In this document: positions 1-59,396 of the stretch, piece by piece
Layout of the letters: each line of letters starts with the position of its first letter
Numbering within the stretch: the first letter of the stretch is position 1
Assembly: GCA_027490155.1 (NCBI GenBank)
Contig: JAIXYP010000040.1
Location: forward strand, 1 to 59,396
From: Cytophagaceae bacterium
GTDB lineage: Bacteria; Bacteroidota; Bacteroidia; Cytophagales; Flexibacteraceae
Length of the DNA stretch: 59,396 nt
Direction of reading: 5' to 3'
Position numbers and translations under genes: made by a program
Notes under the pieces: model-generated
The model's database searches: none
Told to the model about the DNA's origin: nothing
Seen by the model: the letters and a program-made list of their open reading frames with translations, nothing else

Positions 1-1263
1 ATGAAAAAGGTGGGCTTTTATACCTACTTTTCAGACAATCAGGTCCAGCTACCCAACTATGTAGATACCCGTGTCTTGAGGGATGGTGTATTGATGGGCG
101 AAACTTTCTGGAAGGAATACAAGGACCAAACTGGTTATGACTTTTTTCAGGCTCGAGGATATATCACATTCGACCCTATTAAGGCCATTCATGTTCAGTT
201 CGGGTATGACAAGAACCAAGTTGGGAATGGATACCGCTCCTTAATCCTAGGGTCTCAAGCAGCCCCATACACATTCCTAAAGGTACAGACCCGTATTTGG
301 CGGTTGCAATACACCAACCTTTACGCCCAGTTGAAGGGAAGTCCAGCCGTTGCCATCGGAAAGGGTGGGGGTGTCATCGGGAGCCAATTGGTGCCGACTA
401 AGTATATGACAATGCACCACTTGAGCCTCAATCTGACCCCCAACCTAAACATTGGCATCTTTGAGGCTATAATGTTCAGCCGTGGTGACTCGACAGGTAA
501 TGGTGGCTATGACTTAGCGTACATGAACCCAATAATCTTCTACCGTTCGGTAGAGCAAACCTTGGGTAGCCCAGATAATGCAATGTTGGGTGCAGATGCC
601 CGGTATAATTTCCTAAAGCGCTTTCAGGTCTATGGTCAGTTCACGCTCGACGAGTTTTATATCTCAGATCTCACTTCACGAAACAACTCTTGGCGCAACA
701 AGTTTGCATGGCAGCTAGGAGCTAAGTACTATAATGCATTCGGAATCAGGAACTTAGACCTACAAGCAGAATACAACTACATACGTCCTTTCACTTACTC
801 TCATGATAGTCAGCTCCGGAACTGGGCCAACTATGGGCAACCATTGGCACATCCTTTAGGTGCCAATCTGACGGAGTCAATTGGGATAGTACGATACCAA
901 CCCCACCGTAGAGTCATGATCACAGGTAAGGTGTCCTATACCCGCTTTGGTGACGATAGCCTTCAGCTTTATTCAGGTAGGGTTGTCCCAGGCACAGGCG
1001 GGTCCAATGGCCACAATGTACTGACCCCTTACACCGCTCGCACAGATGGCCGCATTAATGGTTTCCCGATGTACAACGGCATCAATACCACCTTGCTATG
1101 GGCTGAGCTTAATGTCAGCTACATGATCCGTCATGGTGTTTGGTTTGATTTTACCTACACTCGCCGCAGCTTCAACAGCGCCAACACCGACCTCAACCAG
1201 ACTACCAATATGATCACAGGGGCATTGAGGGTTAACATCGGTAGGCGCAGTTGGGAGTACTAA
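1..1263 (+). CDS. RemB/Wzi-like outer membrane beta-barrel protein, 5' truncated
   Basis: The reading frame is open from the first base and the visible 420 residues have no signal peptide, so the true start lies left of the window and the ATG at base 1 is probably internal. The text FGYDKNQVGNGYRSLILG, the MNPIIFYRSVEQTLGSPDNA stretch and the aromatic alternating strands match the Bacteroidota family annotated as capsule assembly Wzi or gliding protein RemB. Members are outer membrane barrels. The C-terminus (GALRVNIGRRSWEY) ends like a last barrel strand. The role in gliding or capsule attachment is inferred from family naming only. The next gene also encodes an outer membrane barrel but has its own promoter-like sequence. 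Confidence 0.8.
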   Translation: MKKVGFYTYFSDNQVQLPNYVDTRVLRDGVLMGETFWKEYKDQTGYDFFQARGYITFDPIKAIHVQFGYDKNQVGNGYRSLILGSQAAPYTFLKVQTRIWRLQYTNLYAQLKGSPAVAIGKGGGVIGSQLVPTKYMTMHHLSLNLTPNLNIGIFEAIMFSRGDSTGNGGYDLAYMNPIIFYRSVEQTLGSPDNAMLGADARYNFLKRFQVYGQFTLDEFYISDLTSRNNSWRNKFAWQLGAKYYNAFGIRNLDLQAEYNYIRPFTYSHDSQLRNWANYGQPLAHPLGANLTESIGIVRYQPHRRVMITGKVSYTRFGDDSLQLYSGRVVPGTGGSNGHNVLTPYTARTDGRINGFPMYNGINTTLLWAELNVSYMIRHGVWFDFTYTRRSFNSANTDLNQTTNMITGALRVNIGRRSWEY

Positions 1264-1303
1264 TTCAGACAAATAAAAATTGGAACGAGCGCAATAATTA
1301 GTT

Positions 1304-1332
1304 TTGTTGTCCGGCTTGAAATCATACATTTG
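1304..1332 (+). promoter_or_regulatory. Bacteroidota-type promoter of the small barrel gene
   Basis: TTG at 1304-1306 is followed after 18 bases by TACATTTG at 1325-1332, an exact match to the TTG/TAnnTTTG promoter of this phylum. The inferred leader is about 80 bases before the ATG at 1418. A second overlapping match, TAGTTTTG at 1299-1306, has a TTG 16 bases upstream at 1280-1282. Confidence 0.5.
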
Positions 1333-1417
1333 CCTTGTCAAATTCAGGGCAATAATCAAATCCTGCTCCTGAGTATTGGTGACACGCTTTCAAACCTAAA
1401 TCCCCTTTATCCACCCA

Positions 1418-2122
1418 ATGAAAAAATTTCTTATAATCTTGGCTGCCTTCTTGGTGGTAGGATCAACTGCCTATGCCCAGCCACGCTTTGGTATCCGTGG
1501 CGGTCTCTCCTTGGCCAGCTCAAGCTTCAACAGCAAAGAAGACCTCAAAGCCAGCTCTGTCAATGGTTTTAATGCCGGTATCCTGTTCGAAACTTCGCTT
1601 TTTCCGTTTGTGAGCCTCCAACCAGAGGTTTTGTTTGACCAACGTGGTTCTAAACTAGACCTTGGTGGCGGTGTTGAGTCAACCCTGAGAACCAACTATG
1701 CAACCATCCCTCTTTTCTTTAAGGTCTCTGTTCCGATTACGTCTAGTTTCAAAGCCAACTTGCATGCTGGTCCTTATGCAGGAATTGCCTTAGGTGGTAC
1801 AGCTGAGGTAAGCGTCAATGGAACCAAGGATTCACGTAATGTCCTTGTTGTCAATAGTTACGACAAGGAAGAGGCGTCGAAACCACAAGTCAGCCTTGTT
1901 GACTATGGTGCGATTGCAGGGGTTGGTCTCAGCTATGATGTCATCGCTAATCTTGCAGTGTTCCTTGACGTGCGTTATGCACTAGGCTTTGCAGAGGTTC
2001 AGAAGTATGCCGAGACTAGCGGACCAAGTACTCCTAGCGATGACGCACTAAAGGAATATCAAAAGTCAGCCAACCGTGCCGTACAAATTTCAGCTGGTGT
2101 GTCTTTCAAGATCGGTGAGTAA
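1418..2122 (+). CDS. porin-family outer membrane beta-barrel protein
   Basis: A 234-residue protein with a clear signal peptide (MKKFLIILAAFLVVGSTAYA, cut before QPRFGIRGG). The mature part has the signature of the Bacteroidota small outer membrane barrel family (PorT-like, outer-membrane-protein-beta-brl): GIRGGLSLASSS at the start, FVSLQPEVLFDQRGSKL, NYATIPLFFKVSVP and HAGPYAGIALGG, ending in VQISAGVSFKIGE as the closing strand. Expected location is the outer membrane; the cargo or partner is not evident. It has its own promoter and is followed by a strong terminator, so it is probably monocistronic. Confidence 0.85.
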   Translation: MKKFLIILAAFLVVGSTAYAQPRFGIRGGLSLASSSFNSKEDLKASSVNGFNAGILFETSLFPFVSLQPEVLFDQRGSKLDLGGGVESTLRTNYATIPLFFKVSVPITSSFKANLHAGPYAGIALGGTAEVSVNGTKDSRNVLVVNSYDKEEASKPQVSLVDYGAIAGVGLSYDVIANLAVFLDVRYALGFAEVQKYAETSGPSTPSDDALKEYQKSANRAVQISAGVSFKIGE

Positions 2123-2163
2123 AGCTTAATCTGGTGTGATTGTCATTCAATGACTCCTATATT

Positions 2164-2205
2164 AAAGGCCCCGTCTGGTATCATTACCAAAACGGGGTCT
2201 TTTTT
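2164..2205 (+). terminator. rho-independent terminator after the barrel gene
   Basis: The arm AAAGGCCCCGT (2164-2174) pairs with ACGGGGTCTTT (2192-2202, one G-U), with an inner TGGTA/TACCA stem at 2176-2180 and 2185-2189 and a run of T from 2200. Confidence 0.9.
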
Positions 2206-2259
2206 GCTCTACATTGGCTATATGGATTATGCCCCTTGAAAATATTACGACTTCGAGTC

Positions 2260-2889
2260 TCAATACAACGAGTCCATATCACCAGCTCCCTGTCTGATGA
2301 TTTCGGGCTCGTCTCCTGTGCAGTCTATAATTGTTGATGCAAGGATGTTGCCGATCCCGCCTCCTATCACGAGGTCCACTTGGTTGCGATATTGTTCATA
2401 GATCAACTCTGGGTCTGTCGTGTATTCAACCAAATCATCTTGGCCTTGGACAGAGGTGCTGATGATCGGGTTGCCAAGATCCTTTACCAAAAGCCGTGGG
2501 ATGTTATGGTCTGGTATCCTGATACCAACCTGTTTTTTGTTGTTGTTCAGCAACTTAGGCACTTTACTGCTGCTCTCAAGGATGAAGGTAAACGGACCTG
2601 GTAGGCCTTTTTTCATCATCTTGAATACTGGTGTTGTCACATGTTTGGAGTAGTCCGACAGGTGGCTTAGATCGTAACAGATGAAGCTGAAGTTGGCCTT
2701 CTCGGGTTTTACCCCTTTGATTTTGGCTATGCGCTCTATCGCCCGGGCGTTCATGATGTCGCAACCCATGCCATAAATGGTATCGGTAGGGTAGATAATG
2801 ACCCCCCCATTCCTTAAACAGTCCACCACCTGTTTGATTTTGCGTGGCTCGGGGTTGTCCGGGTGGATTTCGAGATATTCAGCAGGCAT
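2260..2889 (-). CDS. L-threonylcarbamoyladenylate synthase, YciO/TsaC type
   Basis: A 209-residue YrdC-domain protein. [12 protein letters not shown] near residue 35, [16 protein letters not shown] in the middle, PGPFTFIL and [13 protein letters not shown] are the family's nucleotide and substrate-binding segments. The family makes threonylcarbamoyl-AMP from threonine, bicarbonate and ATP for the t6A37 tRNA modification in the cytoplasm. There is no Sua5 C-terminal domain. A second YrdC protein with a Sua5 extension lies at 19473-20549, so this copy may be the YciO-type paralogue whose activity is less certain. The ATG at 2889 lies 29 bases after a TACCTTTG promoter word. Confidence 0.85.
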
Positions 2890-2918
2890 AAGGTAGTTCG
2901 GTCAACAAGCGTAGGTTA

Positions 2919-2926
2919 CAAAGGTA
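2919..2926 (-). promoter_or_regulatory. -7 promoter element of the YciO-type gene
   Basis: Minus-strand TACCTTTG matches TAnnTTTG and lies inside the palindrome GGTTACAAAGGTAACC. A TTG is present 16 bases further upstream (2943-2945). Confidence 0.45.
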
Positions 2927-2966
2927 ACCTTAATCAGGATAGCAATAAGTGGCCCAACGGCGGTGC

Positions 2967-3740
2967 CTATTTTTTGCCCTTTTTAGGCTCAGGTATAAAG
3001 GCTCGAGTCCGGGTCGGGATTTTGAAGCTAAGGTAATAGCTGATGTTATAGTTTAGGTTGTTGAGCGCATCGCCGTATCCAGGCACGACATTTGGTGCAA
3101 TGCCATCAAAATCATTGCCATAAAGCCGATAGCCTGCCCTAGCAGTTAGGCCAAGATAGAGCTGCCAACCTAGGCGTACTTTGGCTCCGATAACCGCCTC
3201 CAACCAGCCACAAGTGCGCACAATATCTGGTACGCTAGCCCTTCCTGTTTGGCCCCAATAGGTTGAAGTTACCGAAAGGTCAGACACCGTCCTGACGAAT
3301 GTGGCCTGACCATAACGCCCACCAGCGAAAATGACGTCGTCACCATTTTTGAGCAGATTATACTCGTATCCTAGTCTAAAGTAACCTCCATTGACCTCCA
3401 GCTGACCCGCGTCTGTGCCTGGGCTGGTGCGTTTGTATTGCTGTCCGATCTCAAGGACGCCAATATGCCGATCGTAGCCATAGTCTCCCATAACTTCCCA
3501 TTGTTTTTGGTCAGGTTTGCCTATTGTATATAATGGCCAAAGTAGCTCGACCCCAATCCTGAAACCATCGGTCCTGAGGCTGTCTCGTTGTCGATAAGTT
3601 GATTGCCCCCAACTGCTTACCGAAACAAGCAAAAGCAGTCCTAAGAATAAAAAGATCGTTTTACCGGTATCCCAAGCTTTAGATAATGTACACATTGGCG
3701 AAGGGATCAGAGAAATATTGGTAGATCGTTGCATAAGCAT
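2967..3740 (-). CDS. DUF6048 family outer membrane-type protein
   Basis: A 257-residue protein with a hydrophobic signal (IFLFLGLLLLVSVSSWG) and a mature region of alternating aromatic strands: GFRIGVELLWPLY, NGGYFRLGYEYNL, VIGAKVRLGWQLYLGLTARAGYRLYG and LNYNISYYLSFKIP. This is the conserved Bacteroidota DUF6048 pattern, probably an outer membrane barrel of unknown function. Its ATG overlaps the stop of the upstream DUF6452 gene by one base (TAATG), so the two are translationally coupled. Internal ATGs at 3734 and 3692 are alternative starts; the last places the signal peptide nearer the N-terminus. Confidence 0.75.
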   Translation of the reverse strand: MLMQRSTNISLIPSPMCTLSKAWDTGKTIFLFLGLLLLVSVSSWGQSTYRQRDSLRTDGFRIGVELLWPLYTIGKPDQKQWEVMGDYGYDRHIGVLEIGQQYKRTSPGTDAGQLEVNGGYFRLGYEYNLLKNGDDVIFAGGRYGQATFVRTVSDLSVTSTYWGQTGRASVPDIVRTCGWLEAVIGAKVRLGWQLYLGLTARAGYRLYGNDFDGIAPNVVPGYGDALNNLNYNISYYLSFKIPTRTRAFIPEPKKGKK

Positions 3741-4177
3741 TACCTTATCCAGATAATCAAATTGGTGCCACGGGTTGAGTCGGCAAAGTCTTTTGTTAGT
3801 CTGGCGCTGTCAACGCCCGAGACTTTGACACGGATGCTGTTGTAGTTGAACCCAAAGCCACAGCGTTCGGATATCAATACAGGTTTTTTAGTGTAGTGCA
3901 AATTGATGGTTGGCGCATTAGCTATGTTGTTGAGTGTTAGTGAATAGCTACAACTATCAGCACCTGGGTTGAGTTGTAAAAGGTATTGCCTTTGGCTGCC
4001 AATGGTAAGGTTGGCATCAGTCATAGCACCCACACCTCTGATGGCTGCAATTGCATTCGTCCTTAGTGTATCTCCGATATAAACCTGAACCCCAAACCAC
4101 GGGATGGTTCCCCCGGTGCAGGGTTCTTGCTGACAACTAGAAAGGAAAAGGAGGCCCCAAAAAGCAAAAAGTTGCAT
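3740..4177 (-). CDS. DUF6452 family lipoprotein
   Basis: A 145-residue lipoprotein beginning MQLFAFWGLLFLSSCQQEPC, where SSC is the lipobox. The mature part continues with VQVYIGDTLRTNAIAAIRGVG and ends DSTRGTNLIIWIR, the pattern of DUF6452. The family sits next to DUF6048 in many Bacteroidota and its function is unknown. The frame is open upstream to a GTG at 4249 and an ATG at 4234. I chose the ATG at 4177 because it gives a standard lipoprotein signal and because a TAGTTTTG promoter word at 4214-4221 lies inside the longer version. Confidence 0.7.
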   Translation of the reverse strand: MQLFAFWGLLFLSSCQQEPCTGGTIPWFGVQVYIGDTLRTNAIAAIRGVGAMTDANLTIGSQRQYLLQLNPGADSCSYSLTLNNIANAPTINLHYTKKPVLISERCGFGFNYNSIRVKVSGVDSARLTKDFADSTRGTNLIIWIR

Positions 4178-4213
4178 CTGTGGCCAATTAGCGATAATTT
4201 TTTTTCGGATTTT

Positions 4214-4221
4214 CAAAACTA
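4214..4221 (-). promoter_or_regulatory. -7 promoter element of the DUF6452-DUF6048 pair
   Basis: Minus-strand TAGTTTTG fits TAnnTTTG, about 36 bases before the chosen ATG at 4177. No TTG lies at the ideal upstream spacing. Confidence 0.35.
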
Positions 4222-4413
4222 TCAGGTTATACATATAGTAAAGTAGCACAAGAGCAAAAGTAAAAAGTCAAGCTCTTAGAGTTGGACCATCACACAAAGC
4301 TCTCTTTAGCCTAGTCTTAGGGTTGGTTTTTTGACTACGGCGCAGTTCGGTTTTTTTCTCTGGGGCCATCGTCGGCATTGGGCCGTGACCATAACCCACA
4401 ATTCTAGTCCATT

Positions 4414-5244
4414 ATGCGCGTAAGGGTAATTTTTACTTTGGTTAACAAAGGCGCCGTGGCGCCCTTCCATCACCAAAACATACTTTCGGAGGTAATTACT
4501 CAGGTAACTTCAGATGGTTTGCCTCAAAGCCTGTGTTACAGCTGTCTAAAAGGGCAGACAAAGGTAACGAGTCTGGGACTTAGTTACTTTAGCACCAAGG
4601 TATCATTGGTGATGAGTAGTAGCGAAAAAACTGACCTAGACGCTGTCTTGAACGGGATTTTTGCTCAGAAACAGATCGAGGTAGGTCAGCTGATCTTGAT
4701 ACCTGATTCGGTGTCGATGGAAGAGCCTCCTAAACATGAAGACCAAGCACGGTATGTATGCCTCAGCCCATTGGTTGCGATACAAGGCCCAGCCGGTGAC
4801 CCAGAGGCTAAACGATTTATCTCTCCGGATACTGATGCTTTCAGTGACCTTTTGTACGAAAGCACGATGATCAGGCTTGAGGATAGTGGTAGGTTCAGCG
4901 CCGAGCAGATCGCTTCCTTTTACAAATTTCAGGTCTTGCCTGACGCCACTTATCTCGCTAAGATGAGACGTGAGGAAAAGAAATTCGCTCGTATCTATCA
5001 ACTCAATGCCGGTCAGATCTCTCATGAGATTCGTGGTTACACCTTTCCGTTCACGCTATATGCACACCCATTGGTGCAAGAGTTCTTGTTCGATAATGGT
5101 CTTGGGGAACATTGTACCCAAGGTTTTGGCATGATCGACCTAGCCGAACAGCAATTTCATAACCGCATGGTGCCTTATTACCTCGAAGGTCAGAAACCAA
5201 CAACCCCCGAGCGGACTTTTGCCCGGCGCGAAAAGGTAGCTTAA
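4414..5244 (+). CDS. cas6: orphan CRISPR-associated endoribonuclease Cas6
   Basis: A 276-residue protein with Cas6 layout. The N-terminal ferredoxin-like strand MRVRVIFTLVNKGAVAPFHH has candidate catalytic His19/His20. A YFSTKVSLV strand sits where Cas6 proteins have their FTFSxL segment. The C-terminal glycine-rich loop GLGEHCTQGFGMI covers about residues 229-241. Cas6 cuts CRISPR precursor RNA within repeats. No other cas gene and no repeat array lies within the window, so it is either an orphan acting on arrays elsewhere or repurposed for another RNA. A hairpin terminator follows. Family assignment rests on the glycine-rich loop and overall architecture; catalytic residues are inferred. 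Confidence 0.75.
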   Translation: MRVRVIFTLVNKGAVAPFHHQNILSEVITQVTSDGLPQSLCYSCLKGQTKVTSLGLSYFSTKVSLVMSSSEKTDLDAVLNGIFAQKQIEVGQLILIPDSVSMEEPPKHEDQARYVCLSPLVAIQGPAGDPEAKRFISPDTDAFSDLLYESTMIRLEDSGRFSAEQIASFYKFQVLPDATYLAKMRREEKKFARIYQLNAGQISHEIRGYTFPFTLYAHPLVQEFLFDNGLGEHCTQGFGMIDLAEQQFHNRMVPYYLEGQKPTTPERTFARREKVA

Positions 5245-5334
5245 CCTCAGGGTCTGCCTCAACAACCTATGATCGATCCGTCCCAGTAGGTCTTAATCCT
5301 ACATTAAACTTATATTTCTGGTGTCCAAGAATAG

Positions 5335-5364
5335 AAGCAGTCTGTCATTTGGGCTGCTTTTTTT
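5335..5364 (+). terminator. terminator downstream of cas6
   Basis: AAGCAGTC (5335-5342) pairs with GGCTGCTT (5352-5359, one G-U), followed by a run of T. It isolates cas6 from the small lipoprotein gene. Confidence 0.6.
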
Positions 5365-5382
5365 GTTACTATTGCATCAACT

Positions 5383-5622
5383 ATGTGCATTATGGTCCGA
5401 AAATTGGCATCAAGACTCTTAATCCTCCTTGTTATTGGAGCCTTATCTGCTTGTGCGTTTTATCCACGTTGCCCTATTCCGGGGTGCCATGTCCGGATGA
5501 TCCATGCGCACAACAAAAAGTACTTTAGAGGCGAGCCTTGGTGGAAACGTAACCAGAATCCTAAAGTAGGTCAGGATTTTAAGCGAACTGACGAGCCCTT
5601 GCCTAAGTATAGGGACAAATAA
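5383..5622 (+). CDS. small conserved lipoprotein
   Basis: A 79-residue predicted lipoprotein: a hydrophobic stretch ending LSACAFYP gives the lipobox, followed by CPIPGCHVRMIHAHNKKYF and RGEPWWKRNQNPKVGQDF. The charged Cys/His/Trp-rich tail resembles a small conserved Bacteroidota lipoprotein; no function is known to me. ATGs at 5383 and 5392 are both possible, and the second gives the tidier signal MVRKLASRLLILL. It converges on the BtuF-like gene with only 6 bases between the stops. Confidence 0.65.
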   Translation: MCIMVRKLASRLLILLVIGALSACAFYPRCPIPGCHVRMIHAHNKKYFRGEPWWKRNQNPKVGQDFKRTDEPLPKYRDK

Positions 5623-5628
5623 ACCCTC

Positions 5629-6432
5629 CTAGAGCGTCCTAAAATATGCTGCACTTTTAGTCAGCCGACTACCGTACCAGCTAAATAGCTCCCCATCCAC
5701 AAGCTCAATTTGGGCGCTGGGTACCAACGCTGCAAATTGTTTGATATGATTGTCCCCAAACGGAAACGGTTCTGAGGATAGGAAAATTCGGTCTGGTGCA
5801 GCCTCAGCTAGGTTTTGATGCGTAATGACAGGGTAGCGCTCTTGGTTGTCAAACGCATTCAAGAATCCTGCTGCCTTAATCATGTCATCGATAAAGGTCT
5901 GCTTGCCAACAACCATCAAAGGGTCATCCCAAATAACATAGGCTACTTTTGGCTTTTCGGGATGAACTGGAATCTGGCTAAATCCGTTGATGATCTCTTG
6001 GTTAATAGCCAAGGCATGGTCCTCGGTTTTGGTTAAGTAGCCAAGCTCAGCATTGACCCTAAGGGCATCGTCCAAGGTGTATATCTCAGTCACCAATACC
6101 CTGTGATGTTCAGATAGAAACTCGACACCTTCCCGATAGTTTTCTTCCTTGTTACAAACGATGAGATCGGGCGACAAGGCCATAATCTGGTCGATCTGGA
6201 ATTTTTTGGTACCCCCCACTCGTTTTGCTGTCTGCACCTGGTCAGCTGGGTGGATGCAGAATTTGGTCCTTCCGACCACATGTGCCCCAAGTCCTAAGTC
6301 AAACAAGAGCTCTGTTAAACTAGGTACCAAGGACACAATGCGCCCATTAGTCAATGGTTCTATGGAGTTGCCTCTATAGTCCTTGATAGGTTTCGGGATT
6401 GACATACCCAGATCAATAGGTTCAAATAGCAT
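5629..6432 (-). CDS. BtuF-like helical-backbone metal/cobalamin receptor without signal peptide
   Basis: A 267-residue periplasmic-binding-type protein (TroA/BtuF superfamily). RIVSLVPSLTELLFDLGLG starts domain 1, VVGRTKFCIHPAD and DQIMALSPDLIVCNKEENY are conserved, and VAYVIWDDPLMVVGKQTFID begins the second lobe. Relatives bind vitamin B12, haem or iron chelates for ABC import. No signal peptide or lipobox is seen, so export is doubtful and a cytoplasmic role is possible. The ATG at 6432 follows the stop of the upstream membrane protein by 13 bases; the longer frame begins with TTG and would overlap it. A later ATG at 6405 is an alternative. Confidence 0.75.
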   Translation of the reverse strand: MLFEPIDLGMSIPKPIKDYRGNSIEPLTNGRIVSLVPSLTELLFDLGLGAHVVGRTKFCIHPADQVQTAKRVGGTKKFQIDQIMALSPDLIVCNKEENYREGVEFLSEHHRVLVTEIYTLDDALRVNAELGYLTKTEDHALAINQEIINGFSQIPVHPEKPKVAYVIWDDPLMVVGKQTFIDDMIKAAGFLNAFDNQERYPVITHQNLAEAAPDRIFLSSEPFPFGDNHIKQFAALVPSAQIELVDGELFSWYGSRLTKSAAYFRTL

Positions 6433-6445
6433 ATCACAATCTGTT

Positions 6446-7300
6446 TCAGGCCTGGATAAATCCGATACCGCCAATAAGCGCCAACCTTGCGATCAGGACC
6501 AAGGCCAGTGCCGCAAAAATGTAAGGCCACTTGATCTTGACAGTTTCTGGCTCTGGCTTCAGGAAGAACCGCACTGACATATTGAAAAAACTCAGGATTG
6601 GGAACAAACAGAGTAGCAAGGTGATAAGTAGTGAAGACCACACCATGTGTGGACTCGGCATCATAAAGGCCAATAGTGTCGTACTACCAATAAGCCAAGG
6701 CATGGCCACGACCACAAAAAGGTAGGTTAAACGTGTTTTTTTGTTGTCAAAGATCACGAGGTCTTCGGATGGAGAGAACTCCAGAAAGTACCGCAAAGAC
6801 CGAGTCCCAATTATGATCAGGATCAGCATGGATGCAAAGGTGAACCCAATCCTCCACGGGATGGGCATGTTGGATCCATACAAGATCGCATGGCCGAACC
6901 CCCTGTTCGTTACCAAGCCAATTAGTGCCCCACCAAAAAAGTAGTTGGCCCCTACGAGATAGATCCAGTAAAGGAAAATACGGAAATCACCTCGCTGTCG
7001 GCAGTAGTAAAGGCTATGCGCCATCTTGGCGAAAGCCGCTAACGCGAGGCACAAAACAGGCCCAGCAGCGTAGGTATAGACAATCGAGAATCTGTTCTGG
7101 GACCAAGTACCGTATCTTGGATTGGCCTCAAACCCATGCGGAAACAAAATGGTGCTTAGCATCAACTGATAACCCATCAAAGCACTAGCCAGATGATAAA
7201 CCAAATGCATCGAGACTAACACAATCACGACGATGGCGCCATGGTTCAGCATAAGCCTTGTATAAATAGTCGAGTCATCAAGGGGTTTGCTCACATGCAT
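6446..7300 (-). CDS. polytopic inner membrane protein of unknown function
   Basis: A 284-residue protein with about seven hydrophobic segments: AIVVIVLVSMHLVYHL, IVYTYAAGPVLCLALAAFA, IFLYWIYLVGANYFFGGAL, IGFTFASMLILIIIG, LFVVVAMPWLIGSTTLLAF, SLLITLLLCLFPILSF and IFAALALVLIARLALIGG. I do not recognise the family. It lies immediately upstream of the BtuF-like gene on the same strand with a 13-base gap, so the two probably share a transcript. It lacks ABC permease motifs, so a transport partnership is only a guess. Confidence 0.65.
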   Translation of the reverse strand: MHVSKPLDDSTIYTRLMLNHGAIVVIVLVSMHLVYHLASALMGYQLMLSTILFPHGFEANPRYGTWSQNRFSIVYTYAAGPVLCLALAAFAKMAHSLYYCRQRGDFRIFLYWIYLVGANYFFGGALIGLVTNRGFGHAILYGSNMPIPWRIGFTFASMLILIIIGTRSLRYFLEFSPSEDLVIFDNKKTRLTYLFVVVAMPWLIGSTTLLAFMMPSPHMVWSSLLITLLLCLFPILSFFNMSVRFFLKPEPETVKIKWPYIFAALALVLIARLALIGGIGFIQA

Positions 7301-7450
7301 CGGTTTTGTCGTCTTAGTGGGATATTTTGGCCAGTTGGTAACACGCTGGTTGATGACCCACTGACCTTTAATACAAGGTTAAATAGGTAGCCGAACGTAA
7401 ATGTAACCTAGTGGTTATGAAGTCCTGAAAATTGAACCCATATTCGACCA

Positions 7451-9658
7451 ATGATTTGCCTCAGCCAGACTAATCCAGACCAGCCCTCGTGGTTGCGGTC
7501 AACGTCCCTGCATGGGCGAAGAACATGGGCTATAGTCCTGATTGTGGCTACAATGGTAGCTTTCGTTTCTAGGCAACTAGCTGCACAGACAAACTTTGTC
7601 GAGCAGGAGGCTGCTCGTCAAGACCCGATTGTTGGTAAATTACTAGGGCAAATCCTTAGTCAATTTGACCAAGTAGCAGCTGGGGATACTAACCTCCAAC
7701 TCCAGGCCCAAACTTCACTCACTGAGGCTCGGGCCCTCGGTAGCCCAGTCGCAGAATCCAAGTCATTGGTGGTCCTTGGCCTTTTGTACCAACGCAAAGG
7801 TGATGTCCCTTCGGCGAGGGCCTACTTGCTAGAGGCAGCAGACCTGCGCCAACGAACCAATGACCAGCCAGGCCTAGCCAGTGTCTATAACAACTTAGGC
7901 GTACTCGAGCACCAGTACGGCAATTTTGCCGAGGCCATAAGGTATGCACAACAGGCGCTTACAATAAGACAAAAACTTGGGGACAAACCTGGACTGGCAG
8001 CGAGCTTCACGAACATCGGGAACATCTACGAAAGCCAAGGCCTGCTCGACAGAGCCATCGATAGCCATATACAGGCAAATGAACTTTACCTCAAAACCAA
8101 CAATTTGGGGGGGCAAGCAGGCACCTTATCAAACCTTGGCAACCTATACAAACTTCAAGGCCAAAACCCCAAAGCTCTTAAGTCCTACCAAGCGGCGCTG
8201 AAACTATATACAGAGCTCCAAAATCCTGTTGGGCGGGCATTGGTCCTGACCAATTTGGCCGGTATGCTCGCCAATGGCCCACAGTGGCAGGCAGCTTTAG
8301 ACTATGCACTTGAGGCTTTAGCCATCCGACGGCAAGACACCGACATAGAAAGCCAAGTCTTTAGCCTATTGACAGTGGCCGAACTTTTTTTGCAACACAA
8401 CAATACCCAAGTTGCTAGTGTCTACTTGGCAGAGGCCTATCAGAAAGCCATCGAACTAGGTAATGCCTCATTACAAATCAGGTGCCTTAAGCTGATGGCC
8501 AATATGCAGGCGCGCCTAGGAAACTGGGATAAGGCCTTTTTGCTCCAGCTAAGGTACAGCAGGCAAAAGGATAGCCTAGATGCGGCCACCAACATGACCC
8601 AGTTGGCTAAACTCGAAAACCAATACTTGGTCGAGCTCAAACAAAACCAAATCCTGAAGCTGAATGCTGATCGGCGTAAAGCCCAAGCCGACCTATTGAG
8701 CAAAGAAAATACCTTGCTCCAGACCCAACTCTACCTCGTGGCAGGTGGGGTCGGGCTGTTTTTATCGCTGTTATTAGCCTTGTTCTACTTTCGCAGTAAC
8801 CGAAAACAAAAGGGTCTTAATCTGGCCTTACAACACCAGTCTGACTTATTGAGCCATCAAAACACAGTGGTTCAAGAAAAAAATAAGGCGATCATGGACA
8901 GTATTTCCTACGCCCATCAGCTTCAACAAAGTCTCCAACCCGACATAGGATCTTTCGTACAACATGGTCTCGAGGTACGTGTCCATAACCAGCCTCGCGA
9001 TGTTGTTAGTGGGGACTTTTATTGGGCTTTGTCTGATGCTGATGGTGCTGTCTTCGTGATTGCAGACTGTATCGGACACGGAGTGCGGGGTGCCATGCTC
9101 ACGATGTACGGGCAGGTCCTCCTCAATGAGCTTGTGCCTGATACCCATAACTGCCAACCTCATTTACTACTCCAAGAGGTTGATACCCGGCTTTGCCACC
9201 AGTTCCATGAGCCTGACGGGATGCCAACAGGACAGATGGAGATGGCCGTTTTTGTTTTTAAGGCAAAAACCAAGCAGTTGTTGTTTGCCTCTGCAAGATT
9301 ACCCGTTTTTGCCGTCAGCCCGCACGGAGTTGATACCATCAAGTCAGGCCAGTTTGCATTAGGCAATGCCATGGTCCGGTTTAAGGACTTTCAGGTGATT
9401 GAGCTTCCTTTGGACCCTGACATAACTTATTATGTCTGCAGCGATGGCCTTGCAGACCAGTTTGGAGGGCCAGAGGATAAAAAGTTTACACGCAAACGGC
9501 TTCGTGAGATGTTGGCATCTGCTGATGAGCATTTTGGGACAGCTGCCTTGGACAAAAAGATAGCATATTGTGTCCAGACACTAGCAACATGGCAGGGCAA
9601 CACCCCTCAGACTGACGATATTATACTTTCGGCAATGGCATGGCGACCTTCAAAATAG
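7451..9658 (+). CDS. TPR sensor with SpoIIE-type protein phosphatase domain
   Basis: A 735-residue protein. After a signal-like hydrophobic segment come tetratricopeptide repeats from about residue 60 to 400 (for example ASVYNNLGVLEHQYGNFAEA). A transmembrane segment (LYLVAGGVGLFLSLLLALFY), a short coiled coil and a C-terminal PP2C/SpoIIE domain follow. The metal-binding aspartates are present: SGDFYW (Asp522), ADCIGHGVRGA (Asp539), SDGLADQFGG (Asp665) and QTDDII (Asp722/723). The family dephosphorylates serine or threonine on partner-switching proteins. The TPR part should lie outside the membrane and the phosphatase inside. No anti-sigma kinase or antagonist is nearby. No exact TAnnTTTG word was found upstream. 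Confidence 0.85.
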   Translation: MICLSQTNPDQPSWLRSTSLHGRRTWAIVLIVATMVAFVSRQLAAQTNFVEQEAARQDPIVGKLLGQILSQFDQVAAGDTNLQLQAQTSLTEARALGSPVAESKSLVVLGLLYQRKGDVPSARAYLLEAADLRQRTNDQPGLASVYNNLGVLEHQYGNFAEAIRYAQQALTIRQKLGDKPGLAASFTNIGNIYESQGLLDRAIDSHIQANELYLKTNNLGGQAGTLSNLGNLYKLQGQNPKALKSYQAALKLYTELQNPVGRALVLTNLAGMLANGPQWQAALDYALEALAIRRQDTDIESQVFSLLTVAELFLQHNNTQVASVYLAEAYQKAIELGNASLQIRCLKLMANMQARLGNWDKAFLLQLRYSRQKDSLDAATNMTQLAKLENQYLVELKQNQILKLNADRRKAQADLLSKENTLLQTQLYLVAGGVGLFLSLLLALFYFRSNRKQKGLNLALQHQSDLLSHQNTVVQEKNKAIMDSISYAHQLQQSLQPDIGSFVQHGLEVRVHNQPRDVVSGDFYWALSDADGAVFVIADCIGHGVRGAMLTMYGQVLLNELVPDTHNCQPHLLLQEVDTRLCHQFHEPDGMPTGQMEMAVFVFKAKTKQLLFASARLPVFAVSPHGVDTIKSGQFALGNAMVRFKDFQVIELPLDPDITYYVCSDGLADQFGGPEDKKFTRKRLREMLASADEHFGTAALDKKIAYCVQTLATWQGNTPQTDDIILSAMAWRPSK

Positions 9659-9772
9659 GGCTTTAGGGCTAGTTATCGGCACCTCAAATTGCCATATTTG
9701 CCTATAGATAATTCTGGCTTTTTAGTTCGTTGACAAGGACAAAATTGTCATCAGGAAATTGATATCGACCCC

Positions 9773-12757
9773 ATGCGCTCAACCCCGTTTTTGGCCAGCT
9801 TAGCTACCAAAGTTATTGCCCAATTCCAGCAAGATGCCAGCCAACTGACCCTTGTTTTCCCTAACAAGAGGTCAGGTCTCTTCTTCCTAAAATACTTGCG
9901 GGCGCAGCTCCAGACACCGATGTTTTTGCCTCAGGTGCTCGAGATCGATGATCTTGTGGCCCGCATCGCCCACACCAATCGACCTGATGAACTCCAGTTG
10001 GTGGCTTGGCTCTATGAGGTGTTTCAGCAGGTAATGGGACATGGCAACCAAACCGATGCTGAGTCTTTTGCAGATTTTTACCCTTGGGGCCAGATGATGC
10101 TGGCAGATTTTGTGGAGCTCGACAAACAGTTGGTAGAGCCAGACCAAATATTCACGACTATCCAGGACCAAAAAGAGCTGGATAGTTTTTATGGAGACCT
10201 GCTCACTGAGGCCCAGAAACAGGAGATTTCAACCATTTGGGGCAACATTCAGAATACAAAGTCTTCGGACCAAAAGGAAAAGTTCTTGCGGATTTGGCGT
10301 GCCTTGCCATTGATATATAACCAGTTTAACCACAAGCTAAGCCGCCAAGGTTATGCTACCGAGGGTTATCAGTACCGATCGGCCGTTTCCTCACTGGGCC
10401 ACTGGCTGACACAAGACACTGACCGCAGGTTCTGGTTCGTTGGTATAAATGATCTGACCAAAAGCGAAGAGCGCCTAATTGCCCAGATGGTCGAAGCTGA
10501 ACGTGCGACCATCATCTGGGATACTGACCAAGAGCTTCTAAGGCCAAATGCATGGCTGGAGGCTGGTCTGTTCCAGCGGCGTTACTTGGTGCACCCAGTT
10601 TTGAGCCAAACCTTTGATGCCGTATTGCCCCAACATCTTGTGCCGCCCTCAGATAGCAATATCCGTGTACCAGAGGTGATTGCAACAGCCGTGTCGCTTG
10701 TGGTTGGCCAAGCCAAGTTGCTACCTCAGCTGATTGCTACGGAAATGGCTCGCCTCAATGACCAGTCCAAACTGGCCGTTTTGCTGCCAGATCCTGGTAT
10801 GCTATTTTCGGTGCTGAACTCGCTACCAAAGACTGTTACCCAACTAGACCAAAGTGGCCAATTAACCGAGCAGCCCCTATTGGTTAATGTCTCGATGGGG
10901 TATCCTTTTCGGCAGACCCCGCTTTATAGTTTGCTCTATCACCTGATTGAGGCCCAGAAATCTAGCAGGATGGTCAAAGAGCAAGTCTACTTTTACCACG
11001 ACTATGTATTGGCTATCATCCAGCACCCCTACATTGTTGTTAGCAATGGGGAGGCTGTGGCTGAGATAGCCAATACGATCACCAGCCAAAAACTGATCTA
11101 TGTCCCTCAGGACCTCTTAGCAGGATGGCCCATTGGGCAGTTATTGTTCCGTCAGCTCCGAACAAGCCAAGAGATTTTCGATTTCCTGAACGCCCTCTTG
11201 GTCGAACTTAGCCGACAGTTGTTAGAGCGCAGCCCTGAGAACGCTAGTCTGGAAGACGAATACCTCTACCGTGCCATGACTACACTCACCCGGTTTGAGA
11301 GCGTAGTGCAAGCCGCCAGCATTGAGTTGGAGATCGACCTGTTTTGGCAAATGTTGCGCCAGTTGCTAGACCAGATCAAAATGCCCTTTGCCGGCGAACC
11401 GCTCGAAGGCCTCCAGATCCTGGGTATGCTCGAAAGTCGGAACCTAGACTTCGAGTCCGTCATCATCGTAGGTGCCAACGAAGGACTATTGCCCAAACTT
11501 GGTGCCCATGGATCGTTTATCCCATACAACTTGCGCCGCACCTTTGGCCTCACGACCCATAACGAGCAAGATGCCGCCCAGGCCTACTTGTTCTATCGCC
11601 TATTGTTTGGTGCTAAGCGGGTCAACCTCCTCTACAATGCTGAAAGCACCGAGCAGATTAAGGGCGAACCAAGCCGATACTTCTACCAGCTCTACTATGG
11701 TTTGCAATGGCCCGTGCGGCAACAGGTTTTGGCGAGTCAGGTCCAGCAATTGCCAGTGAACCCACTCAATGTCCCTAGCACTCCAGCGATAAGAGCCAAG
11801 ATCCGTAACCGATTTACCGTTGCTGGCGGGGGTGTCAAAACGCTTGATCCATCAGCAATCTCTACTTTGCTGGACTGTAAACTCAAGTTTTACTTTCGGC
11901 AAGTAGGCCAAGTCTATGGTCGTGATGCTGTTACTGAGGAGGCCCAGAGTAATGCCGTTGGCCAATTGTTACACCATAGCATGGAGTGGATTTACCTGCA
12001 GCTCAGAGCGCATAAAGGAGGTAGCAGAGTCGTTGAGGCAACTGATCTTCCATGGCTAAAGGCACAGGTAACTGCAGCGCTAGAGCATGCCTTGCCCCTA
12101 GAAAAGTATCCACCTAATATTGCTGAGTTAAGAGGGCAGCTCCTGATCATCGTGCAGGTTGTTCAGTACTACGTCCACAAATTGCTCGAGCTGGATGCCG
12201 CCTACGCGCCGTTTGAAATTTTGGAGCTTGAGACCGAAAGTAATCAAGACCCTTGGGTGTTGACAATACAAGCAGGTGATGGCACAATCGACCATTTTAG
12301 GCTTGGTGGGCGCATCGACCGTATTGACCGCAAGGATGACAACATCAGGATCATGGACTACAAAACGGGAAAGGTCGACCAGAAGGCAGACTCCCTTGAG
12401 CAAGTTTTTGGTAAGGACGAAAAGAAAAAGTCTTTATCCGCCATGTATCAGATCATGCACTATACTCACCTTTTCGGCCACCGAAACTCTGGTTTGGTAG
12501 CTAATTACAAGCTAGTGCCAGGCATCATTGGCCTCCAGAAGTGCTTCGCTGATAACTATGACATAGGTACCTCGCCCCAAATCCAGATCGGCAAGGATAA
12601 CCCTGTGTTGGACTACCAACGGGAATATGCGCAACAGTTTGAGACGGAGGTACAGTCTCTATTGACTGAGTTGATGGACACCGAAATGGTCTTTAGCCAA
12701 ACCGGAGACCTCAAAACCTGTACTTATTGTGACTATAAAACACTGTGCCAACGCTGA
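9773..12757 (+). CDS. AddB-like inactivated helicase with PD-(D/E)XK nuclease
   Basis: A 994-residue protein with the layout of AddB-type double-strand break repair subunits. The N-terminal region LTLVFPNKRSGLFFLKYLR is a degenerate Walker A. The helicase-like middle contains ESRNLDFESVIIVGANEGLLP, and the nuclease domain has GGRIDRID (Asp849) and IMDYKTGKV (Asp862, Lys864). Cysteine 702 in LLDCKLKFYF together with Cys983, Cys986 and Cys992 (CTYCDYKTLC) fits the 4Fe-4S staple of AddB nucleases. The partner AddA/UvrD helicase is not within the window. The stop region forms one arm of an 11-base inverted repeat. It converges on the ABC-2 permease gene. Confidence 0.85.
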   Translation: MRSTPFLASLATKVIAQFQQDASQLTLVFPNKRSGLFFLKYLRAQLQTPMFLPQVLEIDDLVARIAHTNRPDELQLVAWLYEVFQQVMGHGNQTDAESFADFYPWGQMMLADFVELDKQLVEPDQIFTTIQDQKELDSFYGDLLTEAQKQEISTIWGNIQNTKSSDQKEKFLRIWRALPLIYNQFNHKLSRQGYATEGYQYRSAVSSLGHWLTQDTDRRFWFVGINDLTKSEERLIAQMVEAERATIIWDTDQELLRPNAWLEAGLFQRRYLVHPVLSQTFDAVLPQHLVPPSDSNIRVPEVIATAVSLVVGQAKLLPQLIATEMARLNDQSKLAVLLPDPGMLFSVLNSLPKTVTQLDQSGQLTEQPLLVNVSMGYPFRQTPLYSLLYHLIEAQKSSRMVKEQVYFYHDYVLAIIQHPYIVVSNGEAVAEIANTITSQKLIYVPQDLLAGWPIGQLLFRQLRTSQEIFDFLNALLVELSRQLLERSPENASLEDEYLYRAMTTLTRFESVVQAASIELEIDLFWQMLRQLLDQIKMPFAGEPLEGLQILGMLESRNLDFESVIIVGANEGLLPKLGAHGSFIPYNLRRTFGLTTHNEQDAAQAYLFYRLLFGAKRVNLLYNAESTEQIKGEPSRYFYQLYYGLQWPVRQQVLASQVQQLPVNPLNVPSTPAIRAKIRNRFTVAGGGVKTLDPSAISTLLDCKLKFYFRQVGQVYGRDAVTEEAQSNAVGQLLHHSMEWIYLQLRAHKGGSRVVEATDLPWLKAQVTAALEHALPLEKYPPNIAELRGQLLIIVQVVQYYVHKLLELDAAYAPFEILELETESNQDPWVLTIQAGDGTIDHFRLGGRIDRIDRKDDNIRIMDYKTGKVDQKADSLEQVFGKDEKKKSLSAMYQIMHYTHLFGHRNSGLVANYKLVPGIIGLQKCFADNYDIGTSPQIQIGKDNPVLDYQREYAQQFETEVQSLLTELMDTEMVFSQTGDLKTCTYCDYKTLCQR

Positions 12758-12798
12758 GTTTTTCCGCATAATTGCAGGTATGATCAACGTTGGCACAG
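12743..12798. repeat. 11-base perfect inverted repeat between convergent genes
   Basis: CTGTGCCAACG (12743-12753) pairs perfectly with CGTTGGCACAG (12788-12798) across a 34-base loop. The left arm is inside the last codons of the AddB-like gene. There is no T run on either strand, so this is not a standard intrinsic terminator. Confidence 0.6.
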
Positions 12799-12836
12799 CA
12801 AAGAAAATTTGGCAATTAAGTGCCGGTTGGCCAGCC

Positions 12837-14201
12837 TTATATCTTGTAGAACAACCACTTAGAGAGCTCCTTGTAGGTTACTTTTTTGCCATACATCAGG
12901 ACTCCCACACGGTAGATACGTCCTGCAAGCCAGATACAGCCAATAAAGGTCAAGACCAACGACACCATACTCAGGGCCAACTGCCACATCGGTACCCCAA
13001 ACGGGATCCGGACCATCATTACGATAGGGGAGGTGAAGGGGATAATACTGGCCCATACCGCAGTGGTACTCTCTGGGTCATTGATAGCTGACGAAGCAAT
13101 CATGAAGCCAATAATTAGTGGGATCGTGATCGGGAGCATAAACTGCTGGGTATCCGTCTCGTTATCAACTGCGGATCCCACTGCTGCAAATAAGGAGCCA
13201 TATAGCAGGTAACCACCGATAAAGAAGAAAATAAAGCAACCCAATATCATCGGGATGTTGAGCGAACCTACAATCTTGGTGATTTTGGCCATCGGGTTTT
13301 TGGCGGTATCTGCTGTAGTACCTACTGTGCTTTCAGCTGAGGTACCTGCGATTTGCGGCGCCGTGGTGCTAGCTCCGTTAGCCACTACCTCGGTTTTGGT
13401 TTCCTTTTTGTCTGCTAAAGCCGATACCACTAGTGGCACAGCAATTGTTCCGACCAAATAGCTAAGGCCAATCCAGACCACAAATTGGGTGAGCCCAACA
13501 AGGGCAATGCCAACAACTTTGCCCATCATTAGCTCGAAGGGCTTCACAGAGCTGATCATGACCTCGATGATGCGGCTGGTTTTTTCCTCGATTACTCCAC
13601 GTAGGACCTGCACACCGTACAAGAAAATGAACATATAGATCAAGAATGCCCCTGCAAAGCCAGCTACTGTTGCCGCTGCCGAGCTGCTATCTGACTCTTG
13701 GCCAGCCTCCTTGTCTAGGATCTTGGTATCAATACTGACGTCAACATCCAGCTTGGCTAGGGTCTCTTGGCTGATGCCACTAAGTTTGAGTTTTTGGGCC
13801 TTTAGGTCCTTCTCGATGGCATTGCTGATGTCACTGACAAGGTCCAGCGAAAGGTTTTTGGACGAGATTAGTTTGATTCCCTCCGGTTTTTCGGGGGTGA
13901 TGTTTGGTATTACTAACAAAGCCTCGTAGGTACCGTCTATGACCGATTTTTTGAGCTGGTCCTCTGGCTGATCCGCAAATAAGTATTTAACCTCCTCAGT
14001 ACTTTTGAGTGTCTGGCTGAACTGTTTGGTCTGGTCAATGACAGCAATTGTCTTGAGATCCTTACTGCTCATGGCCATCAGGATAGGCACGATGTAAATA
14101 CCAAGGGTCAAGACAGGCCCAAGGATGGTCATCACGATGAAGGACTTTTTCCGGACCCTGGTCAGGTATTCGCGCTGGATGATGAGGCTAATCTTGCTCA
14201 T
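12837..14201 (-). CDS. ABC-2 family transporter permease (NatB-like)
   Basis: A 454-residue inner membrane protein. The start MSKISLIIQREYLTRVRKKS leads into the first membrane segment (MTILGPVLTLGIYIVPILM). An extracytoplasmic domain of about 150 residues follows, then a cluster of about five membrane segments, including FAGAFLIYMFIFLYGVQVL with the typical RGVIEEKTSRIIEVMISSVK loop. This is the ABC-2 type permease of sodium or drug efflux systems (NatB/YhaP). A low-complexity Ala/Thr-rich insertion lies at about residues 265-305. The ATPase partner would be expected directly upstream but is absent; the neighbouring upstream gene is divergent. Confidence 0.8.
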   Translation of the reverse strand: MSKISLIIQREYLTRVRKKSFIVMTILGPVLTLGIYIVPILMAMSSKDLKTIAVIDQTKQFSQTLKSTEEVKYLFADQPEDQLKKSVIDGTYEALLVIPNITPEKPEGIKLISSKNLSLDLVSDISNAIEKDLKAQKLKLSGISQETLAKLDVDVSIDTKILDKEAGQESDSSSAAATVAGFAGAFLIYMFIFLYGVQVLRGVIEEKTSRIIEVMISSVKPFELMMGKVVGIALVGLTQFVVWIGLSYLVGTIAVPLVVSALADKKETKTEVVANGASTTAPQIAGTSAESTVGTTADTAKNPMAKITKIVGSLNIPMILGCFIFFFIGGYLLYGSLFAAVGSAVDNETDTQQFMLPITIPLIIGFMIASSAINDPESTTAVWASIIPFTSPIVMMVRIPFGVPMWQLALSMVSLVLTFIGCIWLAGRIYRVGVLMYGKKVTYKELSKWLFYKI

Positions 14202-14368
14202 GTGAGTAGGATTGAGTAAAGGAGAACTGAGTAATCAGTGACGGACTGTCTAATCGTAAAACAATGATAAGCCAATAATGCTGACATTGGAACAAGATCA
14301 GCTGCCTTATCTGATTTTTGGCCTGTCAGCCTGACTAGCGGACAAAAAGGCTTTCCAAATAAGTAATC

Positions 14369-14376
14369 CAAAAGTA
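14369..14376 (-). promoter_or_regulatory. possible -7 element of the ABC-2 permease gene
   Basis: Minus-strand TACTTTTG fits TAnnTTTG but lies about 170 bases before the ATG at 14201, and no TTG is at the expected spacing. The DtxR-like palindrome lies just upstream of it. Confidence 0.25.
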
Positions 14377-14396
14377 TCGAATGATCGGAAAAATAA

Positions 14397-14412
14397 TTTA
14401 GGCTTGCCTAAA
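14397..14412. promoter_or_regulatory. DtxR/MntR-like metal repressor operator
   Basis: TTTAGGCTTGCCTAAA is a perfect inverted repeat of 7-base arms around TT. It matches the core of DtxR/IdeR/MntR operators (TTAGGnnnnCCTAA). It overlaps the TTG of the downstream promoter, so a metal-bound repressor here would block the ABC-3 metal permease gene. Confidence 0.75.
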
Positions 14413-14436
14413 CTTTGCTTCAATGCCGTATCTTTG
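14404..14436 (+). promoter_or_regulatory. promoter of the metal ABC permease
   Basis: TTG at 14404-14406, then 22 bases, then TATCTTTG at 14429-14436, an exact TAnnTTTG match. Transcription would begin near 14443, which is downstream of the first in-frame ATG (14423) and so favours the ATG at 14489. Confidence 0.65.
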
Positions 14437-14488
14437 TATTGCTACAAGGCTTCTCGTCAATGTATGGTGGTCTTGTGGTATCCTTGTA

Positions 14489-15361
14489 ATGGACGGATTC
14501 TACATCATTTTGGTAGGCAGTTTGGTGGCAGTGTCATGCGCCTTGCTAGGCTGTTGGCTTGTCCTCAGGAAGATGGCTATGGTCGGCGATGCAATTTCCC
14601 ATGCAATCCTGCCTGGTATTGTAATTGCTTTCTTGGCTACAGGCACCCGTAATACTGGACCTATGTTATTTTGGGCCTGTATGTTTGGCCTATTGAGCAC
14701 GGTTCTGATCGAATGGCTACACCAGAAGGCAAGGCTTCAGACTGATGCAGCCATTGGCGTTACCTTCACTTGGCTTTTTGCCATTGGTGTTATTTTGGTT
14801 TCGGTCTATAGCAGCGAGGTGGATCTGGATCAAGACTGCGTGCTCTATGGTGAGATCGCCTACGTGCCACTCGATCTTTGGGTGACAGGCTCTGGTTGGA
14901 ACCTAGGTCCAAAGGTCGCATGGATATTGGGCGGGGTTTTGACCTTGGTCATCACCTTTGTAACCCTAGGGTATAAGGAGCTCCAACTTTCGACCTTTGA
15001 CCCTGAGTTTGCTCGATTCACCGGGATGCGGACCCAAGTTTGGCATTATAGCCTAATGTCGCTGGTGAGTTTGGTTACGGTTACAGCTTTTGAAGCTGTA
15101 GGGGCCATTTTGGTAGTCGCACTATTGGTTGTACCTGCTGCCATTGCCTACCTGCTAGTTAACTCCTTGAGAGCCATGTTGTTACTTGCAGCTTTGGTGG
15201 GCATAGTCTGCTCCGTAGGGGGGTATGGCATGGCAGTCGTAACAGGTGGATCAATTGCCGGGGCTATGGCCACCGTGGCTGGTTTGCTGCTGTTGCTATC
15301 CGCAGTCGGTACTGTTTTTGTGCGACGATTTTTGTCAAAAGCTAACATCAAAATGGCCTAG
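14489..15361 (+). CDS. ABC-3 family Mn/Zn/Fe transporter permease
   Basis: A 290-residue inner membrane permease of the ZnuB/MntB/TroC family. The start MDGFYIILVGSLVAVSCALL is typical. KMAMVGDAISHAILPGIVIA is the conserved first loop, and VGAILVVALLVVPAAIAYLL is the hallmark of the later helices. It imports divalent metal with an ATPase and a binding protein, neither of which lies beside it. The frame is open to an ATG at 14423, but homologous start position and the promoter at 14404-14436 support 14489. The perfect DtxR/MntR-like operator indicates repression when metal is plentiful. Confidence 0.85.
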   Translation: MDGFYIILVGSLVAVSCALLGCWLVLRKMAMVGDAISHAILPGIVIAFLATGTRNTGPMLFWACMFGLLSTVLIEWLHQKARLQTDAAIGVTFTWLFAIGVILVSVYSSEVDLDQDCVLYGEIAYVPLDLWVTGSGWNLGPKVAWILGGVLTLVITFVTLGYKELQLSTFDPEFARFTGMRTQVWHYSLMSLVSLVTVTAFEAVGAILVVALLVVPAAIAYLLVNSLRAMLLLAALVGIVCSVGGYGMAVVTGGSIAGAMATVAGLLLLLSAVGTVFVRRFLSKANIKMA

Positions 15362-15489
15362 TTTGCCTAATAAATCAGGTTTTGGCCCCGCATACCTTTA
15401 CAATTTGGGCTACAATAGATAGATTAGCCACTTCAAATTTGCAGCCTAGCCATTACGTGCTGTCATAATCCACGCAAAACCGTCCGGAA

Positions 15490-15999
15490 ATGCCGCAGCA
15501 ATTACTAGTTTTGCCAAAGCCCCTTACGGGATATTTAGGTTGTTTGTTGTTGCTATCTCTGCTGCTGCTGTCTGGTTTATCGTCATGCAGGACCGTAGCA
15601 AAACGTCAGTATAAGGAAGTAGGTGGCAACACCGAGGTAGACGGAACTTACAATACTACAAAAGACGCCTACTATAAGTTTGACAAAAAGATGGAGCGAA
15701 TCTATACGCCCATTTATACCATCCGCACCAACCACTATTTGGTCGGCAATGAGTGCATGCGTGAGTTTACGCGCTCAATGGGGTTTGAATACATGCCATA
15801 CGATGAGTATCCACACGAAACTTATGGCCCAGTAGGCTACCATTTCTACAACATAACGAGCCGCATAGGGATGATCTTCAAGAAGGGACCCTTCTGGAAA
15901 TCTAAGGTCAACAAAAGGCTGGCTGAGTGCCGTAGGGCTAGCGGTGATTTTATAGGGCTTAATATGGGCCAACTGGCTGATAATCCTGTTGTTTTCTAG
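15490..15999 (+). CDS. lipoprotein of unknown function
   Basis: A 169-residue predicted lipoprotein. The hydrophobic run LGCLLLLSLLLLSGLSSCRT contains the lipobox LSSC. The mature part is tyrosine-rich (DAYYKFDKKMERIYTPIYTI, EYMPYDEYPHETYGPVGYHF) and ends in a Lys/Arg-rich segment. I do not recognise the family. It lies 128 bases after the metal permease and is followed by a terminator, so it may be the second gene of that transcript or stand alone. Confidence 0.6.
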   Translation: MPQQLLVLPKPLTGYLGCLLLLSLLLLSGLSSCRTVAKRQYKEVGGNTEVDGTYNTTKDAYYKFDKKMERIYTPIYTIRTNHYLVGNECMREFTRSMGFEYMPYDEYPHETYGPVGYHFYNITSRIGMIFKKGPFWKSKVNKRLAECRRASGDFIGLNMGQLADNPVVF

Positions 16000-16025
16000 T
16001 GCCTTATCCTAGTATGTCAAAAAGC

Positions 16026-16053
16026 AAAAGGCCACCTACATGGGTGGCTTTTG
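16026..16053. terminator. terminator between the convergent lipoprotein and purB genes
   Basis: GCCACC (16031-16036) pairs with GGTGGC (16043-16048), followed by TTTTG and preceded by AAAAG, so it can act on both strands. Confidence 0.65.
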
Positions 16054-16104
16054 TTAGGCAGGGTAATTGATGGAGTACCTCTCGATAAAGAAAAGCGACT
16101 GCCG

Positions 16105-17514
16105 TTAATTGGAGTCTGATGGCTCAGGGAAAACACCAACATAGGTCTCCGGCGACAAGGACCTTAATTCTGCTTTGACCTCCTCGCGGACATCGAGATT
16201 GTCGATAAAGGCAAACATACCCTCCATGGTGATGGTGCTGTTAGCACCGCGGGTCAGTTGTTTTAGGGCATTATATGGATCCGGATAACGCTCTCGCCTC
16301 AGGATGGTCTGGATGGCCTCTGCCAGAACTTCTGGGGTGTTGGCCAGATCGTTTGCCAGCGCTTGTTGGTTCAGCTCAAGCTTTCCTAGCCCCTTGATGA
16401 TGGACTCGATAGCAATGACAGTATGCGCAAACGGAACACCTAGGTTACGCAGAACGGTGCTGTCTGTCAGATCACGTTGTAGGCGGCTGATTGGTAGCTT
16501 GTTCGAGAAATGGTCGAACATGGCATTGGCCACCCCAAGGTTGCCTTCGGCATTTTCAAAGTCAATGGGGTTGACTTTATGCGGCATGGCTGATGATCCC
16601 ACCTCGCCAGCTTTAGTTTTCTGTTTGAAGTACCCGATCGAGATGTAGTGCCAGATGTCCCGACAAAGGTCAATCAGGATGTTGTTGACCCTGCGATGCC
16701 CATCACAATGCTCGGCCAAGTTGTCGTAAGACTCAATCTGGGTCGTGTAAGTGGTTCTATGCAGGCCGAATTCCTCGATCAAGAAGTCATCCATCACAGA
16801 TGGCCAGTCAATGTCCGGATAAGCTACAACATGGGCATTGAAGTTGCCAGTAGCCCCGCCAAACTTGGCTGCCATATCAATGGACTCCAGGTAACTTAGT
16901 TGGGACTCAAGGCGGGCCACAAAAACATGTAACTCCTTACCTAAACGCGTTGGTGATGCGGGTTGCCCATGTGTGCGTGCCAACATTGGGATATCTGACC
17001 AGGTTTTGACGAGCTCCCTGAGTTTCATGACCAACTCACCATAAGAAACCGAAAGTACCTCCTGCTTAAACTCTTGTAACAAAAGCGGGATGGCAGTATT
17101 GTTAATGTCCTGGCTAGTAAGGCCAAAGTGAATAAACTCGACATCATTACCATAGCCCATCTCGATGAACTTCTTGCGCAGCCAATACTCTACTGCCTTG
17201 ACGTCATGGTTGGTGGTGGCCTCTATTGATTTAATCTCGATCGCATCCTCGACAGTAAAATCAAGGTATAGCTCCCTTAGGGCCTCTTCGTCTAGGTTGA
17301 GATGTTCCAACTCGGGCAGCCCGAGGTTTACTAGCAGTATGAAATACTCCACCTCTACCTCTACACGGTACTTCATCAGCGCGTATTCCGAAAAGTACTC
17401 CCTGAGGTCTGTTACCTTGTTGGCATAGCGGCCGTCGATGGGGGATATGGCCATCATTTGGTCTGGCTGCGGGCTGGTCTGGACATCTTGGTTGGTGTAG
17501 CCGACGTGCATCAT
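16105..17514 (-). CDS. purB: adenylosuccinate lyase
   Basis: A 469-residue enzyme of purine synthesis that splits SAICAR and adenylosuccinate, releasing fumarate. AISPIDGRYANKVTDLREYF and the YRVEVEVEYFI segment open the long (E. coli-type) PurB family. TSQDINNTA and the superfamily signature GSSAMPHKVNPIDFEN (catalytic loop) are intact. The frame is open further to a TTG at 17553, but a TAGTTTTG promoter word covers that point, so I prefer the ATG at 17514; ATGs at 17511 and 17457 are alternatives. Even from 17514 there is a short N-terminal extension before the conserved core. It is divergent from the endonuclease gene. Confidence 0.9.
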   Translation of the reverse strand: MMHVGYTNQDVQTSPQPDQMMAISPIDGRYANKVTDLREYFSEYALMKYRVEVEVEYFILLVNLGLPELEHLNLDEEALRELYLDFTVEDAIEIKSIEATTNHDVKAVEYWLRKKFIEMGYGNDVEFIHFGLTSQDINNTAIPLLLQEFKQEVLSVSYGELVMKLRELVKTWSDIPMLARTHGQPASPTRLGKELHVFVARLESQLSYLESIDMAAKFGGATGNFNAHVVAYPDIDWPSVMDDFLIEEFGLHRTTYTTQIESYDNLAEHCDGHRRVNNILIDLCRDIWHYISIGYFKQKTKAGEVGSSAMPHKVNPIDFENAEGNLGVANAMFDHFSNKLPISRLQRDLTDSTVLRNLGVPFAHTVIAIESIIKGLGKLELNQQALANDLANTPEVLAEAIQTILRRERYPDPYNALKQLTRGANSTITMEGMFAFIDNLDVREEVKAELRSLSPETYVGVFPEPSDSN

Positions 17515-17550
17515 GATTTGGGTGATTAAACAACTTTTAACTTCTAGTCC

Positions 17551-17558
17551 CAAAACTA
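17551..17558 (-). promoter_or_regulatory. -7 promoter element of purB
   Basis: Minus-strand TAGTTTTG fits TAnnTTTG; it would give a leader of about 30 bases before the ATG at 17514. Confidence 0.4.
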
Positions 17559-17563
17559 CCTAC

Positions 17564-17571
17564 TAACTTTG
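17564..17571 (+). promoter_or_regulatory. -7 promoter element of the secreted endonuclease gene
   Basis: TAACTTTG fits TAnnTTTG, 38 bases before the ATG at 17610, back to back with the purB element. Confidence 0.4.
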
Positions 17572-17609
17572 TAGGGCGGGGGTATTTTCACCCATAGCCT
17601 CCATTTTTT

Positions 17610-19367
17610 ATGCAGCAAATACCAACCAAGACATCAGGCAACCCTATACCACGTCGCCTATCGACAGCTGGCAAAGGGAGCCTCTTGGCACTTTTCGCAT
17701 TCCTAACAAGCCTAGGATTTTCAGCTAACACTTTCGCCCAATACATCAAGGCTTCGAATGGGGGAGCAGTTTTCGGTAATGTCCTCGAGACTTCCTCCGA
17801 TAGCACATTGATCTGGCTCCGGAACCCTACTGCCAACCCAGTGTCATTGACAGGGGCCAAGTACTATCCTATCTATGGTAGCTATGCGTTCTCGTCCCCA
17901 GACACCAACAGGACAATCCCCGCCAATGATTCGATCAGGATCAAGGTGAAGTTCAAGCCTGTGCACAACATCAACAACCTGAGCACCATCGTCCTGAAAA
18001 ATAATGGAGGTCGTGGCACTACGGCATTAGCCGTACGCGGGATCTGTAACTATAGCAAAACCTATTACAGTAGCTCTTTTGGCTTGGCTGAGAACGCCTT
18101 GAAAACGGCCCTTAAGACCACGATCACCGCCAATTATAACTCTTTAGGGTACAATAATGCAGCACGCGACCAAATGTTCATGAGCATCGACAATAAGCGG
18201 GTTAATGGTCAAGGAGCGTCTGTCAATACCATTGAGTGTATTTACACAGGCCGTCAGGTCATAGGGTATGCTGACCGCACTGCCGCACAGGGCATAAATG
18301 GTGCAGTATTTAATACTGAACATACCTTTCCTCAATTTTTTTTCAACCAAAATGAGCCAATGAGGAGTGATTTATTTCACCTGTTCCCAACCTCCTCAAA
18401 TGCAAATAATAGCCGTAACAACTTCCCTTTTGGGATCGCAACGCAGCCGTATAGTGATGTGGCCGTTAATGCCTCAAGCAAGTTAGGAGCCAATAGCGTT
18501 TACATGCCTCGGGATTCGCAGAAAGCTGTGGCCGCACGTGCCCTACTATACTTTGTAACACGCTACAATGACTATGCGGGTTTTGTTGCTCCTCAAGAGG
18601 CCATCCTTCGGACATGGGCCAAACAGTTCCCTGTCAATGCCATCGACCGCAAACGCAATGACGACATCTTCAGTGTTCAGCGCAACCGCAACCCATTCAT
18701 CGACTACCCGCAGTTCCTTGACCGTATCACCTCTGTTAGCACAACCAACGGTGGCAGCAACATCATCGCTGCTGATATGCCTGAGTCTACCATTAGCTTT
18801 GGCAACGTAGCCAATGGAGTGCCTGAGGTTTATAGTTTCGTAGTGGTTAACAGTGGAAATACCTTGCTAACCTTGTCAAATGCTGCCTTACAGGTTACTA
18901 CTGGTAGTGGCACCCTTGCCTTTGCTGGCGGATCTGACAACAGCGTAGGCTTGTTCCCTGGTGAGGCCAAAACCTACCTAGTGAGCCTAACCAGTGCTAC
19001 GGCCGGTGCATTGACAGGCAACTTGACCTTCACGACCAACTTGCCGTCTGCTAGTGTCACAGTGCCTATTACAGCTAACATCCTGACAGGTTTGCCAGCA
19101 GGTGGTACTACTTTCCGTTATCAGGATCCGCAGTTGTATCCTAATCCTACGTCATCTGGTTTCAACCTCAGTTCACCAGACTTTGCAGGTGTGACTGTTT
19201 TGTTGGACGTACTGAGCGGCACAGGTCGCACGGTCCTAACGGGTCGTTATACCTTCGATGCTAGCGGAAATCTATCAACAGCGGTTAACAACCTAGCTGC
19301 GGGATTGTATCATGTCAGGATCAGAGTGGGCGGCTATACCAAGTCCTACAGGCTCATCAAGAACTAG
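17610..19367 (+). CDS. secreted endonuclease I family nuclease with T9SS sorting tail
   Basis: A 585-residue exported protein. A signal peptide (FLTSLGFSANTFA) is followed by a choice-of-anchor-type beta domain (about residues 45-145). The endonuclease I/NucM domain follows (about residues 150-370), with the His-Me finger motif NTEHTFPQ (His238), then MRSDLFHLFPTSSNANNSR and DRKRNDDIF. A second anchor-type beta domain (VVNSGNTLLTLSNA) precedes a C-terminal type A sorting domain beginning QLYPNPTSSGFNLSS and ending SYRLIKN. The family cuts DNA or RNA non-specifically outside the cell. A strong terminator follows. Confidence 0.88.
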   Translation: MQQIPTKTSGNPIPRRLSTAGKGSLLALFAFLTSLGFSANTFAQYIKASNGGAVFGNVLETSSDSTLIWLRNPTANPVSLTGAKYYPIYGSYAFSSPDTNRTIPANDSIRIKVKFKPVHNINNLSTIVLKNNGGRGTTALAVRGICNYSKTYYSSSFGLAENALKTALKTTITANYNSLGYNNAARDQMFMSIDNKRVNGQGASVNTIECIYTGRQVIGYADRTAAQGINGAVFNTEHTFPQFFFNQNEPMRSDLFHLFPTSSNANNSRNNFPFGIATQPYSDVAVNASSKLGANSVYMPRDSQKAVAARALLYFVTRYNDYAGFVAPQEAILRTWAKQFPVNAIDRKRNDDIFSVQRNRNPFIDYPQFLDRITSVSTTNGGSNIIAADMPESTISFGNVANGVPEVYSFVVVNSGNTLLTLSNAALQVTTGSGTLAFAGGSDNSVGLFPGEAKTYLVSLTSATAGALTGNLTFTTNLPSASVTVPITANILTGLPAGGTTFRYQDPQLYPNPTSSGFNLSSPDFAGVTVLLDVLSGTGRTVLTGRYTFDASGNLSTAVNNLAAGLYHVRIRVGGYTKSYRLIKN

Positions 19368-19399
19368 ATCAATTTGCCACCCTTTGGTCAAAAGCATAA

Positions 19400-19440
19400 C
19401 AGTCCCGCTCGGTCAATTCGTCGAGCGGGACTGTTTTTTT
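19400..19440 (+). terminator. strong rho-independent terminator after the endonuclease gene
   Basis: CAGTCCCGCTCG (19400-19411) pairs perfectly with CGAGCGGGACTG (19422-19433) over a 10-base loop, followed by seven or more T. Confidence 0.95.
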
Positions 19441-19472
19441 ATGTGGATTGCCTAAAAGAATAGAACAGGCTA

Positions 19473-20549
19473 TTAATCGCCAAAAACAGCCCTACTTAGT
19501 CGGTCATTGATGGCCTGCCCTAAGCCATCCGATGGGAAGTGCGCCACCACGATATGCCGAACGGTTGGGTGGCTATCTAATAAACGCATGACGTCAAATA
19601 GCCGAGTGGCAGCCTCCGTGAGATTGGCATTTTTAGATAACAAAAACTGCTGTTTTTCAGGCACTTGGTTAGCTTTTGCTATTTCTTGGCTAGAAGCACC
19701 AAACTTAGATAGGGTAGTGGCTAAGTCCTGATCCAGCCCTATAAATCCTATAGATGCAATGCCCTCTTCATTTGCCCACCAGCTTTCGGGAACGGCGCTT
19801 ACCCAGACTGTCGGTTTGGAGGTTGCGTAATGCTTCATCAGCTGCCCTGGTGTCGCTGCGATTGTTTTGACACCTCGCTCCTGGGCTTTGGTGGCTTGAA
19901 CGATTGGCCCAACTAGTGCTATAATGTCCTCTGCCACGATGCCGCCATGGCGGTATAATGTGACTTCGCCTGCTGCATTAACCCCGATAATAGTACTCTC
20001 GACCCCGACAGTGCAGAATCCACCATCCAGTATGTAGGGGATTGACCTACCCAACTGTTTGGCCACATGCTGGGCCGTAGTTGGGCTGACGTACATAAAC
20101 GGATTCGCACTTGGTGCGGCCAACGGGAAACTGAGCGACTGCAGCAATGCCAGCGCCATCGGGTGGGCTGGCATCCTGATAGCTACGAGGTCACTACCAG
20201 CCGTTACGAGGTCTGGCACCATGGGGCGTTTGGGCAACAGCAATGTCAGCGGACCCGGCCAAAAGTTATCCATAAGCTGCTGCGCCTTGGGCGGAACAAC
20301 TTGCACATATTTGGCTACATCAGCTTGCTGACCAATATGGATGATCAGCGGATTAAAGATAGGGCGTTGTTTGACCTCGAATATGCGGGCCACCGCTGCT
20401 TGGTTTAGCGCATTGCCAGCCAGCCCATAGACTGTCTCTGTTGGCAATCCGATCACCTCGCCAGCCTCCAGCAAAGCCTTTGCATAGCCTAAATCCGTCC
20501 CTATTTGGGCAGTTTTGGTGCTTGGCATTTGATTGCTGATAGTATACAT
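19473..20549 (-). CDS. L-threonylcarbamoyladenylate synthase, Sua5 type
   Basis: A 358-residue YrdC-plus-Sua5 protein. GLPTETVYGLAGNALN, RPIFNPLIIHI, FWPGPLTLLLPKR and AAPSANPFMYVSPTTAQHV form the catalytic YrdC domain. A linker (GQLMKHYATSKPTVWV) joins the C-terminal Sua5 domain, which ends GLGQAINDRLSRAVFGD. It makes threonylcarbamoyl-AMP for tRNA t6A. It is probably the main enzyme, with the shorter protein at 2260-2889 as paralogue. The ATG at 20549 is only 9 bases after a TATCTTTG word, so the ATG at 20528 is a realistic alternative. Confidence 0.9.
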   Translation of the reverse strand: MYTISNQMPSTKTAQIGTDLGYAKALLEAGEVIGLPTETVYGLAGNALNQAAVARIFEVKQRPIFNPLIIHIGQQADVAKYVQVVPPKAQQLMDNFWPGPLTLLLPKRPMVPDLVTAGSDLVAIRMPAHPMALALLQSLSFPLAAPSANPFMYVSPTTAQHVAKQLGRSIPYILDGGFCTVGVESTIIGVNAAGEVTLYRHGGIVAEDIIALVGPIVQATKAQERGVKTIAATPGQLMKHYATSKPTVWVSAVPESWWANEEGIASIGFIGLDQDLATTLSKFGASSQEIAKANQVPEKQQFLLSKNANLTEAATRLFDVMRLLDSHPTVRHIVVAHFPSDGLGQAINDRLSRAVFGD

Positions 20550-20558
20550 GGTTGAAGA

Positions 20559-20592
20559 CAAAGATACAGCCGCAGGGCCAATTCCTTGGCAA
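20559..20592 (-). promoter_or_regulatory. promoter of the Sua5 gene
   Basis: Minus-strand TTG (20590-20592), 23 bases, then TATCTTTG (20559-20566), an exact TAnnTTTG promoter. Confidence 0.6.
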
Positions 20593-20630
20593 GACGGAGG
20601 GCAAGGTATAGTCCTAGGTCCTACTGGCGT

Positions 20631-21386
20631 CTAGGCCTTAGCTCGCCTGTAAAGGTCAAGCAACTTGGCATACTTTACCACTGGATACATAGCCGAAAAT
20701 AGGGCCCAAACAAAACCTGGGTATCCGTCCAAAATCAAACCTTTAAGCAGGTAAAGCTGCAAAAAGGTGATCGGGAAACGGATCATCACATAAAGTTTAC
20801 TAGTCCGTTTGCCCCGGCGATATAGGTCCTCTGCCCCACGGGAGGTGTACTCGTTAAACTTGGCCCAATAGTGGTCTAGGTCAGGGTAGCTATAGTGTAG
20901 CATCTTGTGCCTCAGGACTCCTATCGACCCATTGAGCACAACATCCTCATGCACTTGGGCATCGTTATAGTTACCAAAGTTACGGTTGAAAAGCCGTAGA
21001 TGGGTTTTGCCACGCTCACCCCCAAACCGCATATAACGTCCGAGAAAGACAAAATCGCGAGGGACACGATAACCTACATGAGCTGGGGGCTGCCCATCTA
21101 ATAGTAGTTTGATTTCCTGAGCCAAGGCATCAGATACTACCTCATCAGCATCGACAACAAAGACCCAGTCATTATTAGCTTGGCTGACTGCAAACCGCTT
21201 CTGAAGACCGTAACCCAAAAATGGTTGGATGATCACCCGAGATCCCCAATCCTTGGCGATGGTAACAGTTTCATCATTGCTTTGGCTATCCACCACTATA
21301 ACCTCGTCCGCCCAGCGGAGGGCAGCAAGAGTCCGGCCCAAGTTGTGGGCCTCGTTTTTGGTGATGATGACAACTGAGCAGTTGAT
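20631..21386 (-). CDS. family 2 glycosyltransferase (WaaE/KdtX-like), start codon non-canonical
   Basis: About 251 residues of a GT-A glycosyltransferase of the lipopolysaccharide core type. SVVIITKNEAHNLGRTL is the first strand, ADEVIVVDSQSNDETV the nucleotide-binding part, DWVFVVDADEVV the DxD-like site, and the end is a membrane-associated helix (FPITFLQLYLLKGLILDGY). The frame from a TAA at 21404 reads ANKAINCSVVIITKNEAHN with no ATG, GTG or TTG. The first TTG (21341) would remove the first strand. The codon ATC at 21384-21386 sits exactly where ATG is expected. Either an unusual start, a point mutation or a sequence error is present. The gene follows hemE by about 65 bases. Confidence 0.7.
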   Translation of the reverse strand: MNCSVVIITKNEAHNLGRTLAALRWADEVIVVDSQSNDETVTIAKDWGSRVIIQPFLGYGLQKRFAVSQANNDWVFVVDADEVVSDALAQEIKLLLDGQPPAHVGYRVPRDFVFLGRYMRFGGERGKTHLRLFNRNFGNYNDAQVHEDVVLNGSIGVLRHKMLHYSYPDLDHYWAKFNEYTSRGAEDLYRRGKRTSKLYVMIRFPITFLQLYLLKGLILDGYPGFVWALFSAMYPVVKYAKLLDLYRRAKA

Positions 21387-21451
21387 GGCCTTATTTGCTT
21401 AAGCGTGAACGAGTTGTATAGCCACACTACATGTTGACTATTATGCACAAA

Positions 21452-22483
21452 CTATTGGTCAAACCGATATTCCTTCACCGTGTTGATGAAGACCTTGACA
21501 TGTTCAGGGTCGATATCAGGATAGACACCATGGCCTAAGTTGGCGATCGTGCCACGTTTGCCAAACTCCTTGAGCATAGCTTCGGTTTCTTTTTTGATGG
21601 TGGCAGGGTCAGAATAAAGGACACATGGGTCGAGGTTGCCTTGCAGCGTTTTATGTGGACCAAGCGACTTGCGGCTTTCCTGTATACGCATATTCCAATC
21701 CAAGCCAATAACTTGGCATGGCAAGTTTTGCATTTCCTCAAGGGCAAAAAAGGCTCCTTTTGCAAATACCGTCTTAGGCACCGATGTTACGCCCTCACAA
21801 ATCTGTTTGATGTAGGGTAGTGAAAAGGTGCTGTATTGTGCTGGGCTCAGGATACCAGCCCATGAGTCAAATATCTGGACCAAATCAGCCCCACTCCGTA
21901 CCTGCATATTGAGGTAGGCGATGGTACTTTCGGTGATTTTCTGCAATAACTTATGGCTCAGCTCAGGGTTGGTGTAAAGCATCTTTTTCGCCTTGCTGAA
22001 CGTCTTAGACCCACCCCCTTCTATCATGTAGGCAAAGATGGTCCAAGGGGCACCCGCAAAACCAATCAAAGGCACACGGCCATTAAGCTCACTTTTGACG
22101 ATGCGGAGGGCAGAGGCTACATAGTGTAGATGTTCCTCTGGGTCAGCGACACGAAGTTTGTCAACGTCGGCCATGGTTTTGACCGTCTCAGGGAAATGTG
22201 GCCCTTTTTTCTCTTCCATCACGTAGGGTAGGCCCATCGCTTCTGGGATTACCAAGATGTCCGAAAAGATGATGGCGGCATCTACACCAAGCAAGTCAAC
22301 AGGTTGGATGGTTACCTCTGCTGCCAGTTCGGGCGTTGTTGCTAGCTGGATAAATCCTTTGGCTTTTTCGCGTACAGCGCGGTATTCAGGCAAAATTCGG
22401 CCTGCTTGGCGCATCAGCCATACTGGTACACGTTCTACGTCTTGGCCAGCAGCGGCACGTAATAGCAAATCGTTCTTGTGCAT
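21452..22483 (-). CDS. hemE: uroporphyrinogen decarboxylase
   Basis: A 343-residue haem-synthesis enzyme that decarboxylates the four acetate groups of uroporphyrinogen III. The N-terminal [16 protein letters not shown] signature, the second signature region [20 protein letters not shown], and [11 protein letters not shown] and [11 protein letters not shown] are all present, and the length is normal. The ATG at 22483 lies only 5 bases after a TACCTTTG promoter word. The glycosyltransferase gene follows on the same strand. Confidence 0.95.
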
Positions 22484-22488
22484 GGGCG

Positions 22489-22496
22489 CAAAGGTA
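22489..22496 (-). promoter_or_regulatory. -7-like element adjoining the hemE start
   Basis: Minus-strand TACCTTTG fits TAnnTTTG but is only 5 bases from the ATG; it would give a leaderless or nearly leaderless transcript. No well-spaced TTG was found. Confidence 0.3.
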
Positions 22497-22740
22497 AGGG
22501 CTCAGCAGGTTTTGTTGGCATATTTACGCCAATTGCTTGTTGCCAGAATTTTTAACAGGGCAGCTAGGCCGCATCCGTAAACTGATTTGCCAATCTTGAG
22601 CCTCTATGTAGCTTTAATCAGGTCGTGTAACAATCCGTTAGACTTGATGTCCGTACCTGTTTTGCCCTATCTTGCAACTTTAGTGATTAGCTAACCAAAT
22701 CAAGCACGCCCACTTACAGCATCTGGGCGCACCGACCTCC

Positions 22741-25635
22741 ATGGCCGACTATATCCCACAACAGCTAGAAGCCAAATGGCAAGCCTATTGGCAACAAAAC
22801 AGTACCTTTAAGTCAGACATTGATACTAATAGGCCTAAGTACTACGTCCTTGATATGTTCCCCTACCCGAGTGGTGCAGGGCTACATGTGGGGCATCCGT
22901 TAGGCTATATCGCTAGTGACATCGTCGCAAGATACAAACGCCAAAAGGGCTATAACGTCCTCCACCCAATGGGTTTTGACAGCTTTGGTCTACCTGCCGA
23001 GCAATATGCTATTCAAACTGGGCAACACCCTGAAAAGACGACCCGCGAAAACATCGCTCGCTACCAAGAGCAGCTCAAGCAATTGGGTTTTAGCTATGAC
23101 TGGGACCGTGAGGTGCGGACAAGTGACCCTAGCTACTATCGGTTTACACAATGGATTTTTGGTCTGCTCTTCAACAGCTGGTACAATCGACGGACAGAAT
23201 CTGCCGAACCGATCGAGACCCTAAAGGCCCATTTGGCTGGTTTTGGTACTGATGATCTGGACGCTGTGGCTGATGACGATGCCACAATATTAACATCAGA
23301 TGCCTGGTCAGCGCTAGATGCTGCTGGGCAGGAAGCGATTTTGCAACAATATCGCTTGGCTTATAAGTCCTATTCGACGGTAAACTGGTGCCCAGCTTTG
23401 GGTACTGTTTTGGCCAATGACGAGGTCAAAGATGGTGTTTCTGAACGCGGTGGATACCCCGTCGAGCGGAAGGTGATGCAGCAATGGAGTATGCGGATAA
23501 CAGCCTATGCCAGTCGCCTGCTTTCTGGTCTTGATACACTTGACTGGACAGACTCGATCAAAGAAATGCAGCGCAACTGGATTGGTCGAAGCCAAGGTTG
23601 CAGCCTGCGGTTTGATGTCGTAGGCACAGATGGTAACCCAACAGGCCAACAGATTGAGGTCTTTACCACTAGGGTAGATACCACCCTTGGTGTCACTTTC
23701 CTGAGCCTCGCTCCTGAAAGTGAACTTGCTGCTGCGCTCATAACCCCAGCACAGGCCGAGGCGGCCAATGCCTATATCGACGCTGCAAAGAACCGCAGCG
23801 AACGTGACCGCATGGCTGATGTCAAGACAATAAGTGGCGTTTTCACAGGTAGCTATGCCCGCAATCCTTTTAATGGTGCCTTGATCCCGATCTGGATTGC
23901 GGACTACGTCTTGGCAGGCTATGGTACTGGTGCTGTGATGGCTGTGCCTAGCAGCGACACCCGCGACTATGCCTTTGCCAAACATTTTGATCTGCCAATC
24001 ATCCAGGTCCAAACAGGTCCTCAGACCGACATCAGTCAATCGGACTTTGACCCTAAGGCTGGCACCATGATCAACTCTGGTTTCTTGGATGGATTAACCG
24101 TCCCTGAGGCCATCACAGCGGCTATTGCATACGTTGAGCAACAAGGGTGGGGCAAGGGCAAGATCAACTACCGCTTGCGCAATGCAATTTTCAGCCGTCA
24201 GCGCTATTGGGGAGAGCCTATCCCAGTGTATTTCGAAGGCGAAATCCCACACTTGATTCCAAACGCTGAGCTGCCATTGGTCCTGCCAGAAGTTGATGCC
24301 TACCTGCCAACAGAAACAGGCGAGCCACCATTAGGCCGTGCTAAAGATTGGCATTATCAGACAGAAGACCAGCCAATCGAGACCAACACGATGCCTGGCT
24401 GGGCCGGTAGCAGCTGGTACTTCCTGCGCTACATGGACCCGCAAAACCAAGCCGACTTTGCTGACCGTGCCAAGATAGACTATTGGCAACAGGTGGATCT
24501 CTACATCGGTGGGGCAGAGCACGCCACAGGCCACCTCCTTTACAGTCGTTTCTGGACCAAGTTTCTGTACGACCTAGGCTACATCGGCTTTGACGAACCG
24601 TTCAAAAAACTGGTTAATCAGGGTATGATACAGGGGACTAGCGAGCTGGCAACAGTTTATATCAACCCTGCCTCAGAGGCCAACGGTCTGCCAAAGTACT
24701 ACCTGCTATCAGCTGATGTTGATCAAGATACTTGGTTGGCTGCTCAGTCAATACCATTGACTGCTATGTCCATCCACCTTGACGTCAACATCGTTAGCAA
24801 TGGGGTGCTGGATCTTGCTCAGTTCGTGGCTTGGCGGACAGCCTATCTTCAGGCTCAGTTTGTGGTACCAGCCGGCTATTATCAGACGGGGCAATTCACC
24901 GAGACCAACCCTGGTGCCAAGATGGAGTTCCGCACCCGACAAGAGGTCGAGAAGATGTCCAAGTCCAAGTACAATGTCGTCAATCCGGACCTCATCATTA
25001 ATAGATACGGTGCGGACACGTTGCGCATGTACGAGATGTTCTTGGGGCCTTTAGAGCAAACAAAACCTTGGAATACCAATGGCATTGAAGGGACCTACAA
25101 GTTCTTGCGTCGGTATTGGCGCCTCTTCTTTGACGATGCTGGCAAACTAGTGGTCACTGAGGCAGAGCCTAGCCCAGAAGAGCTCAAGGTTTTGCACCGG
25201 ACAATCAAAAAGATTGGGGATGATATCGAGCGGCTTTCGTTCAATACCTGCGTTTCGACCCTGATGGTGGCCCTCAATGACCTTCAGGCCCTCAAGTGCA
25301 ACAAACGGGCAATCCTTGAGCCCTTGACAATTGTCTTAAGCAGCCTAGCCCCGCACATCAGCGAAGAGCTTTGGTCAGCCTTCGGACATACCAGCTCCAT
25401 CACATTTGCCACATATCCTACCTTCAACGAGGCATACCTTGTCGAGTCCTCCTTTGATTGCCCTATTAGCATCAACGGCAAAACCAAGGCTAACCTCCAG
25501 CTACCAATTGGATTGAACCCAGCTGAGGTGGAATCCATCGTTATGGGCAACGATCTTGTCCAAAAATATCTTGATGGCAAGGCACCCAAAAAGATCATTG
25601 TGGTGCCCAATCGCATCGTCAATATCGTGGTCTAG
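22741..25635 (+). CDS. leuS: leucyl-tRNA synthetase
   Basis: A 964-residue class I aminoacyl-tRNA synthetase. The HIGH-type motif is HVGH (residues 49-52) within PYPSGAGLHVGHPLGYIASD, and the KMSKS motif is at residues 738-742. The editing domain contains TTRVDTTLGVTFLSLAPE and GTGAVMAVPSSDTRDYAFA. It is longer than the E. coli enzyme because of an extra segment near residues 150-200, and another between GMIQGTSE and KMSKS; both are common in Bacteroidota LeuRS. The C-terminal domain ends KIIVVPNRIVNIVV. It stands alone between hemE (divergent) and the TPR-HTH gene. Confidence 0.96.
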   Translation: MADYIPQQLEAKWQAYWQQNSTFKSDIDTNRPKYYVLDMFPYPSGAGLHVGHPLGYIASDIVARYKRQKGYNVLHPMGFDSFGLPAEQYAIQTGQHPEKTTRENIARYQEQLKQLGFSYDWDREVRTSDPSYYRFTQWIFGLLFNSWYNRRTESAEPIETLKAHLAGFGTDDLDAVADDDATILTSDAWSALDAAGQEAILQQYRLAYKSYSTVNWCPALGTVLANDEVKDGVSERGGYPVERKVMQQWSMRITAYASRLLSGLDTLDWTDSIKEMQRNWIGRSQGCSLRFDVVGTDGNPTGQQIEVFTTRVDTTLGVTFLSLAPESELAAALITPAQAEAANAYIDAAKNRSERDRMADVKTISGVFTGSYARNPFNGALIPIWIADYVLAGYGTGAVMAVPSSDTRDYAFAKHFDLPIIQVQTGPQTDISQSDFDPKAGTMINSGFLDGLTVPEAITAAIAYVEQQGWGKGKINYRLRNAIFSRQRYWGEPIPVYFEGEIPHLIPNAELPLVLPEVDAYLPTETGEPPLGRAKDWHYQTEDQPIETNTMPGWAGSSWYFLRYMDPQNQADFADRAKIDYWQQVDLYIGGAEHATGHLLYSRFWTKFLYDLGYIGFDEPFKKLVNQGMIQGTSELATVYINPASEANGLPKYYLLSADVDQDTWLAAQSIPLTAMSIHLDVNIVSNGVLDLAQFVAWRTAYLQAQFVVPAGYYQTGQFTETNPGAKMEFRTRQEVEKMSKSKYNVVNPDLIINRYGADTLRMYEMFLGPLEQTKPWNTNGIEGTYKFLRRYWRLFFDDAGKLVVTEAEPSPEELKVLHRTIKKIGDDIERLSFNTCVSTLMVALNDLQALKCNKRAILEPLTIVLSSLAPHISEELWSAFGHTSSITFATYPTFNEAYLVESSFDCPISINGKTKANLQLPIGLNPAEVESIVMGNDLVQKYLDGKAPKKIIVVPNRIVNIVV

Positions 25636-25671
25636 CCCACGAAGCTATCCAGATTGGCATACGAGTTCCGT

Positions 25672-25709
25672 AAGTGGTTGTTTCTGGTAAAAGAGGCAAC
25701 CACTTCTTT
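25672..25709 (+). terminator. probable terminator after leuS
   Basis: AAGTGGTTG (25672-25680) pairs with CAACCACTT (25697-25705) over a 16-base loop, followed by the short CTTTA tail. Confidence 0.55.
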
Positions 25710-25802
25710 ATGATAAACTGGCCTCAGTCACAGAAATTAGGTAGGAATTTGACCTAATGTTTCGCAAGTTTGAGTAAAATTACTCATCCTACCTGATCCG
25801 CC

Positions 25803-27650
25803 ATGTCTCAAGCCTCCTTCTTTTGGAGATTCCATATCCTGCTTTTCGGGATGTTGGCAAGCCTTGGGGCAAGTGTGGCTATGGCCCAACTTCCTCCTGA
25901 TTTTGACAGCTTGAGGCAGGCTGTTAAAGATGCAAAGGGACCATCAGCAAGTGCTAGGCAGCATCTAGTACTCACCACTAGTTTTGTGGCTGCAGGCCAA
26001 CTTGATAGTGCCACAAACCATCTCGGCAATGCCAAAGCCATTTTGGCTAGTTTGCCCAATGACACAAACAATGTGCGAGTATCCTACCTATCGGGGGTAT
26101 TAGCGTATGTACGGGGCAATTTCCAAGCAGCTCTACCACACTTTTCGGTAGTTGTATCAGATGCTAATAATGGTTTCTGTCTTACTGATCGTGCTAAATC
26201 TTGGGTAAAACTCGGTCTTTGTTATCAGCGGCTGAACCGAAGGGCCGAAGGTATTGCTGCCGTCCTAGAGGCCGAAAAGTTGGCCAAACAGCAAGCGGAT
26301 CCTGCTTTGATGGGAGATGTATATTTTATGCTTGGGGTGCTGTATGGTGCCACTGGCAATCATCCGACCGTCAAAAGGTATTATGAGCAAGCCCTGCAAT
26401 ACATCCCTGCCAAAGACGAATATCGGAAAGCCATGGTGCTCAACTCATTGGCCCTATTGTATTCAGTAAGTAATCAGGACCGAAAGGCTATTGATGCCTA
26501 CCTCCAATGTTATCAGATTGCCCTCAAGCTAAATGCCCCAGAGAATGGATACGGATCTTTGGCAAATGCTGGGCTGTTAATCGTAAACCAGCCCAAATAC
26601 CTGAGGGCCTTGCCCATTAGCGATACGTTATTGGCTGCTGGTAGGCGACTTGGGCGCCCATACCTATTACATTTTGGCTATGCGATCAGGGCCCAGTATC
26701 ATAAACGACAAAATCATTACAAATTAGCCCAAGCCAGTCTCGATTCAGGGATCACGTGTCTGAAGCGCAGTGGCGAGATCAGCTCCTTACCCCAATTGTT
26801 GGCTGCGAAAACTGAAATCGACTCTTTGGCGGGGGACTACAAAAAAAGCCTTAGGACCCGAAGCGAGCTTGAGCATGTCAAAGACTTGGTGTTTGACAAC
26901 CAGAATCAAGCCAAGATTGAAGAAATGCGGATCAAGTTTGATACCGAAAGGGCTGAAGAGGAAAACAAAATCTTGGCCGCCAAACTAGACGCAGAGTCCT
27001 GGAGACGCAATACACTGACTGCAGTGGTCTTATTGTTGATTCTGGCAGCCATTGGCCTCTGGTTTATCCTGCGGCAGACACGGAGGTTATCCAATCAGCG
27101 AGCCATCATCCTAGAGAAAGAACGACTGACAGCGAAGCTTGAGCAAGAGCAAGCTGCACAACAATCGGCGTTTTTGGCGCAGCAGTTAGCCCTGAAAGAA
27201 GAGCTAGCCCAAGCCGAACAAAACGAAAAGGAGGCAGCCTACCGCGCCTTGGTTTCGACAAGTACCCTGTCAGCCCATAGGCGTGACGTCATTGCCAAAA
27301 CGCAAACCGTCCTCAAGCAGCATCCCAAACTTACACGGCAACTAGAGGACCTATTGGAGCGTGTGGAGGACAGCCAAGACCTGGAGCTGGAGTGGGAAAA
27401 ATACAAGGCGGCCTTCCTGCAAATCCACCCAGATTTTTTCAAACGATTAGCTAAGCTTTCACCAGGTCTGACTGCTAATGACGAACGCCTAGCTGCTTAC
27501 CTCCTGATGGGCATCATAGGCAAAGACCTTGCTAATCTGCTCAACGTTACCGAGCCTACTGTCCATAACAATCGGTCAAAACTTCGAAAGCGGTTGGGCC
27601 TTCAGCCTTCCGAGGATTTGGTCCAGTTCCTGCAACAATTGACCCTCTAG
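25803..27650 (+). CDS. TPR membrane sensor with C-terminal HTH regulator domain
   Basis: A 615-residue protein: signal peptide (MLASLGASVAMA), tetratricopeptide repeats over about residues 40-370, a transmembrane segment (TLTAVVLLLILAAIGLWFIL, about 400-420), a long coiled coil rich in Glu/Gln/Ala, and a C-terminal LuxR-like helix-turn-helix. In the last domain LTANDERLAAYLLMG and DLANLLNVTEPTVHNNRSKL form the helices. This is a common Bacteroidota single-protein regulator that senses with the TPR side and binds DNA inside. Its target is unknown; the large secreted protein downstream is a candidate by position only. Confidence 0.82.
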   Translation: MSQASFFWRFHILLFGMLASLGASVAMAQLPPDFDSLRQAVKDAKGPSASARQHLVLTTSFVAAGQLDSATNHLGNAKAILASLPNDTNNVRVSYLSGVLAYVRGNFQAALPHFSVVVSDANNGFCLTDRAKSWVKLGLCYQRLNRRAEGIAAVLEAEKLAKQQADPALMGDVYFMLGVLYGATGNHPTVKRYYEQALQYIPAKDEYRKAMVLNSLALLYSVSNQDRKAIDAYLQCYQIALKLNAPENGYGSLANAGLLIVNQPKYLRALPISDTLLAAGRRLGRPYLLHFGYAIRAQYHKRQNHYKLAQASLDSGITCLKRSGEISSLPQLLAAKTEIDSLAGDYKKSLRTRSELEHVKDLVFDNQNQAKIEEMRIKFDTERAEEENKILAAKLDAESWRRNTLTAVVLLLILAAIGLWFILRQTRRLSNQRAIILEKERLTAKLEQEQAAQQSAFLAQQLALKEELAQAEQNEKEAAYRALVSTSTLSAHRRDVIAKTQTVLKQHPKLTRQLEDLLERVEDSQDLELEWEKYKAAFLQIHPDFFKRLAKLSPGLTANDERLAAYLLMGIIGKDLANLLNVTEPTVHNNRSKLRKRLGLQPSEDLVQFLQQLTL

Positions 27651-28268
27651 GCGGGACCTCATAAAAATAAATCTAGGAAAATGAGGTGATCATGAGGTGG
27701 CAAATGAGTCATTTTGGGCACTTATGAGGCTATTCTGACCCATATCCTTACTTTTGACCTGCATCTGAGCTGGATTAGGAACCCCAAATGCTAGTTACCG
27801 AGTCTGCCAGTAAGGCTGCCATTATCCTACCTGGGTCTTGACTCAATTGGGGTGGCTGGACTGGCAGAGGAGGTAATTGCCAAGGCTAACTGATCCTTGT
27901 AAATCCAGAACAGTTGTTTCAGAATATTAATAACCTTTTTCCCCCCGCTACTACTAATGAGGTGTCAAAGCCTTAAAAACCGATCGCCGATTTTCTAACT
28001 CCCAACCTCGAGCTCCAACAAACCAAGTAGTGTTGTAGAGTAAGTCAAGAACTGACTTTTGTTTTACCAATATCAATCTTGGTTGAGGAACTTAGTATCA
28101 GGGTTTTTCCCTATGATCTCCACCACCATTTGTTTGTTTCATTGCATTTAGGTTCCTGCATTGCGGTAGGTGAAAACCCTACCAACCACCCAATTTTCTC
28201 ATCTATTACCTTTCCCCCATTCCTATCCCGAGATGCCCTCAGACCGTTACCCCCCATTATTGCCTAGA
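27651..28268. other. 618-base gap before the giant secreted protein, with hairpin and promoter word
   Basis: No gene is supported here. The gap holds a TACTTTTG promoter word (27749-27756) without a well-spaced TTG. About 40 bases later there is a long imperfect inverted repeat: TTACC-gag-TCTGCCAGT (27795-27811) against ACTGGCAGA-gga-GGTAA (27860-27876), 14 of 17 paired. The 7-mer ATGAGGT recurs at 27681, 27692 and near 27957. A short AGTCA/TGACT hairpin lies near 28043. It could be a structured leader or a small RNA. Confidence 0.4.
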
Positions 28269-31200
28269 ATGGCAATGATCAATCGCCAAACCCAATCGCC
28301 AAAACAAATCCTATCCTATTGGGTATTGGCTATCCTGTTGATTTTCAGCAGTATGTCGCCTTCGTTCGCGACCAATTCAAAGGGATCAAACCGACCAGTA
28401 CAACCCTTTGCGAGTCCGCTGTCCTCGGCTCTGTCCTTTAGTGCCTTGTTGCCAGCAGGTGTCTTTGCCTCCTCGCACGACTGGGGTGACTATGATAAGG
28501 ATGGTGATCAGGATCTGATAATCCTTGGGATTGTTAATGGACAAGTTGCCACCACACTATATAACAACAATGCTGGTGCGATGATCGCTGTCTCCGGCAC
28601 TCCGTTTGCAAACTTGGCCAATGGTACTGCTCAGTGGGCAGACTATGACAACGACAGTGACCTTGACCTGCTTGTCCAAGGCAATGACAGCCCGGGTGGT
28701 GGCAACTTTGTCACCCAGGTATGGAACAATGCTAGTGGCACATTCAGCTTGGTTTCGGTTCCTAGCAGCAATTTCGCTACCGGAAGCAAGTCCACTTGGG
28801 TGGATTATGACAATGACGGAGATCAGGACCTGATGCTTGTAGGTTTTAATTCCCTGTTGGGTAGCTCACAGATTGATATCTGGGAATACAGCTCGGCTGG
28901 CGGATTTCAGCTCAATAGTGGCTCAGGTTTGCCCGGTTTTTTCAATTCGGCTTTTGCTTGGGCTGACTATGACCGTGATGGCGACCAAGATCTAATTATA
29001 TCCGGACTTGATGGTAGTTTTAACACGGTTGCTAAGTTGTTTCTGAATAATGGTGCTGGTGTTTTTCAGGAACTTCCAGGTTTAGGAATCACTGGGATGG
29101 CAGGAGGAAGTTTGTCCGCTACTGACCTAAATCAAGATGGCTATCCTGATTTTGTTTTGACAGGTTCGGACCCAAATGGGACCCCACAGACCCAAATCTA
29201 CCTAAACACTGGTGGTACAGGTTTTCAACAGTTAACTGGGATAACCATCCCAGGGATGACCAACAGCTCAATCGCTTGGGCAGACTATGACAATGATGGC
29301 GACCAAGATATCATAATCAACGGAACCCAAGACTTTTCGCTCAATACCTTTGGGCAGATATGGAACAATAATGGCAACTTGACTTTCACCCAATCCTCGG
29401 CTACTGTGCCTGCTGGTTTTGGTGGTAGAGTCTCGTGGGTGGATATCGACAATGACCTTGACCTTGATGCCTTTGTGACGGGTGGTGGTGTTTTTGGTGA
29501 TAATGCCTCGATTGGGTATACTAATGCTAGCACAATCAATAGCCAACCTACTGCTGCAATCATGACCCAAGCCGTGCAGCAAGGTTGTGGTAGTGTTTTG
29601 TTGGCCTTTGGTGGCGCCACCGATGCTCAAACGTCTGCAAACGGATTAACCTATAACATCAGGGTTGGAACGTCATCTGGAACCAATAATCAGGTATCGG
29701 GAATGGCTGATCGTACTTCTGGCTACAGATTGATCACTGTCCGTGGTCAATACCTTGGCACAGGTGGGGTTGCCACCACTATCCTGCGCGGTTTACCAGC
29801 AGGTACCTATTTTGTAGCAGCTCAGGCCATTGACGGTGCCTTTGAGGCAGGCCCATGGTCAAACGAGTTATCGGTTACGGTTATCTCAGATCCTGAAATG
29901 ACTAGCACCCTGAGCCTGTCGATGAACTGTAGCACCAACCGTTTTGTCTACAGCCCAACCTTTGCTGGGACAACCACAACGTATTCTTGGACGCGGGCAG
30001 CTGTTGCAGGCGTTGATAATCCTAGTGTAACAACACCACAGCCTTATGCTCCTAACGAAATCCTGACCAATACCTCTGGTGCCGAGGTTATTGTCACCTA
30101 TGTGATGCTTGCTGGTAACCAATTTTGCACCAAGTCATACAACGTGGAGGTACGTGTAGCCTCACAGGTTCCTATACCTACCATTTCCTACACGGGCTCT
30201 ACCAACCTATGTTCTGGCCAGACCATCGTCCTGACTTCATCATCTAGCTCAGGCAATTTCTGGAGTAATGGCGAAACAACACAATCCATCACCGTGACCA
30301 CCGGTGGTTTATATACTGTATCTGTGATTGATGCTGGCTGTACATCTGCAACAGCCCCAACTATCGGTATATCTGTAGTCCCTGTCCCAACACCTGTTAT
30401 CAGTGGAGATCTGATTTCCTGCGGGGCATCTACCACCCTTAGTGCTAACCGCAGTACCTATGATATGTGTCAGCAGACTGGCCTAACCGATGTGGCACCT
30501 GCTAATGTCCTTAGCAGTTATTCGTTTTGCAACAACTTTCAGGATGGCTCTGGCAACGGTAACCACTTGACCTCGCCCAATTTCCCTCCTTTTGTACCTA
30601 GTCGTTATGGCGGTACAACGGAAGCAGTTAATGTCTATGGGTTTAACTACCTCTCGATGCCGGCCACCAACATTAAAGGAGACTTTAGCTTTGGTTTCTG
30701 GATAAAAACAACCGAAACAGGCGGTGGCGGCACCAACTGGTTCGAAGGTGTTGGGGTCATCGAAGGCGACATCTCGAATCCTGCCCCTGACCTTGGTATT
30801 TCGATCATGGGCGGACGCATTAACTTTGGTATTGGCGGTGGATATGGCGCTGATTACAATGGCGACAAGTCCATACTGAGTGCCACAGCAGTCAATGACA
30901 ATGTTTGGCACTACGTCGTTGCCACCCGCAACAAACTCAGTGGCCAACTTTCGCTTTACATCGACGGACAGTTATCGAGCACAGGCATTGCCCCATATCG
31001 TGGTGATATAGGGGTTAACTTTATGGCAATTGGTTGGGTAGCTGCCACTGGTGGTGGTATCCTCAACGGGTCGCTAGATGATATTGTCGTCTACAACAAA
31101 GAGCTTAACCTGTCCGAGGTTGAGAACTCGTTTTATCGTCAGCAGCCTTTTTCGCAAGTTTGGTCAAATGGTCAGTTAGGTCCAACCGCTACCATCACGG

Positions 31201-33377
31201 CTGATGGCAGCTATACCTACACCGAGACAGGGCTTTTTGGTTGTCAGTCTGTCACAAACTTTGATGTAGATGTCAACTTTGTATCTCCTACCCCTACCAT
31301 CCAGAACGCAAGCCCTGCAACGTATCCAGCAGGCGGATCGGTGGTGTTGTCTGTTCCAAGTAGTAGCGGCTATTCCTATATATGGAGTAATGGCCAAACT
31401 GGCAACTCCATTACGGTATCTACACCGGGAACCTTTACTGTTGTTGCAATACGCAATGGTGTTGGTTGCCCTTCCGCGCAATCTGATCCTGTTTTGGTCC
31501 GTCAGGAAACCTTGGCAGGATGGGTATGGAACGGATTTGGCGCCTATAACAATCCTGCTAATTGGGCACTTGATGGTGTTATGACAGGTGGGGTACCTAC
31601 CCCAGCCGCAGGTCTGGATATTATTGTCCAGTCTGGCGTTATGGTGATGTTCAAACCTTCAGGCGCACCTGATGCCTGGAGCTTCAAGGACGTTACGATT
31701 CACCCGTCTGCCCTTGTTCTTGACAGCAGCTTTGCCCCAAGGTGGTCAATAGGGGTGACTGGCACCTTGACAAATAATGGTACCATTAGCACTAGTGTAC
31801 ACCTGACAGAAGGTGCATCCCTTGTAGGCAATGGGACTAACAATATCCAGAACCTCACTATTGTTGATATTGGTGGCAGCAATCCTGTCCTAATTGGTGC
31901 TGATGTCAACATTTTTGGTGATGTCTATTATGCCAGCCAAGTCCCGATCCAGATTCCGTCCCACACCATAAGGCTCAAGAGTACTGCTGCGCATACCGCA
32001 GGGATCTATCCAGTTTCTGCTCCTGCTACTGGCCAGTTGTTCAACAGTGCCAACGTTATTGCCGAGCGGCATATAGATGCAGATCAAATGCCAGCAAGTA
32101 CAGGCTCATGGTACAACCTTGCCGCTCCGGTTTTGGGGCAAACCGTCAATACCATGGCCCAAAATGGCAACACCTTTGCTACCGCTACATTTGACCCTGC
32201 ACAATCCACGGGTTCATCCTTCTATCTTTATGACCCGACTAACAACCTGGTGCCGACCAACAATGGTTATTACAAAGCTAACAGTGGTTCCCAACTATTG
32301 GGTGTAGGTCAAGGTGCACGGGTTTGGATCCGGAGGGCAGCTGCCCAGTCAGGACCGTTTGAGTTCCGTGGCTTACCTTTGATGGGCACGCATTCCTTTA
32401 GTGGCCTGAACTATTGCCCTGGCAACTGTACCTATACCGGTACTTTCGAGAATGGTTGGAACCTTGTCGGCAATCCTTATCCTGCCACAATCGATTGGTC
32501 AGGACCAGGTTGGACTAAACAAAACCTAGCCAATGTTGTCTATGTACGTCGCAACCAGGCCTCTGGTGCTGCTTGGGCTGCCTTTGTGGATGGTGTTGGC
32601 ACAAATGGTGGACGTCCTGAAATTGCGGCTGGGCAGGCTTTCTTTATTCAGGCCACAGCTGCTAATCCATCACTAGAGGTCACTGAGTTGGCTAAATCTG
32701 CTAGTTCGACGAGCCTTTATCGTCAGCAGGCTATTGCCAATTTGCTTAAAGTAAATCTCATGGTTTCGGGCATACAGCGGGATGAAGTAGCCCTACGTTT
32801 GCACCCAATTGCCACAGCCCTTGTTGACCCTCAGTATGATGCAGTCTCAATGTCTGCCGAAGGGCCAGGTTTGAGCCTAGTCGCACCAAATGGTCAAAAC
32901 TTAGCCATTGATTCCCGTCCTGATCAGTTTGCTCAGTTAACTGTCCCGATCGCTTTCAAAAATTTGGCTATTCAGACTCAGCTAAACTTGACCTTTACTG
33001 GCATCACCTCGTTTGCTGGTTACCAACTTTTCCTAGACCATGCCTCTTTTGCTAGCCCAATGCCTATCACAGAGGGTATGAACCTAGCACTTAACGCAAG
33101 TCTGGCAACTGGTCTTAAGATTGTAGTTAGCCCATTGGTAACTAGCCTTGCTAATAATGCTGGTCCTACCTTCCGTATTTATCCAAACCCTGCTACCAGT
33201 ACAGTAATACTTGATGGCGTTAGGATTGGTGATCTGGTTCAGATCCAGAATTCCTTAGGACAAACCGTGTTGCATCAAAACATAAACAATGACCTACAAA
33301 TCAACGTCAACGGGTTATCAGCTGGTGTTTATTGGGTCATGATCGGTGGGCAGCGTCAACGGTTGGTCAAACAATAA
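28269..33377 (+). CDS. giant secreted FG-GAP/LamG/Ig-like protein with T9SS sorting tail
   Basis: About 1,702 residues. A signal peptide (VLAILLIFSSMSPSFA) is followed by seven FG-GAP/VCBS-like repeats (about residues 70-405) with calcium-type loops such as WGDYDKDGDQDLIILG and WADYDNDGDQDIIING. A fibronectin-like domain follows, then Ig-like units marked by WSNG (WSNGETTQSITV, WSNGQLGPTATI, WSNGQTGNSITV). A LamG/concanavalin-type domain (about 727-957, with FSFGFWIKTTETGG and LSLYIDGQLSSTG) sits inside the second unit. The C-terminus begins FRIYPNPATSTVILDG, a type A sorting domain. A surface adhesin or polysaccharide-binding role is inferred. The frame extends to a GTG at 28170; ATG 28269 fits the signal peptide, and 28275 or 28233 are alternatives. 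Confidence 0.85.
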   Translation: MAMINRQTQSPKQILSYWVLAILLIFSSMSPSFATNSKGSNRPVQPFASPLSSALSFSALLPAGVFASSHDWGDYDKDGDQDLIILGIVNGQVATTLYNNNAGAMIAVSGTPFANLANGTAQWADYDNDSDLDLLVQGNDSPGGGNFVTQVWNNASGTFSLVSVPSSNFATGSKSTWVDYDNDGDQDLMLVGFNSLLGSSQIDIWEYSSAGGFQLNSGSGLPGFFNSAFAWADYDRDGDQDLIISGLDGSFNTVAKLFLNNGAGVFQELPGLGITGMAGGSLSATDLNQDGYPDFVLTGSDPNGTPQTQIYLNTGGTGFQQLTGITIPGMTNSSIAWADYDNDGDQDIIINGTQDFSLNTFGQIWNNNGNLTFTQSSATVPAGFGGRVSWVDIDNDLDLDAFVTGGGVFGDNASIGYTNASTINSQPTAAIMTQAVQQGCGSVLLAFGGATDAQTSANGLTYNIRVGTSSGTNNQVSGMADRTSGYRLITVRGQYLGTGGVATTILRGLPAGTYFVAAQAIDGAFEAGPWSNELSVTVISDPEMTSTLSLSMNCSTNRFVYSPTFAGTTTTYSWTRAAVAGVDNPSVTTPQPYAPNEILTNTSGAEVIVTYVMLAGNQFCTKSYNVEVRVASQVPIPTISYTGSTNLCSGQTIVLTSSSSSGNFWSNGETTQSITVTTGGLYTVSVIDAGCTSATAPTIGISVVPVPTPVISGDLISCGASTTLSANRSTYDMCQQTGLTDVAPANVLSSYSFCNNFQDGSGNGNHLTSPNFPPFVPSRYGGTTEAVNVYGFNYLSMPATNIKGDFSFGFWIKTTETGGGGTNWFEGVGVIEGDISNPAPDLGISIMGGRINFGIGGGYGADYNGDKSILSATAVNDNVWHYVVATRNKLSGQLSLYIDGQLSSTGIAPYRGDIGVNFMAIGWVAATGGGILNGSLDDIVVYNKELNLSEVENSFYRQQPFSQVWSNGQLGPTATITADGSYTYTETGLFGCQSVTNFDVDVNFVSPTPTIQNASPATYPAGGSVVLSVPSSSGYSYIWSNGQTGNSITVSTPGTFTVVAIRNGVGCPSAQSDPVLVRQETLAGWVWNGFGAYNNPANWALDGVMTGGVPTPAAGLDIIVQSGVMVMFKPSGAPDAWSFKDVTIHPSALVLDSSFAPRWSIGVTGTLTNNGTISTSVHLTEGASLVGNGTNNIQNLTIVDIGGSNPVLIGADVNIFGDVYYASQVPIQIPSHTIRLKSTAAHTAGIYPVSAPATGQLFNSANVIAERHIDADQMPASTGSWYNLAAPVLGQTVNTMAQNGNTFATATFDPAQSTGSSFYLYDPTNNLVPTNNGYYKANSGSQLLGVGQGARVWIRRAAAQSGPFEFRGLPLMGTHSFSGLNYCPGNCTYTGTFENGWNLVGNPYPATIDWSGPGWTKQNLANVVYVRRNQASGAAWAAFVDGVGTNGGRPEIAAGQAFFIQATAANPSLEVTELAKSASSTSLYRQQAIANLLKVNLMVSGIQRDEVALRLHPIATALVDPQYDAVSMSAEGPGLSLVAPNGQNLAIDSRPDQFAQLTVPIAFKNLAIQTQLNLTFTGITSFAGYQLFLDHASFASPMPITEGMNLALNASLATGLKIVVSPLVTSLANNAGPTFRIYPNPATSTVILDGVRIGDLVQIQNSLGQTVLHQNINNDLQINVNGLSAGVYWVMIGGQRQRLVKQ

Positions 33378-33407
33378 AGGCGGCTAAACCATAGTTGTTA
33401 ACGAGCC

Positions 33408-33445
33408 AAAGGGGCAAATGATCTATTGGTCATTTGCCCCTTTTT
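33408..33445. terminator. strong bidirectional terminator
   Basis: AAAGGGGCAAATGA (33408-33421) pairs perfectly with TCATTTGCCCCTTT (33430-33443) over 8 bases, with a T tail on the plus strand, between convergent genes. Confidence 0.92.
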
Positions 33446-33487
33446 CTGTTTCCTGTAGTAAATCTACCATTTAGGGTTAGTTAGTCC

Positions 33488-33985
33488 CTAAAGGATAAGT
33501 TTCATAAAGGCCTCGTCCTGGTATTGGCCAGCTCCACGCTTGATAGATCTAGGCTCAAGTCCGTATCGGACGAAACCAAATCTGCTATAAAGCTCGATTG
33601 CCCGCTCATTGTCTGAAACGACTGTCAAATCAATTTGCTCAATGGCTGGCAGTTTGCGGGCACGACTAATCACTGCATCTACCAATGAAGCCCCAACACC
33701 TTTGCCAGCAGCAATCCTTGCCACATACATTCTGAATAAAAGGCCTTTGTGGGTCAGGTTTTCACGGTTGTCATACTCGGTCTTGAAGCTGATTACACCA
33801 AGCCACAGACCATCATCATCCTTGGCCACTAAAGTGAAACTGTCAGATTGGTCCTTAGTAGGGTAGGCCTCATTTTTGTCATCCAGGATGGTGAGGCGAA
33901 AGAACTGCGGGTATTCTGCCAAACCTTGTTGGAAGAACTGTTTGTATGCTATCTCGTCGGTAATGGTGAGCTCTTGCAAATACAT
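33488..33985 (-). CDS. GNAT family N-acetyltransferase
   Basis: A 165-residue acetyl-CoA-dependent transferase. The acetyl-CoA binding motif A is MYVARIAAGKGVGASLVDAV (R/Q-x-x-G-x-G/A type loop), followed by IDLTVVSDNERAIELYSRFG, the usual motif B. The substrate cannot be told. It lies between two strong boundaries: the terminator at 33408-33445 and a 192-base gap in which I see no clear promoter word. Confidence 0.88.
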   Translation of the reverse strand: MYLQELTITDEIAYKQFFQQGLAEYPQFFRLTILDDKNEAYPTKDQSDSFTLVAKDDDGLWLGVISFKTEYDNRENLTHKGLLFRMYVARIAAGKGVGASLVDAVISRARKLPAIEQIDLTVVSDNERAIELYSRFGFVRYGLEPRSIKRGAGQYQDEAFMKLIL

Positions 33986-34177
33986 AAGGTTGGTACTTTA
34001 GGCCCTTAAAGGATAATAAGGTAAGGGCTAGGTTTTGATGCTGATGGTTAAGCATTGAGGCAAACAAAGGTCCCTTGCTAAGCCACTGCTGTTTGGTGTC
34101 ACGAGCTATGACTCAACCTTAACTTAGGAGGCTACCCGCTATTATCTGTCTAAAGTAAGATTAACAGACCGTGCAAC

Positions 34178-36694
34178 CTACAACAAGGTTCCTATCACTC
34201 TAAGGTTAAAGAACCTAGTTGAGAGGGTATTGGGTACGGCAAACTGGGTGTTAAACACATCTTTGACCCAAGTGTAGCTAATGGTGTTATCGACCCCAAG
34301 CAGGTTCAAGACCTCGAGGCCGCACCAGATATTGTCGAAAACATGGCCAGCTCCCTTGCCCCTAGTCAGGACGATGATCTTGCTGAATCCGATATCTACA
34401 CGGCGATATTGAGCCCCGCTTAGCATACCACGGTTTGCAAGGTCCCCAGGAGGGCCAAAAGGTAAGCCAGTACCCCAAACAGCATTAAGATATACCCTAG
34501 CACTAGGTGCATTTGGCAAGTGATCCTGAAAGAAAACAGAAGCTGTGATCAGCTGATCTGTTGGGCGTCGTGTCCAGCCAGATGGATTGCCATCGATTAG
34601 CTCCTTGGTCTGCATCACACCAAGGCTGATCCAGCTTTCGGCACCGTTGATAAACTCTCCGCTGAATCTTAGGTCTGTCCCTGCAGCATAAGCTACGGCA
34701 GAGTTGGTAGCAAAATACCGTAGTCGAACGTTGTCAACATCATAAGGCACTACGTTCCAGAGGTATTTATAATAGGCCTCGCCCGTGATCTTGAATGGCC
34801 GTCCCCATAGCTTGAGGTTATAGTCCGCCCCACCAATAAAATGGGCCGAGCTTTGGGCTAATAGACCAGTGTTTACCACCCCAGCAGCATTGCGCATCTC
34901 CCGATAGAACGGTGGCTGGTGGTAGATCCCGGTTGAAAGTTTAAAGATGATGTCCCTCGTGATCTCTGGTTTGTAGCTCAGCTGCACCCTTGGGCTTAGC
35001 AAATGCTGCCTGTTAAGGGTACTAAATTGATAGCGTAACCCATAGGTAATTGTGGTTGTCGAACTAGGCAGCCAGGTATGTTGGACATAGCCACTTACAC
35101 GGTTGGTAATGGTCTTGTTCGTAGCAAAGATGTAGGGGCTGACCCGCACAAAATCACTGCTGTCCACAAAGGTATATTCATCCAGCCGATCGTTGACCTG
35201 CTCTTGGGCCAAGGAGCCGCCAAACTCAAATTTGTTCCTAGGATCCAGGCGAAAGTAGTTTCTGTTCAGGACGTTAAGGATTATTGCATCTAAGTCATTG
35301 CGAGCGTATTGATAGTAGGTGCCGATGCCTCGCTCGCCCACACACTCATTAAAGTTGCTTTTGCTAGGGTCCTTCTGAACATCGCAAAGGCGGTATCCAC
35401 CTTCAATGTCGGTTCGTTCGCGTTCGGTGGTGTTGACTACCGAAAATGTAACGTCCGACTTCCAGTTGGGGTTATAGGTATGGGAAAGTTTGAGACCTGC
35501 TTGCCAGGTTTCATAAAAGAGCTTCTCTTGGCCAATAAAGGCAATGTAAAGTCTTAGGGTCTGGGTCAAGGTGCCAAAATCGGTTTCACGATCCTTGGGG
35601 CGCACCAAGTAGTTGTTATTAGCATAGCTTACCAAAAGACCTAGGGTCGTCGCTCGGCCTGCTGCGCTGTCTGCCTTGGTCGTGAAGTTGTAGTTGATGA
35701 ATGTCTGGGCATCAACAAAGTTGGGGAGGTACTCGCCCGTTACTGGTAGGCCTGAGGTCAAGAAACTTTGAGAAAAGAGGTACTGGCTGGACTTACGCCT
35801 CACACCAGCAACCCAAGACAGGCGATTGTTGAGCGCAGTGCCCTCTAGGCTAACAGCTTGGTTTAGGATACCTGCGGTTAATGAGCCACCAAACTTGGTA
35901 GGTGTTTTGTAAGCCACGTTAAGCACCGAGCTCAGTTTGTCGCCAAACCGTGGTTGCCATCCTCCTGAGCTAAACTCTACGCTTTTTACAATATCTGGGT
36001 TGACAAAGCTGAGTCCCTCTTGTTGCCCAGCCCGTACAAGGAAGGGCCTGTAAATCTCGATGTCGTTGACGTAAACCAAGTTCTCGTCAAAGTTCCCGCC
36101 ACGTACAGAGTATTGGCTGCTGAGCTCGTTGTTGCTAATAACGCCAGGTAAGGTTGCCAAAATCATATTAAAGTCACCAAACGTGCTGGGTAAGGTTTTG
36201 ATGTCTTTGGGTTTTAGCTCTGTGATACTGACTTGGTCACGGAACTTATCACTGGCCGTGATCTCCACCTCTGAGGTTTCGGTAGGTTTGAAACTTAGCA
36301 TAGGGGAGAGGGAATAAACCGTTTTGCCAGCTACTGGTTTGATAGCCTGTGTAAAGGCAAGGTAGCCAACATGCTGAAAACTTATGCTGACCGACTTGGC
36401 ACTATTGGCTGTGATGCTATACCTGCCAGTGCTATCAGTGTTAGTTTTGGCATTTTGACCTTTGATGATTACTTGGCAACCCTCGATCGGCGTACCATCA
36501 GCTTCTGTTACTCGCCCACTAATCGTAAGGGTAGATTTGGACTGTGCATTGGTTGAGAGGTTTGCTTCGTCTTGACTAAAGCCGGGCCGTGCAAGCAAGA
36601 GGGTAAGCATTAGGCAAAAGCACATAAGCCATCGACCACTTGCTGTGCTTCTATGCAAACATGTCCAAGAATGGAATTGATTATCCTTAGGCAT
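34178..36694 (-). CDS. TonB-dependent receptor
   Basis: An 838-residue outer membrane transporter. A signal peptide (MCFCLMLTLLLARPGFS) precedes a carboxypeptidase regulatory-like domain (LTISGRVTEADGTPIEGCQV). The plug follows (GDFNMILATLPGV, QYSVRGGNFDENLVYVNDIE), then a large barrel ending STRFFNLRVIGTLL. I see no SusD partner, so it is more likely a siderophore/cobalamin-type or orphan receptor than a glycan SusC. The frame is open to 36784, but the ATG at 36694 overlaps the rpe stop by 8 bases (ATGCCTAA) and gives a normal signal peptide; this also implies coupling to rpe. Confidence 0.88.
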   Translation of the reverse strand: MPKDNQFHSWTCLHRSTASGRWLMCFCLMLTLLLARPGFSQDEANLSTNAQSKSTLTISGRVTEADGTPIEGCQVIIKGQNAKTNTDSTGRYSITANSAKSVSISFQHVGYLAFTQAIKPVAGKTVYSLSPMLSFKPTETSEVEITASDKFRDQVSITELKPKDIKTLPSTFGDFNMILATLPGVISNNELSSQYSVRGGNFDENLVYVNDIEIYRPFLVRAGQQEGLSFVNPDIVKSVEFSSGGWQPRFGDKLSSVLNVAYKTPTKFGGSLTAGILNQAVSLEGTALNNRLSWVAGVRRKSSQYLFSQSFLTSGLPVTGEYLPNFVDAQTFINYNFTTKADSAAGRATTLGLLVSYANNNYLVRPKDRETDFGTLTQTLRLYIAFIGQEKLFYETWQAGLKLSHTYNPNWKSDVTFSVVNTTERERTDIEGGYRLCDVQKDPSKSNFNECVGERGIGTYYQYARNDLDAIILNVLNRNYFRLDPRNKFEFGGSLAQEQVNDRLDEYTFVDSSDFVRVSPYIFATNKTITNRVSGYVQHTWLPSSTTTITYGLRYQFSTLNRQHLLSPRVQLSYKPEITRDIIFKLSTGIYHQPPFYREMRNAAGVVNTGLLAQSSAHFIGGADYNLKLWGRPFKITGEAYYKYLWNVVPYDVDNVRLRYFATNSAVAYAAGTDLRFSGEFINGAESWISLGVMQTKELIDGNPSGWTRRPTDQLITASVFFQDHLPNAPSARVYLNAVWGTGLPFGPPGDLANRGMLSGAQYRRVDIGFSKIIVLTRGKGAGHVFDNIWCGLEVLNLLGVDNTISYTWVKDVFNTQFAVPNTLSTRFFNLRVIGTLL

Positions 36695-37361
36695 GGGCAG
36701 GGGAGCTGGCGAGCGATTGGAGCTGGTGATAGGTAGCTGCCAAATCAGGATTTTTGAACAAACTACTGCCAACCACCAATACATTGGCTCCAGCGGCAGT
36801 AATCTTCTGGATATTGTCAGGTCCTACACCACCATCGACCTCAATCAGAAAATGATTACCACTCTGTTGACCTAACAAGACGGTCTGTTCGATTTTCTTA
36901 TACGTCCCTTCGATAAATGCTTGGCCTCCAAAGCCAGGGTTGACAGACATCAAGCAGACTAAATCAATGAGGCCAGCTACGTCAGCCAAAGCACTAACAG
37001 GTGTATGGGGATTGAGGGCGACCCCTGCTTTCATGCCTGCAGCACGGATAGCCTGCAAGGTGCGGTGCAAATGGGTGCTGGCTTCAAGGTGAACGGTAAG
37101 TGTGTTGGCACCTGCCAAGGCAAAGTGGTCGACCCAGCGTTCAGGCTCCAGAATCATCAAATGAACGTCAAGGTGCAAATCAGTAGTGCGGTTAATTGCC
37201 TCAATAACGGGCAACCCAAACGAAATATTGGGTACGAACCGACCATCCATCACATCTAGGTGGAGCCAAGGGGCGCCTGCCTCACTAACCTGTTGGATAT
37301 CGTGTGCGAGGTAGGCAAAATTGGCGGCTAATAAGGATGGCGCAAGAATAGGAGCTAGCAT
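36687..37361 (-). CDS. rpe: ribulose-phosphate 3-epimerase
   Basis: A 224-residue TIM-barrel enzyme of the pentose phosphate pathway. Conserved segments are APSLLAANFAYLAHDI, WLHLDVMDGRFVPNISFG, LDVHLMILEPERWVDHFA, VCLMSVNPGFGGQAFI and IEVDGGVGPDNI, which carry the metal-binding His and Asp residues. Its stop overlaps the start of the TonB-dependent receptor by 8 bases. A TAATTTTG promoter word lies 5 bases before its ATG. It is divergent from the VTT protein gene. Confidence 0.95.
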   Translation of the reverse strand: MLAPILAPSLLAANFAYLAHDIQQVSEAGAPWLHLDVMDGRFVPNISFGLPVIEAINRTTDLHLDVHLMILEPERWVDHFALAGANTLTVHLEASTHLHRTLQAIRAAGMKAGVALNPHTPVSALADVAGLIDLVCLMSVNPGFGGQAFIEGTYKKIEQTVLLGQQSGNHFLIEVDGGVGPDNIQKITAAGANVLVVGSSLFKNPDLAATYHQLQSLASSPAHA

Positions 37362-37366
37362 ACGGT

Positions 37367-37374
37367 CAAAATTA
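37367..37374 (-). promoter_or_regulatory. -7-like element adjoining the rpe start
   Basis: Minus-strand TAATTTTG fits TAnnTTTG and lies 5 bases from the ATG at 37361, the same spacing as at hemE. Confidence 0.3.
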
Positions 37375-37413
37375 GCGTTTTTTGGCTTTCAGAATCTGCC
37401 TTATTTGCCACAA

Positions 37414-38226
37414 ATGCCCCAAAAGCCCAAAGATCAACCCGATGACCATAGCTCTGTGCCTACCAAAGCACAAGGCAATGATATTAGCTCTGATCTAGCC
37501 TTTCGACCTAACCCCTTAAGGCGTTTAGGTGCGAGTCTGCCCTGGATCTATACTTTGGTTGGGCCTGGCCTTGGAAGTGGGCTGGTGGCATACTATCTAG
37601 TTATCCAAGGGATGCCTCAGCATTTCTTGGGTCAAATATTGGGTTTGTTGGTTGTCTCAATTTTCCTAGGACTCGGGTTGTCACACGGTACGACTCTAGC
37701 TCTAATTCTAGGTTATCAACTTGGTATGGTTGGCATTGTCGTATGGGTGCCTGCCTTTATATTAGCCAATGTGGTGGGGCTCTTAGGGGCAAGATGGTGG
37801 CTTAGGGCAGCCGGCAACATAGATACCTTAATGATCAAAAATCCTAAGGCCAAGGACCAGATTCAGCGATTAGATCAACGTTTGGCTTCCCAAGGAGCGT
37901 GGGCCATTTTTTGGTTCCGAATGAGCCCTGTGGTGCCGTTTGCACTCGGGACGATGGTTTTGGCCCGTACCAAAATCAAAATGAGGACCATCTTTATAAT
38001 GGGACTATTGGGTGCTGTGCCAAGGACCTTGGTCGTTATGCAGCTCGGTACTTTGGCACCAGATATTCGCCTACTGCTTGAGGGCAAACAACAACCTACT
38101 TGGTCGATGGTAGTAGGAGTACTTCTGCTAGTGATTAGTGCGGTAGGCTTGTGGGTATGGGGGCGGACCCAGCTGGCCCAGCCAGATGCCCAAAAAACAA
38201 GTATCCAAGATAGATCGCCGCAATGA
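37414..38226 (+). CDS. VTT/DedA-family membrane protein
   Basis: A 270-residue polytopic protein of the VTT (TVP38/TMEM64, SNARE-associated) family. After a hydrophilic N-terminus there are hydrophobic helices (LGQILGLLVVSIFLGLGL, IVVWVPAFILANVVGLLGA). The family motif is AIFWFRMSPVVPFALGTMV, and IFIMGLLGAVPRTLVVMQLG follows. Relatives act as lipid scramblases or support membrane homeostasis. The ATG at 37414 is used; the frame is open to a TTG at 37321. Its last 92 bases overlap the SpmA-SpmB fusion gene on the other strand. Confidence 0.8.
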   Translation: MPQKPKDQPDDHSSVPTKAQGNDISSDLAFRPNPLRRLGASLPWIYTLVGPGLGSGLVAYYLVIQGMPQHFLGQILGLLVVSIFLGLGLSHGTTLALILGYQLGMVGIVVWVPAFILANVVGLLGARWWLRAAGNIDTLMIKNPKAKDQIQRLDQRLASQGAWAIFWFRMSPVVPFALGTMVLARTKIKMRTIFIMGLLGAVPRTLVVMQLGTLAPDIRLLLEGKQQPTWSMVVGVLLLVISAVGLWVWGRTQLAQPDAQKTSIQDRSPQ

Positions 38227-39418
38227 TACCAATTAGGTCCACCAAGAGGCCTGCTGTTGCTGCATAACGTGTCCGCTTGATGCCAACTGATCCAAAGTAA
38301 ACCGCCAAGACGTAGAATGTGGTTTCGGTGCTGCCTTGCAGAACGCAGACCAACCGGCCTGTGAAACTATCAGGCCCATAAGTTTTCATGGCCTCGACCA
38401 TCAGGCCACGGGCTCCGCCGCCACTAAAAGGCTTCATTAGGCCAGTGGGCAAGGCATTTACAAATCCAGTATCGAGGCCCAGTCCACTTGCCACAAATGC
38501 GAATCCTTGCAGTACATAGTCCAACGCGCCACTTGCCCTGAACACACCAATCGCAACTAACATGGCCAAAATGTATGGTATGATTTTGACTGCAGTTTCA
38601 AATGCTTGTTTCGCCCCGTCGATGAAGTGGTCATAGACGTTTAGGCCCTTTCGCATGCCGTAGGTTAGGATTCCGACTACAATTACTAACAAGATCAAAC
38701 TGCTGGCGCCTGCTGAAACCTTGCTCAGTTGTTCCTCTGGCATCCCAGCCAATAGGGTCACAAGGCCTGCAAGAAAGGCGCAGAAAACACCAAGCACACC
38801 AAGCACGACCCAATTGAGCAGATTGATACGCTGCCAAAGACTAACGATAATGATCCCGCTAATGGCTGAAATGCTAGTGCCGATAAGGCTTGGCAGAAAC
38901 ACGTCAGCAGGGTTGGATGCCCCTGCCTGAAGCCGCAATGCCATCACTGAAACAGGGATCAAGGTCAACCCTGCAGTATTGATGACCAAAAACATGATTT
39001 GTGCATTACTTGCAGTTTCTTTTTCGGGATTAAGGGTTTGAAGGCCTTGCATGGCTTTAAGGCCCAGTGGGGTGGCGGCATTATCCAATCCTAACATATT
39101 GGCACTAAAGTTCATTAGCATAGCCCCCATCACGGGATGGCCAGCCGGCACCTCTGGGAACAACTTGGCAAAGAACGGCGTCACCCAACGTGCCACAACC
39201 CCAATCAGACCTGATTGCTCACCAATATTAAGTAGACCCATCCAGAGTGCCATCGCCCCAGTCAAGCCTAGCGAAATCTCAAAACCTTTCTTCGCATTGT
39301 CGAACATAGCCTCTACTAGGCTAGGAAATAGGCTCATATCCCCTTCGACTATCGCCTTTAACGCTGCGATCACAAAGGCAATCAGGAAAAAGGCCAGCCA
39401 AATGTAGTTCAGGACCAT
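38135..39418 (-). CDS. SpmA-SpmB fusion, nucleoside-recognition (Gate) domain membrane protein
   Basis: A 427-residue membrane protein with two Gate domains in one chain, corresponding to the separate SpmA and SpmB spore maturation proteins of Firmicutes. The first half contains EISLGLTGAMALWMGLLNIGE and NFSANMLGLDNAATPLGLKA, the second VKIIPYILAMLVAIGVFRA and CVLQGSTETTFYVLAVYFGS. The fused form is usual in Bacteroidota; its substrate is unknown. It is the last gene of the minus-strand run from 45706, 47 bases after the periplasmic protein. Its 3' end overlaps the convergent VTT gene by 92 bases. Confidence 0.85.
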   Translation of the reverse strand: MVLNYIWLAFFLIAFVIAALKAIVEGDMSLFPSLVEAMFDNAKKGFEISLGLTGAMALWMGLLNIGEQSGLIGVVARWVTPFFAKLFPEVPAGHPVMGAMLMNFSANMLGLDNAATPLGLKAMQGLQTLNPEKETASNAQIMFLVINTAGLTLIPVSVMALRLQAGASNPADVFLPSLIGTSISAISGIIIVSLWQRINLLNWVVLGVLGVFCAFLAGLVTLLAGMPEEQLSKVSAGASSLILLVIVVGILTYGMRKGLNVYDHFIDGAKQAFETAVKIIPYILAMLVAIGVFRASGALDYVLQGFAFVASGLGLDTGFVNALPTGLMKPFSGGGARGLMVEAMKTYGPDSFTGRLVCVLQGSTETTFYVLAVYFGSVGIKRTRYAATAGLLVDLIGIIAAIYLGYLFFGHLAGPAGSAPIPTSLPH

Positions 39419-39465
39419 GATAGGGTTAGGGGATGGAACGGCAAGTAAGTCAGCAAAATAACGAC

Positions 39466-40635
39466 TTAATCTTTCCTGAAGCTATTGGCTAGGATTTGGC
39501 GAATGAGCGGGTGATAATACTTCCAGAAAAACCTACGCCGATCAGTATCATCAAGGATGGGATAGAACAAGAAGCTGATATGCTGCACACCTGCAAAGTA
39601 GGTGTTGTTGTACGGGATCGGATTGTCAGACCAGTCGCCACAGAAGTACCAGGCATTGGACCGCCCACCAAGCTGCATTGCTGCTGCAAAGGTCTTAGGG
39701 ATACGATGAAGACGCAAGATGGAGTCCCCTTTCGAATTAGGATTTAGCTCATACCGAGCCATGACTTTAGTGTCCGACGTGGGTTCCACAATGTCGATCC
39801 AGAATGGGTAAGGCATAGTGGCAGGCACGCCATATTCAGTCTGCATTTGTGGGCTTGATACGATCGTCGGGACCAAGGTAACCAAGTCCTTTTGGTCAGC
39901 TAAGATGTCTATGGTACCATTCTCGTGCACTATCACAAACCCAGGCCCAGCGAATCCATATCGACCTTGGTGTTGTTCCTTATACAACCGGACCACCCAA
40001 CGAGGTAGGTCTGGATTATTGGTGGTGTCAAGATTGTCAAAAACACGCCCTGTCCAGCCCGTGAACCTAAAGCCGAGCGCCTCCTCCACTTTTTGCCTTG
40101 GCCCTGCCTCAGTTGGCGAAGCCAGGAGGTTGAACTCCAACAAAGTCAGTTTCTTAGCCTGATAGTGCTGGACGATAAGATGGGCATCTTTGGCCGTTAG
40201 TCCGCCATAAACAAGACCGCTATGTTCGTTGATACTCCCCTTGTCGAACCACTCGTTGGCATAAATGCCGTATGTATCAGTGTAGTAAATCCCGTCAAAG
40301 GTATTCCCCAAGGCACCCAGCTCCTTCATCGAAAAATTCTCAAGATCATCCGTGTTGAACTTAGGCCGATTGGTAGGCTTAAAACCCATATAATCAATAA
40401 CAGGGTCATAGCTTTGTAGATTAGGATTGGTGTATCGCTCGTGTGTCAGGACCCAACTCAAAGATAGATGTTCGGGCACGCGGTCGTCTAATACCGTCTT
40501 ATCCATGATCAGTAGCTTAATTGGCACCTTGGGCCAACAAAGCCAGACCAACCAACTGATCAACGGTACGATGAGGATCAAACCCCAAAGCCAAAAGGTC
40601 CATTGTGGCCGTATGTGTTTTTGCCAAATGTCCAT
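39466..40635 (-). CDS. membrane-anchored periplasmic protein of the exopolysaccharide cluster, unknown family
   Basis: A 389-residue protein with one N-terminal membrane anchor (FWLWGLILIVPLISWLVWL, about residues 14-32) and a large, presumably periplasmic, domain. LLIMDKTVLDDRV, DGIYYTDTYGIYANEW, YGGLTAKDAHLIVQHYQAKK, LTLLEFNLLASPTEAG and EALGFRFTGWTGRVFD alternate strands and helices in a way that resembles a Rossmann or glutamine-amidotransferase-like fold, but I see no clear catalytic triad. I do not recognise the family. It lies 55 bases after the processive glycosyltransferase, where PNAG-type operons place a polymer-modifying enzyme, so a polymer-handling role is an inference. Confidence 0.65.
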   Translation of the reverse strand: MDIWQKHIRPQWTFWLWGLILIVPLISWLVWLCWPKVPIKLLIMDKTVLDDRVPEHLSLSWVLTHERYTNPNLQSYDPVIDYMGFKPTNRPKFNTDDLENFSMKELGALGNTFDGIYYTDTYGIYANEWFDKGSINEHSGLVYGGLTAKDAHLIVQHYQAKKLTLLEFNLLASPTEAGPRQKVEEALGFRFTGWTGRVFDNLDTTNNPDLPRWVVRLYKEQHQGRYGFAGPGFVIVHENGTIDILADQKDLVTLVPTIVSSPQMQTEYGVPATMPYPFWIDIVEPTSDTKVMARYELNPNSKGDSILRLHRIPKTFAAAMQLGGRSNAWYFCGDWSDNPIPYNNTYFAGVQHISFLFYPILDDTDRRRFFWKYYHPLIRQILANSFRKD

Positions 40636-40690
40636 AGGTTTCGTTTTGTGGCGGGCAGGTTAATTGGTGATCGAGGAAATTAGGCAAGCA

Positions 40691-42166
40691 CTAACTTGGT
40701 TTAGCAGCCGTTGCAGTGCTAGGACCACCATTTGGTAAAGGCCCAGCAACTGGTACTTTGGGCTGAGCACTTAATCCCGTCCGGACCATTTCGCCCCAGG
40801 TGTTTTTGCCGCGGCTCCAGTCGATGTTGCCACGGATGGACCAAATGAGTTGCCGTGGGTGATAAAGGATTGGTTCAAAAAAGGCAGTGGCCATTAGGCG
40901 GAATAGGTCCGACCAGGCGGGGTATTGCCTGAAACTGACCTCCTCGTACAGGATTGAACAGAAACTCAACATCACGGCATAGGCATAGATCAGGCCGATC
41001 ATAACCAAGGCAAATGGCCAATTGGCATATCCAAAGATCGCAAAGATTAAAAATGCAAACATCCCTAACACCTCTACGATCGGTGCCATCCATTCGAAGA
41101 AAAACCAATACGGATAGCTCACCATCCCGATAATTCCGTATTTCGGGTTGAAGAACATCTTGCGGTGAAGCAGTAGTGTCTCGATAGTTCCCCTAGTCCA
41201 TCGGTTGCGTTGCCTACCAAGGATTTTAGCATCCACGGGGGCCTCAGTCCAGCACAATGGGTCAGGGATGTACTTAACGGTATAAGGTAGTTTACGCTCT
41301 AGCATATAACCGCGCATACGAACAACCACCTCCATATCCTCACCTACGGTTTTGTGGTTGTATCCCCCTGCAGCGATCATGATGTGCTTGTCAAACAGAC
41401 CCAAAGCACCTGAGATCAGTAACAGACCATCCATTCGGGCCCAGGCCATACGCCCCATCAAAAAGGCACGGAAGTATTCCAGAACTTGGATTCGCGGAAA
41501 AAACTGACTTGGTACTTGGGTGCTGATCAACCTGCCATTCTCGATCTCGCAGCTATTGGCAACTCTGATTACCCCACCGACTGCGATAACAGGCTTGGTG
41601 CTTTCCATAAAAGGTTTGACCATTTTACAGATTGCATACTGTTCCAGAATACAGTCCACGTCGATGCAGGCAACAAGGTTTTTGCTGCTGACATTGATAC
41701 CGATATTGAGCGCATCCGCCTTGCCACCATTCACTTTATCAACCACTACAAGTCGCCGAAATGCGGCATTACGAGACCGATAAATGCCTCGCAGGGGTTT
41801 GGTCTGGAGCTTTAGGTTCACGACCTCGGGGCTGAGTACAAGGTCGTAAGCCTCAATCATCTTGGCTAGGGTGTCATCCTTACTACCGTCATTGACGATT
41901 ATGACCTCGTAGTTGTTATAGAATAAGGATAGCAGCGACTTGATGTTATCGACGATATTGAGCCCTTCGTTATAGGCAGGGGCGATCAAAGAGACGCCAG
42001 GTGCCAGCGGGCTTGCGACCAAGATGCCATAGTCAATATACTTGGTTTTACGTTTGTAATAAATCATCTCCATTGCAGCATATATGGCCAAAAACGCATA
42101 TGACGCCATCACCGTTAGGCTGAAGGCGAAAATGGCATGGTCAAAAAGCCAAACGAAGTAGTGCAT
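40691..42166 (-). CDS. processive family 2 glycosyltransferase (PgaC/HasA-like)
   Basis: A 491-residue membrane synthase. An N-terminal membrane helix (IFAFSLTVMASYAFLAIYAA) is followed by the catalytic domain. That has VSLIAPAYNEGLNI, VNDGSKDD (Asp93), CIDVDC (Asp169 and Asp171, the DxD site), the acceptor-side VGEDMEVVVRMRG, and RQRNRW (QxxRW at residues 319-323), the signature of processive synthases. Two to four C-terminal membrane helices and a Pro/Ala-rich tail follow. It should polymerise a beta-linked polysaccharide across the inner membrane, in the manner of PgaC, HasA or NodC. Neighbours are the HEAT protein (30-base gap) and the periplasmic protein. Confidence 0.88.
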   Translation of the reverse strand: MHYFVWLFDHAIFAFSLTVMASYAFLAIYAAMEMIYYKRKTKYIDYGILVASPLAPGVSLIAPAYNEGLNIVDNIKSLLSLFYNNYEVIIVNDGSKDDTLAKMIEAYDLVLSPEVVNLKLQTKPLRGIYRSRNAAFRRLVVVDKVNGGKADALNIGINVSSKNLVACIDVDCILEQYAICKMVKPFMESTKPVIAVGGVIRVANSCEIENGRLISTQVPSQFFPRIQVLEYFRAFLMGRMAWARMDGLLLISGALGLFDKHIMIAAGGYNHKTVGEDMEVVVRMRGYMLERKLPYTVKYIPDPLCWTEAPVDAKILGRQRNRWTRGTIETLLLHRKMFFNPKYGIIGMVSYPYWFFFEWMAPIVEVLGMFAFLIFAIFGYANWPFALVMIGLIYAYAVMLSFCSILYEEVSFRQYPAWSDLFRLMATAFFEPILYHPRQLIWSIRGNIDWSRGKNTWGEMVRTGLSAQPKVPVAGPLPNGGPSTATAAKPS

Positions 42167-42196
42167 CTGAACTATTGAAAGTTGGTCTTGAGATGT

Positions 42197-43315
42197 TTAG
42201 TGGGCAGATGGTGGTGAGATTAGTGGTGGGGGAGGGGGTGCCAACTCGGGCCAACGACCCAGTACATCATATCCGCTGCGTTGTAATGCTAATGCTGCCT
42301 CTACTCTGAGTCCATATTGGTCAGTTTCGATTACTTGCTCAAGCAATTGTTCCGACTCCATCGTTTGTAGGTTGCCAAGGCATTCAATCATCACCAACTG
42401 CATTTCAGGTTCGGCATCAGGCAAAAGATGTTCAATAAGTTCTGCGCCTACCGCAATATGAAAATAGCTCACAAATTGCCATACCTCGCGTCTCACCTCA
42501 AGGTGTGGATGCAGGCTCTTCATCAGCACATATGGCTGTAGATCAAGCTGGTTAAACAAACGAACCATCTTGATTGCAAAGATCACTACTGTATAATTAG
42601 GGCTCTGAAGCCAAGGCCTGAAGCTAGGTATCTTCTCTTTTGGTAGTTTGGAAAGCTCTGCGTAAAGGTTGGCCTGATGCCAGGCATGTATCGGGGTCTT
42701 GACCTCAGACAAAAAACCAAGGGGATGGTTTTCGTTGAGCTTCATTTCTGCAATTTGGGTCTGAAGTCGGACTAATTTGTTGCGGTGGTTCCGGTGTTGC
42801 TCAATGTAGGGTAGGGAGTACGGAACCTGCATTAAGGTAAGCTCGTTTACCGCCTCTGCCTGCTCATGCCATTCACCATAATTTAGGGTCTCAAGTGCTA
42901 AAACGTCATACAGGAGGCTGGTATAAAGTCGGTGTAAAGCGTTAGCCACCGAGCCGCGGACATGGCGGTTCATGTCCAACATCACCGCTTTGACAACCCT
43001 TCGTGCGAAGGAGTTACCCATGTATTGATGTTTGATTTTGGTGCTGGTCTCTTCCAACAACGCGGATAGCTCGCTCTCGGTGGCATCTTCGGCCATCATG
43101 ACGTATTCCATCAGCCAATCCGTTACAACAGCCTCAATGGCTATTTTTTTGCGTTGTTGCCTATGGGCATAAACCCGAGCGCCGACCGTGAAGACCCCAA
43201 TCCCGACCACCAATATCCAACTGATGATCATCAGCCAAGTCGCAATGGTCAGAACCAATTGCTGGGTAGGCATCAAGATCAGCTCAGCCAAGACTAAACT
43301 AGGGAGCTGGTGCAT
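42197..43315 (-). CDS. membrane-anchored HEAT-like repeat protein
   Basis: A 372-residue protein: an N-terminal membrane helix (TIATWLMIISWILVVGIGVF) then an all-helical cytoplasmic region. HEAT-like units are recognisable in the second half, for example PYVLMKSLHPHLEVRREVWQ, PEMQLVMIECLGNLQTMESE and YGLRVEAALALQRSGYDVLG. The C-terminus is proline-rich (APPPPPLISPPSAH). HEAT proteins of this kind act as scaffolds. Its position between the TPR-barrel and the synthase suggests an assembly or regulatory role at the inner membrane. The ATG at 43315 is used; the frame is open to a TTG at 43354. Confidence 0.75.
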   Translation of the reverse strand: MHQLPSLVLAELILMPTQQLVLTIATWLMIISWILVVGIGVFTVGARVYAHRQQRKKIAIEAVVTDWLMEYVMMAEDATESELSALLEETSTKIKHQYMGNSFARRVVKAVMLDMNRHVRGSVANALHRLYTSLLYDVLALETLNYGEWHEQAEAVNELTLMQVPYSLPYIEQHRNHRNKLVRLQTQIAEMKLNENHPLGFLSEVKTPIHAWHQANLYAELSKLPKEKIPSFRPWLQSPNYTVVIFAIKMVRLFNQLDLQPYVLMKSLHPHLEVRREVWQFVSYFHIAVGAELIEHLLPDAEPEMQLVMIECLGNLQTMESEQLLEQVIETDQYGLRVEAALALQRSGYDVLGRWPELAPPPPPLISPPSAH

Positions 43316-43440
43316 GACTTGGGTGACAATTTGCGAAGATATGGTCAAAGGCAACTATGGAGACCCTTTTCCACTAATGCCAAAAAGGAAGCATCAGCCA
43401 TTTGGGACTTACAGGATTATGCAAGTTAAGGTGGGCCAGC

Positions 43441-44754
43441 TTAAAAATTGCGATAGAGGCCAACAGTAGCAGTATAGCGACTAATAAACCGGTCGTCAGC
43501 TACTTGGTCGTATTCATACCAAAGCCCCGCCTTGGTCACGAATCGTGGGCCGAATCCCCAATTAAGATCCAGAGATACCCTAGTGTTGCTCAACTTGGCA
43601 ATCCGCTGGTCGAAAAAGTTGACTAATGTCGGGATAGTGCCTTGGCTGACAGCAAGGGAAATGGAGCGGTTTGCATCGCCGATGTAGCGCCGTAAAGACC
43701 CCACACCTGCAAAGGCGTCGCCAGTTGTGAGTGGACTGTAAAATCCACGCAAACCAATCCACCAGTCACCTAAATACTTTCCTAGTTCGGTGGTCAGCAG
43801 GTATACATTCTGATTCGAAAAGCCCAAGTAGCGCATTCCAGCATTGACCTCATATCCTAGTTGTAGCCCTTGGTAAATCTCTAATCCACCTTTAGCATTA
43901 GGGAAAACGCCAGTCCCATTACCTAGCCCAGCGTTGACATAGAGATAGGTTTTAGCACTCAGCAAGGGATAGCAGTCAAGCTCCACCTGATGACCGATAT
44001 TGCCAAACCTGACTGCATAGCTATAGCGCACCAAACTAGGGGCTCGCTTAAACCTGTACATATATTCGGCCATCGCCATGTGCCAAATCGTGTTGTCAGA
44101 GTTGGGTTGTAGGTAATAGTTGACCCCAACCTGACTCTTGAGGACCACAGCCAGCAACTCCGATCGGAGGTATTTGGCAGCAGCATTCCCGGGTTCGACA
44201 GCTAATACACTATCCACCAGGGCCAAGCCTTGTTTTTCTTTATTTAGGCCTTGGTATGAATGTGCTTTTTTGAGTTTAAGCTCAATATTTTGGGGTTGCT
44301 CTAACAGCAATTGGGATGTGATAACAAGGGCTTCTGAATAGTTTTTGGCCCAAAGGCGGCAATCAAGCAAGGCGGCTTTGGCATCCGAAAACTCAGGATG
44401 CGCCTTTAGTAAAGGTACTAATATTTGGGCAGCGCTGTCGTATTTGGCCTCCCAATTATAGGTCCTAGCCATCAGTATTTGAGCCTCAAATTGATCTGGA
44501 TTTGTGGCCAATAGTTGACGCAATAGCTGGCGTGACTTTAAGTACCGACCAGAGAAGGCGCTATCACGGGCAGCCTCGTAGGTAGGATTTGTTTGCCCCA
44601 GGACGCTACCAGAAATCAAGCATAAAAAACACAATAGTCTTAGGATACCTACATATTTTGCGCAAATGCCTAGCCTCACAACCTGATATTGAGTACCAGT
44701 ACTAGCTCGTTGTCGTGTTGGATAGGAGGTGCCAACCTGCTGCAGGATAGCCAT
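43441..44754 (-). CDS. YaiO-family TPR plus outer membrane beta-barrel protein
   Basis: A 437-residue protein with a signal peptide (LRLLCFLCLISGSVLG, after a long n-region). TPR units follow over about residues 57-200 (FEAQILMARTYNWEAKYDSA). A C-terminal beta-barrel of about 230 residues comes last, with strands such as VRYSYAVRFGNIGHQVELDC and ATVGLYRNF at the end. This is the YaiO arrangement. Periplasmic TPR plus outer membrane barrel is also the plan of exopolysaccharide exporters such as PgaA, though this barrel is smaller. It precedes the HEAT and synthase genes and is inferred to be the secretion pore or its partner. Confidence 0.8.
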   Translation of the reverse strand: MAILQQVGTSYPTRQRASTGTQYQVVRLGICAKYVGILRLLCFLCLISGSVLGQTNPTYEAARDSAFSGRYLKSRQLLRQLLATNPDQFEAQILMARTYNWEAKYDSAAQILVPLLKAHPEFSDAKAALLDCRLWAKNYSEALVITSQLLLEQPQNIELKLKKAHSYQGLNKEKQGLALVDSVLAVEPGNAAAKYLRSELLAVVLKSQVGVNYYLQPNSDNTIWHMAMAEYMYRFKRAPSLVRYSYAVRFGNIGHQVELDCYPLLSAKTYLYVNAGLGNGTGVFPNAKGGLEIYQGLQLGYEVNAGMRYLGFSNQNVYLLTTELGKYLGDWWIGLRGFYSPLTTGDAFAGVGSLRRYIGDANRSISLAVSQGTIPTLVNFFDQRIAKLSNTRVSLDLNWGFGPRFVTKAGLWYEYDQVADDRFISRYTATVGLYRNF

Positions 44755-44853
44755 TTACGCTATGTAGATTAGAGTAGAAAGGAAGAAAACTGTTTAGGGT
44801 ACTAGGATGCAGCTCGAGGCCCAAAAATTAAGGATACAATGGCCAATCGTTGC

Positions 44854-45216
44854 TTATTTTATCAACCGAGCGATACGCACCGCCAGCTCCATCGGGCTGA
44901 AAGGTTTGGTGATGAAGTCATCTGCTCCTAACCTAAAGGCCTCCAGGACGGTTGCCTCTAGCCCCATACTGCTCAGGACGATAACTGGTGTTTTGTAAGC
45001 TAGTCCGTTTTTGGCCATGTTCACTATCTCCATTCCGTTGTTAAAGGGCATCATTAAGTCCGTCAGGACCAAATCATAACGATCTTGCTGTAACAACTGC
45101 AAACCTTCGCGACCATCACGTGCTACAGAAAGGTCATATCCATCCTTCTTGAGCCGAAACTCTAAGGCTTTTAGTACGAGTGGTTCGTCCTCAACGATAA
45201 GTATCTTTTTGCTCAT
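44854..45216 (-). CDS. single-domain response regulator
   Basis: A 120-residue receiver domain and nothing else. The acidic pocket is VEDE (Glu9, Asp10), the phosphoacceptor is Asp53 in VLTDLMMP, and VIVLSS and DDFITKPFSP supply the conserved Ser and Lys. With no output domain it must act by protein contact, like CheY. It lies 124 bases after the Hpt gene and about 100 bases before the YaiO-like gene, so it probably receives phosphate from the Hpt protein or a distant kinase and acts on the polysaccharide machinery. Confidence 0.85.
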   Translation of the reverse strand: MSKKILIVEDEPLVLKALEFRLKKDGYDLSVARDGREGLQLLQQDRYDLVLTDLMMPFNNGMEIVNMAKNGLAYKTPVIVLSSMGLEATVLEAFRLGADDFITKPFSPMELAVRIARLIK

Positions 45217-45340
45217 ATTCAGTGTAGCTAAAAGGTAAGGGTAGGCACGATTTCAAATGGGTTTGTTTTAGGCGGTTGGGGGCTCTGGCCTCTATATATT
45301 ATTACGCTTCCGAATCAACACCCTGCAACACAACCTATTT

Positions 45341-45706
45341 TTAAGCTTTCAGTAATGCGGCCTTGGCCTTTGTCACTTCTTGTAAGGCCGTAATCGAAAC
45401 AACTTTTATTTCCTCTATTAGGCCCTTGGTATATGACGGGACCAAACCCGTAGCCCGGATATCTTCCTCCAGCTGGTCCAGCTTGGCGGCTAGACTATCC
45501 ATACCCAAGAACTTAGTCGGTGATTTTGCCTTGTGGGTCGCATGACTTAGTTGGACTGCGTTGTTTGCGTCAAAGGCATCCTCTATTGCTGTTAACATCT
45601 GCGGATAATGGCGTATGAAGGAGTCAAATATGTCAGCTTGAAAGCTGGCATCCCCGCCCGAGATGAGCTCCAGATAATCAAGTTTGAGTAGGGTATATTG
45701 AGTCAT
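45341..45706 (-). CDS. Hpt histidine phosphotransfer protein
   Basis: A 121-residue four-helix protein. LDYLELISGGDASFQADIFD is the first helix pair of Hpt domains, and SHATHKAKSPTKFLGMDSL carries the phosphorylated His58 within the usual H-x-x-K-S pattern. It has no kinase or receiver part. Hpt proteins relay phosphate between hybrid kinases and response regulators; the single-domain regulator next to it is the obvious partner. It is the first gene after a strong terminator (45745-45792) and so probably opens the cluster's transcript. Confidence 0.8.
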   Translation of the reverse strand: MTQYTLLKLDYLELISGGDASFQADIFDSFIRHYPQMLTAIEDAFDANNAVQLSHATHKAKSPTKFLGMDSLAAKLDQLEEDIRATGLVPSYTKGLIEEIKVVSITALQEVTKAKAALLKA

Positions 45707-45744
45707 GGAGGAGATTGTAAGAGCAAAATTTGAGGCGAAGGTAC

Positions 45745-45792
45745 AAAAAAGTCAAGGCTACCAACCCAAAATGCGGATCAGGTAGCCTTGAC
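45745..45792 (-). terminator. terminator of the secreted hydrolase gene
   Basis: On the minus strand GTCAAGGCTACC (45792-45781) pairs with GGTAGCCTTGAC (45762-45751) over 18 bases, then TTTTTT (45750-45745). It separates the hydrolase from the Hpt-led cluster. Confidence 0.9.
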
Positions 45793-45827
45793 ACTGTTGT
45801 TAATAGAGATTTATATAATCTGGGTGC

Positions 45828-47717
45828 CTACCGGACAACGAATCGTTTGGTAGCAGTGGTGTTGCCCGACCAGATCCGGACACTGTATAAGCCTGCAGTT
45901 AGCCTTGTGGTATTGATAGAGGTTTTAGGCATACCTACTGTTGCTGTATAGATCAACCTACCTGTATTATCCTGAACTTGTACTTGGTCAATGTCCTGCT
46001 GATTGCTGAGCGCTATCTGGACTGAGGTAGTTGCTGGGTTCGGATATAGCAATATAAGGTTAGACAGGTTTGCGGCCTTTGGCTGAGAAACAATGGCTTG
46101 GTAAACCCTGAAACTAGTTTCGGTAACGGCGCTAGAAGCGAATGTGCTATTTCCTGCTGCTGCTGCCCGCAAAACAACCTTAACAGTATCACGACCAGCT
46201 GGGATACGACCAATGGTCAGGACGCCATTGCTGATAGTTGCTGGGCCGGCCACTACTGTAACGAAGGGAGTCTGACCACTAGAGACTGTGATAGTAGGGC
46301 TAAAGGATGCTCCTTCTTGCTGGTCTCCAATTGGGTCGATGGTCACGAAGTTAGATGTACCGTTGGTTCGGCGTTGAGGGCGCAAACGCACCAAACGATC
46401 CGCTGCAGTGTTGCCACTACCATCCCGATCAACCCACATACGCATCCAAACAGAACCATTGTCAGGCACAAGGGTAGGGTTGATGGTGAAGGTGTTAGGC
46501 GCATCTTCGACAGCGGCACCAGCGATGTCCTCAGTGATCAATGTTTGGCTACCTACGGTTGGCCCATTGAAAGTGATGACATCACCAATGCTAGCATTGC
46601 CGACCCAAGACTTACCGTTGCAGTCGTTATAGTTAAGGCCTGTTGCTCCTGTGATGTTGGGTGTGTTGCCATTGGCAGCTAGCAGTACACGAGTCTCGTT
46701 ATAAATATTGTTGCCCGCCTTGATGTGTATCGCTTGCCAAGCTTGGGCCAACTGTTTGTCTAGGAACCAGAATTTATTCTCAAGGTTGGAGGTGTTTGGT
46801 ACACTATCAAGGGCCACAGTGGCATAGACAGAGGTATCTGCGACCCAACCCGTTTGCTCGTCTATGGCATTGAGGGTTACAGGTCCGTTATCGGCATAAA
46901 CTCCTAGCGGTAGCCTGTATTGGGCGCATTTTTCGATGAACATCGCAACAAACTGAGCACCTTCAGGCCTAGCAAACGCAAAATGACCTTCGCCTGGGAG
47001 CATAGTAGCAAAACCCAATTGACGTGGGGTGTTCTGGCGCAAACGAATGATGTCCTCAGCAGTTGCACGGTAGTTGGCATCGTTATCACGTGGGTTGGAG
47101 CAGCCACCGTTAGGGCCATACTCCTCAAACTGGCCACTCATGCCCAATAGGGGCACCTCAGCTATGAGTTTGTTGGACCAAGATGGTGCAGTGATCGCGC
47201 CACCTTTGAAAACTAGCGCTCCAAGGCAACGCTCTGGTTTCCACCACGGCAGGTTTCGTGCAAAGGCACTACCTGTGCTATGTCCCATCGTGAACCATGG
47301 ACAATGCCTAACTGCAGCGAAGCCACTCGCATTAGCCATTTTGTCCAATGCACGCAAGAAAAACGTGGTATCAGCATCGATGCCAGAAGCACCACCAGTG
47401 CCAAAGGCAGTAATCGCACTTGGGTTGAAAAACAGGATACCTAGCTGGGAATTAGTAGCAGCAGTCCGTACCTCTTGGTTTAACACGAAGGACTCCTCTG
47501 CAACGGTAGCACTTGCAGTAATCAGACCACGTAGTCCACCACCAGTCGTAACTGTACCTGGTAACCAAAGCCAAACCTTGGTAATGTTGTTGCCACGCAT
47601 CAGGGTGTCATAGTAATGCCAGCCTGTGTTGTGTTCGTAAGTTTGGGCCCTCAGGCCAAGCCCAGATAGTGCAAATAGTGTGCTCAATAGGCCAAGCATC
47701 GTAAAGCGTATTTTCAT
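45828..47717 (-). CDS. secreted alpha/beta hydrolase with T9SS sorting tail
   Basis: A 629-residue protein: signal peptide (MLGLLSTLFALSGLGLRA), an alpha/beta hydrolase domain of about 300 residues, beta-rich linker domains and a type A sorting domain (LILLYPNPATTSVQIAL to KRFVVR). The nucleophile elbow is MGHSTGSAFA with Ser147, and GEGHFAF offers the histidine. Substrate is unknown; esterase or depolymerase activity is possible. The ATG at 47717 gives the signal peptide, while the frame is open to 47810. It has its own terminator and a 262-base upstream gap with a TAGATTTG promoter word. Confidence 0.8.
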   Translation of the reverse strand: MKIRFTMLGLLSTLFALSGLGLRAQTYEHNTGWHYYDTLMRGNNITKVWLWLPGTVTTGGGLRGLITASATVAEESFVLNQEVRTAATNSQLGILFFNPSAITAFGTGGASGIDADTTFFLRALDKMANASGFAAVRHCPWFTMGHSTGSAFARNLPWWKPERCLGALVFKGGAITAPSWSNKLIAEVPLLGMSGQFEEYGPNGGCSNPRDNDANYRATAEDIIRLRQNTPRQLGFATMLPGEGHFAFARPEGAQFVAMFIEKCAQYRLPLGVYADNGPVTLNAIDEQTGWVADTSVYATVALDSVPNTSNLENKFWFLDKQLAQAWQAIHIKAGNNIYNETRVLLAANGNTPNITGATGLNYNDCNGKSWVGNASIGDVITFNGPTVGSQTLITEDIAGAAVEDAPNTFTINPTLVPDNGSVWMRMWVDRDGSGNTAADRLVRLRPQRRTNGTSNFVTIDPIGDQQEGASFSPTITVSSGQTPFVTVVAGPATISNGVLTIGRIPAGRDTVKVVLRAAAAGNSTFASSAVTETSFRVYQAIVSQPKAANLSNLILLYPNPATTSVQIALSNQQDIDQVQVQDNTGRLIYTATVGMPKTSINTTRLTAGLYSVRIWSGNTTATKRFVVR

Positions 47718-47853
47718 GCTGGTTAGTTTGGATGTGATATAGTATTGATTGATTCGGCCACCTCCAGTAGGAAATCGCCATCTGTTTGCAATTTGGACAA
47801 AAGGTCTCAAACGACTAATCCTTTGTTGGCCAAATGATCATCCAGTTGGTTGC

Positions 47854-47861
47854 CAAATCTA
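47854..47861 (-). promoter_or_regulatory. possible -7 element of the secreted hydrolase gene
   Basis: Minus-strand TAGATTTG fits TAnnTTTG, about 136 bases before the ATG at 47717; no TTG at ideal spacing. Confidence 0.3.
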
Positions 47862-47979
47862 TCCCACTAACCGTAAGGTCCATTTTCCAGCCAATTTTCC
47901 GACTTTTCGACCATGATCGAATCAGGGCTAATCCACTGTTAACCCTCCACCAGAACCGTAAGATGTCACCACATAGTCC

Positions 47980-49506
47980 TTAGTTTGGTAGCTCATGTAC
48001 GATTATTTCCTTACGGGCGAAGTCATATAGGGTGGCACGCCGTAGTTCAAGGTAGTTGGTCCAGGCAGCACGCAGGCTATTAATATATCCTTGTCTTGCC
48101 TCATCCTTTTCCTGAAAGGCAATGTTAAGGTCAGTGATGCTGATTTTGCCAATCAGGTAGCGTTCGCGAGCGATATCGAAACGCTTTTGGCCAATATCAT
48201 TAGCCCGTAAGCTAATCTTGACCTGTTGATGTGCCATCTCGTATTGCTTGACGGTCAAAAAAACTTCTTGGTCAAAAGTCTGCTCTTGTTGGGTTATCTG
48301 GCTTTTGACAAGGTCTCGGTTGCTTTCTGCTGTGCGGCGGCGGCTAACGGTCCGTCCCCAGTCCAAGATTGGCATCGAGAACGTAATGTTAAGTCGCTCT
48401 TGATCAACAGGATTTTGGTAGGACCTAATAAAGTTATTGTTTGTCTGGACTAGACCAAAGGAAGCATTGATAGTACCTTGAAGGCCAGTTTCGCCGACCG
48501 ATTGAGCCACTTGACGCTCGGCTTCCAGCATTTGCCGTACAAAGCCAACCGTGCGTGACCTGTTTTTGCGTGCCTCAGACAGTGCTTCTTCTTCGGGGAT
48601 AATAAGCTCTGGGGTCATGGCTGGTGGCACGGCATTGATAAAGTCTGATGTACTTATACCCAAAACGTTCTTTAGCCTCAGAGTAGCAGTTTTGACCTCT
48701 AGCTCACTCCTGATAACTTGCTGCCGGCTGTTCATGAAACCGAGTTCGAGCTGTAAAAGTTCGTTTTCGGCAATCTTGCCTAGGTTATAACGGCCTTGGG
48801 CTATTTTGTAGAGGGTGTCGTTACTGAGTTGATTTTTACGAGCTATTTCAGCATTGACTTGGGCCAACAGAAGGTCAAAGTAAAGGTTGCAAACATTAAC
48901 TGCAAGCGCTTCCATATCCTCATGATATTGCCGCTGGGCCTCAGTATAAAGCATGGGCTCAATCTTTTTATCCCACTTTAACGCATTAAATTGGAGTAAA
49001 GGCTGCTGATATCCCAGTACAAACGGATTGGTCTGGAATTGTGTCTCCCCACTCCTGAAATTGTCAAATCGGTTGAGGTTCGAGTTTAAAAAAATGCTAC
49101 CACCAAGTGGAGTAACATTTTGCCGTAAGGACAGCCCGCCAGACCAGTTGGCCACACTACGCTCCAGATACTCAATTGATCCATCAGGTTGGGGAATGGC
49201 ATCAATTGACCGATTGAAGTCAGGGAAGGTAGCTTCTGCACTTAGTTGTGGCAGGTAGTTACTTTGGTAAGTGCGGTAAGACCAATAGCGGGTGCGATAG
49301 GTGTTAGCCGCCTGCTTGCCAATAGGGGAGCTTTGTTGGGCAATTGCAATGACATCCTGTAGGCTTAGGGTCTGGGTTCGTCGTACCTCGCGCGCTTGGG
49401 CCCAAAGGAGACAAGGAGTTCCTATTGCAAAAAACAGAAGTACGAATCTAACATACCAACCATGCCGAGGGAGGACTGAAATAAGAGTTAGGCTATTATT
49501 ATTCAT
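47980..49506 (-). CDS. TolC-family outer membrane efflux protein
   Basis: A 508-residue outer membrane factor. A signal peptide (FVLLFFAIGTPCLLWA) precedes two repeats of long coiled-coil helices with the family's patterns, for example TLSLQDVIAIAQQSSP, NVCNLYFDLLLAQVNAEIA, YNLGKIAENELLQLELGF and FDIARERYLIGKISITDLNI. It forms the outer membrane channel for the adaptor and permease encoded just upstream. Its ATG overlaps the stop of the permease by 8 bases (ATGAATAA), showing coupling. Confidence 0.9.
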   Translation of the reverse strand: MNNNSLTLISVLPRHGWYVRFVLLFFAIGTPCLLWAQAREVRRTQTLSLQDVIAIAQQSSPIGKQAANTYRTRYWSYRTYQSNYLPQLSAEATFPDFNRSIDAIPQPDGSIEYLERSVANWSGGLSLRQNVTPLGGSIFLNSNLNRFDNFRSGETQFQTNPFVLGYQQPLLQFNALKWDKKIEPMLYTEAQRQYHEDMEALAVNVCNLYFDLLLAQVNAEIARKNQLSNDTLYKIAQGRYNLGKIAENELLQLELGFMNSRQQVIRSELEVKTATLRLKNVLGISTSDFINAVPPAMTPELIIPEEEALSEARKNRSRTVGFVRQMLEAERQVAQSVGETGLQGTINASFGLVQTNNNFIRSYQNPVDQERLNITFSMPILDWGRTVSRRRTAESNRDLVKSQITQQEQTFDQEVFLTVKQYEMAHQQVKISLRANDIGQKRFDIARERYLIGKISITDLNIAFQEKDEARQGYINSLRAAWTNYLELRRATLYDFARKEIIVHELPN

Positions 49507-50887
49507 AACGAAGTGACTCTATGGGGTTTTGTGATGCAGCCTTGCGAGCAGGGGCAATGCCAAATCCTAGCCCAACAATCGCTGCTACACCAAACGAAAT
49601 GATAACTGACCATGGGCTGACAACGGTTGGTATCTGGGCAACTTGGCTGACAATCCAGGCCATCGAAATGCCAAGAGCGATCCCGGTAAAGCCACCAATG
49701 CAAGCAATCAAGGTGGACTCGACCAAGAATTGCATCACGATATCCGACCGTTTGGCCCCAAGGGATATCCTCAGACCAATCTCCTTGATCCGCTCGAGCA
49801 CAGAGGCCAACATAATATTCATGATACCAATGCCTCCAACCAACAAGGATATACCTGCAATAGCTCCTAAGACGATATTGAAGATGTCCTTGGTGCGCTC
49901 TTGTTGTTTGAGCAATAGTTCAGGGATGGTAATCTCGAAGTCTAAGACTGAATTATGACGCCTAAGTAACAATCGGCTACATACATCAGCACTAGCATTC
50001 AGCAGGTCTGATTGTCGCACCTGCACGATCAATCTATCCAGCTGGTGGATGGTTTTGCTTTCCTTTTTACCCCCGTTTCCATCCTCGTCCTCATCATTAC
50101 CTCCGCCGTTACTGGCTTTGATTTTGGATTGAGTTACCAAGGTGCGGTTGGTGTAGCGTAAAAGCATGGTCTTGAGCGGAATGCAAGCGTCGAGGTTATA
50201 GTCTCGGATGCCGAGCTGCTCCATACCACTGGTTTTGGAACTGCGGAACTCATAAACACCAATAACTTTGAGCCAATGTTTGCCAACCTTAATCTGCTTA
50301 CCGAGAGCGGTTGCCCCAGGAAAAAGTTTGGACTTAAGGGTCTTGCCGATGACACATACTTGCGAGCCAGTGGCTTGGTGCATTTCTGTGAAAATGCTGC
50401 CTTCGATGAGCTTTAGTTGGCCGAGATCGAAATAGGCATTCCAGACTCCGACCGTTTTGGACTGGACAGTCTTGGTGCCAGCCACTACTGCTTGGTCCAG
50501 CATGATCTCAGGGCTTAGGTTGGCCTCGCCATTAAGGGCTACTTTAATGGCTTCAACATCTGCCAAAGAAAGTCCCGGGCTATACTTCTTTTGTTCCTTT
50601 TTCTCGGAAGACCCAGTTGCAGCCTTATCCTTTTTACTGGCCCCAGCATTGTTGGGGTCTGGTTTGTCCTCGGCTGGTTTGATAATGATGTTATTGACAC
50701 CGACGAGTTTCATTTGTTCCAGCAACTCTTGCTGGGCTCCGTTGCCGATGGCCAGCATCGCAATCACAGCAGCGACACCAAACACCACTCCAAGTGCAGT
50801 GAGCAAGGTCCGTACTTTATTGCCCAAAAGGGCTTCTAGGCCAATCCAGATATTGGCTTGTTGTCTGGGGCTGAAAATTGATGCCAT
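49499..50887 (-). CDS. MacB-type ABC permease without ATPase domain
   Basis: A 462-residue permease of the MacB/FtsX/LolCE group: first membrane helix LLTALGVVFGVAAVIAMLAI, a periplasmic MacB-type domain, then three helices (IVLGAIAGISLLVGGIGIMN, ESTLIACIGGFTGIALGIS, VIISFGVAAIVGLGFGIAPA) with the usual ERIKEIGLRISLGAKRSDI loop. Two charged low-complexity insertions lie near residues 75-100 and 255-280. It begins directly with the permease part and no ATPase gene is beside it. With the adaptor (21-base gap) and TolC it forms a tripartite exporter. Confidence 0.88.
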   Translation of the reverse strand: MASIFSPRQQANIWIGLEALLGNKVRTLLTALGVVFGVAAVIAMLAIGNGAQQELLEQMKLVGVNNIIIKPAEDKPDPNNAGASKKDKAATGSSEKKEQKKYSPGLSLADVEAIKVALNGEANLSPEIMLDQAVVAGTKTVQSKTVGVWNAYFDLGQLKLIEGSIFTEMHQATGSQVCVIGKTLKSKLFPGATALGKQIKVGKHWLKVIGVYEFRSSKTSGMEQLGIRDYNLDACIPLKTMLLRYTNRTLVTQSKIKASNGGGNDEDEDGNGGKKESKTIHQLDRLIVQVRQSDLLNASADVCSRLLLRRHNSVLDFEITIPELLLKQQERTKDIFNIVLGAIAGISLLVGGIGIMNIMLASVLERIKEIGLRISLGAKRSDIVMQFLVESTLIACIGGFTGIALGISMAWIVSQVAQIPTVVSPWSVIISFGVAAIVGLGFGIAPARKAASQNPIESLRYE

Positions 50888-50907
50888 CCTAGCGCCTTTG
50901 GGGGATA

Positions 50908-52281
50908 TTATTGTGCTACGATGGTTTTGGAAGGCCCTGATGCCACAGGTGCGCTGGCAGGTTTAGTCGTATCCTTGATGCCCGACGCCTTGATTGCTGC
51001 CTCCTTGGCGGCTTTTTTGATAGCAGGAGCCAACGGTACCAAGGTTAGCTTGTCAGCATTTGGTGGGGTAGATAGTGCTACAATATCAGCACCATTGATG
51101 CCAGCCGAAATGACGATTGCATCTTCATTGGCTAGGTCTGTCAGGACTTCTTGCCGGACATAGCTTCCGCCATCTTTCCGGAAAACAAACTTGAGACTAT
51201 CACCAAGAAGGTGGACTGCATCAAGTGGAACTGAAAGGACTTTGGCCAGCTTGCCAGTCGTGATCTTGTTGCTGGTGGTCATGCTGGGGCGAAGGGTTGT
51301 GTCCTTTTCGTTGACCTGAATCCTGACCTCAAAGACTTTGGCATCTGAGTTGGGGCGTTGTTCGCCCACATTGGCGACTGACACTACATTCCCTGTCAAG
51401 GACTTATCTGGCACCGCATCTAAGCCGATTTTGACCTGTTGACCTACCTTGATTTTGCGCACATCAACCTCGTTAATATAGGTTGTGCTCATCATTGTCG
51501 TGAGGTCAGGCAACTTGGCTACTGTTGGGTCCCAAGACGAAATAGTGCCGCCTACAACAATCTTCTGGCCACTCCAATTTCGCCTATAAATTACCATGCC
51601 AGGGCTAGGTGCCTTAATTGTGAGCTGATTAAGTAGGTCCATGATACCTTCCTTTTTGGACTGAGCAGTGCTAAGGGAGGCTTGCACCTCGGTGATCTTG
51701 GCTGAGGCTTGTTTGCGCTTGATCGTATAGTTCTCGATCGATTGTTTTAGTGTCCGTTTGGCCTTTTCCACTTCGATCTCAGCCTGCCTTATTGTTGCAG
51801 GTGGCTCATACTTAGACTGTGAAAGCACAAGTTCACGCTCTGTAACTGCAAACCGTTGGTTAACCAGCTCATCACGGGCTTGGCGCAAAGTGAGCGAGGT
51901 GTCTAGCTGGGTCTGGAGGAACTGAGCCTGAAACTTGACGAAATCGTTGTCCGCTTCCTTCAGTTTGCTCGTGAGCTCGGTTGGATCAAGGCTGGCTACA
52001 AACTCATCTTTAGCCACGACTTTACCTTCGGGAACTAGGTCTGATACTTTGATCTGGTAAATGCCATATTGCTCAAGGGCCGATGGTCCACGGACTGAAA
52101 CTGAATTCTTGGGTTCTAGCTCACCAGTAGTTGTGACCAGTATCTCAAATGGCCCTTCCTTAACATTAGCCTCGATAATGTCTGTTTGGGCAGTTCCGCC
52201 TGACATCATCCACCAAGTCAGCAAGCTTGCCAATACGACTAGACTTGCAACAATCCAGACCAATCTTTTATTCTTCATCAT
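50908..52281 (-). CDS. HlyD/RND-type periplasmic adaptor
   Basis: A 457-residue membrane fusion protein: N-terminal membrane anchor (LVWIVASLVVLASLLTWWMM), beta-barrel and lipoyl-like strands (GPFEILVTTTGELEPKNSVS), a long coiled-coil hairpin (about residues 115-215), then MSTTYINEVDVRKIKVGQQV. It links the inner membrane permease to TolC in a MacAB-like exporter. The tail is rich in Ala, Lys, Pro and Thr. Two consecutive ATGs (52281 and 52278) are possible; the TTG at 52287 is unlikely. Confidence 0.88.
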   Translation of the reverse strand: MMKNKRLVWIVASLVVLASLLTWWMMSGGTAQTDIIEANVKEGPFEILVTTTGELEPKNSVSVRGPSALEQYGIYQIKVSDLVPEGKVVAKDEFVASLDPTELTSKLKEADNDFVKFQAQFLQTQLDTSLTLRQARDELVNQRFAVTERELVLSQSKYEPPATIRQAEIEVEKAKRTLKQSIENYTIKRKQASAKITEVQASLSTAQSKKEGIMDLLNQLTIKAPSPGMVIYRRNWSGQKIVVGGTISSWDPTVAKLPDLTTMMSTTYINEVDVRKIKVGQQVKIGLDAVPDKSLTGNVVSVANVGEQRPNSDAKVFEVRIQVNEKDTTLRPSMTTSNKITTGKLAKVLSVPLDAVHLLGDSLKFVFRKDGGSYVRQEVLTDLANEDAIVISAGINGADIVALSTPPNADKLTLVPLAPAIKKAAKEAAIKASGIKDTTKPASAPVASGPSKTIVAQ

Positions 52282-52337
52282 TATCAACCTCTGTCCTTGG
52301 TTGGATCAGAAGTAGCATCAAACTTAGGCCTTTGCGT

Positions 52338-53618
52338 TTAATAAATGCTGATTTTGTGATAAGCGGATGCCAAAATTCTGCCCTTTAACTTTTTGTTAAA
52401 CAAAGGGGTATTCGCGGATTTGGACTTGTTGACCTTTGCACTAAATTCAAATGTCTGGTCAGGATCAATAACGATGAACTGTGCAACCTCACCGACTGAA
52501 ATTTTAGGCTGGGCTAGCAATAGCAAAGCCCGGGCATTATGGCCTAGTTTAGGTATCCAGAATTCGAGATTGAGATCAGGATAGGCAGTCAGCAATGCCG
52601 GTAGGGCAGTTTGAAGCATGATCATCCCAGGGCTGGCCATGTCAAACTCCAACCTTTTGCTCTCGATGTCCAATGGGGTATGATTAGTGACAACAACATC
52701 AATGGTACCATCCTTTAGGCCAGCAAGTAATGCGGTTTTATCAGCCTCGCTTCGGAATGGTGGCTCTGCCTTTAGGTTGCTGTTTAGGTCGCCTAGGTCT
52801 TGGTCGGTAAAAAGCAACTGTGCTACCGAAACACTAGCACTGACAGCCAACTCTTCTGCTTTTCCTGCCCGTACCAAGTCCACAGCTTCGGCCGTGCTAA
52901 GGCAACTCAGGTGAAGACGACCGCCAACATGCCGGAGCAAGTCAAGGTCTCGCTTCACCATCATAACTTCCGCTAACGAAGGGATAGCCTTAAGCCCTAG
53001 TAGAGTTGAGGTGAATCCCTCGTGCATCTGGCCAAATTGTGCCAGCCAATGGTCCTCTGGTCTGTTGATGACCATGAGACCTGTGTGCTGGGCGTATTGC
53101 AAGGCCTTGACCATTAGATCTGTATTATGGATTGGAGCTGACCCGTCATAATACCCAATTGCTCCAGCCTGATGCAAGTCGATCAGATCAGCTAGTTTCT
53201 GGCCCTTCTGTTGTTGTGAGATAGCAGCATAGGGGAACAGGTCACAACCATATTGGCTTCCTTTGTGCTGGACAAAATGGACATAGTCTTGACTATCTGC
53301 GGCAGCACCAGCATTAGGCGCAATTGCAATTCCGGTAAATCCACCAGCAAGCGCAGCATTGGTCAAACTACTAAAGGTATCAAGATGCTCATGGCCTGGC
53401 TCACCACAGCTGGCAAGCATATCAAAAAGACCAGGTATTGCTGCAGCACCCTTGCCTTCAATTACTGTAATACCCTCAGGTACTGTAAGGCCAGTACCAA
53501 TGGCCGAGATAAGTCCATCCAGAACAAGGATATCTTGAAGCTCTGATTCTGGCTGGCCAAGTCCATTATAAATCAAAACATCTTTAACCAAAACGGACGC
53601 TGCGGGATGAAAGGCCAT
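52338..53618 (-). CDS. dihydroorotase homologue lacking catalytic residues
   Basis: A 426-residue amidohydrolase-fold protein clearly of the dihydroorotase family (IPGLFDML, AALAGGFTGIAIAPNAGA, LSTAEAVDLVRAG). The metal and catalytic residues are replaced. DxHxHxREPG reads DMLASCGEPG (about residues 66-75), so both His and the Arg are gone. The His before STAEA is Cys (HLSCLST), and the DHAPH aspartate is Asn (TNHTPLD). It is therefore probably inactive, like the PyrC-prime proteins that assemble aspartate transcarbamoylase, or has another role. The ATG at 53618 avoids overlap with the BatA-type gene 32 bases upstream. Confidence 0.82.
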   Translation of the reverse strand: MAFHPAASVLVKDVLIYNGLGQPESELQDILVLDGLISAIGTGLTVPEGITVIEGKGAAAIPGLFDMLASCGEPGHEHLDTFSSLTNAALAGGFTGIAIAPNAGAAADSQDYVHFVQHKGSQYGCDLFPYAAISQQQKGQKLADLIDLHQAGAIGYYDGSAPIHNTDLMVKALQYAQHTGLMVINRPEDHWLAQFGQMHEGFTSTLLGLKAIPSLAEVMMVKRDLDLLRHVGGRLHLSCLSTAEAVDLVRAGKAEELAVSASVSVAQLLFTDQDLGDLNSNLKAEPPFRSEADKTALLAGLKDGTIDVVVTNHTPLDIESKRLEFDMASPGMIMLQTALPALLTAYPDLNLEFWIPKLGHNARALLLLAQPKISVGEVAQFIVIDPDQTFEFSAKVNKSKSANTPLFNKKLKGRILASAYHKISIY

Positions 53619-53650
53619 AGCTAAAGTCGAAAATTTAGGGATACGCGAGG

Positions 53651-55690
53651 CTATTTGAAAAAACGAAGGAGGATGATTTCGGCAAGCAGAAAAACAAGTC
53701 CAATCCCGAGGCACCATACCCAAAGTGGTAAATGGCCGTCAGTTGTGGCTGCCATTGGGTCCTGGTTGAGATTGATAACGTTGGCCGCAACTACGATACG
53801 GCCATTGCCACCTACCATTTGCTTTAACTCGGCTGTTGTGTAGTTCAGGAGTTTGCTCTCTTGATGCCCAAAATTAAGCGCAATAGTCCTTAGGGTGCTA
53901 TCACCTCGTTTAAGGTCAAAGTAGCCAGCTTGAAGGTCTGCCTTCGGAATTTCAAGAATTAGTTTACCGTCAGCTAGGTGCTGCCCGGGGATAATACTGG
54001 TTTTGCCTTGCACGAGCCTAAATGGCTGTTCGGAACGCGCTCCTGAAAACGGAATTTCGATGCTTGGATCCTGAAAACTATAGCTCAACTGTTGCTGATT
54101 TGGCAGGCTCAATAGGGCCAAACGCAACATGATAGGCACAAACAATCCCTGCTTGGGTAGGTCGGTCTGGGTATTGGCAAGACTAGTGGTTAGCATATAG
54201 ACTGCCCCTTTGTTTGCCCTAGTCCTGACTAATAACGCTCGCCCATCTTTAAGGCTAAGCAGAGCTTTACCTCCTGTAACACCAATAGTTCGTGCTGCAA
54301 ATGGCAACATTGGATTGTTAGGCTTTTCTTCGAACACACCAGTGAAAAAGGGATCATTAATATCTGGCATGATCATAGTGTTACCTGCATTGGGCTTGAG
54401 GCTATCTTGGGCGCCATCCTGAATCTGGATTGGAGCAAGGTTGCTGACCCAGCCATTGAGTAACTTGCTGTCAGCAGGGTAGGGGGGGATAACGAGCACA
54501 CTTCCACCATGTTTGGTGTTGGCCAACAGCGCTTGTTGGAGGCCTGGATCTGCATTGTTAACTCCATTGACCACCACAAAATCAGCTTTGCCAAGGTTGT
54601 CATAGTCGATGTTGGTGGTAGAAAATTCAGCAAGGTTGACCAATTCTGGGTTCCTAAAAACTTGGCTTAAGTATTTGTCAGGATTGGCTGAAACCACAAC
54701 CACCTTGATCTTGGGTGCTGGGTTCAGGACCAGATGATAGACATTGTCAAAGTTGACCTCGGCATCATCAAGCTCGAGCTTGGCCAGGGCAACCTTGCTA
54801 GTGGCCGGTACAAAATCAAACTTGGCCTTGGCCTCGCCACCTGCCGGTACACTGATGCCCGCGGTGCTTACCTGTACACCATCGATTGATAGTTTGACAA
54901 TCAGGTTTTGGGTAGGGTTTTCGCCTGCGTTCCTAATATTAGCAATCAACGTATGCTTCTGACCAGATTGCAAAAAAGGCGTAGTTGTGTAAACTGTATC
55001 GATGTATAAGTTAGCCGCAGCAGGTGGGGTAATCGGCACCAAAGTGAGGTTGATGCTGGTATCTGCCAAAACGGATTGGATATCGCCAAGGGTTGACTTT
55101 TGAAAATCTGATAGCCAAATGAGGTTCGGTTTGGCACCTTTGCCTTCGGAAGTAAATGCCGCCAATTGCCTAGCTACAATGCTTTTAGCATCCCGATAGG
55201 CACCACTCAGCCGAACTTCACGCAGCTGGTCCTGGGCCTTGGACTTAGAGAAGAAAAACTGACCATAGTTGTTAAAATCATTGGTCAGGATGTTGAACTG
55301 GGTGGCTGTGCTCCCTTTACCCACCACCTGTTCAGCAGACGAAAGAGCTACGTCAAGGGCCATGGGCTGCCCCATAAACCGCTGCATGCTATAGCTGTTG
55401 TCGACATAGATGCTGCTAAATAGGCTATTGCTAGCTGTGGTCCCGCTACCGACATCAAAGGTTGGCTGGGCGAAAGCCAAAATCAAAAAAGTAAGGAATA
55501 GGAGGCGGCTTGCAAGCACTAAATAATGCTTGATGGTCCTAGCGGCTTGGTCTTGCTGGTAGAGATTCTTTAGGAACCTGACATTGCTAAAGATGATCCG
55601 CTTGGGCCGCTGAAAATTGAAAAGATGAATGGCTATCGGGAACCCCAATAACCCCAAAGCCCAAAGAAACTGCGGAAACAAAACCTGCAT
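53651..55690 (-). CDS. BatA/vWA-type membrane protein
   Basis: A 679-residue protein. The N-terminus FLWALGLLGFPIAIHLFNFQ is the BatA/DUF1550 signature (membrane helix then FQRPKRIIFSNVRFL), and a second helix (LLFLTFLILAFAQP) follows. A vWA-like domain with IYVDNSYSMQ (MIDAS-type DxSxS), beta-rich domains and a glutamine-amidotransferase-like region (ADFVVVNGVNNADPGLQQAL) come next. A C-terminal membrane helix (LWVCLGIG-like, near 660) ends the protein. Function in Bacteroidota is unknown. It is the first gene of the run continuing into the dihydroorotase homologue. Confidence 0.8.
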   Translation of the reverse strand: MQVLFPQFLWALGLLGFPIAIHLFNFQRPKRIIFSNVRFLKNLYQQDQAARTIKHYLVLASRLLFLTFLILAFAQPTFDVGSGTTASNSLFSSIYVDNSYSMQRFMGQPMALDVALSSAEQVVGKGSTATQFNILTNDFNNYGQFFFSKSKAQDQLREVRLSGAYRDAKSIVARQLAAFTSEGKGAKPNLIWLSDFQKSTLGDIQSVLADTSINLTLVPITPPAAANLYIDTVYTTTPFLQSGQKHTLIANIRNAGENPTQNLIVKLSIDGVQVSTAGISVPAGGEAKAKFDFVPATSKVALAKLELDDAEVNFDNVYHLVLNPAPKIKVVVVSANPDKYLSQVFRNPELVNLAEFSTTNIDYDNLGKADFVVVNGVNNADPGLQQALLANTKHGGSVLVIPPYPADSKLLNGWVSNLAPIQIQDGAQDSLKPNAGNTMIMPDINDPFFTGVFEEKPNNPMLPFAARTIGVTGGKALLSLKDGRALLVRTRANKGAVYMLTTSLANTQTDLPKQGLFVPIMLRLALLSLPNQQQLSYSFQDPSIEIPFSGARSEQPFRLVQGKTSIIPGQHLADGKLILEIPKADLQAGYFDLKRGDSTLRTIALNFGHQESKLLNYTTAELKQMVGGNGRIVVAANVINLNQDPMAATTDGHLPLWVWCLGIGLVFLLAEIILLRFFK

Positions 55691-55882
55691 AACGGCAAAT
55701 ATCAGTAGAGATCAGTAATATCCTGAAAGGGAAAGGCCAATATGGCATATTGAGGTGTAATTTTGGCCCCTTCTGGCTCATTTTAACACCAGGACCTACA
55801 CCAAAGCCTCAGCTGATTTGATTTAATCCATCCTTGAGGGTTGCGCCTGTTTGTGGCCACCTCTTCGTTGCACCCCAAAGAC

Positions 55883-57013
55883 ATGAAATTATTTGACGTC
55901 TATCCGCTTTATAACATCGAGCCTGTGCGAGCCCTTGGCAGTACACTTTGGGCAGCGGACGGGACCGAATACATAGACTTATATGGTGGCCATGCTGTTA
56001 TCAGCATCGGGCACAGCCATCCTCATTACGTAGCAAGAATCACGGACCAGCTTCAGAAGATTGGGTTTTATTCTAACTCAGTTAAAATCGGTATCCAGGA
56101 GCAATTGGCCGAAAAGCTAGGCCAACTTTCGGGTTATCCTGACTATGATCTGTTTTTGGTCAATAGCGGGGCTGAGGCCAACGAAAATGCCCTGAAGCTG
56201 GCCTCCTTCCATACAGGTAGGGCCAAGGTTTTGGTTTTCAAACATGGGTTCCATGGCCGCACCTCGTTGGCAGTAGCCGCAACTGACAACCCATCGATTG
56301 TAGCTCCTGTTAACCAGACAGACAATATCATCTTCGCTCCATTGAACGACTTGCTTGCAGCTGAAGCGGCTTTTGCGGCCCATGATATTGCAGCAGTGAT
56401 GGTTGAGGGTATGCAAGGTGTTGCGGGGGTCTATGTGCCAACGTTTGATTTCCTACAAGGATTACGATCGTTATGTACTAAACATGGCACAGCTCTTATC
56501 CTTGACGAGGTCCAGAGTGGATATGGTAGGTCAGGTAGGTTTTTTGCCCATCAACTGGCTGGCATCAAGGCCGACATCATCACAATAGCAAAAGGCATGG
56601 GCAATGGTTTCCCGATCGGTGGGGTCCTGATCAGCCCAGATTTCAAGGCCAAACACGGGTTGCTAGGCACCACCTTTGGTGGTAATCATTTGGCCTCAGC
56701 GGCGGGCCTAGCTGTCCTAGAGGTGATCGAGTCTGATAACCTGATCAATCATGCTGCAACCCTAGGCGCATCCTGGATCGAAGCCCTTAGGCAGATTCCG
56801 GGAGTGGTTGAAGTCCGTGGGCATGGTCTGATGCTAGGCGTTGGCCTTGATAGACCTGCTGGACCTATTCGAGATGCGTTAATCCACCAACATCAAATTT
56901 TCACAGGGTCCGCTGCTGATAAAAATAGCATTCGGCTTTTGCCTGCCCTCAACCTTGCCCCTGAGCTTGCTACTAACTTTGTAAAGGCATTGACCTCTGT
57001 CTTGGCCAACTGA
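55883..57013 (+). CDS. argD: acetylornithine (or succinylornithine) aminotransferase
   Basis: A 376-residue class III PLP aminotransferase of arginine synthesis. LFLVNSGAEANENALKLA is the phosphate-binding loop, HGFHGRTSLAVAATDNP and ALILDEVQSGYGRSGRFFA carry the PLP-ring Asp, and IAKGMGNGFP contains the PLP lysine (Lys237). TTFGGNHLASAAGLA is the second phosphate contact. argB follows on the same strand, supporting ArgD over other class III members. In some Bacteroidota the pathway uses succinylated intermediates, which sequence alone does not settle. The ATG at 55883 fits the family; the frame is open to a TTG at 55841. Confidence 0.9.
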   Translation: MKLFDVYPLYNIEPVRALGSTLWAADGTEYIDLYGGHAVISIGHSHPHYVARITDQLQKIGFYSNSVKIGIQEQLAEKLGQLSGYPDYDLFLVNSGAEANENALKLASFHTGRAKVLVFKHGFHGRTSLAVAATDNPSIVAPVNQTDNIIFAPLNDLLAAEAAFAAHDIAAVMVEGMQGVAGVYVPTFDFLQGLRSLCTKHGTALILDEVQSGYGRSGRFFAHQLAGIKADIITIAKGMGNGFPIGGVLISPDFKAKHGLLGTTFGGNHLASAAGLAVLEVIESDNLINHAATLGASWIEALRQIPGVVEVRGHGLMLGVGLDRPAGPIRDALIHQHQIFTGSAADKNSIRLLPALNLAPELATNFVKALTSVLAN

Positions 57014-57080
57014 GTTGCTTCTCGAGCTCTTGGACTTCAGGCCAGCGAAAACCAATGACCTAACCTTGTGCAGCCGATTA

Positions 57081-57104
57081 GTTTATGAGTTAGTCCATAT
57101 AAAC
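57081..57104. repeat. short palindrome in the argD-argB gap
   Basis: GTTTAT (57081-57086) and ATAAAC (57099-57104) are perfect inverted arms 12 bases apart, about 35 bases before the argB ATG. It could be an operator; it does not match the ARG-box consensus. Confidence 0.3.
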
Positions 57105-57137
57105 ACCCCAACCCATTAACCAATATTGCATCCATCA

Positions 57138-57914
57138 ATGGATCACTTGACAATCATTAAAGTTGGTGGCAAGGTGCTGGAGGATCCAGTTGCCGCCGAG
57201 CAATTCCTTTCTGCATTTGAGCGGATTAAGGGCCTTAAGGTATTAGTCCATGGCGGAGGTGTAACTGCTTCCAAATTACAACAAGAGCTAGGTCAAGATG
57301 CGGTCCTGATTGATGGGCGACGTATCACGGACGAACAAGCTCTCAAAGCAGTGACCATGGTCTATGCTGGCCTTATCAATAAGCAGGTTGTGGCTAGGCT
57401 CAATGCTGGTGGCTTCCTCAAGGCAGTCGGTATCACAGGGGTGGATGGGGCCTTTATTACAGCCCATCAACGTCCTGTTGGTGAAATTGACTACGGCTTT
57501 GTAGGTGATATTGATGACGTGGATCTAGGATTTTTGCATACGCTTTTGACCCACTTCTTTACACCTGTGGTGGCCCCAATCACAGCTACAGACAATGGTC
57601 AATTGCTGAATACCAATGCCGACACAATAGCCCAAGAGATCGCCATCGCTGCTGCCCGCAAGTACGAAACAGTCCTGATGTACTGCTTTGACCTGCTAGG
57701 TGTGATGTTGAATGTTGATGATCCCAAGTCAGTAATCCCATATATCACACCGGAGTCCTACACAAAGCTCAAACATGATGGCAAAGTGGCTGGCGGCATG
57801 ATCCCGAAGCTAGATAATGCCTTTAAGGCGCTGGAGGCTGGGGTATTTGCTGTCAGGATTTGCCAAGCAGCCGACATCGTTACCCAAGGAGGAACTACTG
57901 TTATGATGGGGTAG
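57138..57914 (+). CDS. argB: acetylglutamate kinase
   Basis: A 258-residue amino acid kinase of arginine synthesis. IIKVGGKVLEDP, LKVLVHGGGVTASKL and GRRITDEQALKAVTMVYAGL are the nucleotide and substrate loops, and NTNADTIAQEIAIAAA and VAGGMIPKLDNAFKALEAGV are the conserved later segments. It phosphorylates N-acetylglutamate, or possibly N-succinylglutamate in lineages that use that variant. The ATG at 57138 is chosen over the TTG at 57126. It follows argD after 124 bases and is ended by a strong terminator. Confidence 0.92.
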   Translation: MDHLTIIKVGGKVLEDPVAAEQFLSAFERIKGLKVLVHGGGVTASKLQQELGQDAVLIDGRRITDEQALKAVTMVYAGLINKQVVARLNAGGFLKAVGITGVDGAFITAHQRPVGEIDYGFVGDIDDVDLGFLHTLLTHFFTPVVAPITATDNGQLLNTNADTIAQEIAIAAARKYETVLMYCFDLLGVMLNVDDPKSVIPYITPESYTKLKHDGKVAGGMIPKLDNAFKALEAGVFAVRICQAADIVTQGGTTVMMG

Positions 57915-57977
57915 TTGCCCTACTTTTATGTAAAGGATTTACTAACCATCACAGGCAAGGATTTACCAAAAGCATAA

Positions 57978-58011
57978 AAAAATCCACACCTAGTAACAGG
58001 TGTGGATTTTT
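57978..58011. terminator. strong bidirectional terminator between argB and the pseudouridine synthase gene
   Basis: AAATCCACACCT (57980-57991) pairs perfectly with AGGTGTGGATTT (57998-58009) over a 6-base loop, flanked by A and T runs. Confidence 0.95.
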
Positions 58012-58045
58012 GGTAACCAATTGATTGTCAAAGATTAATCCCTGA

Positions 58046-59396
58046 CTACTTCGTGAAGTATTTCAGGCGGATAACCTCTTGCTCAGACAGGTAGCGCCAA
58101 TGGCCACGTGGCAGATCCTTTTTGGTCAGGCTGGCATACATCACACGGTCTAGGCGGATGACATCATAACCCAACTCTTCGAAGATACGACGGACAATCC
58201 TGTTCCGGCCACTATGGATTGCAAGGCCCAAGATGTCTTGGTCTGGTGACAAGATTTCAACTTCATCGACTTCGGCTAGGCCGTCCTCGAGCATCACACC
58301 AGCTTTGACTTTCTCAAAATCCTCAGGTACGATTGGTTTGTCCAGATCTACCTGATAAATTTTACGTGTCTCAAAACTTGGGTGGGTCATTTTCTCGGCA
58401 AGGTCACCGTCATTGGTCAGGACCAACAAACCAGTAGTATTGCGGTCAAGGCGACCAACTGGGAATACCCGGCCTTTGCTAGCACCACGGATTAGCTCCA
58501 TAACCGTGTGCCGGTTTTCTGGATCTTCGGTAGTGGTGATATAGTCCTTCGGTTTGTTTAGTAAGATATAAACTTGGCCTTCAGGCTTAAGCTCCTTGCC
58601 ACCATACGTTACGACATTGTGCGGCTCGACTTTGTGGCCCATTTCTGTCACAACAATGCCATTGACCATGATCTGGCCATTGGCAATCAGCTGATCAGCA
58701 TCACGACGGCTACAGATACCAGCATTTGCGATGAACTTGTTCAGGCGTACAGATTTGTCGGTACTAACCTCAACACCAGCCTGCTTAGCCTCGCGAGCAG
58801 CATGCTTGAGCTCCATTTTTGATAGCTTTTCGCTATAGTCTGGCATCTCACGGATCTGGCCCACATTAGTACCAAACGAGTCACGCGTGGTCTTGCCAGA
58901 GCGCAATTTCTGGATCCGCTGGCGGACATCAGAACGGGTGATACCCATGTCACGACGTCTTGGGCGATCGCCATCATTGTTGTTTTCGGACCTATCGAAC
59001 GAGCGAAAAGCTGGGCGGTCACCACGATCATCCTTAAAGTCAGGACGGTCTCCGTTAAAACCACGGAAAGGGCGGTCACCACCTGGGCGGTCACCATCAA
59101 ATTTGCGGAAAGGAGGACGGTCGCCAGAAGGACGATCACCACCGCCGAAACGAGGGCGATCTCCACCACTTGGGCGGTCACCATCAAATTTACGGAAAGG
59201 AGGACGGTCGCCAGAAGGACGATCACCACCGCCAAAACGAGGGCGATCTCCACCACTTGGGCGGTCACCATCAAATTTACGGAACGGAGGACGGTCGCCA
59301 GAAGGACGATCACCACCGCCGAAGCGTGGGCGATCTCCACCACTTGGGCGGTCACCATCAAATTTACGGAACGGAGGACGGTCGCCAGAGGGACGA
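58046..59396 (-). CDS. RluB/RsuA-family pseudouridine synthase with Arg/Gly-rich repeat extension, 5' truncated
   Basis: The frame is open from the right edge of the window to the stop at 58046, 449 visible residues; the start lies outside. The C-terminal half has an S4 RNA-binding domain (VRLNKFIANAGICSRRDADQ) and the pseudouridine synthase domain with the catalytic aspartate in VGRLDRNTTGLLVL, then HSGRNRIVRRIFEELGYDV. It isomerises uridine in large-subunit rRNA. The N-terminal part is low complexity, built of RPSGGDRPRF, GGGDRPSGD and RPPFRKFDGD units repeated every 29 residues, resembling RGG-type RNA-binding tails. An ATG at 58948 exists, but the frame continues without stop well upstream, so it is not the start. 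Confidence 0.9.
   Translation of the reverse strand, partial: RPSGDRPPFRKFDGDRPSGGDRPRFGGGDRPSGDRPPFRKFDGDRPSGGDRPRFGGGDRPSGDRPPFRKFDGDRPSGGDRPRFGGGDRPSGDRPPFRKFDGDRPGGDRPFRGFNGDRPDFKDDRGDRPAFRSFDRSENNNDGDRPRRRDMGITRSDVRQRIQKLRSGKTTRDSFGTNVGQIREMPDYSEKLSKMELKHAAREAKQAGVEVSTDKSVRLNKFIANAGICSRRDADQLIANGQIMVNGIVVTEMGHKVEPHNVVTYGGKELKPEGQVYILLNKPKDYITTTEDPENRHTVMELIRGASKGRVFPVGRLDRNTTGLLVLTNDGDLAEKMTHPSFETRKIYQVDLDKPIVPEDFEKVKAGVMLEDGLAEVDEVEILSPDQDILGLAIHSGRNRIVRRIFEELGYDVIRLDRVMYASLTKKDLPRGHWRYLSEQEVIRLKYFTK
59085..59396. repeat. 87-base tandem repeat, at least 3.5 copies, inside coding sequence
   Basis: The marker GGGCGGTCACC recurs at 59085, 59172, 59259 and 59346, exactly 87 bases apart, with near-identical units that run off the window. 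Each unit encodes 29 residues of the synthase extension. Confidence 0.92.

Follow-up and report, generated by a model that had tools for sequence, protein, structure and literature searches.

Canonical Cas6, for which PfuCas6 (PDB 3i4h) may serve as reference, is a pre-crRNA nuclease; catalysis by PfuCas6 involves Tyr31, His46 and Lys52 (PMC3652601). The glycine-rich loop of these proteins follows the consensus G-phi-G-X5-G-phi-G with a positive residue within X5 (PMC3727216). Cleavage by Sulfolobus Cas6 relies on lysines and an arginine and needs no His in the active site, and 3ufc is the structure of the non-catalytic PfuCas6nc (PMC3652601). A Cas6 homologue of P. horikoshii is inactive and binds RNA (PMC3727216). 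The nearest concept to the gene described here is solo-Cas4, which lies outside CRISPR loci, is mostly inherited vertically, is under purifying selection and is also found in CRISPR-free genomes (PMC5704561). Most of the exaptations of CRISPR parts discussed in a review still involve an effector complex or a guide RNA (PMC8730458), and Cas6 is unmentioned in the excerpt of PMC8987985. Full-text searches of the open-access literature listed no paper with a title or opening lines of the abstract on a Cas6 family of Cytophagales that stands alone and free of CRISPR.

Here, we compare with these systems the gene cas6L, which is located in a window of 59,396 bases (the whole stretch of DNA analysed, corresponding to one whole contig). 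cas6L resembles solo-Cas4 in the four traits listed above; however, solo-Cas4 is a nuclease of another family that occurs in archaea and bacteria, whereas cas6L is a RAMP protein found in a single order in our samples. By fold and profile cas6L belongs to the Cas6 superfamily, but its context and its catalytic residues exclude it from the CRISPR Cas6 proteins. Since it stands alone, is stably inherited and has lost the usual cutting residues, it probably handles a cellular RNA. If a Cas6 has been retained by itself across the depth of an order, this would be a clean example of how a protein for RNA processing in immunity became a core component of the cell; solo-Cas4 would be comparable, apart from the RNA-binding fold.

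Profile matches and predicted fold

The first-pass annotation of the window had called the gene product a Cas6 protein, provided that a profile search supported this assignment. It did: PF01881 (Cas6 C-terminal) matched residues 103-243 with E 7.5e-17 and 62.8 bits (cut-off 23), and the Cas6 models of PADLOC agreed (E 3.1e-22). The NCBIfam equivalog TIGR01877 was matched by 41/41 orthologues at E 0.01 or better. The window protein stayed under its cut-off (46.9 bits against 58.65, E 4.4e-12) and thus represents a divergent Cas6. PF01881 was its only Pfam match up to E 10; PF17955 and PF17262, the families that mark Cas6b, were not among the matches.

An AlphaFold2 model built from the 41 orthologues (mean pLDDT 92.8) shows two tandem RAMP/ferredoxin-like domains, as is characteristic of the Cas6 superfamily. 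In VIA-align the best five solved structures gave Z values of 25.4 (3qjj), 25.3 (3ufc), 24.2 (5yi6), 24.0 (3i4h, PfuCas6, rmsd 1.9 over 211 residues) and 23.6 (3pkm), and the next solved structure reached 15.3. For 3qjj, 3ufc and 3i4h the rmsd was 1.9-2.5 over 211-226 residues and the matches covered residues 1-246. According to this model, cas6L is predicted to adopt the Cas6 fold across both RAMP domains. In sequence, the top PDB matches were again 3qjj, 3ufc and 5yi6, with about 20% identity to the Pyrococcus Cas6 paralogues.

These paralogues, PfuCas6nc (3ufc) and PH0350 (3qjj), which we take to be the PhCas6nc of the reviews, share with cas6L the two RAMP domains and the glycine-rich loop and are its best structural matches. 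They are archaeal and have been studied with CRISPR repeat RNA, whereas cas6L belongs to a bacterial order, has no cas neighbours that we could find and is present in many genomes from which the CRISPR genes we looked for are absent. Canonical Cas6 (PfuCas6 and the PF01881 proteins of Bacteroidota) has the fold, the glycine-rich loop and the PF01881 match in common with cas6L. In contrast, cas6L lacks array and cas partners as well as the Tyr/His/Lys triad, forms a separate clade (support 99) and, in the window copy, falls under the TIGR01877 cut-off.

The glycine-rich loop and the His pair near residue 19, to which attention had been drawn from the letters alone, are both present (Table 1). 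Where the consensus has a positive residue within X5, the window loop offers only His; across the family, the most frequent residue at position 236 is Lys (16/41).

Table 1. Coordinates of cas6L, of features in its window and of other loci mentioned in the text
Feature	Sequence	Position	Strand	Remark
cas6L, orphan Cas6-family gene	window	4414..5244	+	ATG to TAA, 276 aa
H19-H20-Q21 codons, start of helix 1	window	4468..4476	+	Q21 in 41/41, H20 in 39/41 orthologues
K46-G47-Q48 codons, turn between strands 41-46 and 49-52	window	4549..4557	+	each in 41/41 orthologues
Codons 189-209, strands 192-199 and 202-209	window	4978..5040	+	K190, R193, R207, G208, Y209 in 41/41
Glycine-rich loop GLGEHCTQGFG, residues 229-239	window	5098..5130	+	G229, G231, G237, G239 in 41/41
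Terminator-like hairpin 3' of cas6L	window	5333..5361	+	not above chance
Sua5/YciO gene (PF01300)	window	2260..2889	-	profile match; relative near cas6L in 6/44 loci
Open frame continuing beyond the contig end	window	58046-59395	-	GGDRP-rich coding repeat of 87 nt (29 aa) in about 4 copies
Periodic repeats	window	59043-59396		period 87; coding repeats of the GGDRP-rich frame
cas9 and cas1	L038 (contig C34, own genome)	498-4782		repeat unit twice, 65 nt apart, at contig start
Array (about 21 repeats) and Cas1 gene	L126 (G037)	3267-6957		far from type III effector genes (L125)
Lone Cas6	L118 (G469)	8141-9040		triad: Lys only
Lone Cas6	L142 (G299)	7967-8875		triad: all lost
Lone Cas6	L146 (G371)	7387-8199		triad: all lost
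Lone Cas6	L148 (G350)	7731-8504		triad: His only
Lone Cas6	L149 (G382)	7643-8464		triad: all three kept
Paired Cas6	L110	8101-8757 and 9858-10688
Paired Cas6	L113	6583-7239 and 7229-8071

Genomic surroundings

We found no CRISPR-like array in the 59,396 bases, and whole-genome searches placed no Cas1, RAMP, Cas7 or second PF01881 gene on this contig, in line with what had been noted before. Rfam gave no match within the window at gathering score. The GGDRP-rich coding repeat at the window end looks CRISPR-like in simple periodic-repeat scans. As neighbours of cas6L we identified the Sua5/YciO gene, DUF6048, DUF6452 and a periplasmic-binding-protein-like gene, which fits the earlier description of housekeeping and conserved unknown genes. 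The same description credited cas6L with its own terminator. A hairpin is indeed present downstream, but shuffled sequence yielded on average 1.3 terminator-like sites against this single one, so this detail is weak.

For a wider comparison, 44 cas6L loci were used (mostly about 8 kb on each side, some shorter; the window was taken whole). When 27 Cas proteins were compared with the 558 neighbouring ORFs of at least 80 aa in these loci, no match was obtained, and apart from the coding repeats at the window end they contained no array-like repeats. The query proteins were drawn from CRISPR loci of this analysis and 23 of the 27 labels agree with a profile scan; the remaining labels (Csm5 of L127, Cas5 and Cas6 of L109, one RAMP of L128) were assigned by reading only. 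As positive control, the same neighbour test detected cas genes in 20 of 27 other Cas6 loci. Of the seven silent ones, two (L114, L116) are short contigs and five comprise 16-18 kb without a detected cas gene. The recurrent neighbours of cas6L were ychF (17/44 loci), a DUF3276 gene (14/44) and Sua5 relatives, the latter exclusively in the family of the window (L001 among these loci).

Folding of alignments covering 200 nt upstream and downstream of cas6L in 7 family groups revealed no conserved RNA structure. An RNA signal upstream of the gene in group f15 was discarded, since its pairs fall within the end of the ychF frame. Counter-evidence comes from one genome outside the 44 loci (G037, L126), where the distance of cas6L to an array and a Cas1 gene is about 9-11 kb. 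The arrays of L119, L124, L126 and L130, which come from four genomes with four family codes, have repeats sharing GTCGCAATCC.

Distribution, descent and selective constraint

Among 194 sampled genomes of the order, 114 carry a cas6L orthologue and 80 do not. The strong matches reached E 2e-47 or better, with 38-95% identity outside the own genome, and each carrier has one of them (G165 has an additional fragment). Originally 115 genomes had been matched; G176 was removed because it was matched solely (E 1.8e-6) through an ordinary Cas6 that has CRISPR genes next to it. Two phylum samples (395 and 208 genomes) complemented the order sample. In the sample of 395, the search matched 63 genomes, of which nine belong to the order, the own genome being one of them, and scored 366-410 bits, whereas the best other match had 95 bits. 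In the samples searched, cas6L was thus seen only as a family of one order. Named carriers include Rhodocytophaga aerolata, MAGs and further members of Cytophagales and a Bernardetia replicon, and on this basis we refer to the order as Cytophagales.

Searches of phage records, viral contigs and PHROGs gave no cas6L match. Plasmid records contained a single one, on the non-mobilizable 602-kb Bernardetia replicon, and a mobile origin of cas6L was rejected on these grounds. Among the listed neighbours of the Bernardetia copy are purQ and rimM, with an IS4 transposase at a distance of about 3 kb. The public annotation of this copy reads 'CRISPR-associated endoribonuclease Cas6', so that surveys which take Cas6 to indicate CRISPR could go astray in Cytophagales.

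In a tree of 58 cas6L rows (including one identical pair from one genome) and 15 other Cas6 proteins, cas6L occupies one side of a branch with an SH-aLRT of 99. The inner order of this quick tree is unsure because of its long branches. When the host-family labels (14 groups) were mapped on the tree, 15 changes were counted; the minimum is 13, shuffled labels required 53 on average and none of 200 shuffles was as low. This comparison of the Cas6 tree with host phylogeny, which the first-pass annotation had proposed as a check, indicates that cas6L is passed on vertically and follows the host families. At 17 loci with ychF directly upstream (PF06071 confirmed in one scanned copy), cas6L identity (38-88%) tracked YchF identity (65-97%) with r 0.68, and none of 2000 permutations was as high.

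cas6L is under purifying selection. Against a congener we calculated dN 0.026 and dS 0.313, which gives a dN/dS of about 0.08; 29 columns are invariant over 41 diverse sequences (alignment A1), and 105/114 copies have no stop inside the match. It has indeed lost the canonical catalytic residues and is missing from 80/194 genomes of the order, as one would expect if cas6L were a decaying leftover without function, but this degree of constraint has already largely refuted such a view and we consider it very improbable. Taken together, the 114/194 orthologues, the 44 loci without cas neighbour and the purifying selection strongly support the original description of cas6L as an orphan and not as the remnant of a cas operon in decay.

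The turnover of defence genes is usually fast. The vertical descent of cas6L, its one strong copy per carrier, its housekeeping neighbours where identified and the lack of a match in phage and viral records speak against a non-CRISPR defence protein that senses or cuts phage RNA. We judge such a role improbable, although Cas proteins are a pool of defence proteins and uncharacterised roles in defence or repair have been proposed for solo-Cas4 (PMC5704561).

CRISPR content of the carrier genomes

The first-pass annotation had suggested that cas6L could serve a distant array; a complete type I or III locus without its Cas6 elsewhere in the genome would, by its own criterion, have reduced cas6L to part of a split locus. 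As genome-wide markers of such loci we used RAMP PF03787, Cas7 PF05107 (I-B/I-C), Cas1 and PF01881, a selection that covers some of the class 1 markers. In the own genome, PF10040, PF03787 and PF05107 had 0 matches each and PF01881 matched the window gene only. A split class 1 locus was consequently rejected: neither a RAMP nor Cas7 (I-B/I-C), PF10040 or a second PF01881 gene came up in these searches. The own genome does contain one Cas1 gene, beside a Cas9 of 1128 aa, and both were confirmed by PADLOC. The repeat pair at the contig start of this locus (Table 1) indicates that the assembly has probably truncated its array. The size and the order of the genes lead us to infer a II-C system. 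Maturation of type II crRNA is carried out by RNase III (PMC3727216), and the cas9 locus is expected to use this enzyme.

Next to the own genome, the other carriers bear on the question whether cas6L acts in trans, as a host factor shared by arrays elsewhere. Ignoring kinship, RAMPs are more frequent in carriers (23/114) than in non-carriers (5/80), and the same holds for Cas1 (65/114 against 16/80). Moreover, a second PF01881 gene is present in only 9 of the 23 RAMP-positive carriers, whereas RAMP-positive non-carriers have a PF01881 gene in 33/38 (phylum sample, its one carrier G050 omitted) and 4/5 cases (order). This difference initially favoured the idea that cas6L fills in for a Cas6 that type III loci lack. 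However, 10 of the 14 RAMP-positive carriers lacking a second PF01881 gene have a Cas6b-type ORF together with their type III genes, and with this the idea failed. Four of the ten ORFs were the seeds of that search, and the six put to Pfam all carry PF17955 and PF17262 (6/6). In the remaining genomes (G014, G031, G111, G141), no Cas6b-type ORF was found in the stretches examined, all of which reach a contig end. Cas6b is thus another Cas6 that co-resides with cas6L in some carriers; unlike cas6L, it sits inside CRISPR loci and belongs to other Pfam families, and the type III loci that possess it need not use cas6L.

Adding the 9 carriers with a second PF01881 gene, 19/23 RAMP-positive carriers own another Cas6, and the PF01881 gap is explained by Cas6b. 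A second PF01881 gene was found in each of the 11 Cas7-positive carriers. Conversely, 85/114 carriers have neither RAMP nor Cas7 (I-B/I-C), and 46 of these also lack Cas1, among them G004 and G076, for each of which one contig is listed. Together with the expected use of RNase III by the cas9 locus (PMC3727216), these data disfavour service to a distant array, and we regard a trans-acting Cas6 as quite improbable.

Catalytic residues and possible activity

In one alignment, all 22 CRISPR-located Cas6 proteins have Tyr (22), His (22) and Lys (22) in the triad columns. This set comprises 19 positives of the neighbour test, L075 (a query source) and L110 and L113, whose cas genes were recognized by reading; L150 was left out because no Cas6 ORF was detected in it automatically. 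In cas6L, Tyr was found in 0/41, His in 0/41 (the column is gapped) and Lys in 3/41 sequences, with all three columns falling in a poorly alignable stretch. Ten class-A relatives, which include the lone Cas6 of L118, carry Tyr in 9, His in 9 and Lys in 10 cases. The His of the LHKW motif, which is present in 5/5 members of a second Bacteroidota Cas6 class, is also absent from cas6L. The His pair of cas6L does not occupy the position of the canonical catalytic His.

In place of the triad, the family has constants of its own. R2, R4, Q21, S43, K46-G47-Q48, K190, R193, R207-G208-Y209 and the loop glycines are conserved in 41/41 and H20 in 39/41 sequences. Most of these columns vary across the 15 other Cas6 rows; at H20, for instance, the ten class-A relatives have Tyr, Thr or Cys and the five class-B proteins Tyr or His. 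The AlphaFold2 model locates the constants on strand 1, at the start of helix 1, on the first hairpin, on the hairpin of the second domain (strands 192-199 and 202-209, which we equate with the beta2'-beta3' hairpin) and in the loop. In Cas6 these parts surround the RNA and the active site (PMC3727216).

The constant H/Q, K and R residues near the Cas6 active-site region could form a new catalytic set. cas6L might then be a site-specific endoribonuclease which, with a site rebuilt from H20/Q21, K46, K190, R193 and R207, processes a cellular non-CRISPR RNA. The Sulfolobus enzyme, which does without His and employs lysines and an arginine, provides a precedent (PMC3652601) and implies that loss of the triad is no proof of loss of cleavage. 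The near invariance of H20, Q21, K46, G47, Q48, K190, R193 and R207 in cas6L, as compared with their variation in other Cas6 proteins, points in the same direction. On the other hand, Tyr and His of the Pfu type are absent, Lys is rare, the LHKW His is missing too and the nearest structures include non-catalytic paralogues. We therefore consider a rebuilt nuclease unlikely, though by no means negligible. The initial proposal that the protein processes other RNA survives as a possibility, but because the RNase residues of the Pfu type are missing, RNA binding is the safer claim.

We favour, with slightly more than even confidence, the reading that cas6L is a domesticated RNA-binding relative of Cas6 that acts on cellular RNA and has no canonical pre-crRNA nuclease role. 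The computations themselves show the fold, the lone position, the single clade with its vertical spread, the selective constraint and the loss of the triad columns; RNA binding would follow from fold and motif, and a cellular target and the lack of ordinary catalysis are inferred as well. Against this reading count that no conserved RNA fold lies beside the gene in the 7 family groups and that RAMPs and Cas1 are more frequent in carriers than in non-carriers. cas6L would have left CRISPR and become fixed on the chromosome in a large part of Cytophagales by vertical transmission. With its two RAMP domains it would most likely bind one specific cellular RNA, whose path may run along the glycine-rich loop, the beta2'-beta3' hairpin and the cleft between the domains, and it would function as RNA chaperone or regulator.

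More tentatively, and with somewhat less than an even chance of being right, we suggest a CRISPR-derived housekeeping Cas6 that was recruited for good, near the base of the carrier clade, for binding or processing a conserved chromosomal RNA with a role in normal physiology, and whose site was rebuilt on HQ, KGQ, KxxR and RGY. If true, cas6L would illustrate most clearly a broader tendency among Bacteroidota for Cas6 to depart from CRISPR and to lose its triad.

Other lone and paired Cas6 proteins in Bacteroidota

When we looked at some of the Cas6 matches from outside the order, we found five further lone Cas6 proteins (Table 1), and the notion that orphan Cas6 occurs only as cas6L was dropped. 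Since just one of the five keeps the full triad, departure from CRISPR and loss of the triad coincide more than once. L142 and L118 carry one family code; the best match of L142 in the set is L118, and that of L118 is a CRISPR-located Cas6 with the same code. Finally, some CRISPR loci of Bacteroidota harbour two Cas6 proteins close together, one of 218 aa of the LHKW type and one of 276-280 aa of the triad type; the coordinates of two such pairs are given in Table 1.
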